This document shows positions 1-64,000 of a DNA stretch of 64,000 nt, one piece after another. Location: positions 1-64,000 of the forward strand of contig JAQVVR010000007.1 of NCBI GenBank assembly GCA_028698875.1, read 5' to 3'. Origin of the DNA: Candidatus Izemoplasmatales bacterium (GTDB lineage: Bacteria > Bacillota_I > Bacilli_A > Izemoplasmatales > Hujiaoplasmataceae). Under the pieces are notes generated by a model, which worked only from the letters and a program-made list of their open reading frames with translations, did no database searches and had not been told where the DNA came from. Numbering within the stretch: position 1 is the stretch's first letter; each line of letters starts with the position of its first letter. The position numbers were made by a program, and so were the translations under genes.

Positions 1-21
1 CAAATCCCGTCGGGACCGCCA
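1..21 (+). tRNA. tRNA-Asp, 3' end only (truncated by window edge)
   Basis: The first 21 bases are the 3' part of a tRNA: T-stem strand, acceptor strand CGGGACC (11-17), discriminator G18 and an encoded CCA (19-21). The implied 5' acceptor strand GGTCCCG and the G discriminator match tRNA-Asp of Bacillota. The anticodon lies outside the window, so the identity is inferred. It sits 7 bases before tRNA-Phe, as in a tRNA cluster. Confidence 0.75.
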
Positions 22-28
22 TTTTGAT

Positions 29-104
29 GGTCCGGTAGCTCAGTTGGTAGAGCAATGGACTGAAAATCCATGTGTCGCCAGTTCAATTCTGGCCTGGACC
101 ACCA
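29..104 (+). tRNA. tRNA-Phe (GAA)
   Basis: A complete 76-base cloverleaf. Acceptor strands GGTCCGG (29-35) and CTGGACC (94-100) pair with one G-T wobble, the discriminator is A101 and CCA is encoded (102-104). The anticodon GAA is at 62-64, preceded by T and inside a 7-base loop. The D-arm (TAGCTCAGTTGG) and T-loop (GTTCAATTC) sequences are canonical. Confidence 0.98.
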
Positions 105-118
105 TCTGGAGCGCATAC

Positions 119-142
119 AAGCCCTTTTTATAGGGCTTTTTT
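119..142 (+). terminator. Rho-independent terminator of the tRNA cluster
   Basis: Stem AAGCCCT (119-125) / AGGGCTT (132-138), 6-base loop, then a T tract to 142. Confidence 0.85.
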
Positions 143-167
143 GTTGGAATTTATAGGCAATCAGATT

Positions 168-202
168 AACAACAGGAAGAAAGTAATTTCATTCCTGTTG
201 TT
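168..202 (+). repeat. Perfect 11-bp hairpin between tRNA-Phe and the AraC gene
   Basis: AACAACAGGAA (168-178) is exactly complementary to TTCCTGTTGTT (192-202) around a 13-base loop. Only TTT-C follows, so it is a poor terminator. No other feature was seen between 143 and the ribosome-binding site of the next gene. Confidence 0.5.
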
Positions 203-337
203 TCCATATTATGTTTCTTGTGTTATGATTTGCCATGAACCATTATGTTTAAATATTAGTCATAAATAGATTACATTCGCAAGGACGGTCAAGAACTTTA
301 TTCTTCAAAGGCATATAATCAGATTACGAGGGAAAAA

Positions 338-1246
338 ATGGAACAGTTTGATAACGTTGAAGCGGTTTATCGTATGCAAGAATTCATTAAAACACATCTA
401 AAAGAACCAATCACTTTACATGATTTATCAGAAGCAGCGAACTACTCGCCGTGGCATGCCGCACGGATGTTTAAGGAATTTACCGGAAAAGCACCGTTTG
501 AGTATATCCGTGCTTATCGATTGAGTCATGCGGCGGTGGTTATCCGTGATGAAAAGAAAAAAATCGTTGATGTTGCTTTTGATTTCATGTTTGGGTCCCA
601 TGAGGGATTCACAAAAGCATTTTCAAAAACCTTTGGAATGGCGCCTTCTTGTTATTCAGAGACCACTCCGGCAATCAAACTGTTTCTTCCGTGGGATGTT
701 AGAGCATATCACGAATTCCTCAAAAAAGGAGAAAAAAACATGGCAAAAGCCAAAGAAAAAAGTATCGTTTTTGTACAAATTGTTGATCGTCCGGAACGGA
801 AGCTAATGCTTAAACGCGGTATCAAAGCCAATGAATACTTCGCATATTGCGGTGAAGTCGGTTGTGATATTTGGGGGGTTTTGACCAGCGTCAAAGAAGC
901 ACTATATGAACCGGTGGGAATGTGGCTTCCCAAGAAACTGATCAAAGCAGGAACTTCAGAGTATATTCAAGGAGTCGAACTTCCGCTAGATTATGATAAA
1001 GCAATTCCTGATGGATATGATTTAATCACCTTAGAACCGTGTAAGATGATGATATTTCAGGGCCAACCGTATGATGACAAAGATTTTGAAGTCGAAGTGC
1101 TTTCACTAATGAAAACGATCGATGATTATGATCCTTCCGTGTTTGGATACGAATGGGCAGATGAAGACGCACCAAGATTTCAACTATCACCAGCAGGTTA
1201 CCGCGGATACATTGAAGCTCGTCCAGTTAGATTAATAACCAAATAA
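338..1246 (+). CDS. AraC-family regulator with GyrI-like effector-binding domain
   Basis: 302 residues. Residues about 8-108 are an AraC-type double helix-turn-helix: PITLHDLSEAANYS is the first helix pair, and FMFGSHEGFTKAFSKTFG with MAPSCY is the conserved second half. Residues about 140-300 look like the GyrI-like ligand-binding fold (SOUL/AraC effector-binding type), ending in GYEWADEDAPRFQLSPAGY-like text. The N-terminal HTH plus C-terminal sensor arrangement is that of Rob/BmrR-like multidrug or small-molecule responsive activators. The start is supported by GAGGG about 7 bases upstream. It stands alone with its own terminator; target and ligand are unknown. Confidence 0.85.
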   Translation: MEQFDNVEAVYRMQEFIKTHLKEPITLHDLSEAANYSPWHAARMFKEFTGKAPFEYIRAYRLSHAAVVIRDEKKKIVDVAFDFMFGSHEGFTKAFSKTFGMAPSCYSETTPAIKLFLPWDVRAYHEFLKKGEKNMAKAKEKSIVFVQIVDRPERKLMLKRGIKANEYFAYCGEVGCDIWGVLTSVKEALYEPVGMWLPKKLIKAGTSEYIQGVELPLDYDKAIPDGYDLITLEPCKMMIFQGQPYDDKDFEVEVLSLMKTIDDYDPSVFGYEWADEDAPRFQLSPAGYRGYIEARPVRLITK

Positions 1247-1257
1247 ATAATATCATC

Positions 1258-1287
1258 ACTCCGCTCAAATTCAGAGCGGAGTTTTTT
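1258..1287 (+). terminator. Terminator of the AraC-family gene
   Basis: Perfect 9-bp stem ACTCCGCTC (1258-1266) / GAGCGGAGT (1274-1282) followed by six T. Confidence 0.95.
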
Positions 1288-1476
1288 ATCTTGGTATCGA
1301 AGAAAGCAAAGGGAAAGCCACAGATTGACGAATATCAATTATTTTGTTGGATAATCCCAAAAGAAACGCTTTCACTATAACAGATTGGTTCAACTCAATA
1401 CTGGACTAACAAAGCCATTTTTACACCCTAAGTATTGTATAAATAAGACGGCTTTGAGAAGCAAGCAAATAAAGAC
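1288..1476. other. Intergenic stretch with no recognisable feature
   Basis: Part of the 309-base gap between stop 1246 and start 1556. Apart from the terminator before it and the promoter after it, no ORF with a ribosome-binding site, strong hairpin or repeat was seen. Confidence 0.5.
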
Positions 1477-1505
1477 TTGAAAACAAACAACGGTAATGGT
1501 AAAAT
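1477..1505 (+). promoter_or_regulatory. Sigma-A promoter of the zinc-ribbon gene
   Basis: TTGAAA (1477-1482), 17 bp, TAAAAT (1500-1505). Predicted start of transcription is near 1512, giving a leader of about 44 bases. Confidence 0.75.
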
Positions 1506-1555
1506 TTATTTATATCAATTGCTTCACTTGAATATATCCTCAAAGGAGAAACACG

Positions 1556-1957
1556 ATGTTTTGTCAAAAATGCGGTAAAAAATTAGATGAGAACTCCAGT
1601 TTTTGCCCTGAATGTGGAGCGAGAATCGAGAAAAGCGAAACGGTTACATATGACGATTTTGATCATCCTGAACGACATGAAAGTTTTTCATCACATAAAA
1701 CTAATTGGGTCGAACCTAAATATTTAACAACATGCATGATTCTTGGTGTATTATCGATTATCTTTAGTGTTTTAAATTATTTTGGGGTCTACTTAACCCA
1801 TATGATAGGGATTGTTATGGGAATAATTGCTATATCGTTGGCCAATAAAGACAAAAGTGAAACAAAAACCTTTTCTAAAGCAGGCTTAACAATGGGAATT
1901 ATTGGGTTATCTTTAGGGGCATTTGCATTTATTGTAGGGTTTATTAATGCCATATAG
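1556..1957 (+). CDS. Zinc-ribbon membrane protein, two transmembrane helices (DUF4190-like)
   Basis: 133 residues. The N-terminus is a double-CxxC zinc ribbon (C3, C6, C17, C20) of the kind found at the start of many small bacterial membrane proteins. A charged linker follows, then two hydrophobic helices at about residues 59-82 and 104-128, separated by a lysine-rich turn (NKDKSETKTF). The second half, with GLTMGIIGLSLG, resembles the DUF4190 two-helix module. AAAGGAG lies 8 bases before the ATG. It is a single-gene unit with its own promoter and terminator. The function is unknown; a membrane-anchored regulator or adaptor is possible but nothing here proves it. Confidence 0.75.
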   Translation: MFCQKCGKKLDENSSFCPECGARIEKSETVTYDDFDHPERHESFSSHKTNWVEPKYLTTCMILGVLSIIFSVLNYFGVYLTHMIGIVMGIIAISLANKDKSETKTFSKAGLTMGIIGLSLGAFAFIVGFINAI

Positions 1958-1982
1958 ATTTTTGTCCGGTGTAATTTAACCT

Positions 1983-2007
1983 AGCCCTTTTGGGCTTTTC
2001 TTTTTTT
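1983..2007 (+). terminator. Terminator of the zinc-ribbon gene
   Basis: Stem AGCCC (1983-1987) / GGGCT (1992-1996), TTTT loop, followed by TTTC and a run of seven T. Confidence 0.7.
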
Positions 2008-2133
2008 AAGCCACCTGATATTTGAAAACCACTATCTTTATATCCTTACTATATATATAATATATAAGCTGCATAGAGTTAAAAATCGCAGTATTTGTCA
2101 TTTTTTGACAAACGGATAAGGAGAGATATTTTC

Positions 2134-3306
2134 ATGAAAATTGCCCTATTTCCCATCGTGTCATCATTGCATAACGAATCAGTTATTGATAATCAAACAC
2201 TTGCCTTAATCGATGAAATCAAACAACACGGAGAATTTGAGTTTTACATTTCATCGCTTGATGGGTTATATGATTCCGATATGTCGTTGATTCTTGTTCA
2301 AAGCGGGGGATCAGAGGCTGCTTTTCTAGCTATCAAGAAGCACTTGCATGCGCCATATTATTTACTAACATATGGGACAAATAATTCTTTGGCAGCCAGT
2401 ATGGAGATTCTTTCTTATTTAAAAAACAACAACGAAGCCGCAGAAATTCTTCATGGTTCACCTAAGTATATTGCCAAACGACTTCACGAATTAAAAAACC
2501 ATCAAGAGAAAGCCATTGTTAATCTGGGCATCGTTGGCAAACCGAGCGACTGGTTGATTGCAAGTCATGTTGATAAGGAACAATGTCTTAAACGCTTTAA
2601 CATCAATCTTATTGATATCCCGATTTCGGAATTGACGGATTTATTTGAACAAGCAGATGCTGCCGATTTTATATATACGGAGTTACTAGTATTTGATCAA
2701 TACGAACTTAATCAAGCAAAAAAGGTATCGGTATCGTTGCGGCAATTAATCGATAAATATCAGTTGGAAGGGTTGACAGTTCGCTGCTTTGATTTGCTCA
2801 GTAGTATCCATACAACCGGATGTTTGGGGCTTTCTTTCTTAAATAAAGAGGGTATTGTCGGAACATGTGAAGGTGATGTGCCGGCTATGCTATCGATGTA
2901 TTTTTTAAAAAAAATAACTGGTCAATGCGGATTTCAGGCAAATCCGTCCCAAATTAACATGGAAGCCAAAACCGTTGTATTGGCCCACTGTACCTTGCCT
3001 TTGAATATGGCAACTGATTTTATTGTCACGACACATTTTGAATCAGGAATCGGGGTTGCCCTTAAAGGCACTATGCAATTAACGCCGATTACGGTATTTA
3101 AATTAAGCAATGATTTAAAACATTACTATGTTGAAGAGGGAAGTATCATTGCGAATCTAGATAATCCCAATTTGTGTCGAACGCAAATTCTTATACAACT
3201 GCCGGATGTAAAATACTTTTTGTCAGCGCCGTTTGGCAATCATCATATTGTTGTATATGGGTCTTATAAAAAAGCAATTGAAGAGGCTATGCAAAAATAT
3301 TGGTAA
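2134..3306 (+). CDS. L-fucose isomerase C-terminal-like protein of unknown function
   Basis: 390 residues from ATG 2134, chosen because AAGGAGA (2118-2124) precedes it; an upstream TTG at 2095 has no such site. The C-terminal part carries GTCEGDVPAM, VVLAHCTLPL and HFESGIGVALKG. These resemble the catalytic-side segments of the L-fucose/L-arabinose isomerase fold, including an acidic residue in GxCEGD. The N-terminal 200 residues look like the Rossmann-type lobes of the same superfamily (LILVQSGGSEA, VNLGIVGKPSDWLI). It is likely cytoplasmic. It is 21 bases upstream of the trypsin-like protease gene with no terminator between them, so the two are probably co-transcribed. Isomerase activity and substrate are not established. 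Confidence 0.55.
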   Translation: MKIALFPIVSSLHNESVIDNQTLALIDEIKQHGEFEFYISSLDGLYDSDMSLILVQSGGSEAAFLAIKKHLHAPYYLLTYGTNNSLAASMEILSYLKNNNEAAEILHGSPKYIAKRLHELKNHQEKAIVNLGIVGKPSDWLIASHVDKEQCLKRFNINLIDIPISELTDLFEQADAADFIYTELLVFDQYELNQAKKVSVSLRQLIDKYQLEGLTVRCFDLLSSIHTTGCLGLSFLNKEGIVGTCEGDVPAMLSMYFLKKITGQCGFQANPSQINMEAKTVVLAHCTLPLNMATDFIVTTHFESGIGVALKGTMQLTPITVFKLSNDLKHYYVEEGSIIANLDNPNLCRTQILIQLPDVKYFLSAPFGNHHIVVYGSYKKAIEEAMQKYW

Positions 3307-3327
3307 ATATTAAAACGAGGTGATTTT

Positions 3328-4191
3328 ATGTTTGTCGAAGCTATCAAGGAGTGTGCAAAATTCACCAAACAATTTCGGACGATTACCCGCAATTTTGGAA
3401 GTGACAAGGTTAATAAAGGCGCAGCATCATTAATCGTTATCAATAATGATGGATGGATTTTAACATGTAAACATGTTGCGAATAATATTTATTTTGCAGA
3501 CCAGTTTGGGAAAAGTTATCGAAATTATAAAGCCGAATTGAGTCAAGGATTGATGAACGAAGCGACTTTGAGACAAAAATACAATTATCAGCTCGATAAG
3601 ATCTGTCAACTAAAAAACCAGTTTTTTGATGTGTTTTCGGGTAACTTTGTCGGAGTGAAGGTGATTCCCCATAAAAAGATGGATATTGCTCTTATCAAAA
3701 TTGAAGGTGATATAAAAATGGCCTGTGATCATTTCCCGGTTTTTTCGCAAAAAATGGCCGAAAGCGGCATGAGTTTGTGTAAACTGGGATTTCCGTTTGC
3801 GGAATATACCTGTGTTGAATATAATGTTGAAAACGATGATATTTTCTTTACTAACACAGGGAAAATTATGACACCTTTTTTTCCTCTTGATGGGATGGTC
3901 ACACGGACGATGATTAATGCGGACAATCAAATCTTTGGCTTTGAAATGAGTACGCCAGGGATAAAAGGACAATCAGGGGGACCAGTTTTTGATAAGGAAG
4001 GATTAGTTTATGGCATGCAGTATCAAACGCACCATTTGGATTTGGATTTTAAGCTTGTCAAACAAATTAACAAACCTACTGGAATTGAAGAAGAGGTAAA
4101 CTATGCCTTTATGAATGTCGGTAATGCCATATCTTCGACAATCCTGATTGAATTTATGAAAGAAAACCATGTTGTTTTCCAATCTCGATAA
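3328..4191 (+). CDS. Cytoplasmic trypsin-like serine protease
   Basis: 287 residues. The chymotrypsin-fold triad is visible: H49 in LTCKHV, D119 in KKMDIALIKI and S216 in GQSGGPVF. The conserved glycines around the serine and the hydrophobic VNNDGWILT strand support the trypsin_2 family. No signal peptide or membrane helix is present at the N-terminus (MFVEAIKECAKF), and there is no PDZ domain, so this is not a standard secreted HtrA/DegP. The start has GAGGTGA 7 bases upstream. It follows the fucose-isomerase-like gene by 21 bases and ends at a strong terminator. The substrate is unknown. Confidence 0.8.
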   Translation: MFVEAIKECAKFTKQFRTITRNFGSDKVNKGAASLIVINNDGWILTCKHVANNIYFADQFGKSYRNYKAELSQGLMNEATLRQKYNYQLDKICQLKNQFFDVFSGNFVGVKVIPHKKMDIALIKIEGDIKMACDHFPVFSQKMAESGMSLCKLGFPFAEYTCVEYNVENDDIFFTNTGKIMTPFFPLDGMVTRTMINADNQIFGFEMSTPGIKGQSGGPVFDKEGLVYGMQYQTHHLDLDFKLVKQINKPTGIEEEVNYAFMNVGNAISSTILIEFMKENHVVFQSR

Positions 4192-4202
4192 GAGAAATTC
4201 GT

Positions 4203-4233
4203 AAAAAAAAGACACTTGTTTGGTCTTTTTTTT
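4203..4233 (+). terminator. Terminator after the trypsin-like protease
   Basis: Eight A plus GAC (4203-4213) pairs with GTC plus eight T (4223-4233) around a 9-base loop. The A/T symmetry makes it usable from either strand. Confidence 0.9.
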
Positions 4234-4293
4234 GTATAAAAGAATAACTATTTCTTTTGCGTATTATTTATGTACACAAAGGAGAGAAGACAC

Positions 4294-5958
4294 ATGAAAA
4301 AAGGAACTTTGTTATTTTTTTTAGTTGTGGGGTTATTATCAACAATTAACTACCCGCAAGTCAAGGCGTATTCACCACATTATCTTCCGAACGGAAAAAA
4401 CTATCTTTCGGAGGATAACTTCACTTTAGAAGATGATCATCTGGTAACTGATGCGCCTTTTTTGGTAAAGCCATATACCAACTATTGTTTAACCGTGACA
4501 AGAGAATATATGGAAAGTGGTGCTGAAAATATCATCATCAACTTTTATAACAATGATGAAGAAATAGATTCATTAACTGTCACAATCGCCACCGACTTAA
4601 TTATTCTGTCAGGATGTTATTATCTGTATATGACATTTGAAACATCAGCTCAAACCAACTATATTGATTTAGTTTTTGATGACTCCAGAGATTTCTTTTC
4701 CACAAATACTATTGCACAGTTTATGTTGGAAGAGGGGACAATTTCGACGGCCGCAGAAGGCATCGAAACGTATATTGAAGGCAATGTGATTGATACGAAC
4801 GGTCCAATTTTATCGGGTGCGGCCGTCATAATCTCTGATGTCGATAATCCCATCGAAATTGATGACATTAAAGCGGGAATGTATGCATACGATGCCATCG
4901 ATGAAGATGTGACAAATAACATCACTGTTATGACAGATGATTATACAGAAAATGCCACAACACTTGGGAATTATGAAATTATATTCCAAGTTGCGGATTC
5001 GAGTGAAAATACGACTGATTTTACCTGTATCGTTAAAGTCATTGATATTACTAAGCCCGTCTTTTCAGGTCCTTCAGAAATAACGGTGTCCTACCCCAAC
5101 GCCTTTACGATTAATGATCTTAAAGCGATGATTCATGCCAGTGACAACTACGACGGTGATATCACCGCAAACATATCAATTTATCAGGAAAACTATACCG
5201 AATCTACGAATATCGTTGGTGAATATCAAGTGTCATTTGCGGTGGCTGATAGTTCGGATAATAGCAATATTTTTACCATGACCATTTACGTGATTGACGC
5301 TGATTATCCCTTGTTCTATGGGGTATCGGAAGTTACAATTGGATACGATCAGACCTTAACAGTGTTGGAGATCCAAAATTCATTGCAAGCAATCGATAAT
5401 TACGATGGCGACCTCTCTGCACAAATTCATTTGAAAACCGACGGATACAGCGCCTATCAACACTGTATTGGCGATTATGTGATTGTATTCGAGGTCGAAG
5501 ACTTGGCGGGAAATTATAATCAAAAAACAGTTATTGTCCGAATAATTGATGAAATTGGGCCAATCATATATTTTGACACATCCATTATCAAAGTCTATAA
5601 TTCAACGATTTTGTCGATGAGTGACTTGACAACATTATTAAAAAAATCTGGGGAATTGGCAGCGGATGAAAATTATCAACTCTATATTCGCTACGACTCA
5701 TATTCAGATCACGCATCAATTCCGGGAGTATATCACCTAACCTTGGAATATGAAAATAAAGATGGTGAAATCTTAGCCAAATCGCTACAAATCGTAGTTA
5801 AAAACGTATCTACTCAATACGTGGAAGCCCAAACAGCGCTCCCTGATGAGGATTCGGTTTTCAAGCAATACCAAATAGGATTTGTCGGTGGAGCATTGAT
5901 TTTAATTACGATTATAACCAATCTGGCTTGGGCTCATCAGCGGAAAAAGGGTTGGTGA
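4294..5958 (+). CDS. Membrane-anchored surface protein with four Ig-like (DUF5011-type) repeats
   Basis: 554 residues from ATG 4294 (AAAGGAG 9 bases upstream; an in-frame ATG at 4270 has none). A signal peptide ends near residue 26 (VKA). Residues 27-165 form a beta-rich N-terminal domain that was not recognised. Four repeats of about 84 residues follow (roughly 169-252, 253-336, 337-420, 421-506). The first three carry the pattern aspartate-x-x-x-Pro-hydrophobic-x-Gly, DNYDGD-like centres and GxYxVxFxVxDxxxN ends, as in DUF5011/HYR-like adhesion modules; the fourth is divergent. A C-terminal helix (about 528-548) followed by HQRKKGW anchors it. There is no LPXTG sorting motif, so anchoring is by the helix. 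It probably acts outside the cell in adhesion or glycan contact. Confidence 0.75.
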   Translation: MKKGTLLFFLVVGLLSTINYPQVKAYSPHYLPNGKNYLSEDNFTLEDDHLVTDAPFLVKPYTNYCLTVTREYMESGAENIIINFYNNDEEIDSLTVTIATDLIILSGCYYLYMTFETSAQTNYIDLVFDDSRDFFSTNTIAQFMLEEGTISTAAEGIETYIEGNVIDTNGPILSGAAVIISDVDNPIEIDDIKAGMYAYDAIDEDVTNNITVMTDDYTENATTLGNYEIIFQVADSSENTTDFTCIVKVIDITKPVFSGPSEITVSYPNAFTINDLKAMIHASDNYDGDITANISIYQENYTESTNIVGEYQVSFAVADSSDNSNIFTMTIYVIDADYPLFYGVSEVTIGYDQTLTVLEIQNSLQAIDNYDGDLSAQIHLKTDGYSAYQHCIGDYVIVFEVEDLAGNYNQKTVIVRIIDEIGPIIYFDTSIIKVYNSTILSMSDLTTLLKKSGELAADENYQLYIRYDSYSDHASIPGVYHLTLEYENKDGEILAKSLQIVVKNVSTQYVEAQTALPDEDSVFKQYQIGFVGGALILITIITNLAWAHQRKKGW

Positions 5959-5974
5959 CCCATATTTGGCCCCG

Positions 5975-6001
5975 GCTCGCACATAAAGTGCGGGCTTTTT
6001 T
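5975..6001 (+). terminator. Terminator of the surface protein gene
   Basis: Stem GCTCGCAC (5975-5982) / GTGCGGGC (5988-5995) with one wobble, ATAAA loop and six T. Confidence 0.9.
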
Positions 6002-6049
6002 AATTGTTGAAAACGCGATATTTATTTTAGAAACCGTTTTCACGCAATT
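6002..6049. promoter_or_regulatory. Inverted repeat upstream of the hnd promoter, candidate operator
   Basis: AATTGTTGAAAACG (6002-6015) and CGTTTTCACGCAATT (6035-6049) are complementary except for one inserted base and one mismatch. They are separated by 19 bases and end 14 bases before the -35 box. Candidate binding site for a hydrogenase regulator; the protein is not identifiable. Confidence 0.4.
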
Positions 6050-6063
6050 GGAATACTTTCTGT

Positions 6064-6092
6064 TTTACAAATAGATACCCGAGTGTTATAAT
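6064..6092 (+). promoter_or_regulatory. Sigma-A promoter of hndABCD
   Basis: TTTACA (6064-6069), 17 bp, consensus TATAAT (6087-6092). Transcription should start near 6099. Confidence 0.85.
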
Positions 6093-6132
6093 AGGCTTGC
6101 TGAAAAAATGGGGAAAGGAGAATTGCAAACTT

Positions 6133-6612
6133 ATGAGCTTAAAAATTAACATTACCGAAGAGAAAATTGCGAGATTGTTCGAAGTCATGGAAAAAAACAA
6201 AAGGAAACCAGGCCCGTTAATGCCAACCTTGCATGAAGCGCAAAAAATATTCGGTTGTATTCCAATCGAAGTTCAAAAAATCATTGCCAAGGAACTGAAT
6301 GAAAGTGTTGCCAAAATTAACGGCGTAGTTACTTTCTATGGCAATTTTTCTATTGAACCTAAAGGCGAAACGATTATCAATGTTTGCTTGGGAACGGCAT
6401 GTTATGTCCGCGGATCCCAAAGCGTACTTGATGCTTTTGCGGATGAATTGCACCTAAAACCGGGCGAAACGTCCGAAGACGGGAAATTTACCTTGCAATC
6501 GACTCGTTGTATTGGTGCTTGCGGATTAGCACCGATATTCACTGTCAATGAGGCAGTATACGGAAACAGTTCGGTTTCGAAAGTCAAAGAAATACTAGCT
6601 AAGATTCTGTAA
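6133..6612 (+). CDS. hndA: NAD(P)-linked [FeFe] hydrogenase subunit A (NuoE-like, [2Fe-2S] thioredoxin fold)
   Basis: 159 residues from ATG 6133, which lies 12 bases after AAAGGAG. This is the NuoE/HydC/HndA family: an N-terminal helical segment, then a thioredoxin-like domain whose four cysteines (C85, C90, C126, C130, in CLGTAC and CIGACG) bind one [2Fe-2S] cluster. The subunit passes electrons between the diaphorase subunit (next-but-one gene) and the hydrogenase. First gene of a four-gene operon with the order and composition of hndABCD of Desulfovibrio fructosovorans. The promoter at 6064-6092 serves it directly. Confidence 0.92.
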   Translation: MSLKINITEEKIARLFEVMEKNKRKPGPLMPTLHEAQKIFGCIPIEVQKIIAKELNESVAKINGVVTFYGNFSIEPKGETIINVCLGTACYVRGSQSVLDAFADELHLKPGETSEDGKFTLQSTRCIGACGLAPIFTVNEAVYGNSSVSKVKEILAKIL

Positions 6613-6663
6613 CTAAACCACACATTTACGGTAATTATATTATATTATTCGGGGAGGAACACA

Positions 6664-7032
6664 ATGAAATCACTTGATGATTTGCAAAAACTTCGCGATA
6701 AAGCAAAACGAACCATGGATATGACAGATCTTGTTGACGGAGTCAGAATTCAGGTTGGAATGGGGACCTGCGGCATTGCCGCTGGGGCTCGTCCGGTTTT
6801 GCAAAAGTTTATCGATGAGGTTGCAGCACACAACTTACATAATATTATCATCACTCAGGTCGGTTGCATGGGCGAATGTGCCTTTGAACCAATCGTTGAG
6901 ATTGTTGAAAAAGATGGCACAAAGACTACCTATTGTAAAGTCGGAAAACGGCTGGCTGAAGAAATAGTCGAAGAACATTTGATCAATGGCAATCGGCTCG
7001 ACGCCTATATGCTATCGACCATCAAAAGGTAG
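6664..7032 (+). CDS. hndB: Hydrogenase subunit B, small [2Fe-2S] thioredoxin-like protein
   Basis: 122 residues. The motifs GTCGIAAGARPV and VGCMGECAFEP identify the (2Fe-2S) ferredoxin-like/HndB family. Cysteines C36, C68 and C72 are in the cluster region and C91 is the only other one. The second cysteine of the usual first pair is not at the NuoE spacing, as is common in HndB. In four-subunit hydrogenases this protein is an extra electron carrier beside the NuoE- and NuoF-like subunits. GGGGAGG is 7 bases before the ATG; 51 bases separate it from hndA and 9 from hndC. Confidence 0.88.
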   Translation: MKSLDDLQKLRDKAKRTMDMTDLVDGVRIQVGMGTCGIAAGARPVLQKFIDEVAAHNLHNIIITQVGCMGECAFEPIVEIVEKDGTKTTYCKVGKRLAEEIVEEHLINGNRLDAYMLSTIKR

Positions 7033-7041
7033 GGGTTTGCG

Positions 7042-8853
7042 ATGCTAAGTAGGATGCACATATTAATCTGTGGAGGAAAGGATTGTCTTTCTTCACATTC
7101 AAAAGAGCTTCGGGATGAGTTTCATCTCGTTTTAAGTGAACTCAATCTTCTTGATGAAGTTCGTTTAGTCATGGCCGGATGCTTTGGTCTGTGTAGTCAA
7201 GGACCAATCGTCGTCATGACACCGGGAGAAACATTTTACTCACATGTAACGGTTGCGGATATTCGCGAAATTTGTGAAGAACACGTTGTTAAAGGCAATA
7301 TTGTTGAAAGATTACTGATCAAAGAACCAATCGACAAAGCGAAAATAAAAAACTATAGTCAGTTAAAATTTTATGATCGTCAACGTCGGATTGCCCTGCG
7401 CAATTGCGGTCAAATCAATCCAACGGATATCAATGAATATATTGCCAGAGATGGCTATTTGGCTTTGGGAAAAGTACTTAGTACAATGTCACCGGCTGAA
7501 GTAGTGGCTGAAATGAAAAAATCGGGATTACGGGGTCGCGGTGGGGCCGGCTTTTCCACGGGACAAAAGTGGGAATTCGCTGCCAAATCCGTTGATGATG
7601 TTAAATATGTAATCTGTAACGCTGATGAAGGCGATCCGGGTGCTTTTATGGATCGTTCCGTCTTAGAGGGTGACCCACACTCAGTGCTAGAAGCTATGGC
7701 AATCTGCGGATATGGAATTGGTAGTCATCAAGGATATATTTATGTTCGTGCTGAATATCCAATCGCTGTTGAACGCTTAAATAATGCCATTAAACAAGCG
7801 CGTGAATTACGTCTGCTGGGTAAGAATATTTTTAGCAGCGGTTTTGCTTTTGATATTGAATTACGGTTAGGTGCGGGTGCGTTTGTCTGTGGCGAAGAAA
7901 CCGCATTAATGGCTTCCATAGAGGGCAATCGCGGGATGCCAAGACTAAAACCGCCGTTTCCGGCCGTTAAAGGTCTTTGGGGTCATCCGACAAATGTCAA
8001 TAATGTCGAAACATTCGCCAACGTTCCGGCTATCTTCTTAAAAGGGGCTGACTGGTTTAAGGCCATCGGAACCGAAAAATCTAGTGGAACAAAAGTTTTT
8101 GCCTTGGGTGGCAAAATTGCCAATACAGGATTAGTAGAAATCCCAATGGGGACAACACTCCGTGAGGTTATTTTTGACATTGGCGGCGGGATTCCGAACC
8201 ACCGAAAATTCAAAGCAGTTCAAACCGGAGGACCTTCCGGTGGTTGCATCACCGAAGCAGCGTTAGACACTCCAATTGATTTTGATTCCTTGGTAGCTAT
8301 GGGATCAATGATGGGTTCGGGCGGAATGATTGTTATGGATGAAGATAATTGCATGGTTGATGTCGCTCGTTTCTATCTTGACTTCACTGTCGATGAATCA
8401 TGCGGTAAATGTACCCCCTGTCGCGAAGGAACAAGAAGAATGCTTGATATTCTCAATAAAATCTGTGCTGGCAATGGGACTTTAGAAGATCTCGATCTTT
8501 TAGAGTCGATTGCAAACATGGTCAAAGACTCATCACTTTGTGCCTTAGGACAGTCTGCACCTAATCCGGTGCTTTCAACATTGACACATTTTCGCGATGA
8601 ATACATTGCTCATGTCGTCGACAAAGTATGCCCAGCGGGAGTATGCTCTAATTTAACAAATTACACAATCACCGATAAGTGTATCGGCTGTACAAAGTGT
8701 GCTAAGAATTGTCCAGTCAGTGCCATCAGTGGGACCGTTAAACAACAACACGTCATCGATTTGTCTAAGTGTATCCGGTGCGGCGCATGTAAGAAAGCCT
8801 GCCCAGTCAACGCTATTTCTAGCAAACCGTTGCCGAAGGAGGAAAACAAGTAA
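7042..8853 (+). CDS. hndC: Hydrogenase subunit C, NuoF-like flavoprotein (NAD(P)H diaphorase)
   Basis: 603 residues, modular. Residues 1-90 form a [2Fe-2S] thioredoxin-like domain (CGGKDC and GCFGLCSQGP). The NuoF core follows, with the FMN/NADH glycine-rich loop GLRGRGGAGFSTG, the NADH site CNADEGDPGAFMDR and the [4Fe-4S] motif CGKCTPCREG. The C-terminus adds two ferredoxin-type [4Fe-4S] motifs (CIGCTKCAKNCP and CIRCGACKKACP). This is the subunit that binds NAD(P)(H) and FMN and, in the bifurcating members of the family, splits electrons between NAD and ferredoxin. The stop TAA directly abuts the hndD ATG, so translation is likely coupled. Confidence 0.95.
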   Translation: MLSRMHILICGGKDCLSSHSKELRDEFHLVLSELNLLDEVRLVMAGCFGLCSQGPIVVMTPGETFYSHVTVADIREICEEHVVKGNIVERLLIKEPIDKAKIKNYSQLKFYDRQRRIALRNCGQINPTDINEYIARDGYLALGKVLSTMSPAEVVAEMKKSGLRGRGGAGFSTGQKWEFAAKSVDDVKYVICNADEGDPGAFMDRSVLEGDPHSVLEAMAICGYGIGSHQGYIYVRAEYPIAVERLNNAIKQARELRLLGKNIFSSGFAFDIELRLGAGAFVCGEETALMASIEGNRGMPRLKPPFPAVKGLWGHPTNVNNVETFANVPAIFLKGADWFKAIGTEKSSGTKVFALGGKIANTGLVEIPMGTTLREVIFDIGGGIPNHRKFKAVQTGGPSGGCITEAALDTPIDFDSLVAMGSMMGSGGMIVMDEDNCMVDVARFYLDFTVDESCGKCTPCREGTRRMLDILNKICAGNGTLEDLDLLESIANMVKDSSLCALGQSAPNPVLSTLTHFRDEYIAHVVDKVCPAGVCSNLTNYTITDKCIGCTKCAKNCPVSAISGTVKQQHVIDLSKCIRCGACKKACPVNAISSKPLPKEENK

Positions 8854-10605
8854 ATGGACAACTACGTGAGTGTTTTCATCGACGGTAAGCCGATTGCCGT
8901 CCCCGCCGGAACAAGTGTCTTAAAAGCAGCTGATATGGCCGGCGTTCGCATTCCTAGATTGTGTTTCTTAAAAGGTATTCACGAAGAAGGAAACTGTCGG
9001 GTTTGCGTTGTAAAAATTGAAGGACAAAGAGGATTGAAACCATCGTGCCGAACCATTGTAACCGATGGCATGTCAATCATTACCGATAACAAAGAAATTT
9101 ATGATTCAGTTTCCACTAATTTAGAAATGTTAGCGGGAAATCATAAATTTGAGTGCTGGAAGTGTTCTCGGGAAACAAGTTGCGAGTTTTTAGATTTACT
9201 GAGACGATTCTCAGTTGATAATCGTTTCAGCGAAGATGGATATAAACATAAAGAAATTCGCATTAACGACACTTCCAAAGCCATTGTTATTGATAGCTCA
9301 AAATGTGTCATGTGTGGTCGATGTGTTTCTGCATGCGAAAAATATACGGGGTTAGGCATTCTGAACTTTAACCAAAGAGGAAGCAAAACTTTTGTTGGAC
9401 CAGCGCAATTCCATAGTTTAGAAGATGCAGGCTGTATCTACTGTGGAAAGTGCATTCAATCATGCCCAACTGGTGCTATCCATGAAAAAGATGAGATAAA
9501 ATCGTTAGAACGCGTATTTCGCGATAAATCAAAAACCGTTGTTGTTCAAGTTGCTCCAGCGGTCCGGGCAGCTTTAGGTGAAGAATTTGGATATAAAATT
9601 GGCAGTAATGTTGAAGGCCAGATGTTTGCAGCATTAAAAGCATTGGGAATTCATGAAATTATTGACACCAATTTTGCAGCCGATCTGACAATTATGGAGG
9701 AAGGCACCGAATTTATTAATCGGCTGAAAAATGGTGGAGTGTTGCCGATGTTTACATCCTGCTCACCGGGCTGGATTAACTATATCGAAACATACTATCC
9801 AGAATATCTAGATAATTTATCTACCTGTAAATCACCGCAACAAATGGCTGGGGCTTTAATTAAAACCTATTATTCCGACAAACTTGGTGTAAAACCACAA
9901 GACATCGTTTCGGTTTCGATTATGCCTTGTATTGCAAAAAAAGCTGAAGCTAGACGCCCAGAAATGGGACGAGAAAATTATCGTGATGTCGATATCGTTC
10001 TGACCACCAGAGAATTGGCACGTTTGATTCGTCATCGTGGAATTGCTTTTGCCGAACTAGAACCGATAAAACCTTTTGGTAAATTAGCTGAATATACCGG
10101 AGCCGCTCCGATTTTTGGGGCAACAGGCGGAGTTATGGAAGCAGCATTACGAACAGTAACAGAAATATTAGAAGGCCATTCCACACCAGTGGAATTCACA
10201 GAGGTTCGCGGATTGGATGACATCAAAGAAGCCACATACAAAGTAGCTGGTATTGATGTTAATGTTGCCGTTGTTCACGGTGGAAGAGCAATAAAAACCT
10301 TTTTAGAAATGATGAAAAAAGGCGAAAAACAATATCATTTCGTCGAATTTATGGGATGTACCGGCGGCTGTGTCAACGGCGGTGGACAACCAATCATTAA
10401 CGCTTACACCCAAGAAAAGGTTGATGTCCGGGCGCTTCGTGCTAAAGTATTATATAATATTGATGCTAACACTCCGTTTCGCAAATCACACGAAAGTGAA
10501 GCAATCAAAGCTATTTACACTGATTTCCTTGGTGAACCGAATTCGCATAAAGCTCATGAATTATTGCATACCTCATATGAAAAACGGGGTTTTTATTCCA
10601 AATAA
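8854..10605 (+). CDS. hndD: [FeFe] hydrogenase catalytic subunit D
   Basis: 583 residues. Domains in order: [2Fe-2S] ferredoxin (C37, C48, C51, C65); His-Cys3 [4Fe-4S] site (H97, C101, C104, C110); two [4Fe-4S] motifs (C151/C154/C157/C161 and C194/C197/C200/C204); H-cluster domain; C-terminal small-subunit domain (SHEILHT-like end, here KAHELLHTSY). H-cluster loops are L1 TSCSPGW (C303), L2 MPCIAKKAEA (C359) and L3 EFMGCTGGCVNGGGQP (C501, C505). L1 has Ser304 where monomeric enzymes such as the Clostridium pasteurianum one have the second Cys of TSCCPGW. No hydE, hydF or hydG maturase is in the window, so they must lie elsewhere. It catalyses reversible proton reduction to H2 in the cytoplasm. 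Confidence 0.95.
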   Translation: MDNYVSVFIDGKPIAVPAGTSVLKAADMAGVRIPRLCFLKGIHEEGNCRVCVVKIEGQRGLKPSCRTIVTDGMSIITDNKEIYDSVSTNLEMLAGNHKFECWKCSRETSCEFLDLLRRFSVDNRFSEDGYKHKEIRINDTSKAIVIDSSKCVMCGRCVSACEKYTGLGILNFNQRGSKTFVGPAQFHSLEDAGCIYCGKCIQSCPTGAIHEKDEIKSLERVFRDKSKTVVVQVAPAVRAALGEEFGYKIGSNVEGQMFAALKALGIHEIIDTNFAADLTIMEEGTEFINRLKNGGVLPMFTSCSPGWINYIETYYPEYLDNLSTCKSPQQMAGALIKTYYSDKLGVKPQDIVSVSIMPCIAKKAEARRPEMGRENYRDVDIVLTTRELARLIRHRGIAFAELEPIKPFGKLAEYTGAAPIFGATGGVMEAALRTVTEILEGHSTPVEFTEVRGLDDIKEATYKVAGIDVNVAVVHGGRAIKTFLEMMKKGEKQYHFVEFMGCTGGCVNGGGQPIINAYTQEKVDVRALRAKVLYNIDANTPFRKSHESEAIKAIYTDFLGEPNSHKAHELLHTSYEKRGFYSK

Positions 10606-10610
10606 ACGAA

Positions 10611-10642
10611 AAAAGGTTTTCCCAAACCAGGGAAAACCTTTT
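10611..10642. terminator. Bidirectional terminator between hndD and the Crp-family gene
   Basis: Perfect 13-bp stem AAAAGGTTTTCCC (10611-10623) / GGGAAAACCTTTT (10630-10642) with a 6-base loop. A-rich and T-rich flanks serve both convergent genes. Confidence 0.95.
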
Positions 10643-11243
10643 ATTTTATCAAAGTAATAACACGATTATTAACAAGTATCAACCGTGCTTTTTGCATTTT
10701 TGATAATTCCCGCGATAGAGAAGGACGACGGACATTGAGCATTGTTGCTAAAGTTTCACGAGTCATGGGTAGAACAATGGATTTTTTGTTTTGACTTCGA
10801 GATTCATATTCTAAATAGAAGAGCAATTTGTCACGAAGTGTTGGCAGCCCAAGTAACTTTATATTTTGTTTAAGATGAAAGGTTTTATCAGCCAACATAG
10901 ATAAGTAGTTTACTAGAAATTCTGCGTTTGACTGAAGTAATCGAATAAATGATTCCATATCAAAATAAATAACCGTTGAAGCTTTCATAGCCACAACATT
11001 ACCTAGATAGGTTTTGGCTTTGGCAAATAACATGACATCGCCAAAAAACTGGCCAGGCAGGATGTCTTGAATTATAAACTCACTGCCATCTGGGGTAATG
11101 GAACGGATGATAATTTCGCCACTAACAACATAAGCTATTTGTTGACAAATATCACCTTCTAAAAATATTATTTCATTTGCTTGATATTTTATTTTGTTGG
11201 CCGAAAAACTGATAATTTTATCCTCAAAATCAAATGCGCTCAT
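10641..11243 (-). CDS. Crp/Fnr-family transcriptional regulator
   Basis: 200 residues from the ATG complementary to 11241-11243. AAAGGGG precedes it, whereas the more upstream ATG at 11264 lies inside the operator. An N-terminal cyclic-nucleotide-binding-like beta barrel (IIFLEGDICQQIAYVVSGEI, GQFFGDVMLF) is followed by a long dimer helix and a winged helix-turn-helix with TRETLATMLNVRRPSLSREL as recognition region. There is no N-terminal cysteine cluster, so it is not an Fnr oxygen sensor. The ligand is unknown. A palindrome at its own transcription start (11257-11272) suggests autorepression, and the divergent transporter genes are the likely target. Confidence 0.9.
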   Translation of the reverse strand: MSAFDFEDKIISFSANKIKYQANEIIFLEGDICQQIAYVVSGEIIIRSITPDGSEFIIQDILPGQFFGDVMLFAKAKTYLGNVVAMKASTVIYFDMESFIRLLQSNAEFLVNYLSMLADKTFHLKQNIKLLGLPTLRDKLLFYLEYESRSQNKKSIVLPMTRETLATMLNVRRPSLSRELSKMQKARLILVNNRVITLIK

Positions 11244-11256
11244 ATATTTACCCCTT

Positions 11257-11272
11257 TGTAACATAGGTTACA
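11257..11272. promoter_or_regulatory. Palindromic operator TGTAAC-N4-GTTACA for the Crp-family regulator
   Basis: TGTAAC (11257-11262) ATAG GTTACA (11267-11272) is a perfect 6+6 palindrome. Its centre (11264.5) is about 41.5 bases upstream of the start predicted for the rightward transporter promoter, the class II activation position. It also covers the predicted start of the leftward regulator promoter, a repressing position. The half-site recalls GTAAC-type sites described for some clostridial Crp/Fnr regulators. Confidence 0.7.
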
Positions 11273-11279
11273 TATTATC

Positions 11280-11308
11280 ATTATAAACTATTGTATAATT
11301 AAAAGCAA
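11280..11308 (-). promoter_or_regulatory. Promoter of the Crp-family gene
   Basis: Reading leftward: TTGCTT (11308-11303), 17 bp, consensus TATAAT (11285-11280). Transcription should start near 11273, at the edge of the palindrome. Confidence 0.7.
11294..11299 (+). promoter_or_regulatory. -10 box of the lipoprotein/permease operon
   Basis: Consensus TATAAT at 11294-11299 but no recognisable -35 box 17 bp upstream (CATATT at 11271-11276). A weak -35 overlapped by a Crp-type site is typical of an activator-dependent promoter. Confidence 0.6.
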
Positions 11309-11323
11309 AGGATGGGTGATAAT

Positions 11324-12247
11324 ATGAAAAAAACCCTTGTTTTGATTTTAATGATTGTAAGTATTTTGATACTTGGGGGATGTCAAAACGAGTCAACAAT
11401 CCTCACAATCATGACACCGGCCGGATCACCAGCATTATCACAACTATATGTGCAAGAAGATACTGAACGTTACCACGTTGATGTTATCAATGGGTCGGAT
11501 CCATTACTTGCGGCATTTGCATCAGGAAGTCATGATATCATTTTTGCTCCAACAAACCTGGGGGCTAAATTATATAACAGCGGGACTGAGTATCAATTCG
11601 CCGGAACCGTAACTTGGGGTAATTATTATCTTGTGGCAAAGGGGCAAACAGATTTTGATTTGCAATCATTGACCGGGAAAACAATTTTGGCTTTTGGTAA
11701 AAATCAAACATCAGACATTATCCTTCAATATATATTGGCAGAAAATGATATTGAAGTAATTTTCACTGAACCTTACGCTGATTCAACCGCCGACACTTTG
11801 TCTCGCTTTGTGGCTGACAATTCGTTAATTATTTTAATTGCGGAACCATCGTTATCGGTTTTAGCATCTCGAGTTGATAATCTGCAAATTATTGATTTAC
11901 AAGCAGAATATGAAAAACTTACCGGTACGGATTCCTATCCGCAAGCTGGTGTGTTTGTAAAATCATCACTGGATAAAACTTTAGTAGGGACATTTTTATC
12001 GGATCTTTCCCTTTCAGTGGCGACTGTCAACGCTAATATAAGCGACGCTGCTGATCTGGCTGTTGCTTTAGGCTATAGTTTTACCAAAGAGGTTTTGATA
12101 TCCGCAATCCCTAATAGTCATTTAGATTTTGTTTCCGCGTTGGATTCGAAGGTGGCGTTGGAAGCGTATTTTTCCCTGATTTTACAATATAATGGCAACC
12201 TTATTGGTAATCAGTTACCCGATAATGGTTTCTATTATATTCCATAA
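11324..12247 (+). CDS. NitT/TauT-type ABC transporter substrate-binding lipoprotein
   Basis: 307 residues from ATG 11324 (AAAGGATGGGTGAT upstream). The signal peptide ends in a lipobox ILGGC, so the mature protein is lipid-anchored by that cysteine. The body matches the NMT1/ThiY/SsuA-like fold: TPAGSPALSQLYV, a GSHDIIFAPTNLGAKL segment and SLTGKTILAFGKNQTSDIIL. Families of this type bind nitrate, sulfonates, taurine, pyrimidine precursors or other small organics; the ligand cannot be told from sequence. The permease gene starts 12 bases downstream. No ATPase gene follows, and a Crp-family regulator is divergently encoded. Confidence 0.82.
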   Translation: MKKTLVLILMIVSILILGGCQNESTILTIMTPAGSPALSQLYVQEDTERYHVDVINGSDPLLAAFASGSHDIIFAPTNLGAKLYNSGTEYQFAGTVTWGNYYLVAKGQTDFDLQSLTGKTILAFGKNQTSDIILQYILAENDIEVIFTEPYADSTADTLSRFVADNSLIILIAEPSLSVLASRVDNLQIIDLQAEYEKLTGTDSYPQAGVFVKSSLDKTLVGTFLSDLSLSVATVNANISDAADLAVALGYSFTKEVLISAIPNSHLDFVSALDSKVALEAYFSLILQYNGNLIGNQLPDNGFYYIP

Positions 12248-12259
12248 GCGAAGATTAAT

Positions 12260-13030
12260 ATGAAAAAAACATTTTTAGCTGCATCTTCATTGTTTTTGGT
12301 GTTCTTGGTTTGGATAATTGCTTCAATGTCAGTAGATAATCCCCTGTTATTACCGGGACCTTTAGCAGTTTTTATGGCGATGGGAAATATTGTTACAAAG
12401 ACAGACAGCTTATCCGCAATAGGGGCAACATTATTGCGATTGACCTTAGCAATGACGATTGCTTTGATACTTGGTTTGCTTCTTGGTGTCATTGCGGGAA
12501 TTAAACCAAATTTTGGGCGTTTTATGCAACCAATCGTTTCAATATTGCGAACAGTACCGGTTATATCAATCGTCGTAATCTTGTTAATTATTTTTGGGTT
12601 TAGTAAGACGCCGTACATTATCACTTTTCTGATGATTTTTCCACTTATATATCAAGCCATTTCTGACGGCATCAAAAACATTGATCAGGAATTAATTGAT
12701 GTGTATCGATTAGAAGATAATCATTTTTTTAGCGGTATATGGTATTGCTACTTACCACTTATTAAAGAAAGTATTAAAACAGCTTTCTTACAATCTGCCG
12801 GTTTGGGAATCAAAGTATTAATAATGGCTGAATATCTTTCTCAAACGCAAATCTCAATTGGAAACCAGTTGTATCTAGAAAAAATCAACTTGAATTATGA
12901 CTATGTTTTCGGATGGACAGCAATTCTAATTATGATTGCCGTAATCTTAGAAACTATCATCGAAAGATATGCAAAAAAGCGCGAAACCGGTAAAGCAAAT
13001 ATTGTTAATAAAGGTTTGAAATTCGATTGA
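12260..13030 (+). CDS. NitT/TauT-type ABC transporter permease
   Basis: 256 residues with about six membrane helices. The binding-protein-dependent permease signature is present: LRTVPVISIVVILLIIFGFS, then the EAA-like loop around YQAISDGIKNIDQELIDVYR, which contacts the ATPase. It ends in TGA at 13028-13030, and the -35 box of the next promoter overlaps that stop. The module is incomplete, because the next gene is a P-type ATPase and not an ABC ATPase. It probably shares an ATPase encoded elsewhere. Confidence 0.85.
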   Translation: MKKTFLAASSLFLVFLVWIIASMSVDNPLLLPGPLAVFMAMGNIVTKTDSLSAIGATLLRLTLAMTIALILGLLLGVIAGIKPNFGRFMQPIVSILRTVPVISIVVILLIIFGFSKTPYIITFLMIFPLIYQAISDGIKNIDQELIDVYRLEDNHFFSGIWYCYLPLIKESIKTAFLQSAGLGIKVLIMAEYLSQTQISIGNQLYLEKINLNYDYVFGWTAILIMIAVILETIIERYAKKRETGKANIVNKGLKFD

Positions 13031-13055
13031 CAATTATCGCGGAATTTTGTATCAT
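13027..13055 (+). promoter_or_regulatory. Promoter of the riboswitch-ATPase transcript
   Basis: Consensus TTGACA (13027-13032) overlaps the permease stop codon; 17 bp; TATCAT (13050-13055). Start of transcription near 13062, just before the aptamer. Confidence 0.85.
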
Positions 13056-13060
13056 ATTCA

Positions 13061-13178
13061 TGACATAAGGGAGTAGCTGACGCCCCGCGTAATTAAATCA
13101 ACAGCATGACCGCCAATCGGTCTGGTTTAATTTTAAACAGCAAGACTTATGCACAAAGACAGTGCATGAGTCTTTTTT
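13061..13178 (+). promoter_or_regulatory. yybP-ykoY manganese riboswitch with intrinsic terminator
   Basis: The conserved aptamer strings GGGAGTAGCT (13069-13078) and GCAAGACTT (13140-13148) are both present. P1 is CATAAG (13064-13069) with CTTATG (13146-13151). An internal helix AATTAAATC (13091-13099) / GGTTTAATT (13124-13132) encloses hairpin GACCG/CGGTC (13108-13112/13118-13122). The 3' strand of P1 is also the 5' part of a 13-bp terminator stem (13142-13154 / 13162-13174) followed by six T. Mn2+ binding should stabilise P1, break the terminator and switch the ATPase on. Class assignment rests on sequence pattern. Confidence 0.9.
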
Positions 13179-13202
13179 AATTCATGCAGAAGGAGTGATA
13201 AT

Positions 13203-15896
13203 ATGGAAATATATCAAATTGATGCAAACAGCCTGCTAGAACAATTAAATTCCAATGTGAAAACAGGATTGACAACTGAGGAAGTACTCAAACGTCAATT
13301 AGCCGATGGCAAAAACGAATTAGCCGAAAAAAAGAAAAAAACATTATTTAAAATGTTTTTAGAGCAATTCAAAGATTTTCTGGTTATCATTTTGCTTATT
13401 GCTGCTGGGGTTTCTATCGTAACCGGAATTCTTACCAACGAAGGATTAATTGATGGCATTATTATTTTAGCCATCGTTATTTTGAATGCTATACTGGGGG
13501 TCACTCAAGAGCAAAAAGCCAGCAATGCACTAGCAGCTCTTAAGAAATTAAGCTCACCACATGCAAAAGTGTTGCGGAATGGCAAAACCGTTGAAATTGC
13601 TTCCCCAGAATTAGTTCGTGGTGATATCGTCTTTTTGGAAGTGGGCGATTTTATACCAGCTGACATAAGGTTAATTGAGAGTACTAATTTGCAAATTGAT
13701 GAAGCCGCTTTAACCGGCGAATCCCAACCGGTTGAAAAATATGCGCGTATGACTTATGAAGAAACTAAGCCATTGGCAGAACGTCAAAATATGACATATA
13801 TGTCCACGTTGGTTTCTTCAGGGAAAGCAATGGGTATTGTTTCCGATATCGGCATGCAAACGGAAATTGGCAAAATTGCAACGATGCTTGACACGGTTGA
13901 GGAAGGCAAAACACCGCTTCAAAAAACCATCGATCAATTTGCCAAGATTCTTGGCATAATTTGTATCGCTGTATCCGTAGTTGTTTTCATCCTTGGCGTC
14001 ATGGATTTGGAACATAACGACATTTTTGAGATTTTCTTAACAGCGATTGCATTAGCGGTCGCAGCCATTCCGGAAGGGTTAACCGCTGTTATAACGGTTG
14101 TTTTGGCTTTGGGAATGCAACGCATGGTCAAACGGCACGCCATCATCAAGAACCTTTCTACGGTTGAGACACTGGGCCAAGCGACGGTTATCTGTTCTGA
14201 TAAAACGGGCACGCTAACGCAAAACAAAATGACGGTTCAAAGGGTTTTTGATCTTACAAGAGAATATGTGGTTACCGGACTTGGGTACGAAACAGCGGGA
14301 AATATTCTTTATGAAGACAAACAAGTATCAATCACAAACAATTTAGACATTATCATGAAGATATGTCTTTTATGCAACGATTCCAAACTGGAAGGGATCG
14401 ATAAGGTAATCGGCGATCCGACTGAAGGGGCATTGTTAGTATTAACCGCCAAAGCGGGTTTTGATTATGAAACTTCTCAGGAAAGATATCCTCAACTTAA
14501 TGAATACTCATTTGACTCTGATCGAAAGTTGATGACCTCAATCAATATCATTGATAATAAAAACTATGTTTTAACTAAAGGCGCATGTGATCAGTTGATC
14601 AAAAAGTGTGGTTACATTAGTTTGGATGGTGTTGTTCGGGAAATTTCCGAAGCCGACAAAAAAATGATTTTGACACAAAATGAACTGTTCTCGCAACAAG
14701 CCTTTCGAGTATTGGGATATGCGTATCAGACTACTGATGATCCAATGAGTAAAGACTTGGAAAACAACCTGATTTTCGTTGGATTAACGGCGATGATTGA
14801 TCCCCCCAGAGAAGAAGCTGCCGAAGCCATCAAACTGTGTCACCAAGCCGGTATTCGCGTTATGATGATAACGGGAGATCACTTGACCACAGCTAAAGCC
14901 ATTGCGACTGAACTTGGCATCTTAAAGCCAGGACATCTAGCACTGTCTGGTGAAGACACCGAAAAAATGACCGATAAAGAATATGAAGACGCAATCATGA
15001 ATTGCGATGTTTTTGCCAGAAGCACACCGAAAGATAAGATAAAAATTGTTAATATTTTGCAAAAACATGGTGAAATCGTCGCCATGACCGGTGATGGTGT
15101 CAATGACTCTCCCGCCTTAAAACAAGCAGATATCGGCGTTGCAATGGGTATCACCGGAACAGAAGTATCCAAAGAGGCTAGCAACATGATCTTAACCGAC
15201 GACAACTTCGCTTCCATCGTTTCTGCAGTGGAAGAAGGTCGAGTCATTTACAGCAATATTCGCAAATTCACAATCTATTTGGTTTCCTGCAATATCGGAG
15301 AAATATTGATTATTCTAATTGCAATGGTGTTTTCATCATCGTTTCATTATGTTATCCCCTTATTAGCAATTCATTTGTTATGGATTAACCTAATGACAGA
15401 TTCATTCCCAGCTTTTGCTTTGGGAATGGAAAAACAAGAAAAAGGCATCATGGATCAAAACCCGCGAGGGTCGAAAGAACAGTTATTAAACAAACAAACC
15501 CTTATTAAAATTCTTTTCCAAGGTTTAGGTCTTGCCGTAGCGGCATTAACTAGTTTCTTGATTGGCATTTCAATTAGCGGCGCTTCGATTACTCAAGCCA
15601 GAACAATGATCTTTTTGACAGTTGTTTTTGGGGAACTGATTCGCACATATTCGGCCCGTTCAGAAACTAAATTTTTGTTTCAAATGAAACCATTTGGAAA
15701 CAAATATATCAATTATGCCGTCGCATTTTCTCTTTTATTAGTCTTGTTGCTAGTATATATTCCACCATTTGCAAACATTTTCGGTCTCGAAGCACTGACT
15801 ATTGGGGAATTGGCAATTGCGGCCGGTTTGGGGTTTGTACCATTCTTGTTTGCGGAGTCCACAAAACTATTCCGTTCAGTCGACAAAAACAAGTAA
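13203..15896 (+). CDS. P2-type cation-transporting ATPase, probably Mn2+/Ca2+ efflux
   Basis: 897 residues with P-type ATPase landmarks. There is an N-terminal cation-ATPase domain, then TGES in the actuator domain (ALTGESQPVEK). PEGL in membrane helix 4 is at 290-293. The phosphorylation motif is DKTGTLTQNKM with D333, and the hinge TGDGVNDSPAL is at 629-639. The C-terminal six-helix domain contains NLMTDSFPA. PEGL and the overall layout place it with SERCA/PMR1-like Ca2+ pumps, several bacterial members of which export Mn2+. The Mn2+ riboswitch in its leader makes manganese detoxification the most likely role. RBS AAGGAGTG is 7 bases before the ATG. Confidence 0.93.
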   Translation: MEIYQIDANSLLEQLNSNVKTGLTTEEVLKRQLADGKNELAEKKKKTLFKMFLEQFKDFLVIILLIAAGVSIVTGILTNEGLIDGIIILAIVILNAILGVTQEQKASNALAALKKLSSPHAKVLRNGKTVEIASPELVRGDIVFLEVGDFIPADIRLIESTNLQIDEAALTGESQPVEKYARMTYEETKPLAERQNMTYMSTLVSSGKAMGIVSDIGMQTEIGKIATMLDTVEEGKTPLQKTIDQFAKILGIICIAVSVVVFILGVMDLEHNDIFEIFLTAIALAVAAIPEGLTAVITVVLALGMQRMVKRHAIIKNLSTVETLGQATVICSDKTGTLTQNKMTVQRVFDLTREYVVTGLGYETAGNILYEDKQVSITNNLDIIMKICLLCNDSKLEGIDKVIGDPTEGALLVLTAKAGFDYETSQERYPQLNEYSFDSDRKLMTSINIIDNKNYVLTKGACDQLIKKCGYISLDGVVREISEADKKMILTQNELFSQQAFRVLGYAYQTTDDPMSKDLENNLIFVGLTAMIDPPREEAAEAIKLCHQAGIRVMMITGDHLTTAKAIATELGILKPGHLALSGEDTEKMTDKEYEDAIMNCDVFARSTPKDKIKIVNILQKHGEIVAMTGDGVNDSPALKQADIGVAMGITGTEVSKEASNMILTDDNFASIVSAVEEGRVIYSNIRKFTIYLVSCNIGEILIILIAMVFSSSFHYVIPLLAIHLLWINLMTDSFPAFALGMEKQEKGIMDQNPRGSKEQLLNKQTLIKILFQGLGLAVAALTSFLIGISISGASITQARTMIFLTVVFGELIRTYSARSETKFLFQMKPFGNKYINYAVAFSLLLVLLLVYIPPFANIFGLEALTIGELAIAAGLGFVPFLFAESTKLFRSVDKNK

Positions 15897-15941
15897 AAAC
15901 TAGATATTCACGAGATTTACCGGTTATTTATGCACGGATTG

Positions 15942-15970
15942 TTGAAAATGCCAAAAAAATAAGGTAAAAT
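15942..15970 (+). promoter_or_regulatory. Promoter of the PH-like membrane protein gene
   Basis: TTGAAA (15942-15947), 17 bp, TAAAAT (15965-15970). Confidence 0.75.
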
Positions 15971-16007
15971 AGCAGTACAGTTAATAGTGTGACGAGGGGA
16001 TGATCCC

Positions 16008-16547
16008 GTGAAAAACAAAATTACCCGCAATATTACTCTGAACCGAGGCGAAGTGATTCAAAAGGAATTTAAAAACCTCAAAGTAAAAAACAAAATTTGT
16101 TCGATGTTAGTTACGGATAAACGGTTAATCATCTATACATTTGGTCGAGAGCTCGTTAAAGGGCGAAAGGTAAGACGCCAGATGATGAATGAAATCGATT
16201 TGAATTCGATTCATCGTTTTGAGTACTTCTATGAATTTCATAATCGTCCGTTGTTGCTGAGAATCTTCGGTTTTTTACTGTTTGCTGCAGGCGCTTTCTT
16301 AGCATATGCCAATTATTCCGGAACGGCCGCATCACTATACCCAATTATTGCTTCTTATACCTATTATGTATATGGAGGGGCTGCTTTAATTGTAATTATA
16401 GGACTTGTGACCCTGTTCTCAACGGATAAAGTGTTAATAATGCATATTCGATCGGGGATGGAAGAAAAAACCGATTTGATTTTCTCTGCGGATAAATTTA
16501 ACGAATTAGCCCTGCGATACATCGCTGGGCGCATTCATCACAAATAA
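16008..16547 (+). CDS. Membrane protein with a split PH-like domain, function unknown
   Basis: 179 residues from a GTG start preceded by GAGGGGATG. The N-terminal segment (RGEVIQKEFKNL, then SMLVTDKRLIIYTFG) has the look of bacterial PH-like domains. Two hydrophobic helices (about residues 85-105 and 118-142) follow. The C-terminus returns to a strand-rich soluble segment (KVLIMHIRSGMEEKTDLIF) that could complete the PH fold. No enzyme motif is visible. It is monocistronic, with a promoter at 15942 and a terminator directly after the stop. Confidence 0.6.
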   Translation: MKNKITRNITLNRGEVIQKEFKNLKVKNKICSMLVTDKRLIIYTFGRELVKGRKVRRQMMNEIDLNSIHRFEYFYEFHNRPLLLRIFGFLLFAAGAFLAYANYSGTAASLYPIIASYTYYVYGGAALIVIIGLVTLFSTDKVLIMHIRSGMEEKTDLIFSADKFNELALRYIAGRIHHK

Positions 16548-16570
16548 ACGCCTTCGGGCGTTTTCTTTTT
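16547..16570 (+). terminator. Terminator of the PH-like gene
   Basis: AACGCC (16547-16552) TTCG GGCGTT (16557-16562), a stable TTCG tetraloop stem, then TTCTTTTT. The stem begins inside the stop codon. Confidence 0.88.
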
Positions 16571-16600
16571 CAAACTTTCAATAGCGATTTATTTTGCTTG

Positions 16601-16609
16601 TGCTATAAT
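16601..16609 (+). promoter_or_regulatory. Extended -10 promoter of the MFS transporter gene
   Basis: TGC-TATAAT (16601-16609) is an extended -10 element; no good -35 box at 17 bp. The 58-base leader contains a small hairpin at 16619-16634. Confidence 0.65.
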
Positions 16610-16673
16610 ATGATTGTCGCATCAGAGATGATGCTAGTTTTTCTATTCTAAAGAAAAATAAGGAGATCAAGGT

Positions 16674-18416
16674 ATGAAATTAGACTACAAAAAAACGTTT
16701 TTCGTTGGCTTGGCTTTTTTTGCCATTTGCATGTTCTGGCAAACCTATGACTCAGTCATTACCAAGATTCTGATTGACAAATTTGGACTCAACCAGACTT
16801 GGTCAGGTGTTGTTATGGCCCTTGACAATGTTTTGGCACTGTTCATGTTACCATTGTTTGGTGGTTTGTCAGACAAAACCAATTCCAAATACGGACGCCG
16901 GACCCCATATATAGTCGTCGGTACGGTATTGGCGGCGTTTGCATTTATCGCATTATCATTTGCCGATAACTATCAAACCGTCAAAATTAATGAAACGCAA
17001 ATTGTTGAAGATTATGCCGACTATGCTCACGAAAAAGAGGTCATGCAGGGTTCGATTTTCAACTCTGATGGTGATACTGCCATGTATGTTAAATATGACA
17101 AAGAAGAAGTTACTTTCCTTGAATATACCACCTGGCAATTGGAATGGGCTGGATATATGGTCAAATGGGGAGTGCAGAACCAAACTCTCAAAAATGAAAA
17201 AGATGATCTTTTAGCTGCCGGCCAACTTTCACAAGGGGCTTATGATCGTTGGATTGCCAATACATATGATGTAATGACCGAAGCGGTTACCGATGGAGTA
17301 ACCGATGGGGGATTAACACAAGAAAGTTATTCATATTGGTCCGATGAAATTTACGATGGCATCTATGATGTCAATCTTAGCGAACAGGCTTGGGCTATGA
17401 CGGTTCAAAACCCCACAACCTTTATCATTTTTGTTATCGTTTTGCTGATTGCTTTAGTATCAATGGCAACATTTAGAAGTCCGGCAGTTGCTTTGATGCC
17501 AGATGTTACTATTAAGCCATTGCGGTCAAAAGCCAATGCTGTTATTAATTTAATGGGAACTTTTGGTGGTATTTTAGCTATCGGAATTCTGGCTGTTTTC
17601 TCTTTGGATAAACTTTCATACATCAGTTACTCAGCGGCATTCATTACTGTTGGCATTTTGATGATAGTCTTCTTAGTCATTTTCCTATGGCAAGTCAAAG
17701 AACCAAAACTAGTTCTGGAAAAAATTGCGGAAGACGAAAAATATGGTTTAACTGAAGTTGAAGAAAAAAAGCCAAGTGAACCAGTTCAGGAATTATCAAA
17801 GGCCAAACGAACATCACTTATGTTGATTCTATTTTCGGTTTTTCTTTGGTTTATCGGATATAATGCAGTTACTACCAAGTTCTCCGATTATGCCCCCAAG
17901 GTATTGGGTATGGGATATTCATTGCCATTGTTAATCGCCCAAGGGGCGGCATTAATCGCCTTTATACCGATTGGCATCATCGCAACAAAAATCGGCCGTC
18001 GCAAAACTATTTTGATGGGTATTGTTGTTTTATCTTTGTGTTTCTTCTTAGCGTCATTTATTCGCGACACCGGAAGTGGCACGACGACAATCTTCATGTA
18101 TGCAATCTTCGCTTTTACTGGCGTCGGTTGGGCGACAATCAATGTCAATTCATATCCAATGGTTGTTGAACTTTCTAAAGGATCAAGCGTAGGTAAATAC
18201 ACAGGATTTTATTATACATTCTCGATGGCAGCACAAATAATTACCCCAATATTATCGGGTGTTTTAATGGATTTATTCGGAAGAAAGATTTTATTCCCTT
18301 ATGCTACACTATTTGTTGCGGTGGCATTTATTACCATGTTCTTTGTTAAACATGGTGATGCCCAAATTGAAAAAAAAGGATCGACACTTGAACATTTTGA
18401 TGTCGACATGGATTAA
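16674..18416 (+). CDS. MFS sugar transporter, SLC45/GPH-like, with a large extracytoplasmic insertion
   Basis: 580 residues. The signature GGLSDKTNSKYGRRTPYI after helix 2 and ATFRSPAVALMPDV before helix 5 place it with SLC45-like or glycoside-pentoside-hexuronide type sugar-cation symporters. Twelve helices can be assigned. Between helices 3 and 4, residues about 98-246 form an acidic, Tyr/Trp-rich soluble segment of about 149 residues that ordinary family members lack. By topology it should face outside the cell and might bind or gate substrate. RBS AAGGAGATC upstream. No sugar-hydrolase gene adjoins it, so the substrate is unknown. Confidence 0.85.
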   Translation: MKLDYKKTFFVGLAFFAICMFWQTYDSVITKILIDKFGLNQTWSGVVMALDNVLALFMLPLFGGLSDKTNSKYGRRTPYIVVGTVLAAFAFIALSFADNYQTVKINETQIVEDYADYAHEKEVMQGSIFNSDGDTAMYVKYDKEEVTFLEYTTWQLEWAGYMVKWGVQNQTLKNEKDDLLAAGQLSQGAYDRWIANTYDVMTEAVTDGVTDGGLTQESYSYWSDEIYDGIYDVNLSEQAWAMTVQNPTTFIIFVIVLLIALVSMATFRSPAVALMPDVTIKPLRSKANAVINLMGTFGGILAIGILAVFSLDKLSYISYSAAFITVGILMIVFLVIFLWQVKEPKLVLEKIAEDEKYGLTEVEEKKPSEPVQELSKAKRTSLMLILFSVFLWFIGYNAVTTKFSDYAPKVLGMGYSLPLLIAQGAALIAFIPIGIIATKIGRRKTILMGIVVLSLCFFLASFIRDTGSGTTTIFMYAIFAFTGVGWATINVNSYPMVVELSKGSSVGKYTGFYYTFSMAAQIITPILSGVLMDLFGRKILFPYATLFVAVAFITMFFVKHGDAQIEKKGSTLEHFDVDMD

Positions 18417-18430
18417 TTATAAAAGTAATG

Positions 18431-18458
18431 AAAAGGTCTCCGTTTGGAGACCTTTTTT
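18431..18458. terminator. Bidirectional terminator between the MFS and glycerophosphodiesterase genes
   Basis: Perfect 11-bp stem AAAAGGTCTCC (18431-18441) / GGAGACCTTTT (18446-18456), GTTT loop, six T on the plus side and four A on the other. Confidence 0.95.
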
Positions 18459-19194
18459 AATGTTTCGGTTCAAAAAATTCAAACACTGAATTTGAGTAAT
18501 GTTGTTTGCACATATCAAATTGCGCTTGATTATGGGCGGCATAAGCGATAATGACAATGCCATGCCTTTGGGCGCGGTCCACATATTTGTTTGGCAAATT
18601 ATGAATGCCATAATTAACAAAATCGGGATGAGTTACAATGTTGAAAAGTAAGTGCTTCATACAGAATCGAAGAAGCTTGTTCATCTTATTGTCTTGCAAG
18701 AAATATTCAGAAATTTGGCCACGAATCACTTCGGGACGATTTATACGAAACCAATTAACGCTTCCAGGATGAAATGAGTGCATTGCCCATTCGCCTTGAT
18801 AACGATCCATTACTTTCATGAAGGCCTCACACAAAACTTTATATGAACCGTTTGGCTTTAATTCAATCAATAAAGGGACTCGACTGTCGACTAAATCCAA
18901 AAACTCTTGGAGCGTTGGAATACGCTCATTGGAATCCAGCAAATGAACTTGTTTAATTTCTTCGATGGTCAGATCCTGAAGACAACGATTATCACCGCAC
19001 ATCCGTTTCAAATCCTTATCATGAAACACGACTACTGTACCATCTTTGAGAACATTGACATCACATTCAATGCCATAATTCTTATCGATTGCTAAACGAA
19101 AAGCTTTCATGGAATTTTCAGGGGTTATACTATTACCGGTGTGCAATCCGCGATGAGCAATTAGTTTGGTTTTAATCCATTCGAGGTTTTTCAT
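18457..19194 (-). CDS. Glycerophosphodiester phosphodiesterase (cytoplasmic, UgpQ-like)
   Basis: 245 residues from the ATG at 19194-19192, chosen because GGAGG lies 6 bases upstream. The GDPD TIM-barrel residues are visible: H14-R15 in LIAHRG, E43 and D45 in GIECDV, and H58 in VVFHDKDL; PENSMKAF and LLIELKPNG are further family motifs. It hydrolyses glycerophosphodiesters from phospholipid turnover to glycerol-3-phosphate and an alcohol, using a divalent metal. No signal peptide is present. A possible promoter (TTTATC-17-TATAAT, 19255-19227 leftward) precedes it. It is transcribed convergently with the MFS gene. Confidence 0.92.
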   Translation of the reverse strand: MKNLEWIKTKLIAHRGLHTGNSITPENSMKAFRLAIDKNYGIECDVNVLKDGTVVVFHDKDLKRMCGDNRCLQDLTIEEIKQVHLLDSNERIPTLQEFLDLVDSRVPLLIELKPNGSYKVLCEAFMKVMDRYQGEWAMHSFHPGSVNWFRINRPEVIRGQISEYFLQDNKMNKLLRFCMKHLLFNIVTHPDFVNYGIHNLPNKYVDRAQRHGIVIIAYAAHNQAQFDMCKQHYSNSVFEFFEPKH

Positions 19195-19333
19195 TGTTGC
19201 CTCCACATAAATCCATGTTTGATATTATTATATCATTCAATAACGCGAAGATAAAGAAAATAATCCGGTAAATTTGTCCCATGATTTTTGGGATGTATTA
19301 TCGGACGTTTGTATGAAGCGATGAATGTTTTTG

Positions 19334-19342
19334 TGATATAAT
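19334..19342 (+). promoter_or_regulatory. Extended -10 promoter of the iron alcohol dehydrogenase gene
   Basis: TGA-TATAAT at 19334-19342; no convincing -35 box. Confidence 0.6.
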
Positions 19343-19366
19343 TATTCTTGGTAAGGAGGGGTATGC

Positions 19367-20542
19367 ATGCGCAATTTTACTTTTTATAGTCCAACTGAAT
19401 TTGTCTTTGGTCGAAAAACCGAAGAGCAGGTAGGAATACTCTTAAAGAAATATGGAGCTTCGAAGGTCTTGATTCATTTTGGTGGAGGATCAATTATTAA
19501 ATCGGGTTTGCTCCCAAGAATCGAGACGTTATTAAAAGCAGAAAATATCAAATACATTCTATTTGGCGGGGCACAACCCAATCCAAGAAGCGGGCTTGTT
19601 TACCAGGGTATCAAACTATGTAAACGAGAAAATATCGATTTTATTCTCGCTGTTGGTGGCGGCTCGGCCATAGACTCGGCCAAAGCCATAGCTGCGGGAG
19701 CGAAATATGATGGTGATTTTTGGGATTTCTTTGATGGAACAGCAATAATAAAGGCAGCCATTAAAATTGGTGTGATTTTAACTTTACCGGCATCGGGGTC
19801 AGAAGGGTCCCATCGATCGGTTATTACCAAAGAAGAGGGTATGCTAAAAAGAGGAGCGGGAAATGAATTTATCCGGCCAGTGTTTTCAATCATTAACCCT
19901 GAGTTGACATTTACATTACCCGCATATCAAACTGCCGCTGGGATTGTTGATATGATGTCGCATATTTTTGAACGATATTTAACAAAGACTCCCAACGTTG
20001 ACCTTACAGATCGCCTTTGCGAAGCAACCTTGGTTTCCATCATTGAAGCCGGGCGAAAAGTAATGGATGATCCATATGATTATGAGGCAAGAGCGACGCT
20101 CTGTTGGTCGGGAACAATTGCACATAATGGCATATTAGGTGTTGGCAGAGTTGAAGATTGGGCAACGCATCAGTTAGAACACGAATTGTCTGCACGATAT
20201 GATGTTACGCATGGAGCGGGATTAGCTGTGATGTTTCCCGCTTATATGAAATATGCTTTGGATACGGATATCAATCGTTTCCAAAGGCTGGCTATCAATG
20301 TTTGGGGTGTCGAATCCGGTTCACAAACCCCCACAGAAATTGCTCTTAACGGCATAAGCGCAATGAAAACTTTCTTTAAAAAAATTGGGATGCCGACTTC
20401 TTTTTCAGAAATCGGCGCCCTAGAAAAAGACATTGATTTTCTGGTTAGCAAATTATTTCAAGGCAAGAGTAATAATTTTGGTGCATTCAAGTCCCTTACT
20501 CCCGAAGGGGCAAGGATGGTATATCGCATTGCGTGTGAATAA
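19367..20542 (+). CDS. Iron-containing alcohol dehydrogenase (butanol dehydrogenase-like)
   Basis: 391 residues, a normal length for type III dehydrogenases. The N-terminal NAD(P)-binding domain carries VGGGSAIDSAKAIA; the metal site is D195, H199 (GIVDMMSHIFE), H268 and H282 (DWATHQLEHELSARYDVTHG). This arrangement is closest to the NAD(P)H-dependent butanol/long-chain aldehyde reductases of clostridia (BdhA/YqhD side). It probably reduces aldehydes to alcohols as an electron sink in fermentation. RBS AAGGAGGGG lies 6 bases upstream. Monocistronic. Confidence 0.92.
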   Translation: MRNFTFYSPTEFVFGRKTEEQVGILLKKYGASKVLIHFGGGSIIKSGLLPRIETLLKAENIKYILFGGAQPNPRSGLVYQGIKLCKRENIDFILAVGGGSAIDSAKAIAAGAKYDGDFWDFFDGTAIIKAAIKIGVILTLPASGSEGSHRSVITKEEGMLKRGAGNEFIRPVFSIINPELTFTLPAYQTAAGIVDMMSHIFERYLTKTPNVDLTDRLCEATLVSIIEAGRKVMDDPYDYEARATLCWSGTIAHNGILGVGRVEDWATHQLEHELSARYDVTHGAGLAVMFPAYMKYALDTDINRFQRLAINVWGVESGSQTPTEIALNGISAMKTFFKKIGMPTSFSEIGALEKDIDFLVSKLFQGKSNNFGAFKSLTPEGARMVYRIACE

Positions 20543-20549
20543 AAAAATT

Positions 20550-20580
20550 AGACGTTGGGTTTTCCAACGTCTTTTTTTTT
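20550..20580. terminator. Bidirectional terminator between the alcohol dehydrogenase and heliorhodopsin genes
   Basis: Stem AGACGTTGG (20550-20558) / CCAACGTCT (20564-20572) with T tract to 20580; the A-run on the left provides the T tract for the minus strand. Confidence 0.93.
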
Positions 20581-21370
20581 AAGGCTGCATCGCACCAAAC
20601 AGTACCAACCAAGCCAAAAGCGTTTTGGCCACGAGACTCAAGATAATATAGACTCGCTCACCATATAAATAATTTTTCCATTTTCCCACCTTTAAATATT
20701 GAAGAATCATATTTATGGGAAAAGTATTGAATGCAACAAAATATGTGACTACAATTGCCCAAACGAACCAAGGAATCTGATCATAATTTCCCGTTCCGGT
20801 CATATATAGCAGAATTACAATCCATGGCGTTACACCAGCAATTGAACCCCAAACAAAGGGGGTCCAATTCACTTTGCCTTGTTTACCAGAATTTAATTGT
20901 TCCATAACGAGACCGAAAATATTCATCAACGCATTGAGCACAAAAATCAGAATTAACGATCCAATATCGTAAACCCCAAATAGTGTGGCAATTAAAACAA
21001 TCATAATTGATGAACTAAGAGCATATTCGAACCAACGAAACTTGTTAATTCCTTTTTCTAAATCAGCATTATACAGTTCATTTAGTTTTTTAGGAATTGA
21101 GATTAAAGCATGCGCCACGGCTGAAATTAGTAAAAAGGACGCGACCATGATTCCAAACGGAAGCGTGAATAAATCACGAGACATCGGTTCTAAGGATTGA
21201 GTCAATGGATTGTATGTTAAATATATCTGGGTAATGACTGGTTGGAATTCAGCAATCTTCTGAATTATCGATGTCGCTAGAAAAATCATTAAAATGCCTT
21301 GAATCAAATGGAGTCCACCCATCATCATGTTAAAACGTCTTAACTTTGGAAATGTGAGAACGTCTTTCAT
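20579..21370 (-). CDS. Heliorhodopsin (retinal-binding 7-helix light sensor)
   Basis: 263 residues with seven membrane helices. Heliorhodopsin hallmarks appear in order: LRRFN...GGLHLIQG in helix 1 (H21), AVAHAL (H87), the counterion segment FRWFEYALSSSIMI in helix 3 (E115), NIFGLVME, FVWGSIAGVTPWIVI, and ILSLVAKTLLAW in helix 7 with the retinal Schiff-base lysine K249. The E115-K249 distance (134) equals that between E107 and K241 of heliorhodopsin 48C12. Heliorhodopsins are inverted relative to type-1 rhodopsins (N-terminus inside), do not pump ions in known cases, and are largely confined to monoderm bacteria, archaea and some eukaryotes/viruses. Strong RBS GGAGG. No retinal-forming oxygenase gene is in the window. 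Divergent from a dehydratase/epimerase gene. Confidence 0.93.
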   Translation of the reverse strand: MKDVLTFPKLRRFNMMMGGLHLIQGILMIFLATSIIQKIAEFQPVITQIYLTYNPLTQSLEPMSRDLFTLPFGIMVASFLLISAVAHALISIPKKLNELYNADLEKGINKFRWFEYALSSSIMIVLIATLFGVYDIGSLILIFVLNALMNIFGLVMEQLNSGKQGKVNWTPFVWGSIAGVTPWIVILLYMTGTGNYDQIPWFVWAIVVTYFVAFNTFPINMILQYLKVGKWKNYLYGERVYIILSLVAKTLLAWLVLFGAMQP

Positions 21371-21405
21371 TTTTTTCCTCCGAAAAATAACGATTTGATA
21401 TCTTC

Positions 21406-21434
21406 ATTCTATCATATAATTTTAACAATCGCAA
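21406..21434 (-). promoter_or_regulatory. Candidate promoter of the heliorhodopsin gene
   Basis: Reading leftward: TTGCGA (21434-21429), 17 bp, TAGAAT (21411-21406). Predicted leader of about 30 bases. Confidence 0.55.
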
Positions 21435-21511
21435 ACGACGATACTTTTTCATCAAAAAAGCCGCGAATTATAACAGATATAATAAACTCCAAGAAATGAT
21501 ATATTCTTATT

Positions 21512-21529
21512 AGTAAACGTCTGTTTACT
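21512..21529. promoter_or_regulatory. Palindromic operator overlapping the epimerase -35 box
   Basis: AGTAAAC (21512-21518) GTCT GTTTACT (21523-21529), a perfect 7+7 inverted repeat of a size and style typical of TetR-family operators. It covers the -35 hexamer, so a bound protein would repress. Confidence 0.6.
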
Positions 21530-21552
21530 TTTAGTGTGTTATGAGTTATAAT
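21524..21552 (+). promoter_or_regulatory. Promoter of the NAD-dependent epimerase gene
   Basis: TTTACT (21524-21529), 17 bp, consensus TATAAT (21547-21552). Confidence 0.8.
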
Positions 21553-21583
21553 AAGTATGTAAAAGGATATGGAGAGTGATATT

Positions 21584-22600
21584 ATGAAATGCATCGTTAC
21601 TGGAGCGACGGGACATATTGGCAACGTTCTCGTCAAACAACTATATAAACGCGGTTATGAAATACAAGCAATTGTATTGCCAAAAGATGATTATAAAATG
21701 ATTGAACCATATGCAGAGATTGTCTTTGGAAACATTCTTGATGTCGCATTTTTAGAAGCAACACTGCAAAATGTTGATTTTGTTTTTCATTTGGCGGGTA
21801 TTGTTGAAATTGGATCAGGAAAAAAGCAATCAATTATGAAAGTCAATGTTGAAGGCACGAAAAATGTTGTCAATGCTTGCTTAAAAAATCATATCAAACG
21901 TCTCATTTATACTTCAAGCGTTCACGCAATTCCAGAATTACCAAAACCGGAATTAATGACGGAAATAAATCATTTTGATCCAGCGTTGGTAAAGGGCAAT
22001 TATGGAAAATCAAAAGCCATAGCAACCCAAATTGTTATGGATCAAAAGGATTCTGATTTAGATGTTGTAATCGTTCATCCCACCGGAGTCATCGGGCCGG
22101 CTGACTATAAGTTATCAAATGTTAGCCAAATGTTCGTCGATTTCCTCTGTGGACGGCTTACAGCATACCTCAAAGGCGGATATAATTTCGTTGATGTCCG
22201 TGATGTCGCTAATGGCATCATACTCGCAGCTGAAAAGGGCAAAAGAGGTGAATGCTATATTTTGTCCGGTTCAGAAATCACCGTCAAAGAATTGTTGGAT
22301 GAAATATCTATAATCTCGGGACGGAAACGGATTAAAACCAAATTGGCATTTTGGTTCATTTTGGCCATGAGTTATTTTGCAGAAATCTATTACAAAATTG
22401 CCAAACAAAAACCATTGTTTACTCACTACTCGATAATTGTTTTAAATTCAAATTATCATTTTTCCAATGAAAAAGCCAAACGAGAATTAGGATTTACGAC
22501 TAGAGATATCAAAGTTTCAATCAAAGATGCAATGGATTTTGCCATTGAAAATTATCTAACAAAAAATGGAACTAAATTTAAGATGAAATCGCTGGAATAA
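21584..22600 (+). CDS. NAD(P)-dependent epimerase/dehydratase (extended SDR, dihydroflavonol-reductase-like)
   Basis: 338 residues from ATG 21584, which follows GGAGAG by 7 bases; the ATG at 21569 has no proper spacing. The Rossmann motif TGATGHIG is at the N-terminus and the catalytic YxxxK is Y140/K144 (GNYGKSKA), with serines 111-112 before it. The motifs VHPTGVIGP and FVDVRDVANGI are typical of the 3-beta-HSD/dihydroflavonol reductase/HpnA side of the extended SDRs. The substrate is not evident. A palindrome over its -35 box suggests repression by a TetR-like protein that is not encoded in this window. Confidence 0.85.
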   Translation: MKCIVTGATGHIGNVLVKQLYKRGYEIQAIVLPKDDYKMIEPYAEIVFGNILDVAFLEATLQNVDFVFHLAGIVEIGSGKKQSIMKVNVEGTKNVVNACLKNHIKRLIYTSSVHAIPELPKPELMTEINHFDPALVKGNYGKSKAIATQIVMDQKDSDLDVVIVHPTGVIGPADYKLSNVSQMFVDFLCGRLTAYLKGGYNFVDVRDVANGIILAAEKGKRGECYILSGSEITVKELLDEISIISGRKRIKTKLAFWFILAMSYFAEIYYKIAKQKPLFTHYSIIVLNSNYHFSNEKAKRELGFTTRDIKVSIKDAMDFAIENYLTKNGTKFKMKSLE

Positions 22601-22659
22601 TTATTCGTTTTTGAAGTTGATAATTGCTCTATTTTTAGCCTAAAAATTGAGTTTAAAAG

Positions 22660-22687
22660 AAGGAGATGAAATATCATCCTTTTTTTT
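22660..22687 (+). terminator. Terminator of the epimerase gene
   Basis: GATGA (22665-22669) / TCATC (22674-22678), extended by four pairs past a bulged A, then a T run to 22687. Confidence 0.65.
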
Positions 22688-22718
22688 ATCGAAATACTTT
22701 ATATTCGGTTTTATTTTG

Positions 22719-22727
22719 TGTTATAAT
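22719..22727 (+). promoter_or_regulatory. Extended -10 promoter of the SASA-family gene
   Basis: TGT-TATAAT (22719-22727). Its position rules out the upstream in-frame start at 22647. Confidence 0.65.
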
Positions 22728-22766
22728 CTTCATAAATTATTGTCAAGAATTACTTGGAGGATGCTT

Positions 22767-24284
22767 GTGAAACCACACTTTACTCTAGCACCAATTTTTG
22801 CCGATCACATGATGTTTCAAGCCGGAAAACCGGTTTATCTTTTTGGCTCGTGTTTGAAGCGTCGAGAAATTCGCATACGAATTAATGGAATGACATTTCG
22901 ATTTAAGACAGCGGATGTAACTTTCTGTTTCGAATTGCCAGCAATGCCATATATTAAAGATCCTTTCGATTTTGAGGTTGTCTGCCAAGCGCAAAAACAG
23001 ACAATTCATAACTGTTTAGTTGGCGATGTGTTCATCGTATCCGGGCAAGCCAATATGGGATTTCCTTTACAAGCCACATATGAAACAAAAGTAAAAGAAA
23101 CACCCAATATTCGCTTTTTTCAAGTGCCGGCCTTGCCATATACCAATGCTCATATGGAATTTCCGCAGTTTTACAATAACAAATCAGCTTGGGATACCTG
23201 TAATTTTGAATCGGCAATGAAATTTTCAGCGATTGGATATTTAGTAGCGCAAATTCTTCAAAAGGACCAAAACAGTCCGATCGGGATTATATCTTGTTGT
23301 TTGGATGATTCATCGGTGCTATCATGGGCCGGCATTATGGAATTATGTCAAACACCAGAAACACAAAAGCACTTAAGTACTTATCGGATCGATTATAGTA
23401 AATATCCCAATTTGGATGCATATTCCGAAGCGTTTAATTCACAATTGCCTAAATGGCATAGTTTCAAAGCGGAAATGGAAGCAAATATACAATCGGGGAT
23501 GACGGCCGAAAAGGGATATTATACGGCAAAGAAAAATCATCCCGATATTGAACTGCCGATGGGACCCAAGCATCACAATCGTCCAGCCGGCGCTTTTGAA
23601 ACCATGACAAGTACAATTGTTCCCTTTTCTGTTCGCGGAGTAATGTTTTATCAAGGAGAAGCCGATTGTGCAAATAATGCTTTGTACGAAGAAGCATTTA
23701 TAGCGATGATAAAAAGTTGGCGACGTGGATTCAAAGATATCGGACTACCATTTGTGTTTGTTCAGATTGCCGGGTATTCATATCCGGGCCTATCGGAGAC
23801 GGCAAGTGCAATCATTAGAGAAGCACAAGCAAATTGCATAAACTTTAACAATAACATTTATATGGCAACAGCCGCTGATTTGGGAGAAGAAAATCACATT
23901 TGTCCTCGGGATAAAACAATTATTGCCAAACGGTTAGCTGATACCATTTTGGAAAAAATCTATAAGAGTGGGAAAAACTCGATGGCACCCGCATTATTTA
24001 GTTATCAAATCACAGAAAACCACTTAATTATTTATACAGAATTTAATAACCTGAATTTAGTATCTCATTCCAAACGAAACCTGGGATTTAAAGCAACAAT
24101 TGATGAACTGACCTTTCAAAATATTGAGACTGATCGCATCGAATTGTCGGGAAACCAAATCATTATTAAGGATATAAAAAAAATCAAGGAAATCCGTTAT
24201 AATTTTACCAACTTTCCGTATCTAGATATTTATTCCACTAATGACTTACCACTTTTGCCATTCCGAATTAAAATTGAATCCTAA
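22767..24284 (+). CDS. Sialate O-acetylesterase-family protein lacking the catalytic serine
   Basis: 505 residues from GTG 22767, 6 bases after GGAGG; the in-frame ATG at 22761 abuts the ribosome-binding site. The fold is SASA/SGNH-like: FADHMMFQ at the N-terminus, GVMFYQGEADC in the middle, and HICPRDKTIIAKRLAD holding the late His. In active enzymes the nucleophile sits in GQSNM. Here the motif is VSGQANMGFPL with Ala95 (codon GCC), so the usual serine is absent. There is no signal peptide, although many relatives are secreted. It may be a non-catalytic glycan binder or use another residue. It ends at a terminator. Confidence 0.75.
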   Translation: MKPHFTLAPIFADHMMFQAGKPVYLFGSCLKRREIRIRINGMTFRFKTADVTFCFELPAMPYIKDPFDFEVVCQAQKQTIHNCLVGDVFIVSGQANMGFPLQATYETKVKETPNIRFFQVPALPYTNAHMEFPQFYNNKSAWDTCNFESAMKFSAIGYLVAQILQKDQNSPIGIISCCLDDSSVLSWAGIMELCQTPETQKHLSTYRIDYSKYPNLDAYSEAFNSQLPKWHSFKAEMEANIQSGMTAEKGYYTAKKNHPDIELPMGPKHHNRPAGAFETMTSTIVPFSVRGVMFYQGEADCANNALYEEAFIAMIKSWRRGFKDIGLPFVFVQIAGYSYPGLSETASAIIREAQANCINFNNNIYMATAADLGEENHICPRDKTIIAKRLADTILEKIYKSGKNSMAPALFSYQITENHLIIYTEFNNLNLVSHSKRNLGFKATIDELTFQNIETDRIELSGNQIIIKDIKKIKEIRYNFTNFPYLDIYSTNDLPLLPFRIKIES

Positions 24285-24290
24285 CTTATG

Positions 24291-24321
24291 AAAAAAACCA
24301 GAATCCCGTTTTGGTTTTTTT
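24291..24321 (+). terminator. Terminator of the SASA-family gene
   Basis: AAAAAAACCA (24291-24300) pairs with TGGTTTTTTT (24312-24321). It overlaps the -35 box of the next promoter. Confidence 0.8.
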
Positions 24322-24339
24322 CATCATCGGGTGTATAAT
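24311..24339 (+). promoter_or_regulatory. Promoter of the DinG-like helicase gene
   Basis: TTGGTT (24311-24316), 17 bp, TATAAT (24334-24339). The transcript would start about 9 bases before the GTG start, an unusually short leader. Confidence 0.7.
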
Positions 24340-24354
24340 AACAGTGGTGATATA

Positions 24355-26733
24355 GTGAAAAACATTCATGTTAGCGCCAAGGAAATTGCGGAGTTTCTAT
24401 ATGGTTCTGGTAACATTACTAGTGATCGCGCCTTGACGATTCTTGGAGATGAAGGAACGGCTATTCATCAGTATTGGCAAGGACTTTATCTCAAAGATGA
24501 TCAAAAGGAAGTTTTGGTTAAAACCACCATTATCAAAGACGATTTCCACTTGGAGATTACCGGCAGAATTGACGGCATCGTTTACCGAAACGATGTTTTA
24601 GTGCTGGAAGAAATTAAATCAACTCATCGTGATTTGGATGAAATAGATGAAAAGACAACGCCAGCGCACTTAGCGCAAGCGAAATTATATGCCTATATGT
24701 ATGTTTTTGAACACTCGTTAACAAGCATTATGGTTCAGCTTACTTATATTCATGTTGACGATAAACAAGTGAAAGCAATTCTGAAAAAATATACCCGCAA
24801 GTCATTAGAAAAGTATTTTATAAAAGTTACCGATGAATTTTTAAAATGGGAGCGAAAAATAGCATTCCATGAGGAGTCAAGGCTTAAGTCGATTACCGGT
24901 TTAACGTTTCCATTTTCCCAATATCGAATCAATCAACGAGAACTGATGGGCCATGTTTACCGAACCGTTTTGGATCGCGATATCTTGTACGCAATTGCCC
25001 CAACAGGAATTGGCAAAACAATTGCGACCATTTTCCCGGTTTTGAAAGCAATCAACAATCCAGCCGAAAAGGTTTTTTACTTAACCGCAAAAAACGATGG
25101 CAAACAAATAGCTCTAGACACAATATCGTTACTTGAAAGTCACGGGTTAATCGCTAAAACATGCGAAATAACAGCTAAAGATTCTATGTGTTTTTTGAAA
25201 GAACGCGACTGCGACCCAGAAGTATGTAAATATGCCAAGGGGTATTACAATCGAGTATATAAAGCGATTGATGATTTATATGAACATGAATCAATAATGC
25301 GAAAAGATATAATAAGAACATATGCTCGCAAACACCGAGTGTGTCCTTTTGAATTGTCACTTGATATTTCAAACTATGCAGATATGATCATTGCGGACTA
25401 TAATTATGCCTTTGATCCGCGGGTCCACTTAATTCGGTATTTTGATGATGACCGCTACAAGCCAATCTTACTGGTGGATGAAGCTCACAACTTAATTTCT
25501 CGCGGACGAGATATGTATAGTGCAACCGTTTCGGAGTCAGAATTGATTAAATTGTTGGAACTCGCGAAACCGTTAAAACCATCTCCATCCCGCGATATCA
25601 AAAGATTATTGGAAATTTTTACTGAATATCAGATTAATATGATTGACGTTGATTTTGTCAAAAAAGAAAGTATCAACGATTTTTTAATTCAGACTTTCAA
25701 AAGAGTATTATTTAAACTGGATCGGATTATGATGGAGGGCTCAAAGAAGATTCCTAACAAAAATGCCATCTTCTTGATTTACTTTGATTTGGTACAGTTT
25801 ATCAAAATCAGTGAATTTTTTGATGGCCGTTTTGTCTTTACTATGGAGCGAACTGAAGATCACGACTTTCAGCTATCGATTCGCTGTTTAGATGCCAGCA
25901 AATATCTCCTTTCTACTATCAAGGATCACACCGAAGCCTGTGTCTTTTTTAGTGCCACCTTAGATCCAATCCATTACTATAAACAATTATTAACGGCCAA
26001 TGTTGGTAAAGACATCAAATTGGATTCTGCTTTTATGCAACGCCATTTATTGCTTAATGCAGTGGATGCCGTTTCCACTCGGTATGCTGACCGTAAGGAT
26101 TCAATTGCTCAAATTATCGAAATCACCAAGGTTCTTGTGACCGGAAAACGAGGTAACTATATTCTATTCTTCCCTTCATATCAATATCTAAACATGGTTA
26201 GGGAACGGCTTGATGTTGATTTAGAAAAATACGAAATCATTGTTCAAAAAAAAGACATGAATTTTCGTGAACGCCATGAAACCATCGAAATGTTTAAAAC
26301 CGCTTCGGATAAAACTCAAATTGGAATGTTTGTTATGGGCGGTGTGTTTGGTGAATCGATTGATTTAATTGGTGATATGCTATCCGGAGTTTTAATCGTT
26401 GGGGTCGGATTGCCAGCTTTATCCCCGATAAATAATTTATTGAAATCCTATTTTGACGACGAATTTAATAGTGGATTTGATTTTGCATATACGTATCCGG
26501 GAATTAATAAAGTCATCCAAGCCGTCGGTCGGGTCATTCGCAGTGAAACTGACCGAGGAGTAGCAATTCTTATCGATGATCGATTTACTTCGCGTAAGTA
26601 TTTATCGATTTATCCTAAAGAGTGGAGCCATCTAAGAATTATTAATGATCCAAAGAATTTAAAAAAAGTGATTCGTGATTTTTGGAAAGCCGAAGAGGTA
26701 ACGGAGGAAATATATGTTAAAACGGATTCGTAA
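24355..26733 (+). CDS. PD-(D/E)XK nuclease-XPD/DinG-like DNA helicase
   Basis: 792 residues from GTG 24355; the upstream GTG at 24331 lies within the promoter. Residues about 55-130 hold a RecB/Cas4-like nuclease signature: GRIDG, LEEIKS and QAKLYAY. The XPD/DinG helicase follows, with Walker A APTGIGKT (K221), clustered cysteines C270, C279, C286 and C291 as candidate [4Fe-4S] ligands, DEAH box VDEAHN, and motif VI QAVGRVIRSETDRG. Such helicases unwind 5' to 3' on damaged or structured DNA. The attached nuclease suggests processing of repair or recombination intermediates. The next gene overlaps its end by 20 bases. No nearby defence genes were seen. Confidence 0.88.
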   Translation: MKNIHVSAKEIAEFLYGSGNITSDRALTILGDEGTAIHQYWQGLYLKDDQKEVLVKTTIIKDDFHLEITGRIDGIVYRNDVLVLEEIKSTHRDLDEIDEKTTPAHLAQAKLYAYMYVFEHSLTSIMVQLTYIHVDDKQVKAILKKYTRKSLEKYFIKVTDEFLKWERKIAFHEESRLKSITGLTFPFSQYRINQRELMGHVYRTVLDRDILYAIAPTGIGKTIATIFPVLKAINNPAEKVFYLTAKNDGKQIALDTISLLESHGLIAKTCEITAKDSMCFLKERDCDPEVCKYAKGYYNRVYKAIDDLYEHESIMRKDIIRTYARKHRVCPFELSLDISNYADMIIADYNYAFDPRVHLIRYFDDDRYKPILLVDEAHNLISRGRDMYSATVSESELIKLLELAKPLKPSPSRDIKRLLEIFTEYQINMIDVDFVKKESINDFLIQTFKRVLFKLDRIMMEGSKKIPNKNAIFLIYFDLVQFIKISEFFDGRFVFTMERTEDHDFQLSIRCLDASKYLLSTIKDHTEACVFFSATLDPIHYYKQLLTANVGKDIKLDSAFMQRHLLLNAVDAVSTRYADRKDSIAQIIEITKVLVTGKRGNYILFFPSYQYLNMVRERLDVDLEKYEIIVQKKDMNFRERHETIEMFKTASDKTQIGMFVMGGVFGESIDLIGDMLSGVLIVGVGLPALSPINNLLKSYFDDEFNSGFDFAYTYPGINKVIQAVGRVIRSETDRGVAILIDDRFTSRKYLSIYPKEWSHLRIINDPKNLKKVIRDFWKAEEVTEEIYVKTDS

Positions 26734-27844
26734 AGTAGTGTTTGGTCTTTTACTTATCATTTTGATGCTGGTATTGGTGTTACTATTAACTATCAATATC
26801 CCATTTGATTTCTTTGTTCACGAGCAATCCGAACAAGATTACTCTCATTGGATGAGCGAGACTTTGACAACCGATCAGCGTATAATTGATGTTGCCATGT
26901 TAGGGGCTCACGATGCTTTTTCAGCCAACATCAATGTATTTAGTCAAACTGATGTTCATTCGGCAGCCAGTATTCAGACGGGAATTACCGGCTTGCTTAT
27001 CAAAGGGTTTTCTGTCAAGCAATCGAAAACACAAGTATCTGGAATCACAGAATTATTAACTGCAGGTGTTCGTTATTTTGACATCCGATTGACTTACAAT
27101 GAAGAGAAATCATCATGGTACACCACTCACACATACTTTTCAAACGATCTTGCTTCTGTACTTGAGGAAATGAATACTTTTCTCTTTGCTCATCCAGGAG
27201 AATTTTTGCTTTTAGACATACAGCATGTTTACGGGATTGACTATGACAATCCCGCGGAAAACGATGTGGCCTTTGCGGAGATTAGAACAATATTTGCATC
27301 CGCAAACGTTTTAGAATATGCATATGAACAAGGCACTAAGGAACTCAACGAAATAACATACGGAGATATTACAAATAATAAAGTTCAAGCTGGAGTCATG
27401 ATTTTTTCGAAAATGGCAAACAATGATAATGCTTTTTGGGATTATTGGTCTTCGATTTATTCCGCTTGGCCGAATACGGATGTGCCAGAAACTGCATATG
27501 CATGTCTTGACACCTACGCCGCAAATATAACGTCCGGCGATGCTCTTACTGGTGCTTTGCCAATTGTGGAAAATGCCAGCGCAATCAATGCTCAAGAAGG
27601 TATTCGGGTTTTACAGGGGGTATTGACTATGCAAATGAATGGTGAAGGAATCATCAATGCTTTGATTAAATGGAGCTTAATCGATCGCGCCCGTGAATTT
27701 AACTCTAATTTGATTGATCAACCTAATTTTGCTAATTGGATGATGACAATGCCGGTAATTATGGTTGATTATGCCGATACAAACTATGAAAACTTCCTTG
27801 ATCGGGTAATGGAAATGATTATATACTATAACGAAACCACCTAA
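26714..27844 (+). CDS. Membrane-anchored PI-PLC X-domain-like phosphodiesterase
   Basis: 376 residues. An N-terminal hydrophobic helix (about 8-28) anchors or exports the protein. The PI-PLC X fold is recognisable by MLGAHDAFS (H66), YFDIRLTYN (D123, R125) and TTHTYFS (H139), which match the two catalytic histidines and the metal- or inositol-facing residues of bacterial PI-PLC. ISQ-type LLLDIQHVYG is the next family strand. It likely cleaves a phosphodiester in lipid head groups at the outer membrane face; the true substrate is unknown. GGAGG lies 6 bases upstream, inside the helicase gene. Confidence 0.8.
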   Translation: MLKRIRKVVFGLLLIILMLVLVLLLTINIPFDFFVHEQSEQDYSHWMSETLTTDQRIIDVAMLGAHDAFSANINVFSQTDVHSAASIQTGITGLLIKGFSVKQSKTQVSGITELLTAGVRYFDIRLTYNEEKSSWYTTHTYFSNDLASVLEEMNTFLFAHPGEFLLLDIQHVYGIDYDNPAENDVAFAEIRTIFASANVLEYAYEQGTKELNEITYGDITNNKVQAGVMIFSKMANNDNAFWDYWSSIYSAWPNTDVPETAYACLDTYAANITSGDALTGALPIVENASAINAQEGIRVLQGVLTMQMNGEGIINALIKWSLIDRAREFNSNLIDQPNFANWMMTMPVIMVDYADTNYENFLDRVMEMIIYYNETT

Positions 27845-27890
27845 AAACGTTCCTCGCACGTGTGTGACGCGATAAATAAGATGAGAAAAA

Positions 27891-27942
27891 CGCAAAAGCG
27901 TGAACTTAAGATTAAAAGTTCTTGCTTTCGCGCTTTTTTTTT
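27891..27942 (+). terminator. Long-stem terminator before the ribosomal operon
   Basis: A 16-base arm (27892-27907) pairs with 27916-27931 with two mismatches and a C-G outer pair, followed by nine T (27934-27942). Confidence 0.88.
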
Positions 27943-27950
27943 GATAAAAT
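27922..27950 (+). promoter_or_regulatory. Candidate promoter of the S10-spc-alpha operon
   Basis: TTGCTT (27922-27927), 17 bp, TAAAAT (27945-27950). The -35 box lies inside the preceding terminator stem. Confidence 0.6.
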
Positions 27951-27956
27951 ATACAA

Positions 27957-28097
27957 TGCCTGTGAAAACGGGCTGGCTGTGACTCGTGAGGTGGCTGACA
28001 CACACATAGGCGTTGTTATGACAATCAACCTATTTGTTCAGGGAATTCACGACGAGCAAGTATATAAGAGAATTTATATGCAAAGGAGGATTTATTA
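27957..28097 (+). promoter_or_regulatory. Leader of the ribosomal operon, possibly structured
   Basis: About 140 untranslated bases precede rpsJ. One hairpin is clear: ATAGG (28006-28010) / CCTAT (28029-28033) enclosing TTGT (28013-28016) / ACAA (28021-28024) with a TATG loop. GC-rich segments at 27970-27998 could form further stems. S10 leaders in other bacteria bind a ribosomal protein for feedback; whether this one does is inference. Confidence 0.4.
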
Positions 28098-28406
28098 ATG
28101 GCTACAAATCAGGTAATCAGAATCAGATTGAAATCCTATGATCACAGATTGTTGGATCAATCGGCAAAGAAAATCGTCGATACCGCCAAAAAGACGGGCG
28201 CAACGGTTTCGGGACCGATTCCACTACCAACCGAGAAGGAAGTTTTCACGGTTCTTCGCAGTCCTTTTGTTAATAAGGACTCTCGCGAACAATTCGAACG
28301 TCGGACTCATAAACGTTTAATTGACATCGTGAACCCATCGGCACAAACAATCGATTCATTGATGCATCTTGACTTACCGTCGGGAGTCGACATCGTTTTA
28401 AAGTAA
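28098..28406 (+). CDS. rpsJ: 30S ribosomal protein S10
   Basis: 102 residues, full length. [16 protein letters not shown] at the N-terminus and the C-terminal [10 protein letters not shown] strand are diagnostic. It sits in the head of the small subunit and, as NusE, also joins antitermination complexes with NusB. RBS AAAGGAGG lies 8 bases before the ATG. First gene of the operon, preceded by a long leader. Confidence 0.98.
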
Positions 28407-28458
28407 CACGCATCATTATAAGTCAATGAGTAATAAAAATAATGTAGGAGGTGCACTC

Positions 28459-29094
28459 ATGGCAAAAGGTATCTTAGGAAGAAAAGTAGGCATGACGCAA
28501 GTGTTTGACACCGCGGGAAAATTGATCCCTGTAACAGTGATTGAAGTAACCCCAAACGTTGTCCTGCAGAAGAAAACCGTTGAAACCGACGGATATGAAG
28601 CCGTTCAACTCGGTTTCGGTGAGAAACGTGCTAAATTAGCAAACAAACCGGAACAAGGTCACGTGGCCAAAGTCGGAACAACCCCTAAGCGCTACATTCA
28701 TGAAATTCGTTTTCCAGAAATGATGGAATGCGAAATCGGCCAAGAGGTAAAGTGTGATATATTTGCCGCTGGAGAATATGTAGACGTAACAGGAACTTCA
28801 AAAGGCAAAGGCTTTTCAGGTGTCATTAAACGATTTAATTTCCATCGTGGACCGATGGCCCATGGTTCGAAATATCATCGCGGCACTGGTTCAATGGGCG
28901 CAACCGGACCTCAACACATCCACAAAGGCAAAGGAATGCCGGGACGGATGGGTGGAGAAACGGTCACCATGCAGAATCTTGTCGTCATCAAAGCTGATCT
29001 TGAGAACAACGTCTTGTTAATCAAAGGCAATGTTCCCGGAGCCAACAAATCGTTTTTAATCATCAAAAGCGCAGTAAAAAAACAAACCAAATAA
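28459..29094 (+). CDS. rplC: 50S ribosomal protein L3
   Basis: 211 residues from ATG 28459, where GGAGG is correctly spaced and the protein begins [14 protein letters not shown] as the family does. A longer in-frame start at 28426 is unlikely. The loop [19 protein letters not shown], which reaches toward the peptidyl-transferase centre, is intact. L3 is an early assembly protein of the large subunit. Confidence 0.98.
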
Positions 29095-29122
29095 TTAAAA
29101 TACTTTGAAAGGAGGATTTGCT

Positions 29123-29749
29123 ATGCCTAAGTTAGCACTGTTAAACCAAGCTGGACAAACCGTTGGAGATATTATTCTGGCGGACGAAATATTTGCAGTA
29201 GAACCCAACCAAGGCGTCATTTATGATGTTGTTAAAGCTCAAAGAGCGGCGATGCGTCACGGAACGCAAAAAACTAAAAATCGTTCTGAAGTAAGTGGCG
29301 GTGGCCGTAAGCCGTGGCGTCAAAAAGGTACCGGACATGCTCGTCAAGGATCAATCCGTGCTCCGCAATGGGTCGGTGGAGGCGTTGCGTTTGGACCAAC
29401 CCCGAGAAGCTACGACTATAAGATTAACAAAAAGATTCGTCGTTTAGCGATTAAGATTGTTTTATCTGATAAAGTCAGAGAAGCCAATTTCATCGTCCTT
29501 GACGATCTGACACTTGAATCCTATAAGACCAAAGGAATGGTCGAAGTATTCAAAAACTTGAAACTTACCGGAAAAATCATGTTGATTCTCGATGAAGTTG
29601 CTGATTTTGTAGATATTGCTTCTCGTAATTTGCCAAACGTACAAACTACTGTTTTCGAACATGCAAGTGTATATGACATTATGAACAATAACTGCATCGT
29701 CACGACTCAAAAGGCAATCAAGAAGATTGAGGAGGTACTTTTAGGATAA
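29123..29749 (+). CDS. rplD: 50S ribosomal protein L4
   Basis: 208 residues from ATG 29123 (AAAGGAGG 9 bases upstream). The long loop that lines the exit tunnel (RSEVSGGGRKPWRQKGTGHA) is present and normal. In other bacteria L4 represses its own operon by binding the S10 leader and promoting termination, which makes the leader at 27957-28097 relevant. Two bases separate it from rplW. Confidence 0.98.
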   Translation: MPKLALLNQAGQTVGDIILADEIFAVEPNQGVIYDVVKAQRAAMRHGTQKTKNRSEVSGGGRKPWRQKGTGHARQGSIRAPQWVGGGVAFGPTPRSYDYKINKKIRRLAIKIVLSDKVREANFIVLDDLTLESYKTKGMVEVFKNLKLTGKIMLILDEVADFVDIASRNLPNVQTTVFEHASVYDIMNNNCIVTTQKAIKKIEEVLLG

Positions 29750-29751
29750 TT

Positions 29752-30033
29752 ATGGATAAATACCAGATTATTAAACACCCAATCGTAACCGAGAAATCCA
29801 ACAAGTTAGTCGAAAAAAATCAATATACGTTCGAAGTTGACCGCAATGCCAACAAAATCGAAATAAAACAAGCCGTCGAAGCGCTATTCAATGTTAAAGT
29901 GAAAAGCGTTAACGTAATCAATGAAATTGCCAAGGCTAAAAAAGTCGGGCAACATTCCGGTTTTAAACCGGCCGTGTCGAAAGCAATTGTTACACTGGCT
30001 GATGGGTTTAAAATCGATGTTTACACGGTGTAA
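29752..30033 (+). CDS. rplW: 50S ribosomal protein L23
   Basis: 93 residues, starting [16 protein letters not shown]23 is at the exit of the peptide tunnel and is a docking site for trigger factor and signal recognition particle. GGAGG near the end of rplD serves as its ribosome-binding site. Confidence 0.97.
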
Positions 30034-30050
30034 ACAGGAGGGACCAAATA

Positions 30051-30881
30051 ATGGCTATCATTAAATACAGACCAATGACACCCGGTACGCGGGGCATGAC
30101 CAAACTGGATTATGCCGAAATCACGACCGATAAGCCAGAAAAATCGTTGCTTGAGCCGATCAATCCGCAATCCGGCCGTAACAACCAAGGTAAATTAACC
30201 GTTCGCCACCAAGGCGGCGCAGAAAAACGTAAGTATCGCATTATCGACTTTAAAAGAAACAAAGATGGTATTAAAGGTAACGTTGCGACGATTGAGTATG
30301 ATCCAAACCGCACTGCCAATATCGCTTTGATTAATTATGCAGATGGCGAAAAACGTTATATTCTCGCTCCGAAGGGCTTAACCGTCGGAATGAAAATTGA
30401 ATCCGGAGTAACCGCTGACATCGTCATCGGAAATGCTCTCCCGATTCAAAATATTCCAGTTGGTACCGTCATTCACAACATCGAACTTTATCCCGGAAAG
30501 GGTGGACAACTTGTCCGCGCTGCCGGAACGAGTGCTCAGATTCTCGGACGCGAAGAGCGTTATGTCCTCATCAGATTAACTTCTGGCGAAGTCAGAAGGA
30601 TTCTAGGCGTTTGTCGGGCCACCATCGGTGAAGTCGGCAACGAAAACTATGAACTTGTTAATCTTGGAAAAGCGGGTAGAAAACGCCATATGGGCGTTCG
30701 TCCAACCGTTAGAGGATCCGTTATGAATCCGGTTGACCATCCACACGGCGGCGGCGAAGGCAAACAACCTGTGGGCCATGCATCACCGATGACTCCATGG
30801 GGCAAAAAAGGCCGCGGCAAAATTACCAGAAAACATAACCTGGCTAGCGATAAATTAATCGTTAGACGCAGAGATAAGTAA
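30051..30881 (+). CDS. rplB: 50S ribosomal protein L2
   Basis: 276 residues, normal length. The C-terminal segment [15 protein letters not shown], whose histidine is close to the peptidyl-transferase centre, is intact, as is the N-terminal [13 protein letters not shown]2 is a primary 23S rRNA binder needed for subunit joining. RBS AGGAGGG. Confidence 0.98.
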
Positions 30882-30898
30882 GGAAGGAGGAACTCAAC

Positions 30899-31261
30899 AT
30901 GTCACGTTCAATTAAAAAAGGTCCATTCTGTGATGATCATTTAATGAAGAAAGTTTTGGCAGCCGTCAAAGCAAACTCCAAAAAAGTCATTCAAACCTGG
31001 TCTAGACGTTCCACAATTTTCCCACAATTCGTCGGCTTAACATTCGGCGTCCATAACGGAAAAGAACACATTCCGGTTTATGTCACCGAAGATATGGTCG
31101 GTCATAAATTGGGAGAGTTCGCTCCGACCAGAACCTTCCGTGGTCACTCAGACAAGAAAGTTGTCAAAGGCGATTCCGGAAAACCGTCGATTGGCACTCC
31201 AACTGCGACTGAACCCGTAGCTGCAGCGCCGCAACCGGCAGCAGCAGGAGGAGACAAATAG
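30899..31261 (+). CDS. rpsS: 30S ribosomal protein S19 with an Ala/Pro-rich C-terminal tail
   Basis: 120 residues against about 92 in most bacteria. Residues 1-92 are a normal S19 ([30 protein letters not shown]). The remaining 28 residues are low-complexity, rich in Ala, Pro and Gly ([18 protein letters not shown]). The tail is in frame, and its stop TAG immediately precedes the rplV ATG, with the RBS AGGAGG inside the tail codons (GCAGGAGGAGAC). S19 contacts S13 and the A-site finger in the subunit head. Confidence 0.96.
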
Positions 31262-31597
31262 ATGGAAGCTAAAGCAAGCGTAATTTTTGTACGCATCGCT
31301 CCTCGCAAAGTGAAATTAGTTATCGATTTGGTTCGGGGAAAAAATATTATTGATGCCCTCGCCATTTTGAGAAGCACGCCTCGAGGAGCTTCAGAAGTTG
31401 TTGAAAAACTAATTCAATCAGCCGTAGCTAATGCGGACCACAATTATCAAATGGATCAAAGCAAGTTATATGTCAAAGAAATTTTCGTCGGTGGGGGAAA
31501 AACTTACAAAAGAATGCAACCGCATTCCCAAGGACGAGGATTTGCGATTTTGAAGAGAACTAGCCACATATTCGTAACTGTGGCAGAGAGAGAATAG
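31262..31597 (+). CDS. rplV: 50S ribosomal protein L22
   Basis: 111 residues. The beta-hairpin that lines the exit tunnel is present ([18 protein letters not shown], near the C-terminus). Start ATG follows the rpsS stop with no gap, so translation is probably coupled. Confidence 0.97.
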
Positions 31598-31608
31598 GAG
31601 GGATTTTT

Positions 31609-32256
31609 ATGGGCCAGAAAGTCAGTCCAGTAGGACTTCGTGTTGGAATTATCCGCGATTGGGACTCAAGATGGTACGCTGACAAAAAAGATGTCGCGAA
31701 CTTATTGATTGAAGACATAAAAATTCGCACCCTTTTGTACGATCTGTACAAGAATGCTAGTGTCTCCAAAATTGAAATCGAACGGAGCAAGTCCCGGGTT
31801 ATCATTACCGTTAACACTGCAAAACCAGGTATGGTAATCGGACGTGATGGTGTGACAAAAGTCGCCGTCATTGAAAAGTTAAAAACGTTATCAAACAAAG
31901 AAATATTCTTAAATATCGTCGAAATCAAACATCCGGAATTGGATGCAAAATTGGTTGCTGAAAGCATTGCAACGCAGTTAGAAAACCGCGCTTCGTTCCG
32001 CCGCACTCAAAAAGTGGCGATTCAACGCGCTTTAAAAGCTGGAGCAAAAGGTTGTAAAACTTTGGTTGCTGGACGTTTAGCTGGAGCTGAAATTGCTCGA
32101 AGCGAAGGATATAACGAAGGCAACGTTCCGTTGCACACACTACGTGCCGACATTGACTACGCTCTTGCCGAGGCTCACACAACCTATGGTAAACTTGGCG
32201 TCAAGGTCTGGATTTATAAAGGTGAAATCCTTCCTGCCAAGAAGGAGGCTAAATAA
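31609..32256 (+). CDS. rpsC: 30S ribosomal protein S3
   Basis: 215 residues. KH domain with the GMVIGRDGV loop; C-terminal domain with [13 protein letters not shown]. It is at the mRNA entry channel and contributes to the helicase activity of the ribosome with S4 and S5. Starts [13 protein letters not shown], as the family does; RBS AGGAGGG. Confidence 0.98.
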
Positions 32257-32258
32257 TC

Positions 32259-32690
32259 ATGTTAATGCCGAAAAGAACTAAATTTCGTCGTCCGCATCGT
32301 GTCAGTTTTGAAGGACACGCTAAGGGTGGATCCGAAATCGCATTTGGACAATATGGGTTAGTCGCTCTTGAGGGTGCTTGGGTATCTGCCCGCCAAATCG
32401 AAGCGTGCCGTGTTGCCATCACTCGTTATATGAAACGTGACGGACAAGTCTGGATTAAGATCTTCCCGCATTTAGCGAAGACGAAGAAACCGATGGAAGT
32501 TCGGATGGGATCTGGTAAAGGTTCTCCTGAAGAATGGGTAGCCGTCGTCAAAGAGGGTTTGATCTTGTTTGAAATTGCCGGAGTGACTGAAGCGATCGCA
32601 CGCGAAGCATTTCGACTTGCATCATACAAACTGCCAATCAAGACCAAGTTTGTTATGAAAGAAAGTGGTGATTCTAATGCTACACGTTAG
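32259..32690 (+). CDS. rplP: 50S ribosomal protein L16
   Basis: 143 residues, starting [15 protein letters not shown]. The [21 protein letters not shown] region that contacts the A-site tRNA elbow is intact. It starts 2 bases after the rpsC stop, with AAGGAGG inside rpsC. Its last 14 bases overlap rpmC. Confidence 0.98.
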
Positions 32691-32871
32691 TGAAATCCGA
32701 AAAATGGACACCGCTGCCATTTTAACAGAAATCGAAAATATGAAAAAAGAAATGTTTGACTTGCGTGTTAAACAAGCAACTGGTCATTTGGAAAACACGG
32801 CACGTCTCAGCACTGTAAGAAAAACCATCGCTCGTATGAAAACTATTCTTACCGAACGAGAAGTCGAGTAG
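32677..32871 (+). CDS. rpmC: 50S ribosomal protein L29
   Basis: 64 residues from ATG 32677, which aligns with the usual start of L29 ([11 protein letters not shown]); an in-frame start at 32665 is less likely. The helical-hairpin motif [21 protein letters not shown] is diagnostic. Overlaps rplP by 14 bases. It is next to L23 at the tunnel exit. Confidence 0.95.
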
Positions 32872-32884
32872 TAGGGAGGATACT

Positions 32885-33145
32885 ATGGAAGCTAATCAAA
32901 GAGTGTTCACCGGTACCGTCGTCTCCGATAAGTGCGATAAGACGATCACAGTCCGAGTGACAACATACAAAAAACATGCTATTTACAACAAACGCGTCAT
33001 TTCGTCGAAAAAATTTACGGCTCACGACGAATTGAACCAGGCCAAAATCGGCGATGTCGTTAAAATTATGGAATGCCGTCCGATTTCCCGCTTGAAACGG
33101 TTCCGTTTAATCGAAATCGTCAATCAAGAAGCCAATATCCAATGA
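32885..33145 (+). CDS. rpsQ: 30S ribosomal protein S17
   Basis: 86 residues, OB-fold. Motifs [16 protein letters not shown] and [13 protein letters not shown] are typical. A primary 16S rRNA binder of the small-subunit body. RBS GGGAGG 6 bases upstream. Confidence 0.97.
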
Positions 33146-33167
33146 GAGCTGAAGGGAGGAACTGACA

Positions 33168-33536
33168 ATGATCCAACAAGAAACCAGATTAAAAATAGCT
33201 GATAACACGGGAGCCCGCGAGATTTTGACCATTAAGGTCATGGGTGGAACCAGCCGTCGCTATGCCAATATCGGGGATATTATCATCGCAACCGTCAAAC
33301 TTGCCACTCCGAACGGCCTCGTCAAGAAAAGTGAAATTGTCAAAGCCGTCATCGTAAGAACTAAAAGTGGCGTTCACCGTGCTGATGGATCTTACATTAA
33401 ATTCGATGACAATGCCGCCGTAATCATCAAAGATGACCTCAGTCCGAAAGGGACCCGGATCTTTGGACCGGTTGCCCGCGAGTTAAGAGATGCTAATTTT
33501 GCCAAAATCGTCTCTTTAGCTCCAGAAGTTTTGTAG
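33168..33536 (+). CDS. rplN: 50S ribosomal protein L14
   Basis: 122 residues, exactly the family length. [16 protein letters not shown] at the start and [23 protein letters not shown]-type end. It lies at the subunit interface, where RsfS binds in the silenced ribosome. RBS GGGAGG. Confidence 0.98.
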
Positions 33537-33546
33537 GGGGACGAAT

Positions 33547-33885
33547 ATGAACTTAAAAAAAGGCGATAAAGTCATTATCATTTCCGGTGCTGATAAAGGC
33601 AAACAAGGCACCATATCTAAACTATTAATCAAATCAGGACGCGTTGTTCTTGAGGGTGAAGGTTTAACTAAAATCAAAAAACATCTGAAACCATCACAAA
33701 CTAATCCAGATGGCGGAATTATGGACATTGACCGGGCAATTGATGCCTCAAATGTAATGTTACAAGATCCAAAAACTAAAAAGCCAACCCGGATTGGATA
33801 CAAGACCATCACAAAGAAAGTAAAAAAACAAGACGTCACCGAAGTCGTGAGATTCGCGAAAAAATCCGGCGAAGTCTTAAAATGA
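33547..33885 (+). CDS. rplX: 50S ribosomal protein L24
   Basis: 112 residues. KOW motif near the N-terminus (KKGDKVIIISGADKGKQG). L24 starts large-subunit assembly by binding the 5' end of 23S rRNA. RBS AGGGGG 7 bases upstream. Confidence 0.97.
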   Translation: MNLKKGDKVIIISGADKGKQGTISKLLIKSGRVVLEGEGLTKIKKHLKPSQTNPDGGIMDIDRAIDASNVMLQDPKTKKPTRIGYKTITKKVKKQDVTEVVRFAKKSGEVLK

Positions 33886-33901
33886 TGGGAGGAGAAAATA
33901 A

Positions 33902-34444
33902 ATGAATCGATTACAGGAAAGATATCAAAGCGAGATTATGCCCGCTATGCAAACAAAATTTAATTATACCTCCGTCATGGAATGTCCGAAGATAAGCAAA
34001 ATCGTTTTGAACATTGGGGCTGGCGACGCCGTTGCTAATCCAAAAGTTCTAGATGATGCCGTTGCTGAATTGATGCAGATTACCGGTCAAAAACCAGTAA
34101 TTACCAAGGCTAAGAAATCAATTGCGAATTTCAAACTTCGTGAAGATATGCCAATTGGATGCAAAGTAACGCTTCGTGGTGTCAGAATGTATGATTTCTT
34201 CGATAAACTTGTTTCCATCGCCTTGCCGAGAGTCCGTGATTTTCGCGGTGTTAATCCTAAAGGTTTTGATGGACGGGGAAATTACACCCTGGGAATTAAA
34301 GAACAATTAATTTTCCCAGAAATCAACTATGATAAAGTCAACAAGGTTCGGGGAATGGACATCGTCATCGTTACTACCGCGAACACTGACCAGGAAGCAT
34401 TCGAATTGTTAAAACAGTTCGGTATGCCTTTCCGGAAGAATTAG
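33902..34444 (+). CDS. rplE: 50S ribosomal protein L5
   Basis: 180 residues. [26 protein letters not shown] and [20 protein letters not shown] are diagnostic. It binds 5S rRNA and contacts P-site tRNA and S13. RBS GGGAGG. Confidence 0.98.
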
Positions 34445-34454
34445 GAGGCGCACA

Positions 34455-34640
34455 ATGGCTAAAACATCGCAAAAAATTAGACAAAAAAGAGGATCGAAAT
34501 TTCCGGTCCGCGATTACAATCGATGTGAAAGATGCGGTCGTCCGCACTCCGTTTACCGCAAGTTCAAATTATGCCGTATTTGTTTCCGTGAACTGGCTTA
34601 TAAAGGCCAGATTCCCGGCGTTACGAAATCCAGTTGGTAA
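34455..34640 (+). CDS. rpsZ: 30S ribosomal protein S14, zinc-binding type
   Basis: 61 residues, the short form with a zinc ribbon: C24, C27, C40, C43 (CERCG and CRICF). This is the type Z paralogue of Bacillota. A longer zinc-free copy, if present, is elsewhere. RBS AGGAGG 8 bases upstream. Confidence 0.98.
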
Positions 34641-34661
34641 TGGGAAGGAGGCACTATTAAT

Positions 34662-35060
34662 ATGGTTATGACAGATCCGATCGCGGACATGCTTACACGC
34701 ATCCGCAACGCGAATCAAATGAAACACGAAACCGTGGAAATGCCGGCTTCTAAGTTGAAGTCAGAAATTCTTACGCTCTTAAAAAAAGAAGGCTACATCA
34801 CGGATTTTAAGCTAGTCACCGATGGTGTCCAAGGGACCATCCGTGTCACATTGAAATATTTGCATAACAAAGAAAGAGCGGTCCGGGGTTTAAAGAAAAT
34901 CTCGAAACCAGGCTTACGAGTATATGCAAAAACCGATGAAATTCCCAGAGTCTTAAACGGCCTCGGAATCGCTATTGTTTCAACTTCTCAAGGTCTTATG
35001 ACTGATCGGGAAGCTCGCAAGAAACAAGTCGGTGGCGAAATTATCGCCTATATTTGGTAA
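34662..35060 (+). CDS. rpsH: 30S ribosomal protein S8
   Basis: 132 residues. [15 protein letters not shown] at the N-terminus and [15 protein letters not shown] near the C-terminus are diagnostic. ATG 34662 is taken because GGAGG is 11 bases upstream; an ATG two codons later is possible. In E. coli S8 represses the spc operon. The 62-base gap after it is the longest inside the operon. Confidence 0.97.
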
Positions 35061-35122
35061 TAAGATATCATCGAACTCTCATCTTATCAGCGTAAAATAA
35101 ATATTGGAGGTGCAAGAAAGGT

Positions 35123-35668
35123 ATGAGTCGTATTGGTAGAAAAACGATCATGCTTCCCCCGGGAGTAACTTGCATTGTAGATGATCACAATCACGCTACA
35201 GTCACCGGACCAAAGGGAGCACTCGAATTCACGTTTCATCACGATATCACAATCGTTTCTGCTAATAATGAAATTTCTGTAACCCGGCCATCAGATTCTT
35301 TACAACACCGCGCTTTACACGGAACCACACGCGCATTGTTGAATAATATGGTTACTGGAGTGACACAAGGGTATCACAAAGTCCTAGATATTAAGGGCGT
35401 TGGATACCGTGCTTCATTAAAAGACAGTCAAACGTTAGTTTTAGCGGTCGGATATTCTAAACCGGTCGAAATGACGATTCCCGAAGGATTAACCGTTGAA
35501 ATCCCAGTCAATACCGAAATCAACATTAAAGGAATCGATAAACAAATGGTCGGTGAATTCGCCGCCACAATTCGCAAAGTTCGTCAGCCAGAACCATATT
35601 TGGGAAAAGGCATTCGTTACCGTGGCGAATTTGTACGTCATAAAGAAGGAAAGACTGCTAAAAAATAG
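35123..35668 (+). CDS. rplF: 50S ribosomal protein L6
   Basis: 181 residues. [15 protein letters not shown], then the C-terminal [15 protein letters not shown] motif. It is near the factor-binding stalk and the sarcin-ricin loop. TTGGAGG is located 12 bases before the ATG. Confidence 0.97.
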
Positions 35669-35685
35669 CAGATGGGTGATTATAA

Positions 35686-36042
35686 ATGTTTAAGCCAGTA
35701 GATAAAAACGCTCAACGTATCAAACGACACGGGAGAGCTAGAGTAACCATTACCGGAACCGCAACCAGACCCCGTCTGAACGTCTTTCGTTCTAATAAAG
35801 CAATCTATTGCCAAATAATCGACGATACTGTTGGAAAAACCTTGGTGTCCGCTTCTTCGCTGGATATTGAAAACTGCAAGGGTGGAAACGTTGAAGGGGC
35901 CAAACAAGTAGGCGCTTTAATCGGTAAGAAATCTATGGAAAAAGGAATCACCTCAGTCGTTTTTGACCGCGGTGGCTACATTTACCACGGAAGAGTAAAA
36001 GCATTAGCCGAGGCTGCTCGTGAAGCAGGGCTACAATTCTAG
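35686..36042 (+). CDS. rplR: 50S ribosomal protein L18
   Basis: 118 residues. [18 protein letters not shown] and [25 protein letters not shown] are typical. It binds 5S rRNA with L5. The RBS is weak (GATGGGTGAT); 17 bases separate it from rplF. Confidence 0.97.
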
Positions 36043-36058
36043 TGAAGGAGGAAACCCA

Positions 36059-36610
36059 ATGCAAGCAGACAATATGAAGGGAAACCGGGACAATAAAGAA
36101 CGTAGATCCCGTAAACCATACGTCAAAGAGGAAAAACTATTCGAAGAAAAAGTTGTCCATATCGGTCGAGTGACGAAAGTCGTCAAGGGCGGTAAACGGT
36201 TCAGCTTTGCAGCTTTGGTGGTCATCGGCGATCGCAAAGGAAATGTCGGATTTGGATCCGGTAAGGCCAGCGAAGTTCCAGATGCTATCAAAAAAGGTAT
36301 CGAAGATGCCAAAAAGAATATGGTTAAAATTAGCATTAGTGGAACAACTGTTCCTCATGAATGCTTAGGCGTATTCGGTGCAGCGAAAGTATTTATTCGT
36401 CCAGCCGTTGAAGGAACTGGTGTCATTGCCGGCGGAGCCGTTCGAGCAGTTTTAGAATTGGCAGGCGTTCAAGACGTTCTCTCTAAATCTCTGGGTTCCA
36501 ACTCACCGATCAACGTGGTTCGCGCCACCATGGCGGCGTTGACATCCATGAAGACAGTTGAAGAGATTGCGGAATCTCGCGGGCTAAAACCTGAGGAGGT
36601 TTGGAAATAA
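36059..36610 (+). CDS. rpsE: 30S ribosomal protein S5
   Basis: 183 residues from ATG 36059 (AAGGAGG 9 bases upstream; the longer start at 36020 overlaps rplR and has no RBS). The double-stranded-RNA-binding-like N-terminal domain carries [18 protein letters not shown], and the C-terminal domain has [17 protein letters not shown]5 is important for decoding accuracy. Its stop overlaps the rpmD start by one base (TAATG). Confidence 0.98.
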
Positions 36611-36792
36611 TGGCACAAATCACAGTGACTTTAATTAAGAGTTTAATTGGGCATAAACCCAATCAAGTGAAAACAGTAAAAGCTTTGGGACTAACAAAAG
36701 TGCATTCATCAGTTCTCAAAGAAGATACTGAAGCGATTCGCGACATGATTGCTAGTGTTAGCCATCTTGTCAAAATCGAAGAGACAAAGTAG
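36610..36792 (+). CDS. rpmD: 50S ribosomal protein L30
   Basis: 60 residues from ATG 36610, one base overlapping the rpsE stop, with GGAGGT 9 bases upstream. [25 protein letters not shown] is the family pattern. L30 is absent from a number of reduced genomes but kept here. Confidence 0.96.
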
Positions 36793-36804
36793 GAGGCTGC
36801 CGAC

Positions 36805-37245
36805 ATGAAATTACATGAATTAAAACCCATCGAAGGCGCAATCCACGTAGGAAAACGTAAAGGACGCGGAACCAGCAGCGGCAATGGAAAAACAGCTGGC
36901 AGAGGAACTAAAGGACAAAATTCTCGCTCGGGTGGGGGAACTCGACTGGGATTTGAAGGCGGACAAACACCGTTTTATAAACGGCTTCCGAAACGAGGAT
37001 TCACAAATTTCTTTCGGAAAGAATTTGCCATTATTAATGTCAGCCAATTAAATGATTACGCTGAAGGCACAGTCATAACCCCAGAATTATTATTAAAAGA
37101 CGGAAAAATCAAACGCGTTGAAAGTGGGGTTAAGGTTTTGGGCAAGGGAGCTTTGAATGTGAAGCTGACAGTTCAAGCCCATCAATTTTCCAAATCTGCC
37201 AAAACGATGATTGAGTCGGTTGGCGGCAATGCAGAGGTGATTTAG
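36805..37245 (+). CDS. rplO: 50S ribosomal protein L15
   Basis: 146 residues. Begins [12 protein letters not shown]; the glycine/arginine-rich extended N-terminal segment ([18 protein letters not shown]) runs into the ribosome core. RBS AGGAGG. It ends 2 bases before secY. Confidence 0.98.
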
Positions 37246-37247
37246 CC

Positions 37248-38606
37248 ATGGAAACTTTAAAAAAAGTTTTCCGTAATAAAGATATGATGAAACGCATCGG
37301 ATTCACATTGTTGGCATTTTTCATTTTTAAACTGTTAACATACGTGACGATGCCACTTATTGATGCTACGAAACTCCAATCTCTTTTTGAGAACAGTGGC
37401 TTTCTTGGCATCGTCAACTCCATCAGCGGCGATGCGTTGCGAAACTATTCAATCATCGCTCTTGGTATCAGCCCGTATATTACATCATCAATTGTAATTC
37501 AACTTTTACAGATGGATATCATTCCAGCTTTGAAAGAGTGGGGCGAAGAGGGTGAAGTTGGTAAGGCTAAAACCAATCGGTTAGTTAGATACGTAGCTAT
37601 CGGTTTAGCATTCATTCAAGCGATTGCGATGACCTTTGCTTTTGATAGCCAATCCACGAGTTTATGGAAATTTGGCGTTGAAAGTTGGGCAACAGCGGGC
37701 GGGGCCGACTTATGGTTCTTAGTCTACTTTTATATCGCCGTTGTATTGACTGCCGGAACCGCATTTATGATTTGGCTAGCTGATCAAATCACATTGCATG
37801 GAATCGGTAACGGCTCATCAATGTTGATTGTCGGTGGTATTATTATTTCTTTCCCAGGAACGATTACTTCACTTATTCAATATTATATTTTAGGCGACTC
37901 AACTGCCCTATCGACCGTATATTCTGATCCAGGATCGGTTGTTGCATATATTCTTTTCGCCGTCTGTATTCTCCTTTTTATCATCATCTTGGTGGGGATT
38001 ACATACATGGAAGGTGCGCAACGCCGGATTCCAATTCAATATGCAAATCGTCCGGCAGGATCTAAATTTGCCGGAAAATCAGAATCAAACATTCCGATTA
38101 AGCTTAACACCTCAGGTGTTATTCCGGTCATTTTTGCCTCAATTATTTTATCCTTGCCAGTAACTATTTTTAATTACATCGATTTTGGCGATAGTTCAGC
38201 ACTCGAAAACTGGTTGAACCAAATTTTTAGTTCGAGTGAACCAATTGGATTTGCGATATACATGATTTTGATTTTTGCTTTCTCATTCTTTTATTCATTT
38301 ATAATCGTATCTCCGGAAAAAATCGCTACCAATTTGCAAAAACAGAATGCTTACATTCCGGGTGTTAGACCAGGATTTGAAACCGAAACATATCTAACAA
38401 AGACACTTTTCAAAGTCACCATCGTTGGAGCATTATACTTGGTCGTTGTGGCAATTCTGCCAATTGTTGTATCAATGATCCTTGGCCATTCGTACGCTCA
38501 AGTTGGTGGAACATCGCTGTTGATTATCGTTGGTGTGGCGTTGGAAACAGCGAAACAAATTGAAACCGACACTCAGGATAAAGCCTACGTCGGTTTCATG
38601 AGATAA
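37248..38606 (+). CDS. secY: Preprotein translocase channel subunit SecY
   Basis: 452 residues with ten membrane helices. Recognisable features are the lateral-gate and plug region (PYITSSIVIQLLQMD), the cytoplasmic loop contacting SecA or ribosome (EGAQRRIPIQYA), and the C-terminal GVALETAKQIETD segment. It forms the protein-conducting channel with SecE and SecG, which are elsewhere. No strong RBS is visible in the 2-base gap, so translation probably couples to rplO. Confidence 0.98.
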   Translation: METLKKVFRNKDMMKRIGFTLLAFFIFKLLTYVTMPLIDATKLQSLFENSGFLGIVNSISGDALRNYSIIALGISPYITSSIVIQLLQMDIIPALKEWGEEGEVGKAKTNRLVRYVAIGLAFIQAIAMTFAFDSQSTSLWKFGVESWATAGGADLWFLVYFYIAVVLTAGTAFMIWLADQITLHGIGNGSSMLIVGGIIISFPGTITSLIQYYILGDSTALSTVYSDPGSVVAYILFAVCILLFIIILVGITYMEGAQRRIPIQYANRPAGSKFAGKSESNIPIKLNTSGVIPVIFASIILSLPVTIFNYIDFGDSSALENWLNQIFSSSEPIGFAIYMILIFAFSFFYSFIIVSPEKIATNLQKQNAYIPGVRPGFETETYLTKTLFKVTIVGALYLVVVAILPIVVSMILGHSYAQVGGTSLLIIVGVALETAKQIETDTQDKAYVGFMR

Positions 38607-38617
38607 CCAGGCTTACC

Positions 38618-39277
38618 ATGAATTTGCTCATAATGGGAAAACCCGGTGCTGGAAAAGGCACACTAGCATCGATTCTTCAGGACAATTATCATATTACTCA
38701 CATCTCCACTGGAAATATTTTTCGTGAAGAGATTGCTAAGCGATCACCGCTTGGCCTTGCCGTGGAAAATTTCATCACCAAAGGAGAACTCGTGCCCGAC
38801 GAACTTACTAACCAAATCGTCAAGAGTGTTTTATCTGAGGGGGATTTTCCCAATGGCTTCATGCTTGATGGCTATCCTCGCACTAAGGATCAAGCTATGG
38901 CTTTGGATTTGATCCTTGCTGAATTGAACATGCCTCTTAATTTCGTTGTCGATATTGAAGTTGAAGACGACGTCTTATTACAACGGATTACGGGACGACG
39001 AGTTTGTTCACAATGTAACACTATCTATCACATCACACTCCACCCATCGACTAAAATTGATGTCTGTGATGTATGCGGCGGGGAATTAATTCAGCGCGAA
39101 GATGATAAGGAAGAATCAGTTAAGAACCGCATTCGAATTTACAACCAAAAGACCGAACCACTGTTAGATTATTACCGTCAAAAAGGTTTGGTTGTTACTC
39201 TCGATGGTCGATTTAAACGTGAAGATGTTTTTGAATTTGTGGAAATGAAACTGGGAGTCACACATGGTAACAATTAA
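38618..39277 (+). CDS. adk: Adenylate kinase, zinc-lid type
   Basis: 219 residues. P-loop GKPGAGKGT at 7-15; LDGYPRT for AMP binding; a LID domain with four cysteines (C130, C133, C150, C153) that bind zinc, the form common in Gram-positives. It interconverts AMP, ADP and ATP. Overlaps map by 14 bases, and the secY-adk-map order is the standard one. Confidence 0.98.
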
Positions 39278-40013
39278 ATCACCACGTGAACTCGACTTGA
39301 TGCGAAAAGCAGGACAAATTGTTGCCATTGCTCATCAAGAAGTAGCAAAACACATCAAACCAGGAGTATCCACAAAGCAATTGGATGAAATAATCGATCA
39401 TGTCATCCGCTCTCACGAAGCGATTCCTTCGTTTTTGCATTACAATGGTTTTCCGGCCAGTTCGTGCATTTCGGTGAACGAAGTGGTGGTTCACGGCATT
39501 CCTAGTCCCAAGAAAATCCTTAAGAATGGTGATATTGTATCAATCGATATTGGCGCCATATACAAAGGATATCATGGTGATGGAGCTTGGACTTATCCAT
39601 GTGGAACCATTTCGGATATTGCTTCAAAATTACTAAAAGAAACCGAAGCTAGTTTGTTTGCCGGTCTTGCCCAAGCTAAAAGTGCAGCCCGTCTTACCGA
39701 CATCTCGCACGCTGTTCAGATTTATGCTGAATCACAAGGATTCAGTGTCGTTCGTGACTTTGTCGGGCATGGCATCGGAACTCACATGCATGAAGATCCA
39801 CAAATACCCAACTTTGGATTACCAGGAAAAGGTATTACTCTGCGCCCAGGCATGACCATCGCGGTTGAACCGATGATTAATGCCGGCAGAAAAGAAGTCA
39901 AAGTACTAGCGGATGGATGGACAACCGTAACGATGGATAAATCGCTTTCTGCTCACTTCGAGCACACGATTCTAATCACCGATACCGGTTACGAAATCCT
40001 TACCAAAGTATAG
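39264..40013 (+). CDS. map: Methionine aminopeptidase, type I
   Basis: 249 residues. Metal ligands are visible in [17 protein letters not shown] (two Asp), [12 protein letters not shown] (His) and VEPMINAG (Glu), with a last Glu near the C-terminus (SAHFEHT). Removes the initiator methionine from nascent proteins. No SH3-like or zinc-finger extension, so type Ia. Start lies inside adk. Confidence 0.97.
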
Positions 40014-40026
40014 AAGGAGTGATTCA

Positions 40027-40251
40027 ATGACAAAAAAAGACGATGTAATCGAAATGCTTGGCACAGTCGTGGAAGTTCTGCCCAACGCGCAATTCATTAT
40101 CGATTTGGAAATCGGCCATCGAATCATCGGCCACGTTTCTGGTAAAATCCGTATGAACTACATACGCATTTTACCAGGTGATAAAGTCAAGGTTGAACTT
40201 TCAACCTATGATTTAACACGTGGACGCATCACTTATCGTATCAATGGATAG
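40027..40251 (+). CDS. infA: Translation initiation factor IF-1
   Basis: 74 residues, OB-fold, with [36 protein letters not shown] and LTRGRITYR as landmarks. It occupies the A site during initiation. AGAAGGAGTG is 7 bases upstream. Confidence 0.98.
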
Positions 40252-40278
40252 AATAAAACATACAGGGAGGTAAATGGT

Positions 40279-40395
40279 ATGAAAATCAGACCATCTGTAA
40301 AAAAAATCTGTGACAAATGTAAAATTATCAAGCGCCATGGCGCAGTTATGGTGATTTGTGAAAATCCCAAACATAAACAAAGACAAGGAAAATAG
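40279..40395 (+). CDS. rpmJ: 50S ribosomal protein L36, zinc-binding type
   Basis: 38 residues, [15 protein letters not shown] at the start and KHKQRQG at the end. The zinc ligands C11, C14, C27 and H32 mark the C+ form. GGGAGG is 7 bases before the ATG. Located as usual between infA and rpsM. Confidence 0.98.
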
Positions 40396-40405
40396 GAGGT
40401 AAACA

Positions 40406-40771
40406 ATGGCACGTATTGCAGGAGTAGATGTCCCTAGAGAAAAACGCGTCGTTATTTCTTTGACATACATTTACGGCATTGGGGATACTTTATCACATAA
40501 GATCCTAGCCGCCGCTAATGTATCTGAAGACAAGCGCGTCAAAGACTTAACCGAAGACGAACTCGTTAGAATTCGTTCTGAAGTTTCAAAATATCGAGTA
40601 GAAGGCGATTTGCGCCGTGAAGTCAGCTTAAACATCAAAAGGTTGATTGAAATCGGTTCTTATCGCGGAAGCCGTCATCGCAAAGGTTTGCCAACCCGCG
40701 GGCAAAACACGCGGAATAACGCTCGGACCCGTAAAGGGCCGCGTAAAACCGTTGCGAATAAGAAGAAATAG
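40406..40771 (+). CDS. rpsM: 30S ribosomal protein S13
   Basis: 121 residues. [15 protein letters not shown] at the start; the helix-hairpin-helix-like [17 protein letters not shown] and the basic tail [12 protein letters not shown] that reaches the P-site tRNA. RBS AGGAGG. Confidence 0.98.
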
Positions 40772-40788
40772 AAGGAGGAAAATAGGAT

Positions 40789-41175
40789 ATGGCACGTACA
40801 GTTGTCAAAAAACGCCGTGTGAAGAAAAACATTCCTCTTGGGGTGGCTCACATTCACTCGACTTTCAATAACACAATCATCACTATTACCGATCCGGTCG
40901 GAAACGCCATTGCTTGGAGTTCGTCCGGTGCTATCGGATACAAAGGTAGCCGTAAATCGACGCCTTTCGCTGCCGGTCTCGCCAGCGAAGCCGCCGCAAA
41001 GGCCGCCATGGAAAACGGTGTCCAAAAGGTCGAAGTCTCCGTCAAGGGTCCAGGACCCGGCCGCGAAGCAGCCATTAGAAGCCTGCAGGTTGCAGGACTG
41101 GAAATTACCGCGATTAAGGATGTCACACCGGTTCCTCATAACGGATGTCGTCCTCCCAAACGGCCTCGCGGTTAG
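40789..41175 (+). CDS. rpsK: 30S ribosomal protein S11
   Basis: 128 residues. [18 protein letters not shown] and the C-terminal [17 protein letters not shown] are diagnostic. It is on the platform near the E-site mRNA. RBS AAGGAGG. Confidence 0.98.
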
Positions 41176-41186
41176 GAGGGAATAAT

Positions 41187-42137
41187 TTGAAGGACTTAAA
41201 ATTCGAAAAGCCAAAAACCATTACTGAAGAAATTAACGATAACTATGGACGATTTGTCATCACGCCTCTCGATCGCGGCTTCGGTATCACAATTGGTAAC
41301 TCTTTGAGACGGGTTTTATTGTCTTCATTGCCCGGAGCGGCAATCATCAATACACAGATCGATGGTGTTGAACACGAGTTCACTGCTATCGAAAATGTGG
41401 TTGAAGATGTCACCACAATCGTTCTGAATTTAAAGGGTGTTATTCTGACCATCGATTCCGCAAACCCGGGTGTCGAGAAACGGTTAGAAGTCATTGTCGA
41501 TGGTCCCTGTGATGTTAAAGCCGCAGATATCATCGCCGACGATGAAGTCAGTATTATTAATCCCGATCATTATATTTGCCATGTAAACAAAGGCAAACGA
41601 TTCCGGATGGTCATGCACGCACGGCGTGGCAATGGCTATGTTAATGCAAACAAGAATGCTCAGTATGAAAACATGGTGGGTGTTATCCCCATCGACAGTT
41701 TATATACGCCGATTGTCCGCGCCAACTATACCGTTGACAAAACCCGCGTTGATGATTCTGCCGATTATGATAAACTCATTGTCGAAATCTGGACAAATGG
41801 TTCGATAGGTCCAAAAGAAGCTATTGGTATGGCGGCTAAAATGCTTATCGATCATCTTTATTCGGTTGTCGAATTGTCAAATCGGGCTTTGGCCGAAGAC
41901 TTTATGATTGAACGCAAAAGTGAGGAATCATCGCGAAACCTCGAAAAGCCAATCGAAGATCTTGATTTGTCTGTTCGCAGTTACAACTGTCTGAAACGGG
42001 CGGGGATTCATACTCTCGGTGAATTGATTGAAAAGACCGAAGAAGATATGATGAAGGTTCGGAATTTAGGCAAAAAATCATTAAAAGAAGTTAAACAGAA
42101 GCTTGAAGAACTTAATTTGAGCTTAGCTAAACACTAA
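41187..42137 (+). CDS. rpoA: DNA-directed RNA polymerase alpha subunit
   Basis: 316 residues from TTG 41187, chosen because AGGAGGG is 6 bases upstream and the protein then starts just before FEKPKTI; a longer start at 41145 would overlap rpsK. The N-terminal dimerisation and assembly domain contains PLDRGFGITIGNSLRRVLLSS (as separate strands), and the C-terminal domain contacting UP elements and activators has NCLKRAGIHTLGEL. Encoded in the alpha operon as in other Bacillota. Confidence 0.98.
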   Translation: MKDLKFEKPKTITEEINDNYGRFVITPLDRGFGITIGNSLRRVLLSSLPGAAIINTQIDGVEHEFTAIENVVEDVTTIVLNLKGVILTIDSANPGVEKRLEVIVDGPCDVKAADIIADDEVSIINPDHYICHVNKGKRFRMVMHARRGNGYVNANKNAQYENMVGVIPIDSLYTPIVRANYTVDKTRVDDSADYDKLIVEIWTNGSIGPKEAIGMAAKMLIDHLYSVVELSNRALAEDFMIERKSEESSRNLEKPIEDLDLSVRSYNCLKRAGIHTLGELIEKTEEDMMKVRNLGKKSLKEVKQKLEELNLSLAKH

Positions 42138-42157
42138 TTTGGTAGGAGGTAAATCAC

Positions 42158-42517
42158 ATGTCTGCAGGATACAGTAAACTTAATCGCCGGAGTGACAACC
42201 GTAAGGCTTTACTTCGCGACTTGTCCACTCAATTGATTTTACACGGGAAGATTGTCACATCGGCTATCAAGGCCAGAGAAATTAAACGTGTTGTTGACAA
42301 GTTGGTAACATTCGCGAAAAAAGGCGATTTGCATTCTATAAGATTAGCAGGAGAAACCGTGCGGGAATTGTCCATCAATGATCAAACGGCACTCCAGATC
42401 TTATTCAAAGAAATCGGCCCAAGATATAAAGAACGTAATGGCGGTTACACCCGCATTTACAAAATTGGTTATCGCAAAGGCGATAGTTGCCCCATGGCAA
42501 TCATCGAATTTGTTTAA
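42158..42517 (+). CDS. rplQ: 50S ribosomal protein L17
   Basis: 119 residues. YSKLNRRSDNRKALLRDL at the N-terminus and GYTRIYKIGYRKGD near the end are typical. Last gene of the ribosomal operon, followed by a strong terminator. RBS AGGAGG. Confidence 0.98.
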   Translation: MSAGYSKLNRRSDNRKALLRDLSTQLILHGKIVTSAIKAREIKRVVDKLVTFAKKGDLHSIRLAGETVRELSINDQTALQILFKEIGPRYKERNGGYTRIYKIGYRKGDSCPMAIIEFV

Positions 42518-42533
42518 TACCAAACTGACAAAT

Positions 42534-42561
42534 AACCGTACCCAAGTGGTACGGTTTTTTT
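42534..42561 (+). terminator. Terminator of the ribosomal protein operon
   Basis: Perfect 9-bp stem AACCGTACC (42534-42542) / GGTACGGTT (42548-42556), CAAGT loop, seven T. Confidence 0.95.
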
Positions 42562-42659
42562 ATCAAAAATGATAATGAAAATTAACATGACATTTCTTCA
42601 TATTCCTTGGTTTTGTAAATGCTTCAATATTAATTACCCTCGCTTTTTTAATTGGGTTT

Positions 42660-42668
42660 TGATATAAT
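42660..42668 (+). promoter_or_regulatory. Extended -10 promoter of the ECF transporter operon
   Basis: TGA-TATAAT at 42660-42668; no clear -35 box. Confidence 0.65.
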
Positions 42669-42690
42669 AAAACAGCATGGTGGTGATGAG

Positions 42691-43497
42691 ATGAGCTATA
42701 TCGACATTCAAAACTTAAACTTTGCCTATCATCCGAAACGTCCGATTCTTAAGAACGTTTCGCTTTTAGTCGATAAAGGTCAATGGATTGCGATTCTTGG
42801 ACATAACGGAAGTGGAAAGTCTACCCTTGCTAAAACCATGGTAGGATTGCTTGATCCTGATTCTGGCACGATTGTTATTGATGGAATAACCTTATCAGGG
42901 GAGACCGTATACGAAATTCGCAAAAAAATCGGGATTGTTTTTCAAAACCCAGATAACCAATTTGTTGGTGTTACAGTTAGAGATGATATCGCTTTTGGAA
43001 TGGAAAACTTGGGATTTCCGCAAGCGGAAATGTTAAAAAAAATTGACTTTTATGCCGAGAAAGTCGGAATGAAGGCATATCTTGATAAAGAACCGGCGGA
43101 ATTATCCGGTGGACAGAAACAACGAGTCGCCATCGCTGGGATTTTAGCTATGCAAATGGATGTAATAATATTTGATGAAGCGACTTCAATGCTCGATCCG
43201 ACCGCTAGAAAAGAACTGATGGATTATATTCGTCAGTTGCATAACGAAGGATTGACGATTATCATGATAACCCATGATATCGAAGAAGCACTTTGGGCGG
43301 ATCGACTTGTCATTGTTAAAAACGGGGAAATTTTTCGACAGGGTTCACGCGAAGAATTGTTAAAGGAGCCAGATATGTTTATCGAGGCTGGGTTAGAATT
43401 ACCAGTGGAATTACAAATAAGCAATGCATTAAAAAAACGGAACTTACTTTCTTTGGAAATGGAGGAACATTTATGGGAATCCAGTTTAAAGAAGTAA
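42691..43497 (+). CDS. ecfA1: ECF transporter ATPase A1
   Basis: 268 residues from ATG 42691 (GGTGGTGAT upstream); the start at 42652 lies before the -10 box. Walker A GHNGSGKST, Q-loop FQNPDNQF, signature LSGGQKQR, Walker B IIFDEATSMLDP and H-loop THDIEE are all canonical. With EcfA2 and EcfT it forms the shared energising module for vitamin and metal uptake; substrate-specific S components are encoded elsewhere. Confidence 0.96.
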   Translation: MSYIDIQNLNFAYHPKRPILKNVSLLVDKGQWIAILGHNGSGKSTLAKTMVGLLDPDSGTIVIDGITLSGETVYEIRKKIGIVFQNPDNQFVGVTVRDDIAFGMENLGFPQAEMLKKIDFYAEKVGMKAYLDKEPAELSGGQKQRVAIAGILAMQMDVIIFDEATSMLDPTARKELMDYIRQLHNEGLTIIMITHDIEEALWADRLVIVKNGEIFRQGSREELLKEPDMFIEAGLELPVELQISNALKKRNLLSLEMEEHLWESSLKK

Positions 43498-44333
43498 GTT
43501 TTCAATATCCCAGTTGGGGAAAACAAATGTTTGAAGCGATAAAAAACGTATCCTTGACCATCAACGACAAGGATGAATTTATTGCTTTAGTCGGAGAAAC
43601 GGGTTCGGGGAAATCAACTCTGGCCCAGCATATGAATGCTTTGATTTTCCCTACTTCGGGAACGGTTGAAATATTCGGCATCTCTGTGACCGCCAAACGC
43701 GATAAGAAAATTAAATACAATACTTTACGACAACGGGTCGGATTAGTTTTTCAGTTTCCTGAGTATCAATTATTTGAAGAAACTGTTGAAAAGGATATCA
43801 TGTTTGGTCCGAAGAATTTTAAAGTTCCCGAAGAAAAAGCCAGGGAAATGGCCAAAAAAGCCCTTAATATGGTGGGACTAAGCGACAAATATTTAACGCG
43901 AAATCCATTCAACTTGTCCGGAGGGGAAAAGAAAAGAGTATCGATTGCGGGGATTTTAGCAATGGATCCGGATATTCTTATTCTTGATGAACCGACCTCG
44001 GGACTAGACCCGGTTGGAAAAAACATGTTAATGCGGTTGTTTCAGGAGATTCAGGAAAAAACAGGGAAAACGATTGTAATCATTACTCATGACATGGATC
44101 TTGTTTATGAATATACCAATCGTGTTTTAGTCTTAAGTAACGGAATACTAGAGTATGACGGAACGCCAAACCATTTATTTCATCGAGATGACATTAGTAA
44201 GTGGCACCTTGATTATCCGACGACGATTACGGTATTAAAATCCATCAAGGATAAATTTCATTATGATATTGATATTTATCAAAAAAATGTCAATGACGCC
44301 GTTAACACCATTGCGAAAGCGGTGCAATTATGA
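43473..44333 (+). CDS. ecfA2: ECF transporter ATPase A2
   Basis: 286 residues. Walker A GETGSGKST, Q-loop FQFPEYQLFEETV, signature LSGGEKKR, Walker B LILDEPTSGLDP, H-loop THDMD. The FPEYQLFE string is characteristic of the A2 paralogue. Overlaps ecfA1 by 25 bases and ecfT by 4 (ATGA). Confidence 0.96.
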   Translation: MGIQFKEVSFQYPSWGKQMFEAIKNVSLTINDKDEFIALVGETGSGKSTLAQHMNALIFPTSGTVEIFGISVTAKRDKKIKYNTLRQRVGLVFQFPEYQLFEETVEKDIMFGPKNFKVPEEKAREMAKKALNMVGLSDKYLTRNPFNLSGGEKKRVSIAGILAMDPDILILDEPTSGLDPVGKNMLMRLFQEIQEKTGKTIVIITHDMDLVYEYTNRVLVLSNGILEYDGTPNHLFHRDDISKWHLDYPTTITVLKSIKDKFHYDIDIYQKNVNDAVNTIAKAVQL

Positions 44334-45292
44334 AAAATGTCGTCATTGGGCAATATATTCCTGGGAACAGTTTTTTTTATCACATTGATCCACGAACGAA
44401 AATTATCGCGGTGGTCATATTAATGGTTGCGACATTCTTGCTTGAGACAATCTGGCAAGTTTTAGCTGGTTTTGGTATCGCTTTGATTTTGATTGTAGCT
44501 GGTCGGGTTCCAATCAGAAAAATCATTAAAGGATTAAAACCTTTGTATATTTTGCTACTATTCACTCTCGTATTTCAAGTGGCTTTTAATCGCGTTGGGA
44601 CGATTGTATTGGATTCGACAATGATGATATCGCCTTATAGCATTTTGCTGATGATAGTGGCCACAGTAATTTGGCGTTTATTGGCATCATACAAAAAATT
44701 CTCACTTCTATTGTTCATATCATATCTTATCGGTTTGTACTTTATTATGAAAGATTTAGCTTTTTCACCGATTTGGACATCATGGCAATTAACGATATAT
44801 GATCAAGGTTTGATTATGTCTGGATTTGTCATCATCCGATTGCTAATCATCATCACCCTCTCGACGGTATTGACACTGACAACTAAACCCACCGAACTAA
44901 CACAGGGCTTAGAGAGCCTTTTACGGCCGCTGAAGGTCATAGGCCTTAACTCAGAAGACTTTGCCTTAATCATTTCCATCAGTTTGCGGTATATTCCTAC
45001 CATTTTAGATGAAGCCAACAAAATAATGAATGCTCAGGCAAGTCGGGGAGCAGATTTCGCTGAAGGCCGGTTGAAGGATAAAGTCGTTCAAGTTATTTCG
45101 CTTTTGGTACCGATGTTTATCATCGCCTTCAAACGAAGCGAAGAATTAGCTGATGCGATGGAATCACGGGATTTTGTGCCCGGCAAACCGAGAACCAGAA
45201 TTCATGATCTTAAATTCAATTATCGGGATTTAGTTACCGCAGTGATAACCGTGCTTTGTTTGACTGGCTCAATTTTGGTAAAAGTCTTATGA
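44330..45292 (+). CDS. ecfT: ECF transporter transmembrane subunit T, longer than usual
   Basis: 320 residues compared with about 265 in most Bacillota. N-terminal IGQYIPGNSFFYHIDPRTKI and the coupling helices near MNAQASRGADF and SEELADAMESRDF, which contact the two ATPases, are normal. The additional length is mostly a hydrophobic segment around residues 109-160 (SYKKFSLLLFISYLIG and DLAFSPIWTS), perhaps one or two additional helices. ATGA overlap at both ends couples it to ecfA2 and truA. Confidence 0.93.
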   Translation: MKNVVIGQYIPGNSFFYHIDPRTKIIAVVILMVATFLLETIWQVLAGFGIALILIVAGRVPIRKIIKGLKPLYILLLFTLVFQVAFNRVGTIVLDSTMMISPYSILLMIVATVIWRLLASYKKFSLLLFISYLIGLYFIMKDLAFSPIWTSWQLTIYDQGLIMSGFVIIRLLIIITLSTVLTLTTKPTELTQGLESLLRPLKVIGLNSEDFALIISISLRYIPTILDEANKIMNAQASRGADFAEGRLKDKVVQVISLLVPMFIIAFKRSEELADAMESRDFVPGKPRTRIHDLKFNYRDLVTAVITVLCLTGSILVKVL

Positions 45293-46296
45293 GTGGATTT
45301 TTGGAGGCAGCAAAGGCTTTTCGTGATGGTGACATTAATGCAGTACTTGATTCACATGTCGTTTTGATTTTAGCGGATAAATCCTTCCATTCAGGCATAG
45401 ACAAGGTAAGCTTATGCCTCAAACAACAAACGGATTTCTTTAAAGACATGACTCAGATTAGCAAGGATTCAAACATAACTGTTTCTTTTCGCAATGCCGC
45501 GGGACATTTAATTAAATGTTTTGCCCGAGATAATCGAATTGGGAAAATTATCGAATTTAATCCCGATGACGTTAGGCAAAGAATTAAACTGGTTATCGAG
45601 TATGACGGAACTGAATTTTCCGGATTTCAGATTCAGCCGAATGTGCGTACTGTTCAAGGTGAATTGATGGATGTTTTAACAACCATTAATAATCGACCGA
45701 CCGGAGTCGCGGGAGCATCACGAACCGATGCTGGAGTTCATGCTCTCGGACAAACAGTTCATTTTGATACCAAATATGATTTTTCTGAAGCAAAATGGCT
45801 GATGATTCTTAATCATGCTTTACCAAGAGATATTCATGTCAAAACCGTTGAAAAAGTGCACCCAACATTCCATTGTCGATTTGATGTTGAAAGCAAGGAA
45901 TATCGGTATGTTATAAATCTTGGCGAATATTCGCCCCTTAAGCGTAAATATGAATGGACGCCAGGAAAAACTCTTGACTTATTTAAAATGGAAAATGAAT
46001 TGTCTAAACTGATGGGAACCCATGATTTTTCCAGTTTCTGTAAGGGTGAAAATGAATCGACTATTCGAACCATTTATGAAGCTTCAATGTCAATAAGAAA
46101 CGAACATTTATATCTTACTTTTATCGGTAATGGGTTTTTACATAATATGATTCGTTTGATAGTTGGTGCATTAGTCGAAATAGCCAGCAACCAAACCGAT
46201 GTTGACATAACTACTATTATTTCCACTAAAAGTCGAACTCACACCCAAAACATAGCCATTGGTGGGGGGCTATATCTTGTAAAAGTGACATATTAA
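45289..46296 (+). CDS. truA: tRNA pseudouridine synthase A fused to an N-terminal NTF2-like domain
   Basis: 335 residues from ATG 45289, which overlaps the ecfT stop (ATGA). Residues about 98-335 are a complete TruA: IKLVIEYDGTEFSGFQ, the catalytic D147 in SRTDAGVHALGQ, GTHDFSSFCK and FLHNMIRLIVGAL. TruA makes pseudouridine at positions 38-40 of many tRNA anticodon arms. Residues 1-95 are extra: AAKAFRDGDINAVLDSHV, DKSFHSGIDKV and a terminal strand resemble a SnoaL/NTF2-like fold. No start codon lies in frame at the domain junction and the reading frame is open throughout, so this is a fusion and not a misread start. Confidence 0.9.
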   Translation: MSGFLEAAKAFRDGDINAVLDSHVVLILADKSFHSGIDKVSLCLKQQTDFFKDMTQISKDSNITVSFRNAAGHLIKCFARDNRIGKIIEFNPDDVRQRIKLVIEYDGTEFSGFQIQPNVRTVQGELMDVLTTINNRPTGVAGASRTDAGVHALGQTVHFDTKYDFSEAKWLMILNHALPRDIHVKTVEKVHPTFHCRFDVESKEYRYVINLGEYSPLKRKYEWTPGKTLDLFKMENELSKLMGTHDFSSFCKGENESTIRTIYEASMSIRNEHLYLTFIGNGFLHNMIRLIVGALVEIASNQTDVDITTIISTKSRTHTQNIAIGGGLYLVKVTY

Positions 46297-46323
46297 AAGC
46301 GCTTCGGAAGGCCGAAGCGCTTT
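46296..46323. terminator. Bidirectional terminator between truA and znuB
   Basis: Perfect 12-bp stem AAAGCGCTTCGG (46296-46307) / CCGAAGCGCTTT (46312-46323) with an AAGG tetraloop, shared by convergent genes. Confidence 0.93.
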
Positions 46324-46337
46324 ATTTATAAATAGTT

Positions 46338-47228
46338 TTATTCCATCGGCTCTGTAGGATGCTTTGCGATATTTCGTTTAAGAACCACCCGACGAATTAA
46401 AGCCACAAGAACCAAAATAATGACATTCACCGATACGATTGCAGCGCCGCTTGGAAGATGAATCGAATATGAAGCCCACAAGCCGATAATGACAGATAAT
46501 TCAGAGAATACAATAGCGATTGCAGTGGTGGAACGGTAACTCCACCCGATTTTCATTGAAGCTGCGATAGGGATAATCATCATTGAAGAAATTAGTAAGA
46601 CGCCGGCCGACTCAAGCATAACCGATACAACGAGTGATAACATGATGATAAAAATGATTTGGAACAAACCGCGATTGACACCGAGAAACTTAGCATTGTT
46701 CTCATCAAAACTTACGGAAATTATCTGTCTGCCAAAGAAGGCAAAAAGGAAAAAAACTAAAATAGCAGCGATGCCGATCATTATAACCGAATCCCAGGAA
46801 ATGGTCAAAATTGATCCAAACATATAATTATATAAGGTTCCGGTTTTACCTGAAACTGATAGGAAAATAGCGCTTAGTGCTGTACCCATACTCATGACAA
46901 TGACCATGGAGATTTCTTTGTAGTTTTTGTAATACCGGCGGAAAAATTCGATCAGTAAACCACCAAGCACTGATAAAGTGATGCCGAAATATAAAGGGTT
47001 CTCAGATAAAATAACCGATAGTGTCCCCGGAACGGTTACCGAGAGAAATAAACTAACAGAGATACCAACAAGAGAGAAATGACCTAATGTATCAGCGATA
47101 AAGGAAAGTCGTCTAATGACGACAATTGATCCAATTAATGGGGCTATGACACCTAAGATTAAACCGGAAATAAGGGCTCTAAGCATAAATTCTTGTTCAA
47201 TCAAATCAGAAAAGAAAGAAAGAAACAT
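46338..47228 (-). CDS. znuB: Zinc/manganese-type ABC transporter permease
   Basis: 296 residues, about eight helices, ABC-3 family (ZnuB/MntB/TroC): GLILGVIAPLIGSIVVIRRLS near the start, ALSAIFLS and VSVMLESAGVLLISSMMIIP further on. Imports Zn2+ or Mn2+ with the ATPase encoded just upstream; its start shares one base with that gene's stop (TAATG). The solute-binding lipoprotein is not in the window. Metal specificity cannot be told from the permease. Confidence 0.88.
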   Translation of the reverse strand: MFLSFFSDLIEQEFMLRALISGLILGVIAPLIGSIVVIRRLSFIADTLGHFSLVGISVSLFLSVTVPGTLSVILSENPLYFGITLSVLGGLLIEFFRRYYKNYKEISMVIVMSMGTALSAIFLSVSGKTGTLYNYMFGSILTISWDSVIMIGIAAILVFFLFAFFGRQIISVSFDENNAKFLGVNRGLFQIIFIIMLSLVVSVMLESAGVLLISSMMIIPIAASMKIGWSYRSTTAIAIVFSELSVIIGLWASYSIHLPSGAAIVSVNVIILVLVALIRRVVLKRNIAKHPTEPME

Positions 47229-47896
47229 TATTCTGCCTCCTTTTCTTCAGTTGCTGTTCGTTTACGGAAAGCATAGGATAAATCGGGATTCATTTGCAGA
47301 ACATGACTATAATTGTAACAATCAAGATACTCATCATGAGTAATCAAAATTATGGTAGTGCCTTCGCTATGGAGTTGATTTACCGTCTCATAGAAATACT
47401 CAACGTTATTTTTGTCAATTGATGCAGTTGGTTCATCAAGAATTAATAACGAAGGATGATTAAGGATTGACTTTACAATGAAAACCCGTTGAAGCTGACC
47501 ACCCGATAAAGAACCAATGTTTTCATTAAGGATTTCCAAAATGCCCATTTGGTCAAGCAACTTAAGTTTTCGATTTTCTTTGACTTTGCGAAGTTTGGTT
47601 ATGCTAAGAAGTTCATTGACGGTAAGAGGAAATTCGTAATTGAATTCATCAATTACTTGTGAGACATAGCCCACAGTTGTCCAGCCTTTAAAATTATTAA
47701 CATCGTTATGATCAAAGAAAATCATTCCGTTTTTTACTAAGTTGATACCGAGCAGACATTTAATTAATGTCGACTTACCAGTCCCGTTTTTACCACGAAT
47801 GACTAAAAAACTCCCAGGATTGAGAGTAAGAGATAATTTGTCAAGGACTAGCTTATGCCCATAAGCAAAAGAAAGATTGTTAATATCGATCTGCAT
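47228..47896 (-). CDS. znuC: Zinc/manganese-type ABC transporter ATPase
   Basis: 222 residues from the ATG complementary to 47894-47896, preceded by GGTGATTAT. Walker A RGKNGTGKST, Q-loop YVSQVIDEF, signature LSGGQLQR, Walker B LILDEPTASID, H-loop THDEY. It energises the adjacent permease. An extended -10 (TGA-TACAAT, 47928-47920 leftward) precedes it. No clear Zur or MntR palindrome was found in the 113-base divergent region shared with tmk. Confidence 0.88.
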   Translation of the reverse strand: MQIDINNLSFAYGHKLVLDKLSLTLNPGSFLVIRGKNGTGKSTLIKCLLGINLVKNGMIFFDHNDVNNFKGWTTVGYVSQVIDEFNYEFPLTVNELLSITKLRKVKENRKLKLLDQMGILEILNENIGSLSGGQLQRVFIVKSILNHPSLLILDEPTASIDKNNVEYFYETVNQLHSEGTTIILITHDEYLDCYNYSHVLQMNPDLSYAFRKRTATEEKEAE

Positions 47897-47919
47897 ATAA
47901 TCACCAAGCCTTTTTATAT

Positions 47920-47928
47920 ATTGTATCA
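47920..47928 (-). promoter_or_regulatory. Extended -10 promoter of znuCB
   Basis: Reading leftward, TGA-TACAAT; -35 region only weakly conserved. Confidence 0.5.
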
Positions 47929-48009
47929 TATTCGCTGTATTTGTTTAAATAAAAACTGTAAAAAGCAATAGTTTTGTGAGATAATATTTAAATAAAGCAG
48001 GTGTTAAAC

Positions 48010-48633
48010 GTGAAGGGAAAATTCATTACATTTGAAGGCACCGAGGGATCGGGGAAAACTTCGATTATTCGTCGGGTAGCAGACTATTTTATTGCCAAAG
48101 GATATATAGTCGTTATGACTCGCGAACCGGGCGGAACACCTATCGCCGAAAAAATTAGGAGTATCATTCTTGATAAATCCCATACAGAAATGGATGCGAA
48201 AACAGAAGCCTTGTTATTTGCGGCAGCCCGAAGGCAACATATTGTTGAAAAAATCGTTCCCGCACTGGAAGCAGGCAGCTTAGTTTTTTGTGATCGAGCC
48301 ATCGATAGTTCCTTGGTATACCAAGGTGTGGCCAGAAAACTGGGTGTCGATCAGGTTTTAGCAATCAATCAATATGCAATCGACAATATAATGCCAGATT
48401 TGACCGTGTTGATCGATGTTCGCCCGGAAGTGGGATTGGCACGTGTTTTTAATAACAAAGGTCGCGAAGTAAATCGATTAGACCTTGAAAACCATGATTT
48501 TTATCATCTCATTTATAATGGATATCAAGCGTTAATGAAACGATTTCCTGATCGCATAATCGCGGTTAATGGTGAAGGTTCGATCGATGAGGTTTCTAAG
48601 GCAACAATTGAACTAATCGAAAAATATATCTAG
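48010..48633 (+). CDS. tmk: Thymidylate kinase
   Basis: 207 residues from GTG 48010 (AGGTG 8 bases upstream; the GTG at 48001 overlaps that site). P-loop EGTEGSGKT, REPGGTPIAEKIR, CDRAIDSSLVYQG with the DR motif. Phosphorylates dTMP to dTDP. A weak promoter (TGTAAA-17-GATAAT, 47957-47985) may drive the block tmk-holB-ricT-trmN6-rsmI. Confidence 0.95.
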   Translation: MKGKFITFEGTEGSGKTSIIRRVADYFIAKGYIVVMTREPGGTPIAEKIRSIILDKSHTEMDAKTEALLFAAARRQHIVEKIVPALEAGSLVFCDRAIDSSLVYQGVARKLGVDQVLAINQYAIDNIMPDLTVLIDVRPEVGLARVFNNKGREVNRLDLENHDFYHLIYNGYQALMKRFPDRIIAVNGEGSIDEVSKATIELIEKYI

Positions 48634-48649
48634 TATTTGGAGGTCATGC

Positions 48650-49663
48650 ATGTCCTTTTTGAACTTTGAAGATTTAAATGCGTATCAACCACGAGTCGCA
48701 CAAATGCTGCTAAACAGCTTTAAAAAAGCGCGGCTATCACACGCTTATATCTTTGAAGGACCGCGGGGAACCAAGAAATTGGACGCTGCGTTTTTGTTCG
48801 CAAAACGGATTTTGTGTTCTAATCCCACGCTTGACCAAAATCCCTGTGGGAAATGTCATAATTGTCAGCGGATTGACAAAGATGTTCATCCCAATGTTTT
48901 TTTAATCAAGCCCGAAGGCGAATACATCAAAAAAGACCAGATTAAACAGATGATTGGCGAACTGGCAAAAACAGCCGTTGAGGAAGGGCCACGAGTATAT
49001 ATATTGGATGAAGCCCAACGGCTTAGATCAGAAGCCGCTAACGCGTTATTGAAAACCTTGGAAGAGCCAGGGCTAGATATCTATGCTATCATGATAACTG
49101 ATAGTTTTGATGCATTATTAAAAACAATTGTCTCTAGGGCACAGGTTATGCATTTTTCTCCGATTGATAAAGCGTTGATTCGGGCACATTTAATCGAAAA
49201 AAAAGTCCCCGAATGTCTTGCGGTGGTAATTCCGGAATACACAAATAATTATGAGGAAGCAATCAAGATATCGGAATCGGAAGAAATGATGGCGATTTTC
49301 AAATTGATTCCTGAGTTATATGGGATGGCGTATGAACCGGACAAATCGATGATTTTGCGGTTTCGAGAAATTCGAGACTCCATTTTTGTGGATACGGAGA
49401 AGACCGATTTTTTCTTGACATTGATGATTTTATATCAAAAAGATCTGTTAAACTGCAAGCTTAGACACAATACACAAATCGTTTGGACACCCGACATTGA
49501 GCAAATCGAAAAATTGGCTAAAGGGGTTTCCCAACAGACAATTGAAGAAAATCTCGAAAAAATGTTAACGTTGAAAACACGTTTAAAATTTAACATCATT
49601 GACAGTTTGGCATTTGACAATCTGTTGATGAATCTAGAAAGAGGGTTTAACCATGCAATATAA
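48650..49663 (+). CDS. holB: DNA polymerase III delta' subunit
   Basis: 337 residues. The AAA+ fold has a degenerate P-loop (EGPRGTKK) as expected for delta', which does not hydrolyse ATP. The zinc module is C56, C66, C69, C72 (NPCGKCHNCQ), and sensor region LKTLEEP follows the DEAQRL box. It is part of the clamp loader at the replication fork. RBS TTGGAGG. Overlaps ricT by 11 bases. Confidence 0.93.
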   Translation: MSFLNFEDLNAYQPRVAQMLLNSFKKARLSHAYIFEGPRGTKKLDAAFLFAKRILCSNPTLDQNPCGKCHNCQRIDKDVHPNVFLIKPEGEYIKKDQIKQMIGELAKTAVEEGPRVYILDEAQRLRSEAANALLKTLEEPGLDIYAIMITDSFDALLKTIVSRAQVMHFSPIDKALIRAHLIEKKVPECLAVVIPEYTNNYEEAIKISESEEMMAIFKLIPELYGMAYEPDKSMILRFREIRDSIFVDTEKTDFFLTLMILYQKDLLNCKLRHNTQIVWTPDIEQIEKLAKGVSQQTIEENLEKMLTLKTRLKFNIIDSLAFDNLLMNLERGFNHAI

Positions 49664-50516
49664 TGTTGTATCCATCAATTTTTCCAAATTAGGAAAGAAA
49701 TATTATTTTGAAACCGCTAATTTGGATTTACAATTCGGCGATAAAGTAATTGTCGAGACGATTAGGGGTTTAGAACTAGGTTTTGTCGCTGAAAGTCCAA
49801 AAATAATTGAAGAATCGGATTTAGTTTCGGCTTTAAAACCGGTATTACGAAAAGCCACGGAAAAAGATTATCAACAATATCTAGATAATCAGCAAGAGCA
49901 ACCAGAGATATTGGCAAGATGTGCACAACTAATTAAAAAAAATACTTTGGATATGAAATTATTAAATTGTGAATATACACTTGACCGTTCAAAACTAATT
50001 ATCTATTTCAACGCAGAAGGACGAGTTGACTTCCGCGATTTAGTAAAAGACTTAGCAACTCAATTTCGGGTTCGAATTGAACTGCGCCAAGTTGGAACTC
50101 GCGATGGGGCAAGAGTTTTAGGTGGTATTGGTCCCTGTGGACTTTTAACTTGTTGTACAACATTTCTTGGCGAATTTGAAACTGTGTCAATAAAAATGGC
50201 GAAAAATCAAAATTTATCACTTAATCCGACGAATATTTCGGGGTTATGCGGCAAGTTGTTTTGTTGTATCAACTATGAAGATGCCAATTATAAAGAATAC
50301 CGTAAATCAATGCCTAAATTGGACTCATATGTCTTCACCGCCGATGGCAGAGGAAAAGTAATCCAAGTTAATTTTCTGACACAAACAGTCAAAGTGGAAT
50401 ATCCTGATCGGACCATCTCTTTATATCCAGTAACGGAATTACAGTTTAAACAGCCAGCGACGGAAGATGATTTAGGGACGACTGCGGAAAAAGACTTAAA
50501 AGAGCTTGAAGGGTAA
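49653..50516 (+). CDS. ricT: RicT (YaaT), PSP1-domain protein of the RNA-processing Ric complex
   Basis: 287 residues with a PSP1 C-terminal domain (RDGARVLGGIGPCGLLTC and SGLCGKLFCCINYE). Cysteine pairs in these strings supply Fe-S ligands of the RicA-RicF-RicT complex, which in Bacillus helps RNase Y mature polycistronic mRNA. Located between holB and trmN6 as in most Bacillota. Confidence 0.95.
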   Translation: MQYNVVSINFSKLGKKYYFETANLDLQFGDKVIVETIRGLELGFVAESPKIIEESDLVSALKPVLRKATEKDYQQYLDNQQEQPEILARCAQLIKKNTLDMKLLNCEYTLDRSKLIIYFNAEGRVDFRDLVKDLATQFRVRIELRQVGTRDGARVLGGIGPCGLLTCCTTFLGEFETVSIKMAKNQNLSLNPTNISGLCGKLFCCINYEDANYKEYRKSMPKLDSYVFTADGRGKVIQVNFLTQTVKVEYPDRTISLYPVTELQFKQPATEDDLGTTAEKDLKELEG

Positions 50517-50528
50517 CTGCCAATAGCA

Positions 50529-51281
50529 ATGAAAAGTGAAGAAAACCGCGAAATTGTCAACGATCTTTTGGGTTATGAAGGGTTAAAGATTATCCAGCGC
50601 CCCGATATGTTTAACTTTTCCTTGGATTCCACATTGCTTGCGGATTTTGTTCGGATTCCTGCTAAAATCCGGACGATTATGGATTTCGGAACAGGAAACG
50701 CACCCATTCCATTGTTTTTATCCCTTAAAACGCACAAACCCATTATCGGCGTTGAGATTCAAAAAGAAGCGTTTGAACTAGCTAAACGAAGTGTTGATCT
50801 CAACGGACTTGCAAAGCAGATCACGATTATAAATGCCGATATTAATGATCTTCACCATCTTTTTGCGATGAGTTCCATTGATTTGATTACTTGTAATCCG
50901 CCGTTTTTTAAATATCGAGCCAATGCCGTCACCAATAAAAACGACTATCTTACCATTGCCAGACACGAAAAACTTGTCGATCTTGAAGGTATATTGCTTC
51001 AAGCCAAGCGGCTATTATCAAATGATGGAACATTTTTTATGATTCATCGAGTTGATCGTTTTGATGAGTTGATATTGGCATTGCATTCTCATCATTTGGC
51101 AATTAAACGATTGCGGTTCGTTTATCCCAAGCCCGGTAAAGAAGCAATCTCAGTCTTAATTGAGGCTAATGCCTCAGGGAAAACAGGAAGCCTAAAGTTG
51201 ATGGAACCACTATATGTATATGATGACTTAGGAGAATATTCGCCAGAAATCATAAGCATCTTCCGGTATGGAAAGAAGTGA
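50529..51281 (+). CDS. trmN6: tRNA1(Val) adenine(37)-N6-methyltransferase
   Basis: 250 residues. SAM-binding motif I MDFGTGNAPIPLFL and the catalytic NPPF motif (TCNPPFFKY) of N6-adenine methyltransferases; GYEGLKIIQRPDMFNFSLDS is characteristic of the YabB/TrmN6 family. The conserved position next to rsmI supports the call. RBS is weak. Its end overlaps the alternative rsmI start. Confidence 0.88.
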   Translation: MKSEENREIVNDLLGYEGLKIIQRPDMFNFSLDSTLLADFVRIPAKIRTIMDFGTGNAPIPLFLSLKTHKPIIGVEIQKEAFELAKRSVDLNGLAKQITIINADINDLHHLFAMSSIDLITCNPPFFKYRANAVTNKNDYLTIARHEKLVDLEGILLQAKRLLSNDGTFFMIHRVDRFDELILALHSHHLAIKRLRFVYPKPGKEAISVLIEANASGKTGSLKLMEPLYVYDDLGEYSPEIISIFRYGKK

Positions 51282-51285
51282 TAGT

Positions 51286-52134
51286 ATGGAACGGCGACAA
51301 AACTACCAAAACGATAAGGCAACACTATATTTAATCCCCACACCAATTGGGAATTTAAAAGATATGACCTTTAGAGCCGTGGAAATTATGCAATCGGTTG
51401 ATGTATTATTTGCGGAAGATACCCGAGTGACGAGAAAACTACTAACGCATTTTGCGATTAAAACGGATTTAAAATCGTATCATGAACATAATAAAACCAT
51501 CAAAACCGAGGTCATCATTGATTACCTGAAAGCCGGAAAATCGGTTGGCTTGTGTAGTGATGCCGGAATGCCTTTAGTCAGCGACCCAGGATTTGAAGCG
51601 GGACAAGCGGCTTTTGTGGCAGGGTTTAATGTTGTTGCTCTCCCCGGCGCTTCCGCAGGGATTACTGGTCTTGTGATGTCGGGATTTCGAGCTCATCCGC
51701 ATCTGTTTTATGGCTTCCTAGATTCGAAATCGGGAAAGCGACAAGCGGAACTTAAACGACTACAGATGATTCCTGATACTTTGATTTTTTACGAAGCTCC
51801 CCATCGAATTAAAGATACTCTTCTTGATGTTGAGAAAGTGTTGGGCGATCGCCAAGCCGTCATTGCCCGAGAGATTTCGAAAAAATTTGAAGAAGTAATC
51901 CGGGGGAGATTATCTGAACTGGCTGTTTTAGACGATATTCAAGGGGAAATCGTTTTAATTGTCGAAGGTTTCAACGAGACCATTGAAGTAAAAGACTTAC
52001 GGCCACTATCTGCAGCGGTAGATGATCTGATATCGCAAGGAATGACAAAATCCGAAGCTATGAAAAAGGTTGCTTCCAAGCGCGGAATTACTAAGAGTGT
52101 TGTCTATCGTGAATATCTTCAAAACCATGAGTGA
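51286..52134 (+). CDS. rsmI: 16S rRNA (cytidine(1402)-2'-O)-methyltransferase RsmI
   Basis: 282 residues from ATG 51286 (GAAGTGAT upstream); an in-frame ATG at 51268 is possible. Tetrapyrrole-methylase fold: LIPTPIGNLKDMT, FAEDTRVT, SDAGMPLVSDPG and LPGASAGITGLVMSG. Methylates C1402 in the decoding centre. Ends with TGA. Confidence 0.95.
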   Translation: MERRQNYQNDKATLYLIPTPIGNLKDMTFRAVEIMQSVDVLFAEDTRVTRKLLTHFAIKTDLKSYHEHNKTIKTEVIIDYLKAGKSVGLCSDAGMPLVSDPGFEAGQAAFVAGFNVVALPGASAGITGLVMSGFRAHPHLFYGFLDSKSGKRQAELKRLQMIPDTLIFYEAPHRIKDTLLDVEKVLGDRQAVIAREISKKFEEVIRGRLSELAVLDDIQGEIVLIVEGFNETIEVKDLRPLSAAVDDLISQGMTKSEAMKKVASKRGITKSVVYREYLQNHE

Positions 52135-52192
52135 TAACGAAAAAAAATGATATAATAGCATATTATAATATAGATATATGGAGATGATCGAA

Positions 52193-52744
52193 ATGAAGAT
52201 TGCGTGTTTGTTGGCGGATGGATTTGAAGATATTGAAGCTTTAGGAACAGTCGCCATCCTTCGACGTAGTGGCATACAAGTCGATTTAGTGAGCGCTTTG
52301 AATACTCCCACGGTTACTGGGGCTTTCAAAATCACGGTAACTCCAGATCAAATGATGAACGAAATTTCTGACAAAAATTATGACGGAATCTTGATACCTG
52401 GTGGATCGGCAGTAAAAATTATGCGCGAAACACCGGCGGTTTTGAAACTAATCATGGCCATCGCGGCGAAAAAGAAATTGCTTGCCGCAATTTGTGCGGG
52501 ACCATCGTTGTTAGGAATGCTTGGCTTATTAGATGGAGTTCAATATACCAGTTTCCCATCAACGGAAGTTTTCATGCCCAAAGGCATTCGAATGGCGATG
52601 CCAAGTGTTATCTCTGGCAATATTGTTACTGGGGCTGGAGCTGGATGTGTGATGGAATTTGCTTATGACATCATCACTGTTGCTTTTGGAAAAGCAACCG
52701 CGGAAGATATCAAAAAACGCATGCTATATCGCGTATACGAATAG
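52193..52744 (+). CDS. DJ-1/PfpI-family protein (YajL-like)
   Basis: 183 residues from ATG 52193 with GGAGATG 7 bases upstream. The nucleophile-elbow cysteine is C101 in AAICAGPSLLG and the acidic partner is E12 or E15 in DGFEDIEA. The length and motifs match the DJ-1/YajL/ThiJ subfamily, linked to protein or nucleotide deglycation, chaperone function and oxidative stress; the exact activity is debated for the family. It starts 58 bases after rsmI and is followed at 16 bases by metS. Confidence 0.9.
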   Translation: MKIACLLADGFEDIEALGTVAILRRSGIQVDLVSALNTPTVTGAFKITVTPDQMMNEISDKNYDGILIPGGSAVKIMRETPAVLKLIMAIAAKKKLLAAICAGPSLLGMLGLLDGVQYTSFPSTEVFMPKGIRMAMPSVISGNIVTGAGAGCVMEFAYDIITVAFGKATAEDIKKRMLYRVYE

Positions 52745-52760
52745 AACAAGAGGTACATTT

Positions 52761-54695
52761 ATGAAAACATTTTATATAACTACACCAATCTACTATCCTA
52801 GTGGGAAATTTCATATCGGATCGGCATACACCACCTGTTTCTGTGATACTATCAAACGATATAAAAAGATGGATGGGTATGACGCTCGGATGCTTACTGG
52901 GACCGATGAACATGGTCAGAAGATTGAACAAGCCGCCCAACAAGCTGGCAAATCACCGCTTGAACACGTTGATTATATTGCTGGAATTGCCCAAGACTTA
53001 TGGAAATCTTTAAAAATCACCAATGATGATTTTATCCGCACCACTGAGTCCCGTCATAAAACTGCTGTTCAGGATATTTTTGAACGGTTGATTGCCCAAG
53101 ACGATATCTATTTAGGGGAATATTCGGGAGCTTACTGTGTCGAAGACGAAGCGTTTTTTACGCCAACACAGTTGTTACCGGGAGGGTTATGCCCCGACTG
53201 TGGACGACCCACAAAAATTGTTAAAGAAGAAACATATTTTTTGCGATTGTCAAAATATTCCGAGCGTTTATTAAAATATATTGAAGACAATCCCGACTTT
53301 ATCACACCAGAAACGCGTAAAAACGAAGTAGTGACATTTATTAAATCGGGATTGAACGATTTAAGTGTTTCTCGGACTTCATTTGCTTGGGGAATACCGG
53401 TAAAAAGCAATCCGAAGCACGTTATTTATGTCTGGATTGATGCTTTATGTAATTATATCACTGCACTTGGATATGGTTCACAAGATGATCATCTGTTCCA
53501 AAAATATTGGATGAATGGAAACGAAGTTATTCATGTCACCGGCAAAGACATCCTTCGATTTCATGCAATATTTTGGCCAATAATTCTGATGGCTTTGGAT
53601 CTTCCGATTCGTTTTCGTCTTGTCGCTCATGGTTGGTACTTGATGAAAGATGGTAAAATGTCGAAGTCAAAAGGAAATGTGATTTATCCAGAAATGCTTG
53701 TCGAACGATATGGTCTGGATGCTTTTCGTTATTATATCGTTAAGGAATTGTCGTTTGGCAATGATACAGTATTTACACCGGAGGATTTTGTCGCCAGATT
53801 TAACAGCGATTTAGTCAATGATTTAGGAAATTTACTCAGTCGTTCTATAGCGATGGTCAATAAGTATTTTGGTGGTCATATCCAAAACACTAAACACAAT
53901 CATGAATGCCTAAAATATGAACAGGAATTGGAAATAACCGCTCAACAAGTATTTACTAAGTATCACGAATACATGGATGATTTCAATGTTGCCAAAGCAC
54001 TTGGAGAAGTATCAAGACTAGTTGCTCGCACTAACAAGTTAATCGATGAAACTACGCCATGGGCATTGGCAAAGAACGTCGATTATTTACCGGCACTAGA
54101 ATCAGTTCTATACCATTTGCTGGAAGCTTTACGCTTGGCCACGATTATGTATTCTCCCGTCTTAATTAATTCTCATCCTTTGCTTTTTGCAGCTCTTGGG
54201 GTTGATGACTGTGACCAAACATTTCAAAACGGTTATTTTGGTGCTAAAAAACAATATGATGTAGCCCATGACGCAGGACATCTGTTCCCGCGTCTGGATG
54301 CGGAAACAGAGGTTCCATATATTAAAGCGATGATGAATGAACAACCAAAAGCCATCATCAAACCGGCAAAACCCGAAATTACGATTGATGAATTTAATAA
54401 AATGGAAATTAAGGTTGGGAAAGTCATCAGTTGTCAGACCCATCCCAATGCGGCCAAATTATTAGTTTTACAAATCAATACTGGCGATCGAAATCGACAG
54501 ATTGTTTCTGGAATCGCTGAAGTTGTACTGCCAGAGACGGTTGTTGGCAAGACACTAATGGTCATCACCAATCTGCAACCAGTAAAACTCCGTGGCATCT
54601 TATCGGAAGGAATGATTCTTTGCGGCGAACGAAACGGAAAACCAGTATTGCTCGAAGCGCCATGTGATTTAACACCAGGATCAATAATCCGATAA
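52761..54695 (+). CDS. metS: Methionyl-tRNA synthetase
   Basis: 644 residues from ATG 52761, 7 bases after AAGAGGT; the family begins with KTFYITTPIYYPSG. HIGH-like motif is FHIGSAY, KMSKS is at 299-303, and the zinc-containing connective insert has GGLCPDCGRP. The C-terminal 110 residues are an Arc1p/EMAP-like tRNA-binding domain (MEIKVGKVISCQTHPNA). Full length for the long bacterial form. Confidence 0.97.
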   Translation: MKTFYITTPIYYPSGKFHIGSAYTTCFCDTIKRYKKMDGYDARMLTGTDEHGQKIEQAAQQAGKSPLEHVDYIAGIAQDLWKSLKITNDDFIRTTESRHKTAVQDIFERLIAQDDIYLGEYSGAYCVEDEAFFTPTQLLPGGLCPDCGRPTKIVKEETYFLRLSKYSERLLKYIEDNPDFITPETRKNEVVTFIKSGLNDLSVSRTSFAWGIPVKSNPKHVIYVWIDALCNYITALGYGSQDDHLFQKYWMNGNEVIHVTGKDILRFHAIFWPIILMALDLPIRFRLVAHGWYLMKDGKMSKSKGNVIYPEMLVERYGLDAFRYYIVKELSFGNDTVFTPEDFVARFNSDLVNDLGNLLSRSIAMVNKYFGGHIQNTKHNHECLKYEQELEITAQQVFTKYHEYMDDFNVAKALGEVSRLVARTNKLIDETTPWALAKNVDYLPALESVLYHLLEALRLATIMYSPVLINSHPLLFAALGVDDCDQTFQNGYFGAKKQYDVAHDAGHLFPRLDAETEVPYIKAMMNEQPKAIIKPAKPEITIDEFNKMEIKVGKVISCQTHPNAAKLLVLQINTGDRNRQIVSGIAEVVLPETVVGKTLMVITNLQPVKLRGILSEGMILCGERNGKPVLLEAPCDLTPGSIIR

Positions 54696-54733
54696 CTCGA
54701 TGGGAAATTATTTGCAGATGCGATGAATTCTTG

Positions 54734-54762
54734 TTGACTAAAATAGGCCTTGATGGTATTAT
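54734..54762 (+). promoter_or_regulatory. Promoter of rplM-rpsI
   Basis: TTGACT (54734-54739), 17 bp, TATTAT (54757-54762), leaving a leader of about 57 bases. Confidence 0.8.
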
Positions 54763-54825
54763 ATTGAAGGTACGTTTTTGTTTATCCCACAAGCTCTTTA
54801 ATATCAATTTAAGGAGGAAAACAAA

Positions 54826-55260
54826 ATGAATACTTATATGGCAAACGAACAAACGATTGAGCGAAAATGGTTCGTCGTTGATGCCGCCGGACAAAGATTG
54901 GGTCGTCTGGCCACGGAAGTCGCAACAGTTTTAAGAGGAAAGCATAAACCAACATTCACACCACATGTGGATTGTGGAGATTATGTAATCGTTATTAATG
55001 CCGCATCGATTGAACTGACCGGAGATAAATGGGAAAAGAAGTTATACTATACCCATTCTTCATATGCTGGTGGATTAAAGACTAAAACCGCAAGAGTCAT
55101 GCTGGAACAATTCCCCGAAAGACTTATTGAACTCGCAGTTAGAGGAATGCTACCAAAAGGCAAGTTAGGCGATCAAACTTACACAAAATTATTCGTCTAT
55201 GCAGGAAACGAACATAAACATTCGGCACAAAAGCCGGAAGTTATGGTTATTAAGGGATAG
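54826..55260 (+). CDS. rplM: 50S ribosomal protein L13
   Basis: 144 residues. [22 protein letters not shown] and [22 protein letters not shown] are diagnostic. An early large-subunit assembly protein. RBS AAGGAGG 8 bases upstream. Forms a two-gene unit with rpsI, 11 bases apart. Confidence 0.98.
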
Positions 55261-55271
55261 GAGGGACCCCA

Positions 55272-55667
55272 ATGGCTAAAACAGCAATGTACCGCGGGAC
55301 TGGAAGACGAAAATCTTCGGTTGCTCGCGTCATCTTAAGACCAGGAAAAGGTCTCATTACCATCAACAAACGGGCGTTTGAAGAATACATGCCTTCATCG
55401 CTTGCGCGGCTTGACATTTGTCAACCTTTAGTTCTCACTGCTAACGAAAACGTTTTTGATATTACCGTCAGTGTCTTTGGCGGCGGTCTGATCGGTCAAT
55501 CGGGAGCGATTCGCTTAGGAATCACCCGAGCCTTACTGGAAGTTAACCCAGAATACCGCAAGATTTTAAAGCCAGCCGGAATGATCACCAGAGATCCGCG
55601 CGTCAAAGAACGTAAGAAATACGGTCTAAAAGGCGCACGTCGGGCACCACAATTCAGCAAACGTTAA
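55272..55667 (+). CDS. rpsI: 30S ribosomal protein S9
   Basis: 131 residues. [16 protein letters not shown] at the start, the [19 protein letters not shown] core and the C-terminal RAPQFSKR tail, whose terminal Lys-Arg contacts P-site tRNA. RBS AGGAGGG. Confidence 0.98.
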
Positions 55668-55685
55668 TTTATTGCCAAAACCAAC

Positions 55686-55714
55686 AAACACAGGGTTCCA
55701 CATCCTGTGTTTTT
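55686..55714 (+). terminator. Terminator of rplM-rpsI
   Basis: Perfect 9-bp stem AAACACAGG (55686-55694) / CCTGTGTTT (55704-55712), then TTGTTT. Confidence 0.85.
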
Positions 55715-55737
55715 GTTTCCAAATGAAATTATATAAA

Positions 55738-55766
55738 TTGATACTTTTTTTCATTTGTAGTAAAAT
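55738..55766 (+). promoter_or_regulatory. Promoter of the heterodimeric ABC exporter operon
   Basis: TTGATA (55738-55743), 17 bp, TAAAAT (55761-55766). Confidence 0.78.
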
Positions 55767-55796
55767 AGAAATGTATTTTTACGGGGTGATAACAAG

Positions 55797-57584
55797 ATGA
55801 TTTTTGGCAAACATATCAATCACTTTTATTGGAAATATGCTTTATCATTTATACTTGGCATTGTCGCGCTAGTTATTGTTGATTACCTGCAGTTAATTAT
55901 CCCTGATATAATTGGAAGTATTATCGATGGTATTGAGACAAAGACAATAACCGAGTCTATTTTACTAGATTATGTCATTCGCACCGGCATATTGGCGGTT
56001 TCCATCGTCATTGGCCGGTTTTTATGGCGAATATTCATTTTTGGGACATCAAGAAAAATCGATTATGATATGCGAAACGATTTGTTCGCTCATTCAGAAA
56101 AACTATCGGAACGATATTATCAAGAAAACAAAACGGGCGGTCTGATGGCTTATTTCACTAATGATCTTGAGGCGGTTCGCCAATCTTTTGCCATGGGAAC
56201 AATTATGGTTTTTGATGTGCTTTTTCTTGGCGGATTAGCATTTTATAAGATGTATCTGATGGACTGGGGTTTGACATTAATTGCGACGATTCCCCTGATC
56301 ATGATTTCGCTTTTTGCTGCTTTCATTGGTAGTATTACTCGAAAAAAATTCAAAGCTCGACAAAAGGCATTCGAGAACATGAGTGATTTCACACAAGAGA
56401 ATTTTTATGGCATCGGTGTTATCAAAGCATTTGTTAATGAAGTTAAAGAAATTCGCTCATTTAAAACCATCAATATTGATAATTACGATAAGAACGTAGC
56501 TTTTATTAAAGCGGCGACTATGATGCATGTGGCAATCGAAGTTTTCATTACTTTGATTCGAATCATCATCATTGGTTTTGGCGGATATCTTGTCTATAAA
56601 ACTGTCGGACTTGCGGATGGCGATCCCAATCGTTTTTCCGTTGGTCAGTTAGCAACATATATTTCCTATTTTGCTACAATGGTTTGGCCAATGATGGCAA
56701 TCGGCCGACTAATCAATTTACGTTCGCAAGCCAAAGCTTCATTGGAACGAATTAGTGCTTTCTTGGATCAAAAAATTGAAATCGTTGATGATGAAAATAC
56801 CATTGATGTCTCTCATGTCGAGGGAAATATTGTTTTTAATAATCTGTCATTCACTTATCCCGGAACGCGGGATGAAGTTTTAAAGAATATCAATTTTTCT
56901 ATCAATAAAGGGGAAATAGTTGGCATTATCGGTCGCACGGGTTCGGGTAAAACAACGCTGGTGGATTTGCTTTTGCGACTCTATAATCTAAAAGAAAATC
57001 AGATATTAATTGATGGCTATGATATTATGAAATTACCGATTAAAACCATTCGTGAAGCAATTGGCTATGTTCCTCAGGACAATTTCATTTTCTCCGATTC
57101 AGTAAGAAACAACATCGCTTTTGCAAAAGACGAAGTATCATATGAGCAAATTGTTGATATGGCAGAAAAAAGTGATGTCGCTGAAAATATCGAAGAATTT
57201 CCCGAAAAATATGAAACAATCGTTGGAGAACGAGGAGTCACTCTTTCTGGAGGGCAAAAACAGCGTGTCTCAATTGCTCGCGCATTAATCAAGGATCCAG
57301 AAATTCTCATCATGGATGACTCGTTTTCTGCGGTCGACACTAAAACCGAAGAAATCATCTTATCAAACATCAAAACATTGCGAAAAAACAAAACCACAAT
57401 TATTATTGCTCATCGAATATCAACTATCAAAGACGCTGACAAAATTGCTTTAATTGATGAAGGCCAAATCGTGGCTTTGGGAACGCATGATGAATTGATG
57501 AGTCAATCGCCCCTATATAATGAAATGGTTCTTCGACAACAACTCGAAGAGGCCATCGAAGGGGGTGTTTCCGATGGCAAATAA
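55797..57584 (+). CDS. ABC exporter half-transporter, degenerate-site subunit
   Basis: 595 residues: six-helix exporter domain, then an ATPase domain. Walker A GRTGSGKTT, Q-loop VPQDNF, signature LSGGQKQR, Walker B LIMDDSFSAVD. The catalytic Glu after Walker B is Asp, as in the non-catalytic partner of heterodimeric exporters (LmrC/BmrC/YheI type). It pairs with the next gene, which it overlaps by 11 bases. A likely multidrug or lipid exporter; the substrate cannot be told from sequence. Confidence 0.92.
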   Translation: MIFGKHINHFYWKYALSFILGIVALVIVDYLQLIIPDIIGSIIDGIETKTITESILLDYVIRTGILAVSIVIGRFLWRIFIFGTSRKIDYDMRNDLFAHSEKLSERYYQENKTGGLMAYFTNDLEAVRQSFAMGTIMVFDVLFLGGLAFYKMYLMDWGLTLIATIPLIMISLFAAFIGSITRKKFKARQKAFENMSDFTQENFYGIGVIKAFVNEVKEIRSFKTINIDNYDKNVAFIKAATMMHVAIEVFITLIRIIIIGFGGYLVYKTVGLADGDPNRFSVGQLATYISYFATMVWPMMAIGRLINLRSQAKASLERISAFLDQKIEIVDDENTIDVSHVEGNIVFNNLSFTYPGTRDEVLKNINFSINKGEIVGIIGRTGSGKTTLVDLLLRLYNLKENQILIDGYDIMKLPIKTIREAIGYVPQDNFIFSDSVRNNIAFAKDEVSYEQIVDMAEKSDVAENIEEFPEKYETIVGERGVTLSGGQKQRVSIARALIKDPEILIMDDSFSAVDTKTEEIILSNIKTLRKNKTTIIIAHRISTIKDADKIALIDEGQIVALGTHDELMSQSPLYNEMVLRQQLEEAIEGGVSDGK

Positions 57585-59391
57585 AATCAAGAATGATTTT
57601 GTGGATATTGATTCGATTCGGTTACGAAAAATGAGTGACGGACAGATTATTAAACGGCTGTTTTTCTATGTAAAACCATTTTTTAAACCGTTGTTTTTTG
57701 CGATTTTTATGGTTTTGTTACTAGTCGGACTGGATATTATTTCCCCACTTTTGTTCGCTGAAGTCATCAATCAGCTCAGTGCTGAGCAAATAGATGGGCA
57801 GACTTTCATAAACATTTTAATTATTGTCGCTATTTATTTTGTCACGATGATTTTTAGCGCTATATTGTCATATAAACAAACAATGTTACTGCAAAAAACG
57901 GGACAAAAAATCATCTTCAAAATACGTGAAGATACATTCAACCATATTGAAACTTTATCGATGGCACAATTCAACAAAGTCCCCATCGGAAAATTGGTCA
58001 CCAGAGTTACAAGTGATACCAACACTTTAAACAGCCTTTATACCGATGTGATAGTAAGCCTATTCCGCAATTCTTTAACAATCGTAGCTGTCTTTTTTAC
58101 AATGATGTTTTTGGATATTGAATTGACAGCTTATATCTGTATTGTGGTTCCATTTGTGTTCATTGCTTCATTTGTGTTTCGTAAATATGCTAGGTTGGTA
58201 TATCGGCGGATTCGTTATCATATTTCTGGGATTAACGCTTTTTTATCGGAACATCTTTCAGGAATGCGAATCATACAAATCTTCAACCGCGAAACATTTA
58301 AACTCAACCAATTCAAACAAAAAAATCACGATTTATATCAAAGTAATTATATGCAGACATTCATCAATGCAATTTATCGACCACTGATGTATTTTCTCTA
58401 TGCCGTTGCTTTGGTTCTTGTTTTGTGGATTGGTGGAAAGAAAGCCATGATGGGAACTTTGGAAATTGGTATTTTATTTGCTTTTACCGATTATATTCGT
58501 CGGTTTTTTAACCCAATTCAAGATTTGGCTGAACAGTTTGATGTTTTACAATCATCATTTATTTCTGGGGAGCGGATTTTTGAAATTCTTGATACCAACC
58601 CCGAAATCATAAATGCTCCTGATGCAATTGAATTGGCTGATGTAAAAGGGAAAATCGAATTTCGCAATGTCTGGTTTGCCTACTTGGGAGAAGATTGGAT
58701 TTTAAAAGATGTCTCCTTTACTGTCAATGCGAAACAGACCATGGCTTTTGTTGGTGCCACTGGCTCAGGGAAAACAACGATTATGAGCCTTATCGTTCGC
58801 AATTACGACATTCAAAAAGGTGAGATTCTGATTGATGATATCAATATCAGATCAATCAAAATTGAATCATTGAGATCAAAGGTTGGTCAGATGCTTCAGG
58901 ATGTTTTCCTGTTTTCGGGAACAGTTGAATCAAACATTAGGATGGGCAATGACAGTTTATTAGAAACTGACATTTTGGAAGCCGCCAAATATGTCAATGC
59001 CGACCGATTTATTGACCGTTTACCCGACAAATATCAAGAATTGGTTCGGGAGCGTGGTAATAACTTTTCGGCTGGTGAACGACAACTGCTTTCATTTGCT
59101 CGCACGGTATTGCGCAAACCTTCAATTATGATTTTGGATGAGGCCACGGCCAATATTGATACTGAAACTGAAGAGTTGATTCAAGAGTCATTAAAAAAGA
59201 TGATGAATATTGGAACAATGATTATCGTTGCGCATCGGCTTTCAACTATTCAACATGTGGATAACATCGCCGTGATGCAAAAAGGAAAAATTGTGGAGAT
59301 GGGAAATCATCAGCAACTGCTTAAACTCAAAGGTCTGTATTATAATCTTTATCAGCTTCAATACGATAAGCACACAAGAAAAGAAGTTTGA
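57574..59391 (+). CDS. ABC exporter half-transporter, catalytic-site subunit
   Basis: 605 residues from ATG 57574 (GAAGGGGGTG upstream; the start at 57520 would sit deep in the previous gene). N-terminal cytoplasmic segment, six helices, then the ATPase: Walker A GATGSGKTT, Q-loop LQDVFLF, Walker B LILDEATANID with the catalytic Glu, H-loop VAHRLST. Its signature is FSAGERQ in place of LSGGQ. The intact Walker B with degenerate signature complements the partner, so one full ATP site forms from the pair. Confidence 0.92.
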   Translation: MANKIKNDFVDIDSIRLRKMSDGQIIKRLFFYVKPFFKPLFFAIFMVLLLVGLDIISPLLFAEVINQLSAEQIDGQTFINILIIVAIYFVTMIFSAILSYKQTMLLQKTGQKIIFKIREDTFNHIETLSMAQFNKVPIGKLVTRVTSDTNTLNSLYTDVIVSLFRNSLTIVAVFFTMMFLDIELTAYICIVVPFVFIASFVFRKYARLVYRRIRYHISGINAFLSEHLSGMRIIQIFNRETFKLNQFKQKNHDLYQSNYMQTFINAIYRPLMYFLYAVALVLVLWIGGKKAMMGTLEIGILFAFTDYIRRFFNPIQDLAEQFDVLQSSFISGERIFEILDTNPEIINAPDAIELADVKGKIEFRNVWFAYLGEDWILKDVSFTVNAKQTMAFVGATGSGKTTIMSLIVRNYDIQKGEILIDDINIRSIKIESLRSKVGQMLQDVFLFSGTVESNIRMGNDSLLETDILEAAKYVNADRFIDRLPDKYQELVRERGNNFSAGERQLLSFARTVLRKPSIMILDEATANIDTETEELIQESLKKMMNIGTMIIVAHRLSTIQHVDNIAVMQKGKIVEMGNHQQLLKLKGLYYNLYQLQYDKHTRKEV

Positions 59392-59474
59392 GGACACAAA
59401 TTAGAACTCGTTTGAATATGATGTGTTTGAAAACGTCACTGATTAGGTAGAAAGTACAGAAATTGATATATACG

Positions 59475-59507
59475 GCGGATTCTCCGAACGGGAATCCGCT
59501 TTTTTTT
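59475..59507 (+). terminator. Terminator of the ABC exporter operon
   Basis: GCGGATTCTCC (59475-59485) / GGGAATCCGC (59490-59499) with one bulged T, GAAC loop, eight T. Confidence 0.92.
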
Positions 59508-59535
59508 GAGAACAACGGCTTTTTCATTGAATTTA

Positions 59536-59544
59536 TGTTATAAT
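59536..59544 (+). promoter_or_regulatory. Extended -10 promoter of the cardiolipin synthase gene
   Basis: TGT-TATAAT at 59536-59544. Confidence 0.65.
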
Positions 59545-59580
59545 TTCTATGGTAAAGATATATCACATGGAGGGTTCGTT

Positions 59581-61122
59581 ATGCGACGGGGATTTCAAGT
59601 AATAATATTGTTTATTGTCGTCACCTTTATATATACGATGTTACTTGTGCAGACGAATATTGCCTCGATTCTAAAGAATCTTTTAGAAAGCGGAGACTTC
59701 TTTATATCAGGCAAATACTGGTTATATATTTTTGAAATCGCCCTGGGTTTATTGGCGATTATGATATCGTGCCGAATCATTCTTAAGCAAACATACGCAT
59801 ACAATAAATCACATTGGATTATCATAATGCTGTTATCACCAGTCATTGGCATTATCCTATACGTTGTTTTCGCTCGAGATTTCACAACCAAAAAATTAAG
59901 TAAAACGAGGCCGCTAATCGCTGAAAAGCAATTTCTTAAACTCGAAGAAAAGACTGACCCTCATTTTGAAAAGCATGAAAGTGGAGAAGTGTTTCGCTTC
60001 ATCGGAGAAACCACGAAACGTTCCATATATGAAAATGACACTTATGTAGAAGTGTTAAATAACGGCGATACTTTTTTTCCGCGTTTGATTTCGGAACTAC
60101 AACAAGCGGAAGAATATATCATGATGGAGTTTTACATCATAAAAAATGATCAAATCGGAACCCGAGTCTTGGACGTGTTAAAAGAAAAAGCCATGACGGG
60201 GGTCGATGTTTATCTGATTTATGATCACCTCGGCAGTAATAAATATCTTAAAAACGATTATTTACGGTCATTAAAAGCGGCTGGGGTTAAAATTGGCATT
60301 TTCGATCCGCAAAAAATATCACTTTTTAATAGTAATGTCAATTTCCGCAATCATCGAAAAGCAATCGTTATCGATGGTCATATTGGGTTTGTTGGTGGTA
60401 TGAATTTGGCTGATGAATACAATCATGATTCCCCGAAATTTGGATTTTGGCGGGACACACACGTTTTGATTCGCGGGAACGGGGTAACCAGCATTCAAAA
60501 CGTGTTCATTAAAGACTGGTATTATATAACTTCGCTGGTTTTGGAAAAACCACTTGATAAATCAGTTGAATCATTTCCTGGCTTGTTTACCGTAATCGAA
60601 TCGGGGCCTGATTTTGAAATCGACATGATTAAAGATGTATATCTTAAAATGATTGGTTCGGCTAAAAAATCGATTAAAATTGTCACACCATACCTAATTA
60701 TCGAACCTGAAATGATGTCAGCTTTAAAAATTGCTGTGAAAAGCAATGTGGAAGTATCCTTTTTAGTGCCCGGAATGAGTGATTACGTTACTGTGGGTTT
60801 TGCAACCCGGTCTTTCTATGAACAACTCTTATCATATGGCATCAAAATTTATGAACTGAAAAATCACTTTGTTCATTCCAAAATTTTGATTGTTGATGAT
60901 GATATCGCCTCGGTTGGGTCAGTTAATTTTGATCCGCGGAGTTTCCATCTAAATTTCGAAGTTACAAGTATTTTTAGTAATCCTGCGGTGGATGTCTTAG
61001 TCAAATCTTTTGCTAATGATTTGGAGAAGTCCAATGAGATTATTCCCGAGGTATGGAAAAAACGGGGATTCTTTCGTCGTTTCATACAAGGCTTATTTAA
61101 TTTATTTAGTCCCTTATTTTAA
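59581..61122 (+). CDS. cls: Cardiolipin synthase
   Basis: 513 residues from ATG 59581, 6 bases after GGAGG. Two N-terminal membrane helices are followed by a phospholipase-D fold with two HKD motifs: H258-K260-D265 (HRKAIVID) and H432-K434-D439 (HSKILIVDD). It condenses two phosphatidylglycerols to cardiolipin at the membrane. The C-terminal FIQGLFNLFSPLF is a typical ending. The following gene starts after 17 bases, so rmuC may be co-transcribed. Confidence 0.95.
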   Translation: MRRGFQVIILFIVVTFIYTMLLVQTNIASILKNLLESGDFFISGKYWLYIFEIALGLLAIMISCRIILKQTYAYNKSHWIIIMLLSPVIGIILYVVFARDFTTKKLSKTRPLIAEKQFLKLEEKTDPHFEKHESGEVFRFIGETTKRSIYENDTYVEVLNNGDTFFPRLISELQQAEEYIMMEFYIIKNDQIGTRVLDVLKEKAMTGVDVYLIYDHLGSNKYLKNDYLRSLKAAGVKIGIFDPQKISLFNSNVNFRNHRKAIVIDGHIGFVGGMNLADEYNHDSPKFGFWRDTHVLIRGNGVTSIQNVFIKDWYYITSLVLEKPLDKSVESFPGLFTVIESGPDFEIDMIKDVYLKMIGSAKKSIKIVTPYLIIEPEMMSALKIAVKSNVEVSFLVPGMSDYVTVGFATRSFYEQLLSYGIKIYELKNHFVHSKILIVDDDIASVGSVNFDPRSFHLNFEVTSIFSNPAVDVLVKSFANDLEKSNEIIPEVWKKRGFFRRFIQGLFNLFSPLF

Positions 61123-61139
61123 TTTTATAGGAGGCATTT

Positions 61140-62426
61140 ATGGATTCTGATACCATGTTCATTATCATAATCGTTTTGTTTGTCATTCTTTTGGCTGGGA
61201 TCATATACCTCATTTTCCGAAAAAAGGATATTTCTGGCAATAATAATGAAGAGATTAATCGGTTAAATGCGGAAATCTCCAATCGACTTGGGGATATGAA
61301 GGCGACAGTGTCGCAATCAATTTTCGATGCGATTATGAAATTTAACGATCAAGTAAACCAGAAATTAGGCGATAACAATCAAAGGTCGGCCGAAAATATA
61401 ACGGAGTTTCGGATTGCGGTTAATTCTGAGTTGGGGTCATTTAGAGAAAAGATCTCATTGCGACTAAACGAAAGTTTTCAGGGTCTGAATGAAGTCATCG
61501 AAAAACGAATGGGAATGATTAACGAAAAAGTCGAAGACCGTCTTTCCAAGGGTTTTACCGAAACGAACTTAACTTTTCTTCAGATTGCGGAACGCGTTAA
61601 AGTCATTGATGATGCCCAAAAGAATATTCAGGAGCTTTCCAATGAAATGATTGGTCTGCAACAAATTCTTAAAAATAATCAAAGTCGAGGATCATTTGGT
61701 GAGTATCAGTTGAATCAGTTACTTTACAGTGTTTTTGGGGATAACAAAAAGCTATATGATATTCAATATACCATCAAAGAAGCCAGAGGAAAAAGCGAAA
61801 CGGTACGTGCTGATGCGGTTGTTTTTATGCCTGAACCTAATGGTATGATTGCCATAGATTCCAAATTTCCATTTTCAGCATATGCCAAACTTTTTGACAA
61901 TAAGGATTTAACCAAAGAAGAAGAAAATAAATTGATCCAAACCTTTGGTGCTGATGTAAAAAAACATATAAACGAAATTGCTACTAAATATATAATTTCC
62001 GGAATCACAGCTGATTATGCTTTAATGTTTGTTGCTTCCGATGGTATCTTAGCCTTATTGCATTCACGACTTCAAAACATAGTTGAGCATGCTCGTTCTA
62101 AAAATGTAACCATCGTTTCTCCAACGACTTTAATTCCATTGCTTTCTTCATATCGTGCGGTCTCAATTGATTATGAACGTAGCAAGTATACCGCTGAAAT
62201 AAATAGAGAACTAATGCAACTAAATAAGGAGTTTGAAAAATTTAATAACGATTGGTTGCGATTAAATGACAATATTCAAAAACTAACTAAACAAAGTTCC
62301 GATGTCAACACGAGAGTCGAGAAAATCACAACTAAATTTGGTCGAATCAAAAATGTTGATTTGTTGGAGGAAAACCAAAAAGTTGAATCAATCAGCAATG
62401 AAGAAGACGATGGTTTGAACGAATAA
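61140..62426 (+). CDS. rmuC: DNA recombination protein RmuC
   Basis: 428 residues. One N-terminal membrane helix (about 5-25), a long coiled coil (about 35-180), and the RmuC domain with a PD-(D/E)XK-like core (RADAVVFMPE then IDSKFPFSAY) and a C-terminal coiled coil. Proposed to limit inversions or recombination at structured DNA. RBS AGGAGG. Confidence 0.93.
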   Translation: MDSDTMFIIIIVLFVILLAGIIYLIFRKKDISGNNNEEINRLNAEISNRLGDMKATVSQSIFDAIMKFNDQVNQKLGDNNQRSAENITEFRIAVNSELGSFREKISLRLNESFQGLNEVIEKRMGMINEKVEDRLSKGFTETNLTFLQIAERVKVIDDAQKNIQELSNEMIGLQQILKNNQSRGSFGEYQLNQLLYSVFGDNKKLYDIQYTIKEARGKSETVRADAVVFMPEPNGMIAIDSKFPFSAYAKLFDNKDLTKEEENKLIQTFGADVKKHINEIATKYIISGITADYALMFVASDGILALLHSRLQNIVEHARSKNVTIVSPTTLIPLLSSYRAVSIDYERSKYTAEINRELMQLNKEFEKFNNDWLRLNDNIQKLTKQSSDVNTRVEKITTKFGRIKNVDLLEENQKVESISNEEDDGLNE

Positions 62427-62490
62427 ATGTTAATAAATATCGCTAAACGGCAACGTCAAACGGTTCAAAACATATTTAGGGAAATAAAAC

Positions 62491-62519
62491 TTGCATTTTA
62501 AAAATGATAGTTGTATAAT
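62491..62519 (+). promoter_or_regulatory. Promoter of the cold-shock gene
   Basis: TTGCAT (62491-62496), 17 bp, consensus TATAAT (62514-62519). Confidence 0.85.
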
Positions 62520-62554
62520 GTATTCAGCATCAAAAATAAATAAAGGAGAAACAC

Positions 62555-62752
62555 ATGAACGGAACAGTAAAATGGTTCAACGCAGAAAAAGGCTACGGAT
62601 TTATCACTGGTGAAGATGGAAAAGATATTTTCGCTCACTACTCAGCAATCCAAGGCGAAGGCTACAAAGCTCTTGAGAACGGTCAAAAAGTAAGTTTTGA
62701 CGTTACCAATGGCGCTAGAGGCCCGCAAGCTGCTAACATAGTAAAACTGTAA
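62555..62752 (+). CDS. cspA: Cold-shock protein
   Basis: 65 residues, single cold-shock domain: [15 protein letters not shown] carries RNP1 and DIFAHYSAI carries RNP2. Binds single-stranded RNA/DNA and acts as an RNA chaperone. RBS AAAGGAG. The leader is only about 30 bases, so it lacks the long cold-responsive leader of E. coli cspA. Confidence 0.97.
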
Positions 62753-62776
62753 TAGTCGACCTAGTTAACCAGTAGA

Positions 62777-62812
62777 AAAGAGCATTTCAGATAAAACTGA
62801 TGCTCTTTTTTT
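62777..62812 (+). terminator. Terminator of the cold-shock gene
   Basis: AAAGAGCAT (62777-62785) / ATGCTCTTT (62800-62808) and inner CAG/CTG around a TT bulge, followed by T to 62812. Confidence 0.88.
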
Positions 62813-62834
62813 GTCCACAGAATTACGATATCAC

Positions 62835-62863
62835 TTGAAAACTCAGAGATTATTTCATATAAT
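62835..62863 (+). promoter_or_regulatory. Promoter of cysS
   Basis: TTGAAA (62835-62840), 17 bp, consensus TATAAT (62858-62863). No T-box leader fits in the 30 bases before the start. Confidence 0.82.
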
Positions 62864-62892
62864 TGACTATACGCAGAAGGATGTGAAATTCA

Positions 62893-64000
62893 ATGAAAAT
62901 ATTTAATTCTTACACCAACTCTTTAGAGACTTTTGTCCCGCACCATGAAGGTCAGATTTCGATGTATGTCTGCGGACCAACGGTATATAATTATATTCAT
63001 ATCGGGAATGCCAGACCCGTTGTCTTTTTTGATGTTGTCAGACGGTTTTTTGAAGCCAAAGGATATAATGTTAATTTTGTATCCAATTTTACTGATGTCG
63101 ATGATAAAATCATACAAAAAGCCAAAAATGAAGGTGTTTCGGAACTTGATGTTAGTAATCGTTTCATTAAAGCCTTTTTGAACGATGTTGAAAACCTTGG
63201 GTCGAAGACTGACTATATAAAACCTCGCGTTACCGAGTATATGCCGCAAATTATTGCTTATATTAAAGAAATGGTTGACAAAGGGTTTGCTTATATTGTG
63301 GATGGCGATGTATTTTTTAGCGTTGATAAAATCGCGGAATACGGTCATCTATCTAATCGAAAACTTGAAGACTTATTAGCAGGATCTCGTATCGAAGTAA
63401 ACGATAAAAAGCACAATCCATTGGATTTTGTTCTTTGGAAAAAAACAACTGAAGGCGTTCATTGGGATTCGCCATTTTCCATTGGCAGACCGGGATGGCA
63501 CACAGAATGTGTTACGATGATTGATGATATTTTTGGGGAAGAAATTGATATCCATGGTGGAGGTATTGACATTATATTTCCGCATCATGAAAATGAAATT
63601 GCTCAATCATTGGCATGCAAGGGACATCGATGCGCCAATATTTGGATGCATAATGGTCGACTTAACCTTGAAGGCGAAAAAATGAGCAAAAGTGAAGGTA
63701 ATGTGGTTTGGGTCAAGGATATTTCTGTAGATCCGTTGGCGTTTAGGATGTTTTTACTTTCGACTCATTATCGTTCGCCAATTGCATATTCTCAAGAATC
63801 TTTGGGAAATTATGTAAATGAATGGCAACGAATTAAAAAAACGGTATCCGGATTATTTATCGCTTTGGATTATAATTCAGTTTATCAAGCAAAAATAGAA
63901 ATAGGCGATTTAGATATTGTGGCATCAATTCAAGCATTCGATGAAGCTATGGAAACCGACTTTAATACCCCTAACGCTTTAACAGCGCTTAATCAAACAA
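62893..64000 (+). CDS. cysS: Cysteinyl-tRNA synthetase, truncated by the window edge
   Basis: Open from ATG 62893 to the end of the window (369 codons, no stop), so about 80% of a typical 460-residue enzyme is seen. Zinc ligand region YVCGPTVYNYIHIGNARP includes the HIGH-like motif HIGN; the second zinc region is PGWHTECVTM with HHENE; KMSKS is GEKMSKSEGN. Charges tRNA-Cys. AGAAGG lies 12 bases upstream. Confidence 0.97.
   Translation, partial: MKIFNSYTNSLETFVPHHEGQISMYVCGPTVYNYIHIGNARPVVFFDVVRRFFEAKGYNVNFVSNFTDVDDKIIQKAKNEGVSELDVSNRFIKAFLNDVENLGSKTDYIKPRVTEYMPQIIAYIKEMVDKGFAYIVDGDVFFSVDKIAEYGHLSNRKLEDLLAGSRIEVNDKKHNPLDFVLWKKTTEGVHWDSPFSIGRPGWHTECVTMIDDIFGEEIDIHGGGIDIIFPHHENEIAQSLACKGHRCANIWMHNGRLNLEGEKMSKSEGNVVWVKDISVDPLAFRMFLLSTHYRSPIAYSQESLGNYVNEWQRIKKTVSGLFIALDYNSVYQAKIEIGDLDIVASIQAFDEAMETDFNTPNALTALNQT

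Follow-up and report, generated by a model that had tools for sequence, protein, structure and literature searches.

A well-preserved heliorhodopsin gene in a likely fermentative Izemoplasmatales bacterium with no match to known retinal-forming enzymes

Heliorhodopsins (HeRs) have been described from several kinds of hosts. TfHeR, from the Gram-positive bacterium Trichococcus flocculiformis, is encoded in an operon with a class II photolyase and binds photolyase via E97, R162, and K227 (PMC9769723). HeR 48C12 (PDB 6SU3, 6UH3) belongs to a freshwater actinobacterium, and TaHeR (PDB 6IS6, 7U55) to the Thermoplasmatales archaeon SG8-52-1. The TaHeR host is without retinal synthesis, and uptake of external retinal was proposed for it; HeR structures have a lateral opening close to the ring of retinal, facing the membrane, which is the proposed retinal entry in TaHeR (PMC9385722). 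HeRs of strictly anaerobic Firmicutes are already published, and the MORN-HeRs of anaerobic Firmicutes carry N-terminal MORN repeats (PMC8612252). Regarding gene context, photolyase, DUF2177, DUF2238, and SDR genes are published HeR neighbours, the SDR family being one of ten such groups (PMC11109279). Our limited literature search retrieved no paper covering both heliorhodopsin and Tenericutes.

We analysed a stretch of 64,000 nucleotides (the window) from a draft Izemoplasmatales genome (1.42 Mb, 88% complete) and confirmed that positions 20579-21370 hold a genuine, full-length, and well-preserved heliorhodopsin gene. Its frame of 263 amino acids is open on the minus strand, and the plus strand is stop-rich there. 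The profile search suggested with the original prediction of a heliorhodopsin matched the Pfam Heliorhodopsin family (PF18761) over the whole profile (positions 1-242 of 242), with 327 bits (E 8e-98) against a cut-off of 26.7 bits. Six distinct PDB sequences matched the protein, all of them named heliorhodopsin, the best being TaHeR (6is6, E 4e-61).

The residues picked out beforehand from the letters were the right ones. When aligned to 48C12, the Schiff-base lysine K249 (in LVAKTLLAW) corresponds to K241, the counterion E115 (in RWFEY, helix 3) to E107, and the histidines H21 and H87 to H23 and H80; both proteins have an E-to-K spacing of 134, as had been claimed for the founding HeR. The Schiff-base motif SxxxK of helix 7 reads S245-L-V-A-K249, within SLVAKTLLAW. 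Across 108 aligned rows (the window HeR, 105 relatives, and two solved HeRs), K249 and E115 were kept in 108/108 and S245 in 107/108, and S83, S119, and W183 were also invariant.

Likewise, the predicted seven helices were recovered as seven peaks of the hydropathy profile and seven long helices in an AlphaFold model (pLDDT 88.7, pTM 0.85; input of 40 sequences from the window and related loci). A structure search with this model retrieved TaHeR as the best match (TM 0.87/0.91) and 48C12 next, while non-HeR rhodopsins appeared only from E about 1e-3. The model displays a long A-B loop (strands 45-54 and 59-69) and a helical B-C loop (helix 94-105), both described as HeR features (PMC9385722). 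The predicted topology places 15 lysines and arginines in cytoplasmic segments vs. 2 outside, and the inside count exceeded the outside one in 108/108 rows, which fits a putative inverted topology with a cytoplasmic N-terminus.

When compared to the described systems, the window HeR resembles TfHeR in its 77% full-length identity, its key residues, and its Gram-positive host, but TfHeR shares an operon with a class II photolyase, whereas the window HeR stands alone in a genus with no photolyase match. Among solved structures, TaHeR comes closest, at 45% identity in the fold alignment, and its host similarly lacks retinal synthesis; however, it is archaeal and its loop sequences differ. 48C12 has counterparts of all four key residues at 39% identity in the fold alignment. 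The MORN-HeRs also come from anaerobic Firmicutes, but a Pfam search found no MORN repeats in the window HeR. The window HeR is a solid addition to a known family, with a natural contrast, and not a new type of system.

The window HeR stands alone and has a ribosome-binding site and a terminator of its own. On the minus strand, a GGAGG read from the sequence (21377-21381) lies 6 bases before the ATG, and a two-way intrinsic terminator (20550-20572; a 9-10-pair stem and then a T-run, on both strands) separates HeR from its convergent neighbour, an iron-containing alcohol dehydrogenase (Fe-ADH; 19367-20542, plus strand; PF00465/PF25137). The divergent neighbour is a NAD-dependent epimerase/dehydratase of the extended SDR type (21569-22600, plus strand; PF01370). 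A candidate HeR promoter (TTGCGA-17-TAGAAT with TG before the -10; 21406-21434, minus strand) came from a consensus scan whose promoter-like sites equal those of shuffles in number, no more than chance; the sister species retains its TGATAGAATG block, as aligned with L025, a contig of 3875 bases bearing the HeR of the same-genus genome G002. The gene order GDPD, Fe-ADH, HeR, epimerase is the same in L025. Between HeR and the epimerase, a perfect palindrome (AGTAAAC-GTCT-GTTTACT; 21512-21529) overlaps a promoter-like site of the epimerase, is partly kept in L025, and occurs a single time in the window, allowing up to 2 mismatches. It is a candidate operator, possibly a repressor site.

HeR is 91% identical between the host and G002, with a dN of 0.056 (NG86) and a saturated dS; the epimerase had a dN of 0.067 and Fe-ADH one of 0.114. 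Judged from these rates, the HeR gene is under strong purifying selection, and the conservation of K249 and E115 together with the low dN goes far beyond chance. Since the low dN against a saturated dS is accompanied by invariant pocket residues, selection maintains the pocket, and a function with retinal and light is thus likely.

HeRs above the cut-off were present in 43/61 genomes of the order Izemoplasmatales, among them all three of the window's genus, and 335 stretches of the GTDB collection encode a relative. The best 80 of these 335 present about 70-91% identity to the window HeR and include Trichococcus, Fusibacter, Anaerobium, Proteiniclasticum, Acholeplasmataceae, and Anaerolineaceae. 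An HeR is not odd for this group: close HeRs occur in many fermenters. With the sister species set aside, the HeRs among the best 80 of 335 are almost equally close to the window HeR (70-79% identity), whereas methionyl-tRNA synthetase identity is 80-68% among members of the genus, drops to 54-47% in isolates of other Bacillota, and reaches only about 27% in Anaerolineaceae, where it may be another synthetase type. In a tree built with a quick method, the HeRs of the order do not form one clade, with 11 label changes, at least three of them forced by the starred branches. The flat HeR identity against the falling synthetase identity and the non-clade tree suggest that HeR genes were exchanged between lineages. 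Contaminated MAGs may make cross-phylum cases look more numerous; isolates are unaffected.

Several other loci of the order deserve mention. Weak PF18761 matches in family f2 (G038, G044) were discarded as transporter-like membrane proteins (EamA-type reading). Two genomes of about 1.0 Mb (G048 and G058; L135, L136, L143) harbor three HeR copies each, with photolyase not detected, and in G030 (L128) the HeR is split by a TAA, so that this copy is either decaying or misassembled.

The related HeRs most often had a class II CPD photolyase as neighbour, at 26 loci (some from the same genome twice). We assigned this family from our own reading of the sequence, from the position of the gene in the operon of Trichococcus (PMC9769723), and from a PF00875 match to the copy in G011. 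In about ten genomes belonging to the window's family, only a few genes separate it from HeR, and the two are mostly divergent. Considering the 61 genomes of the order, 35 encode both genes, 8 HeR only, 4 photolyase only, and 14 neither (Fisher p 2e-5), so that photolyase accompanies 35/43 HeR-bearing vs. 4/18 HeR-less genomes. The co-occurrence held when stratified by genus (z 2.7) and includes genus g13, where both genes are far apart; it was weaker when only genomes with a completeness of 85% or more were counted in the two families that bear HeR (p 0.052). Adjacency and common descent partly account for the link, and both of them weaken it, as does completeness.

At the metabolic level, the host had been described as apparently fermentative and hydrogenase-bearing, and this reading holds. 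The window encodes a NuoF-like hydrogenase subunit (7042-8853, plus strand; PF01512, PF10589) and the catalytic subunit of a [FeFe]-hydrogenase with large and small domains (8854-10605, plus strand; PF02906 with 321 bits, PF02256). A Crp-like regulator (10641-11264, minus strand) comes directly after them. Searches for terminal oxidases (cytochrome bd, PF01654; heme-copper, PF00115), each with positive controls, gave no match in the 34 genomes of the family, host included. The [FeFe]-hydrogenase and the lack of an oxidase match indicate that the host is likely a fermentative anaerobe. Its inferred family, UBA5603, is described as DNA-degrading and mainly from the terrestrial subsurface (PMC8289736).

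The earlier observation that the window has no gene for retinal formation extends to the draft host genome, where the recommended search for blh/brp (PF15461), carotenoid oxygenase (PF03055), and phytoene synthase (PF00494) found no match. For the order (61 genomes), no match above cut-off was found to PF03055, with a positive control present, or to PF15461, in a search without a positive control above cut-off. Phytoene synthase was found in 0/34 genomes of the window's family, host included, with a positive control present. Such absences apply to draft genomes (the host's being 88% complete) and to known enzyme families. A PF15461 match in G013 was partial and below cut-off (20.7 bits), and we did not take it as a retinal enzyme. 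Elsewhere in the order, 11 genomes of family f3 have phytoene-synthase-like matches to PF00494. Three f3 loci (L021, L022, L023) carry a gene resembling phytoene/dehydrosqualene synthase, which in L021 is next to a desaturase-like gene and close to phytol-kinase-like genes; f3 thus seems to have carotenoid synthesis without a known cleavage enzyme.

Because the order has no match to a known retinal-forming enzyme and the family none to phytoene synthase, retinal is most likely imported from the surroundings rather than self-made by known enzymes. We consider it probable, with moderate confidence, that the gene encodes a working retinal-binding photoreceptor that uses scavenged retinal and signals to a partner other than photolyase. 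The product would be a seven-helix membrane protein with a cytoplasmic N-terminus. Retinal, or a retinoid precursor, would be taken from the debris of other organisms and would attach to K249. Light would isomerise the retinal and cause proton shifts at the Schiff base inside the protein, and a change of shape in the cytoplasmic loops would be relayed to a partner. For much of the order, protection from light or UV is the likely context, and class II photolyase often accompanies HeR there. In the window's genus the partner would be another one, and our best guess is a regulator of light stress or metabolism. A PAS-domain search of the host gave five matches, none on the window's contig.

Other chromophore arrangements have to be weighed. 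The original prediction had left an anaerobe three options (scavenging retinal, living partly in oxic light, or using the protein without retinal); the last is disfavoured by the invariant K249, and the list missed retinal formation by an unknown route. Such a route, perhaps O2-independent, would make the HeR a self-sufficient photoreceptor, and Aurantimicrobium minutum does contain retinal without known genes (PMC7734400); however, no carotenoid precursor is visible in a family where phytoene synthase is missing from every genome, and we regard this option as improbable. A protein working without retinal, or with a different ligand on K249, would suit an apparently anaerobic host with no known retinal source, but the lysine, counterion, and pocket are invariant over the 108 rows. 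Loss of retinal binding is disfavoured because lysine and counterion are invariant, and we give this option little credence. The habitat speaks against our preferred reading, since the terrestrial subsurface, where UBA5603 mainly lives (PMC8289736), should be poor in light and retinal. A working HeR with an intact pocket in a lineage that makes no retinal and meets little of it could mean specialised scavenging in dark-sediment anaerobes or a non-light sensor of another ligand, which we judge improbable.

Regarding the partner, the HeR might aid a class II CPD photolyase in the repair of UV damage, as TfHeR does in Trichococcus. The close identity to this photolyase-binding protein and the frequent photolyase neighbours favour it, and the window HeR has E98, K163, and K227 where TfHeR has E97, R162, and K227. 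However, the residues at these loop positions differ from one HeR to another, and genomes without photolyase retain the positive charges too, so we rejected them as a sign of photolyase binding. Moreover, no photolyase was found by protein search or PF00875, in an operon or in the genome, in the three drafts of the window's genus (G000, G001, G002); the published TfHeR mechanism therefore cannot apply there as described, and this role is highly improbable. Alternatively, the HeR could act on the SDR epimerase encoded next to it, or influence metabolism via another nearby partner, like AbHeR (glutamine synthetase) or OcHeR (ABC transporter). SDR genes are among the published neighbours and the order Fe-ADH, HeR, epimerase is shared with the sister species, but both genes lie on opposite strands, HeR has its separate terminator, and the pairing is seen only in the window's genus. 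This makes it unlikely, if slightly less so than the chromophore alternatives above.

The role of HeRs is unsettled, and Izemoplasmatales offers natural contrasts: some species have both HeR and photolyase, some have neither, and some, like the one studied here, have only HeR. These contrasts allow testing HeR function separately from photolyase. Finally, since the window's family as a whole appears to synthesise neither retinal nor carotenoids, it directly raises the question of where anaerobes obtain the chromophore.
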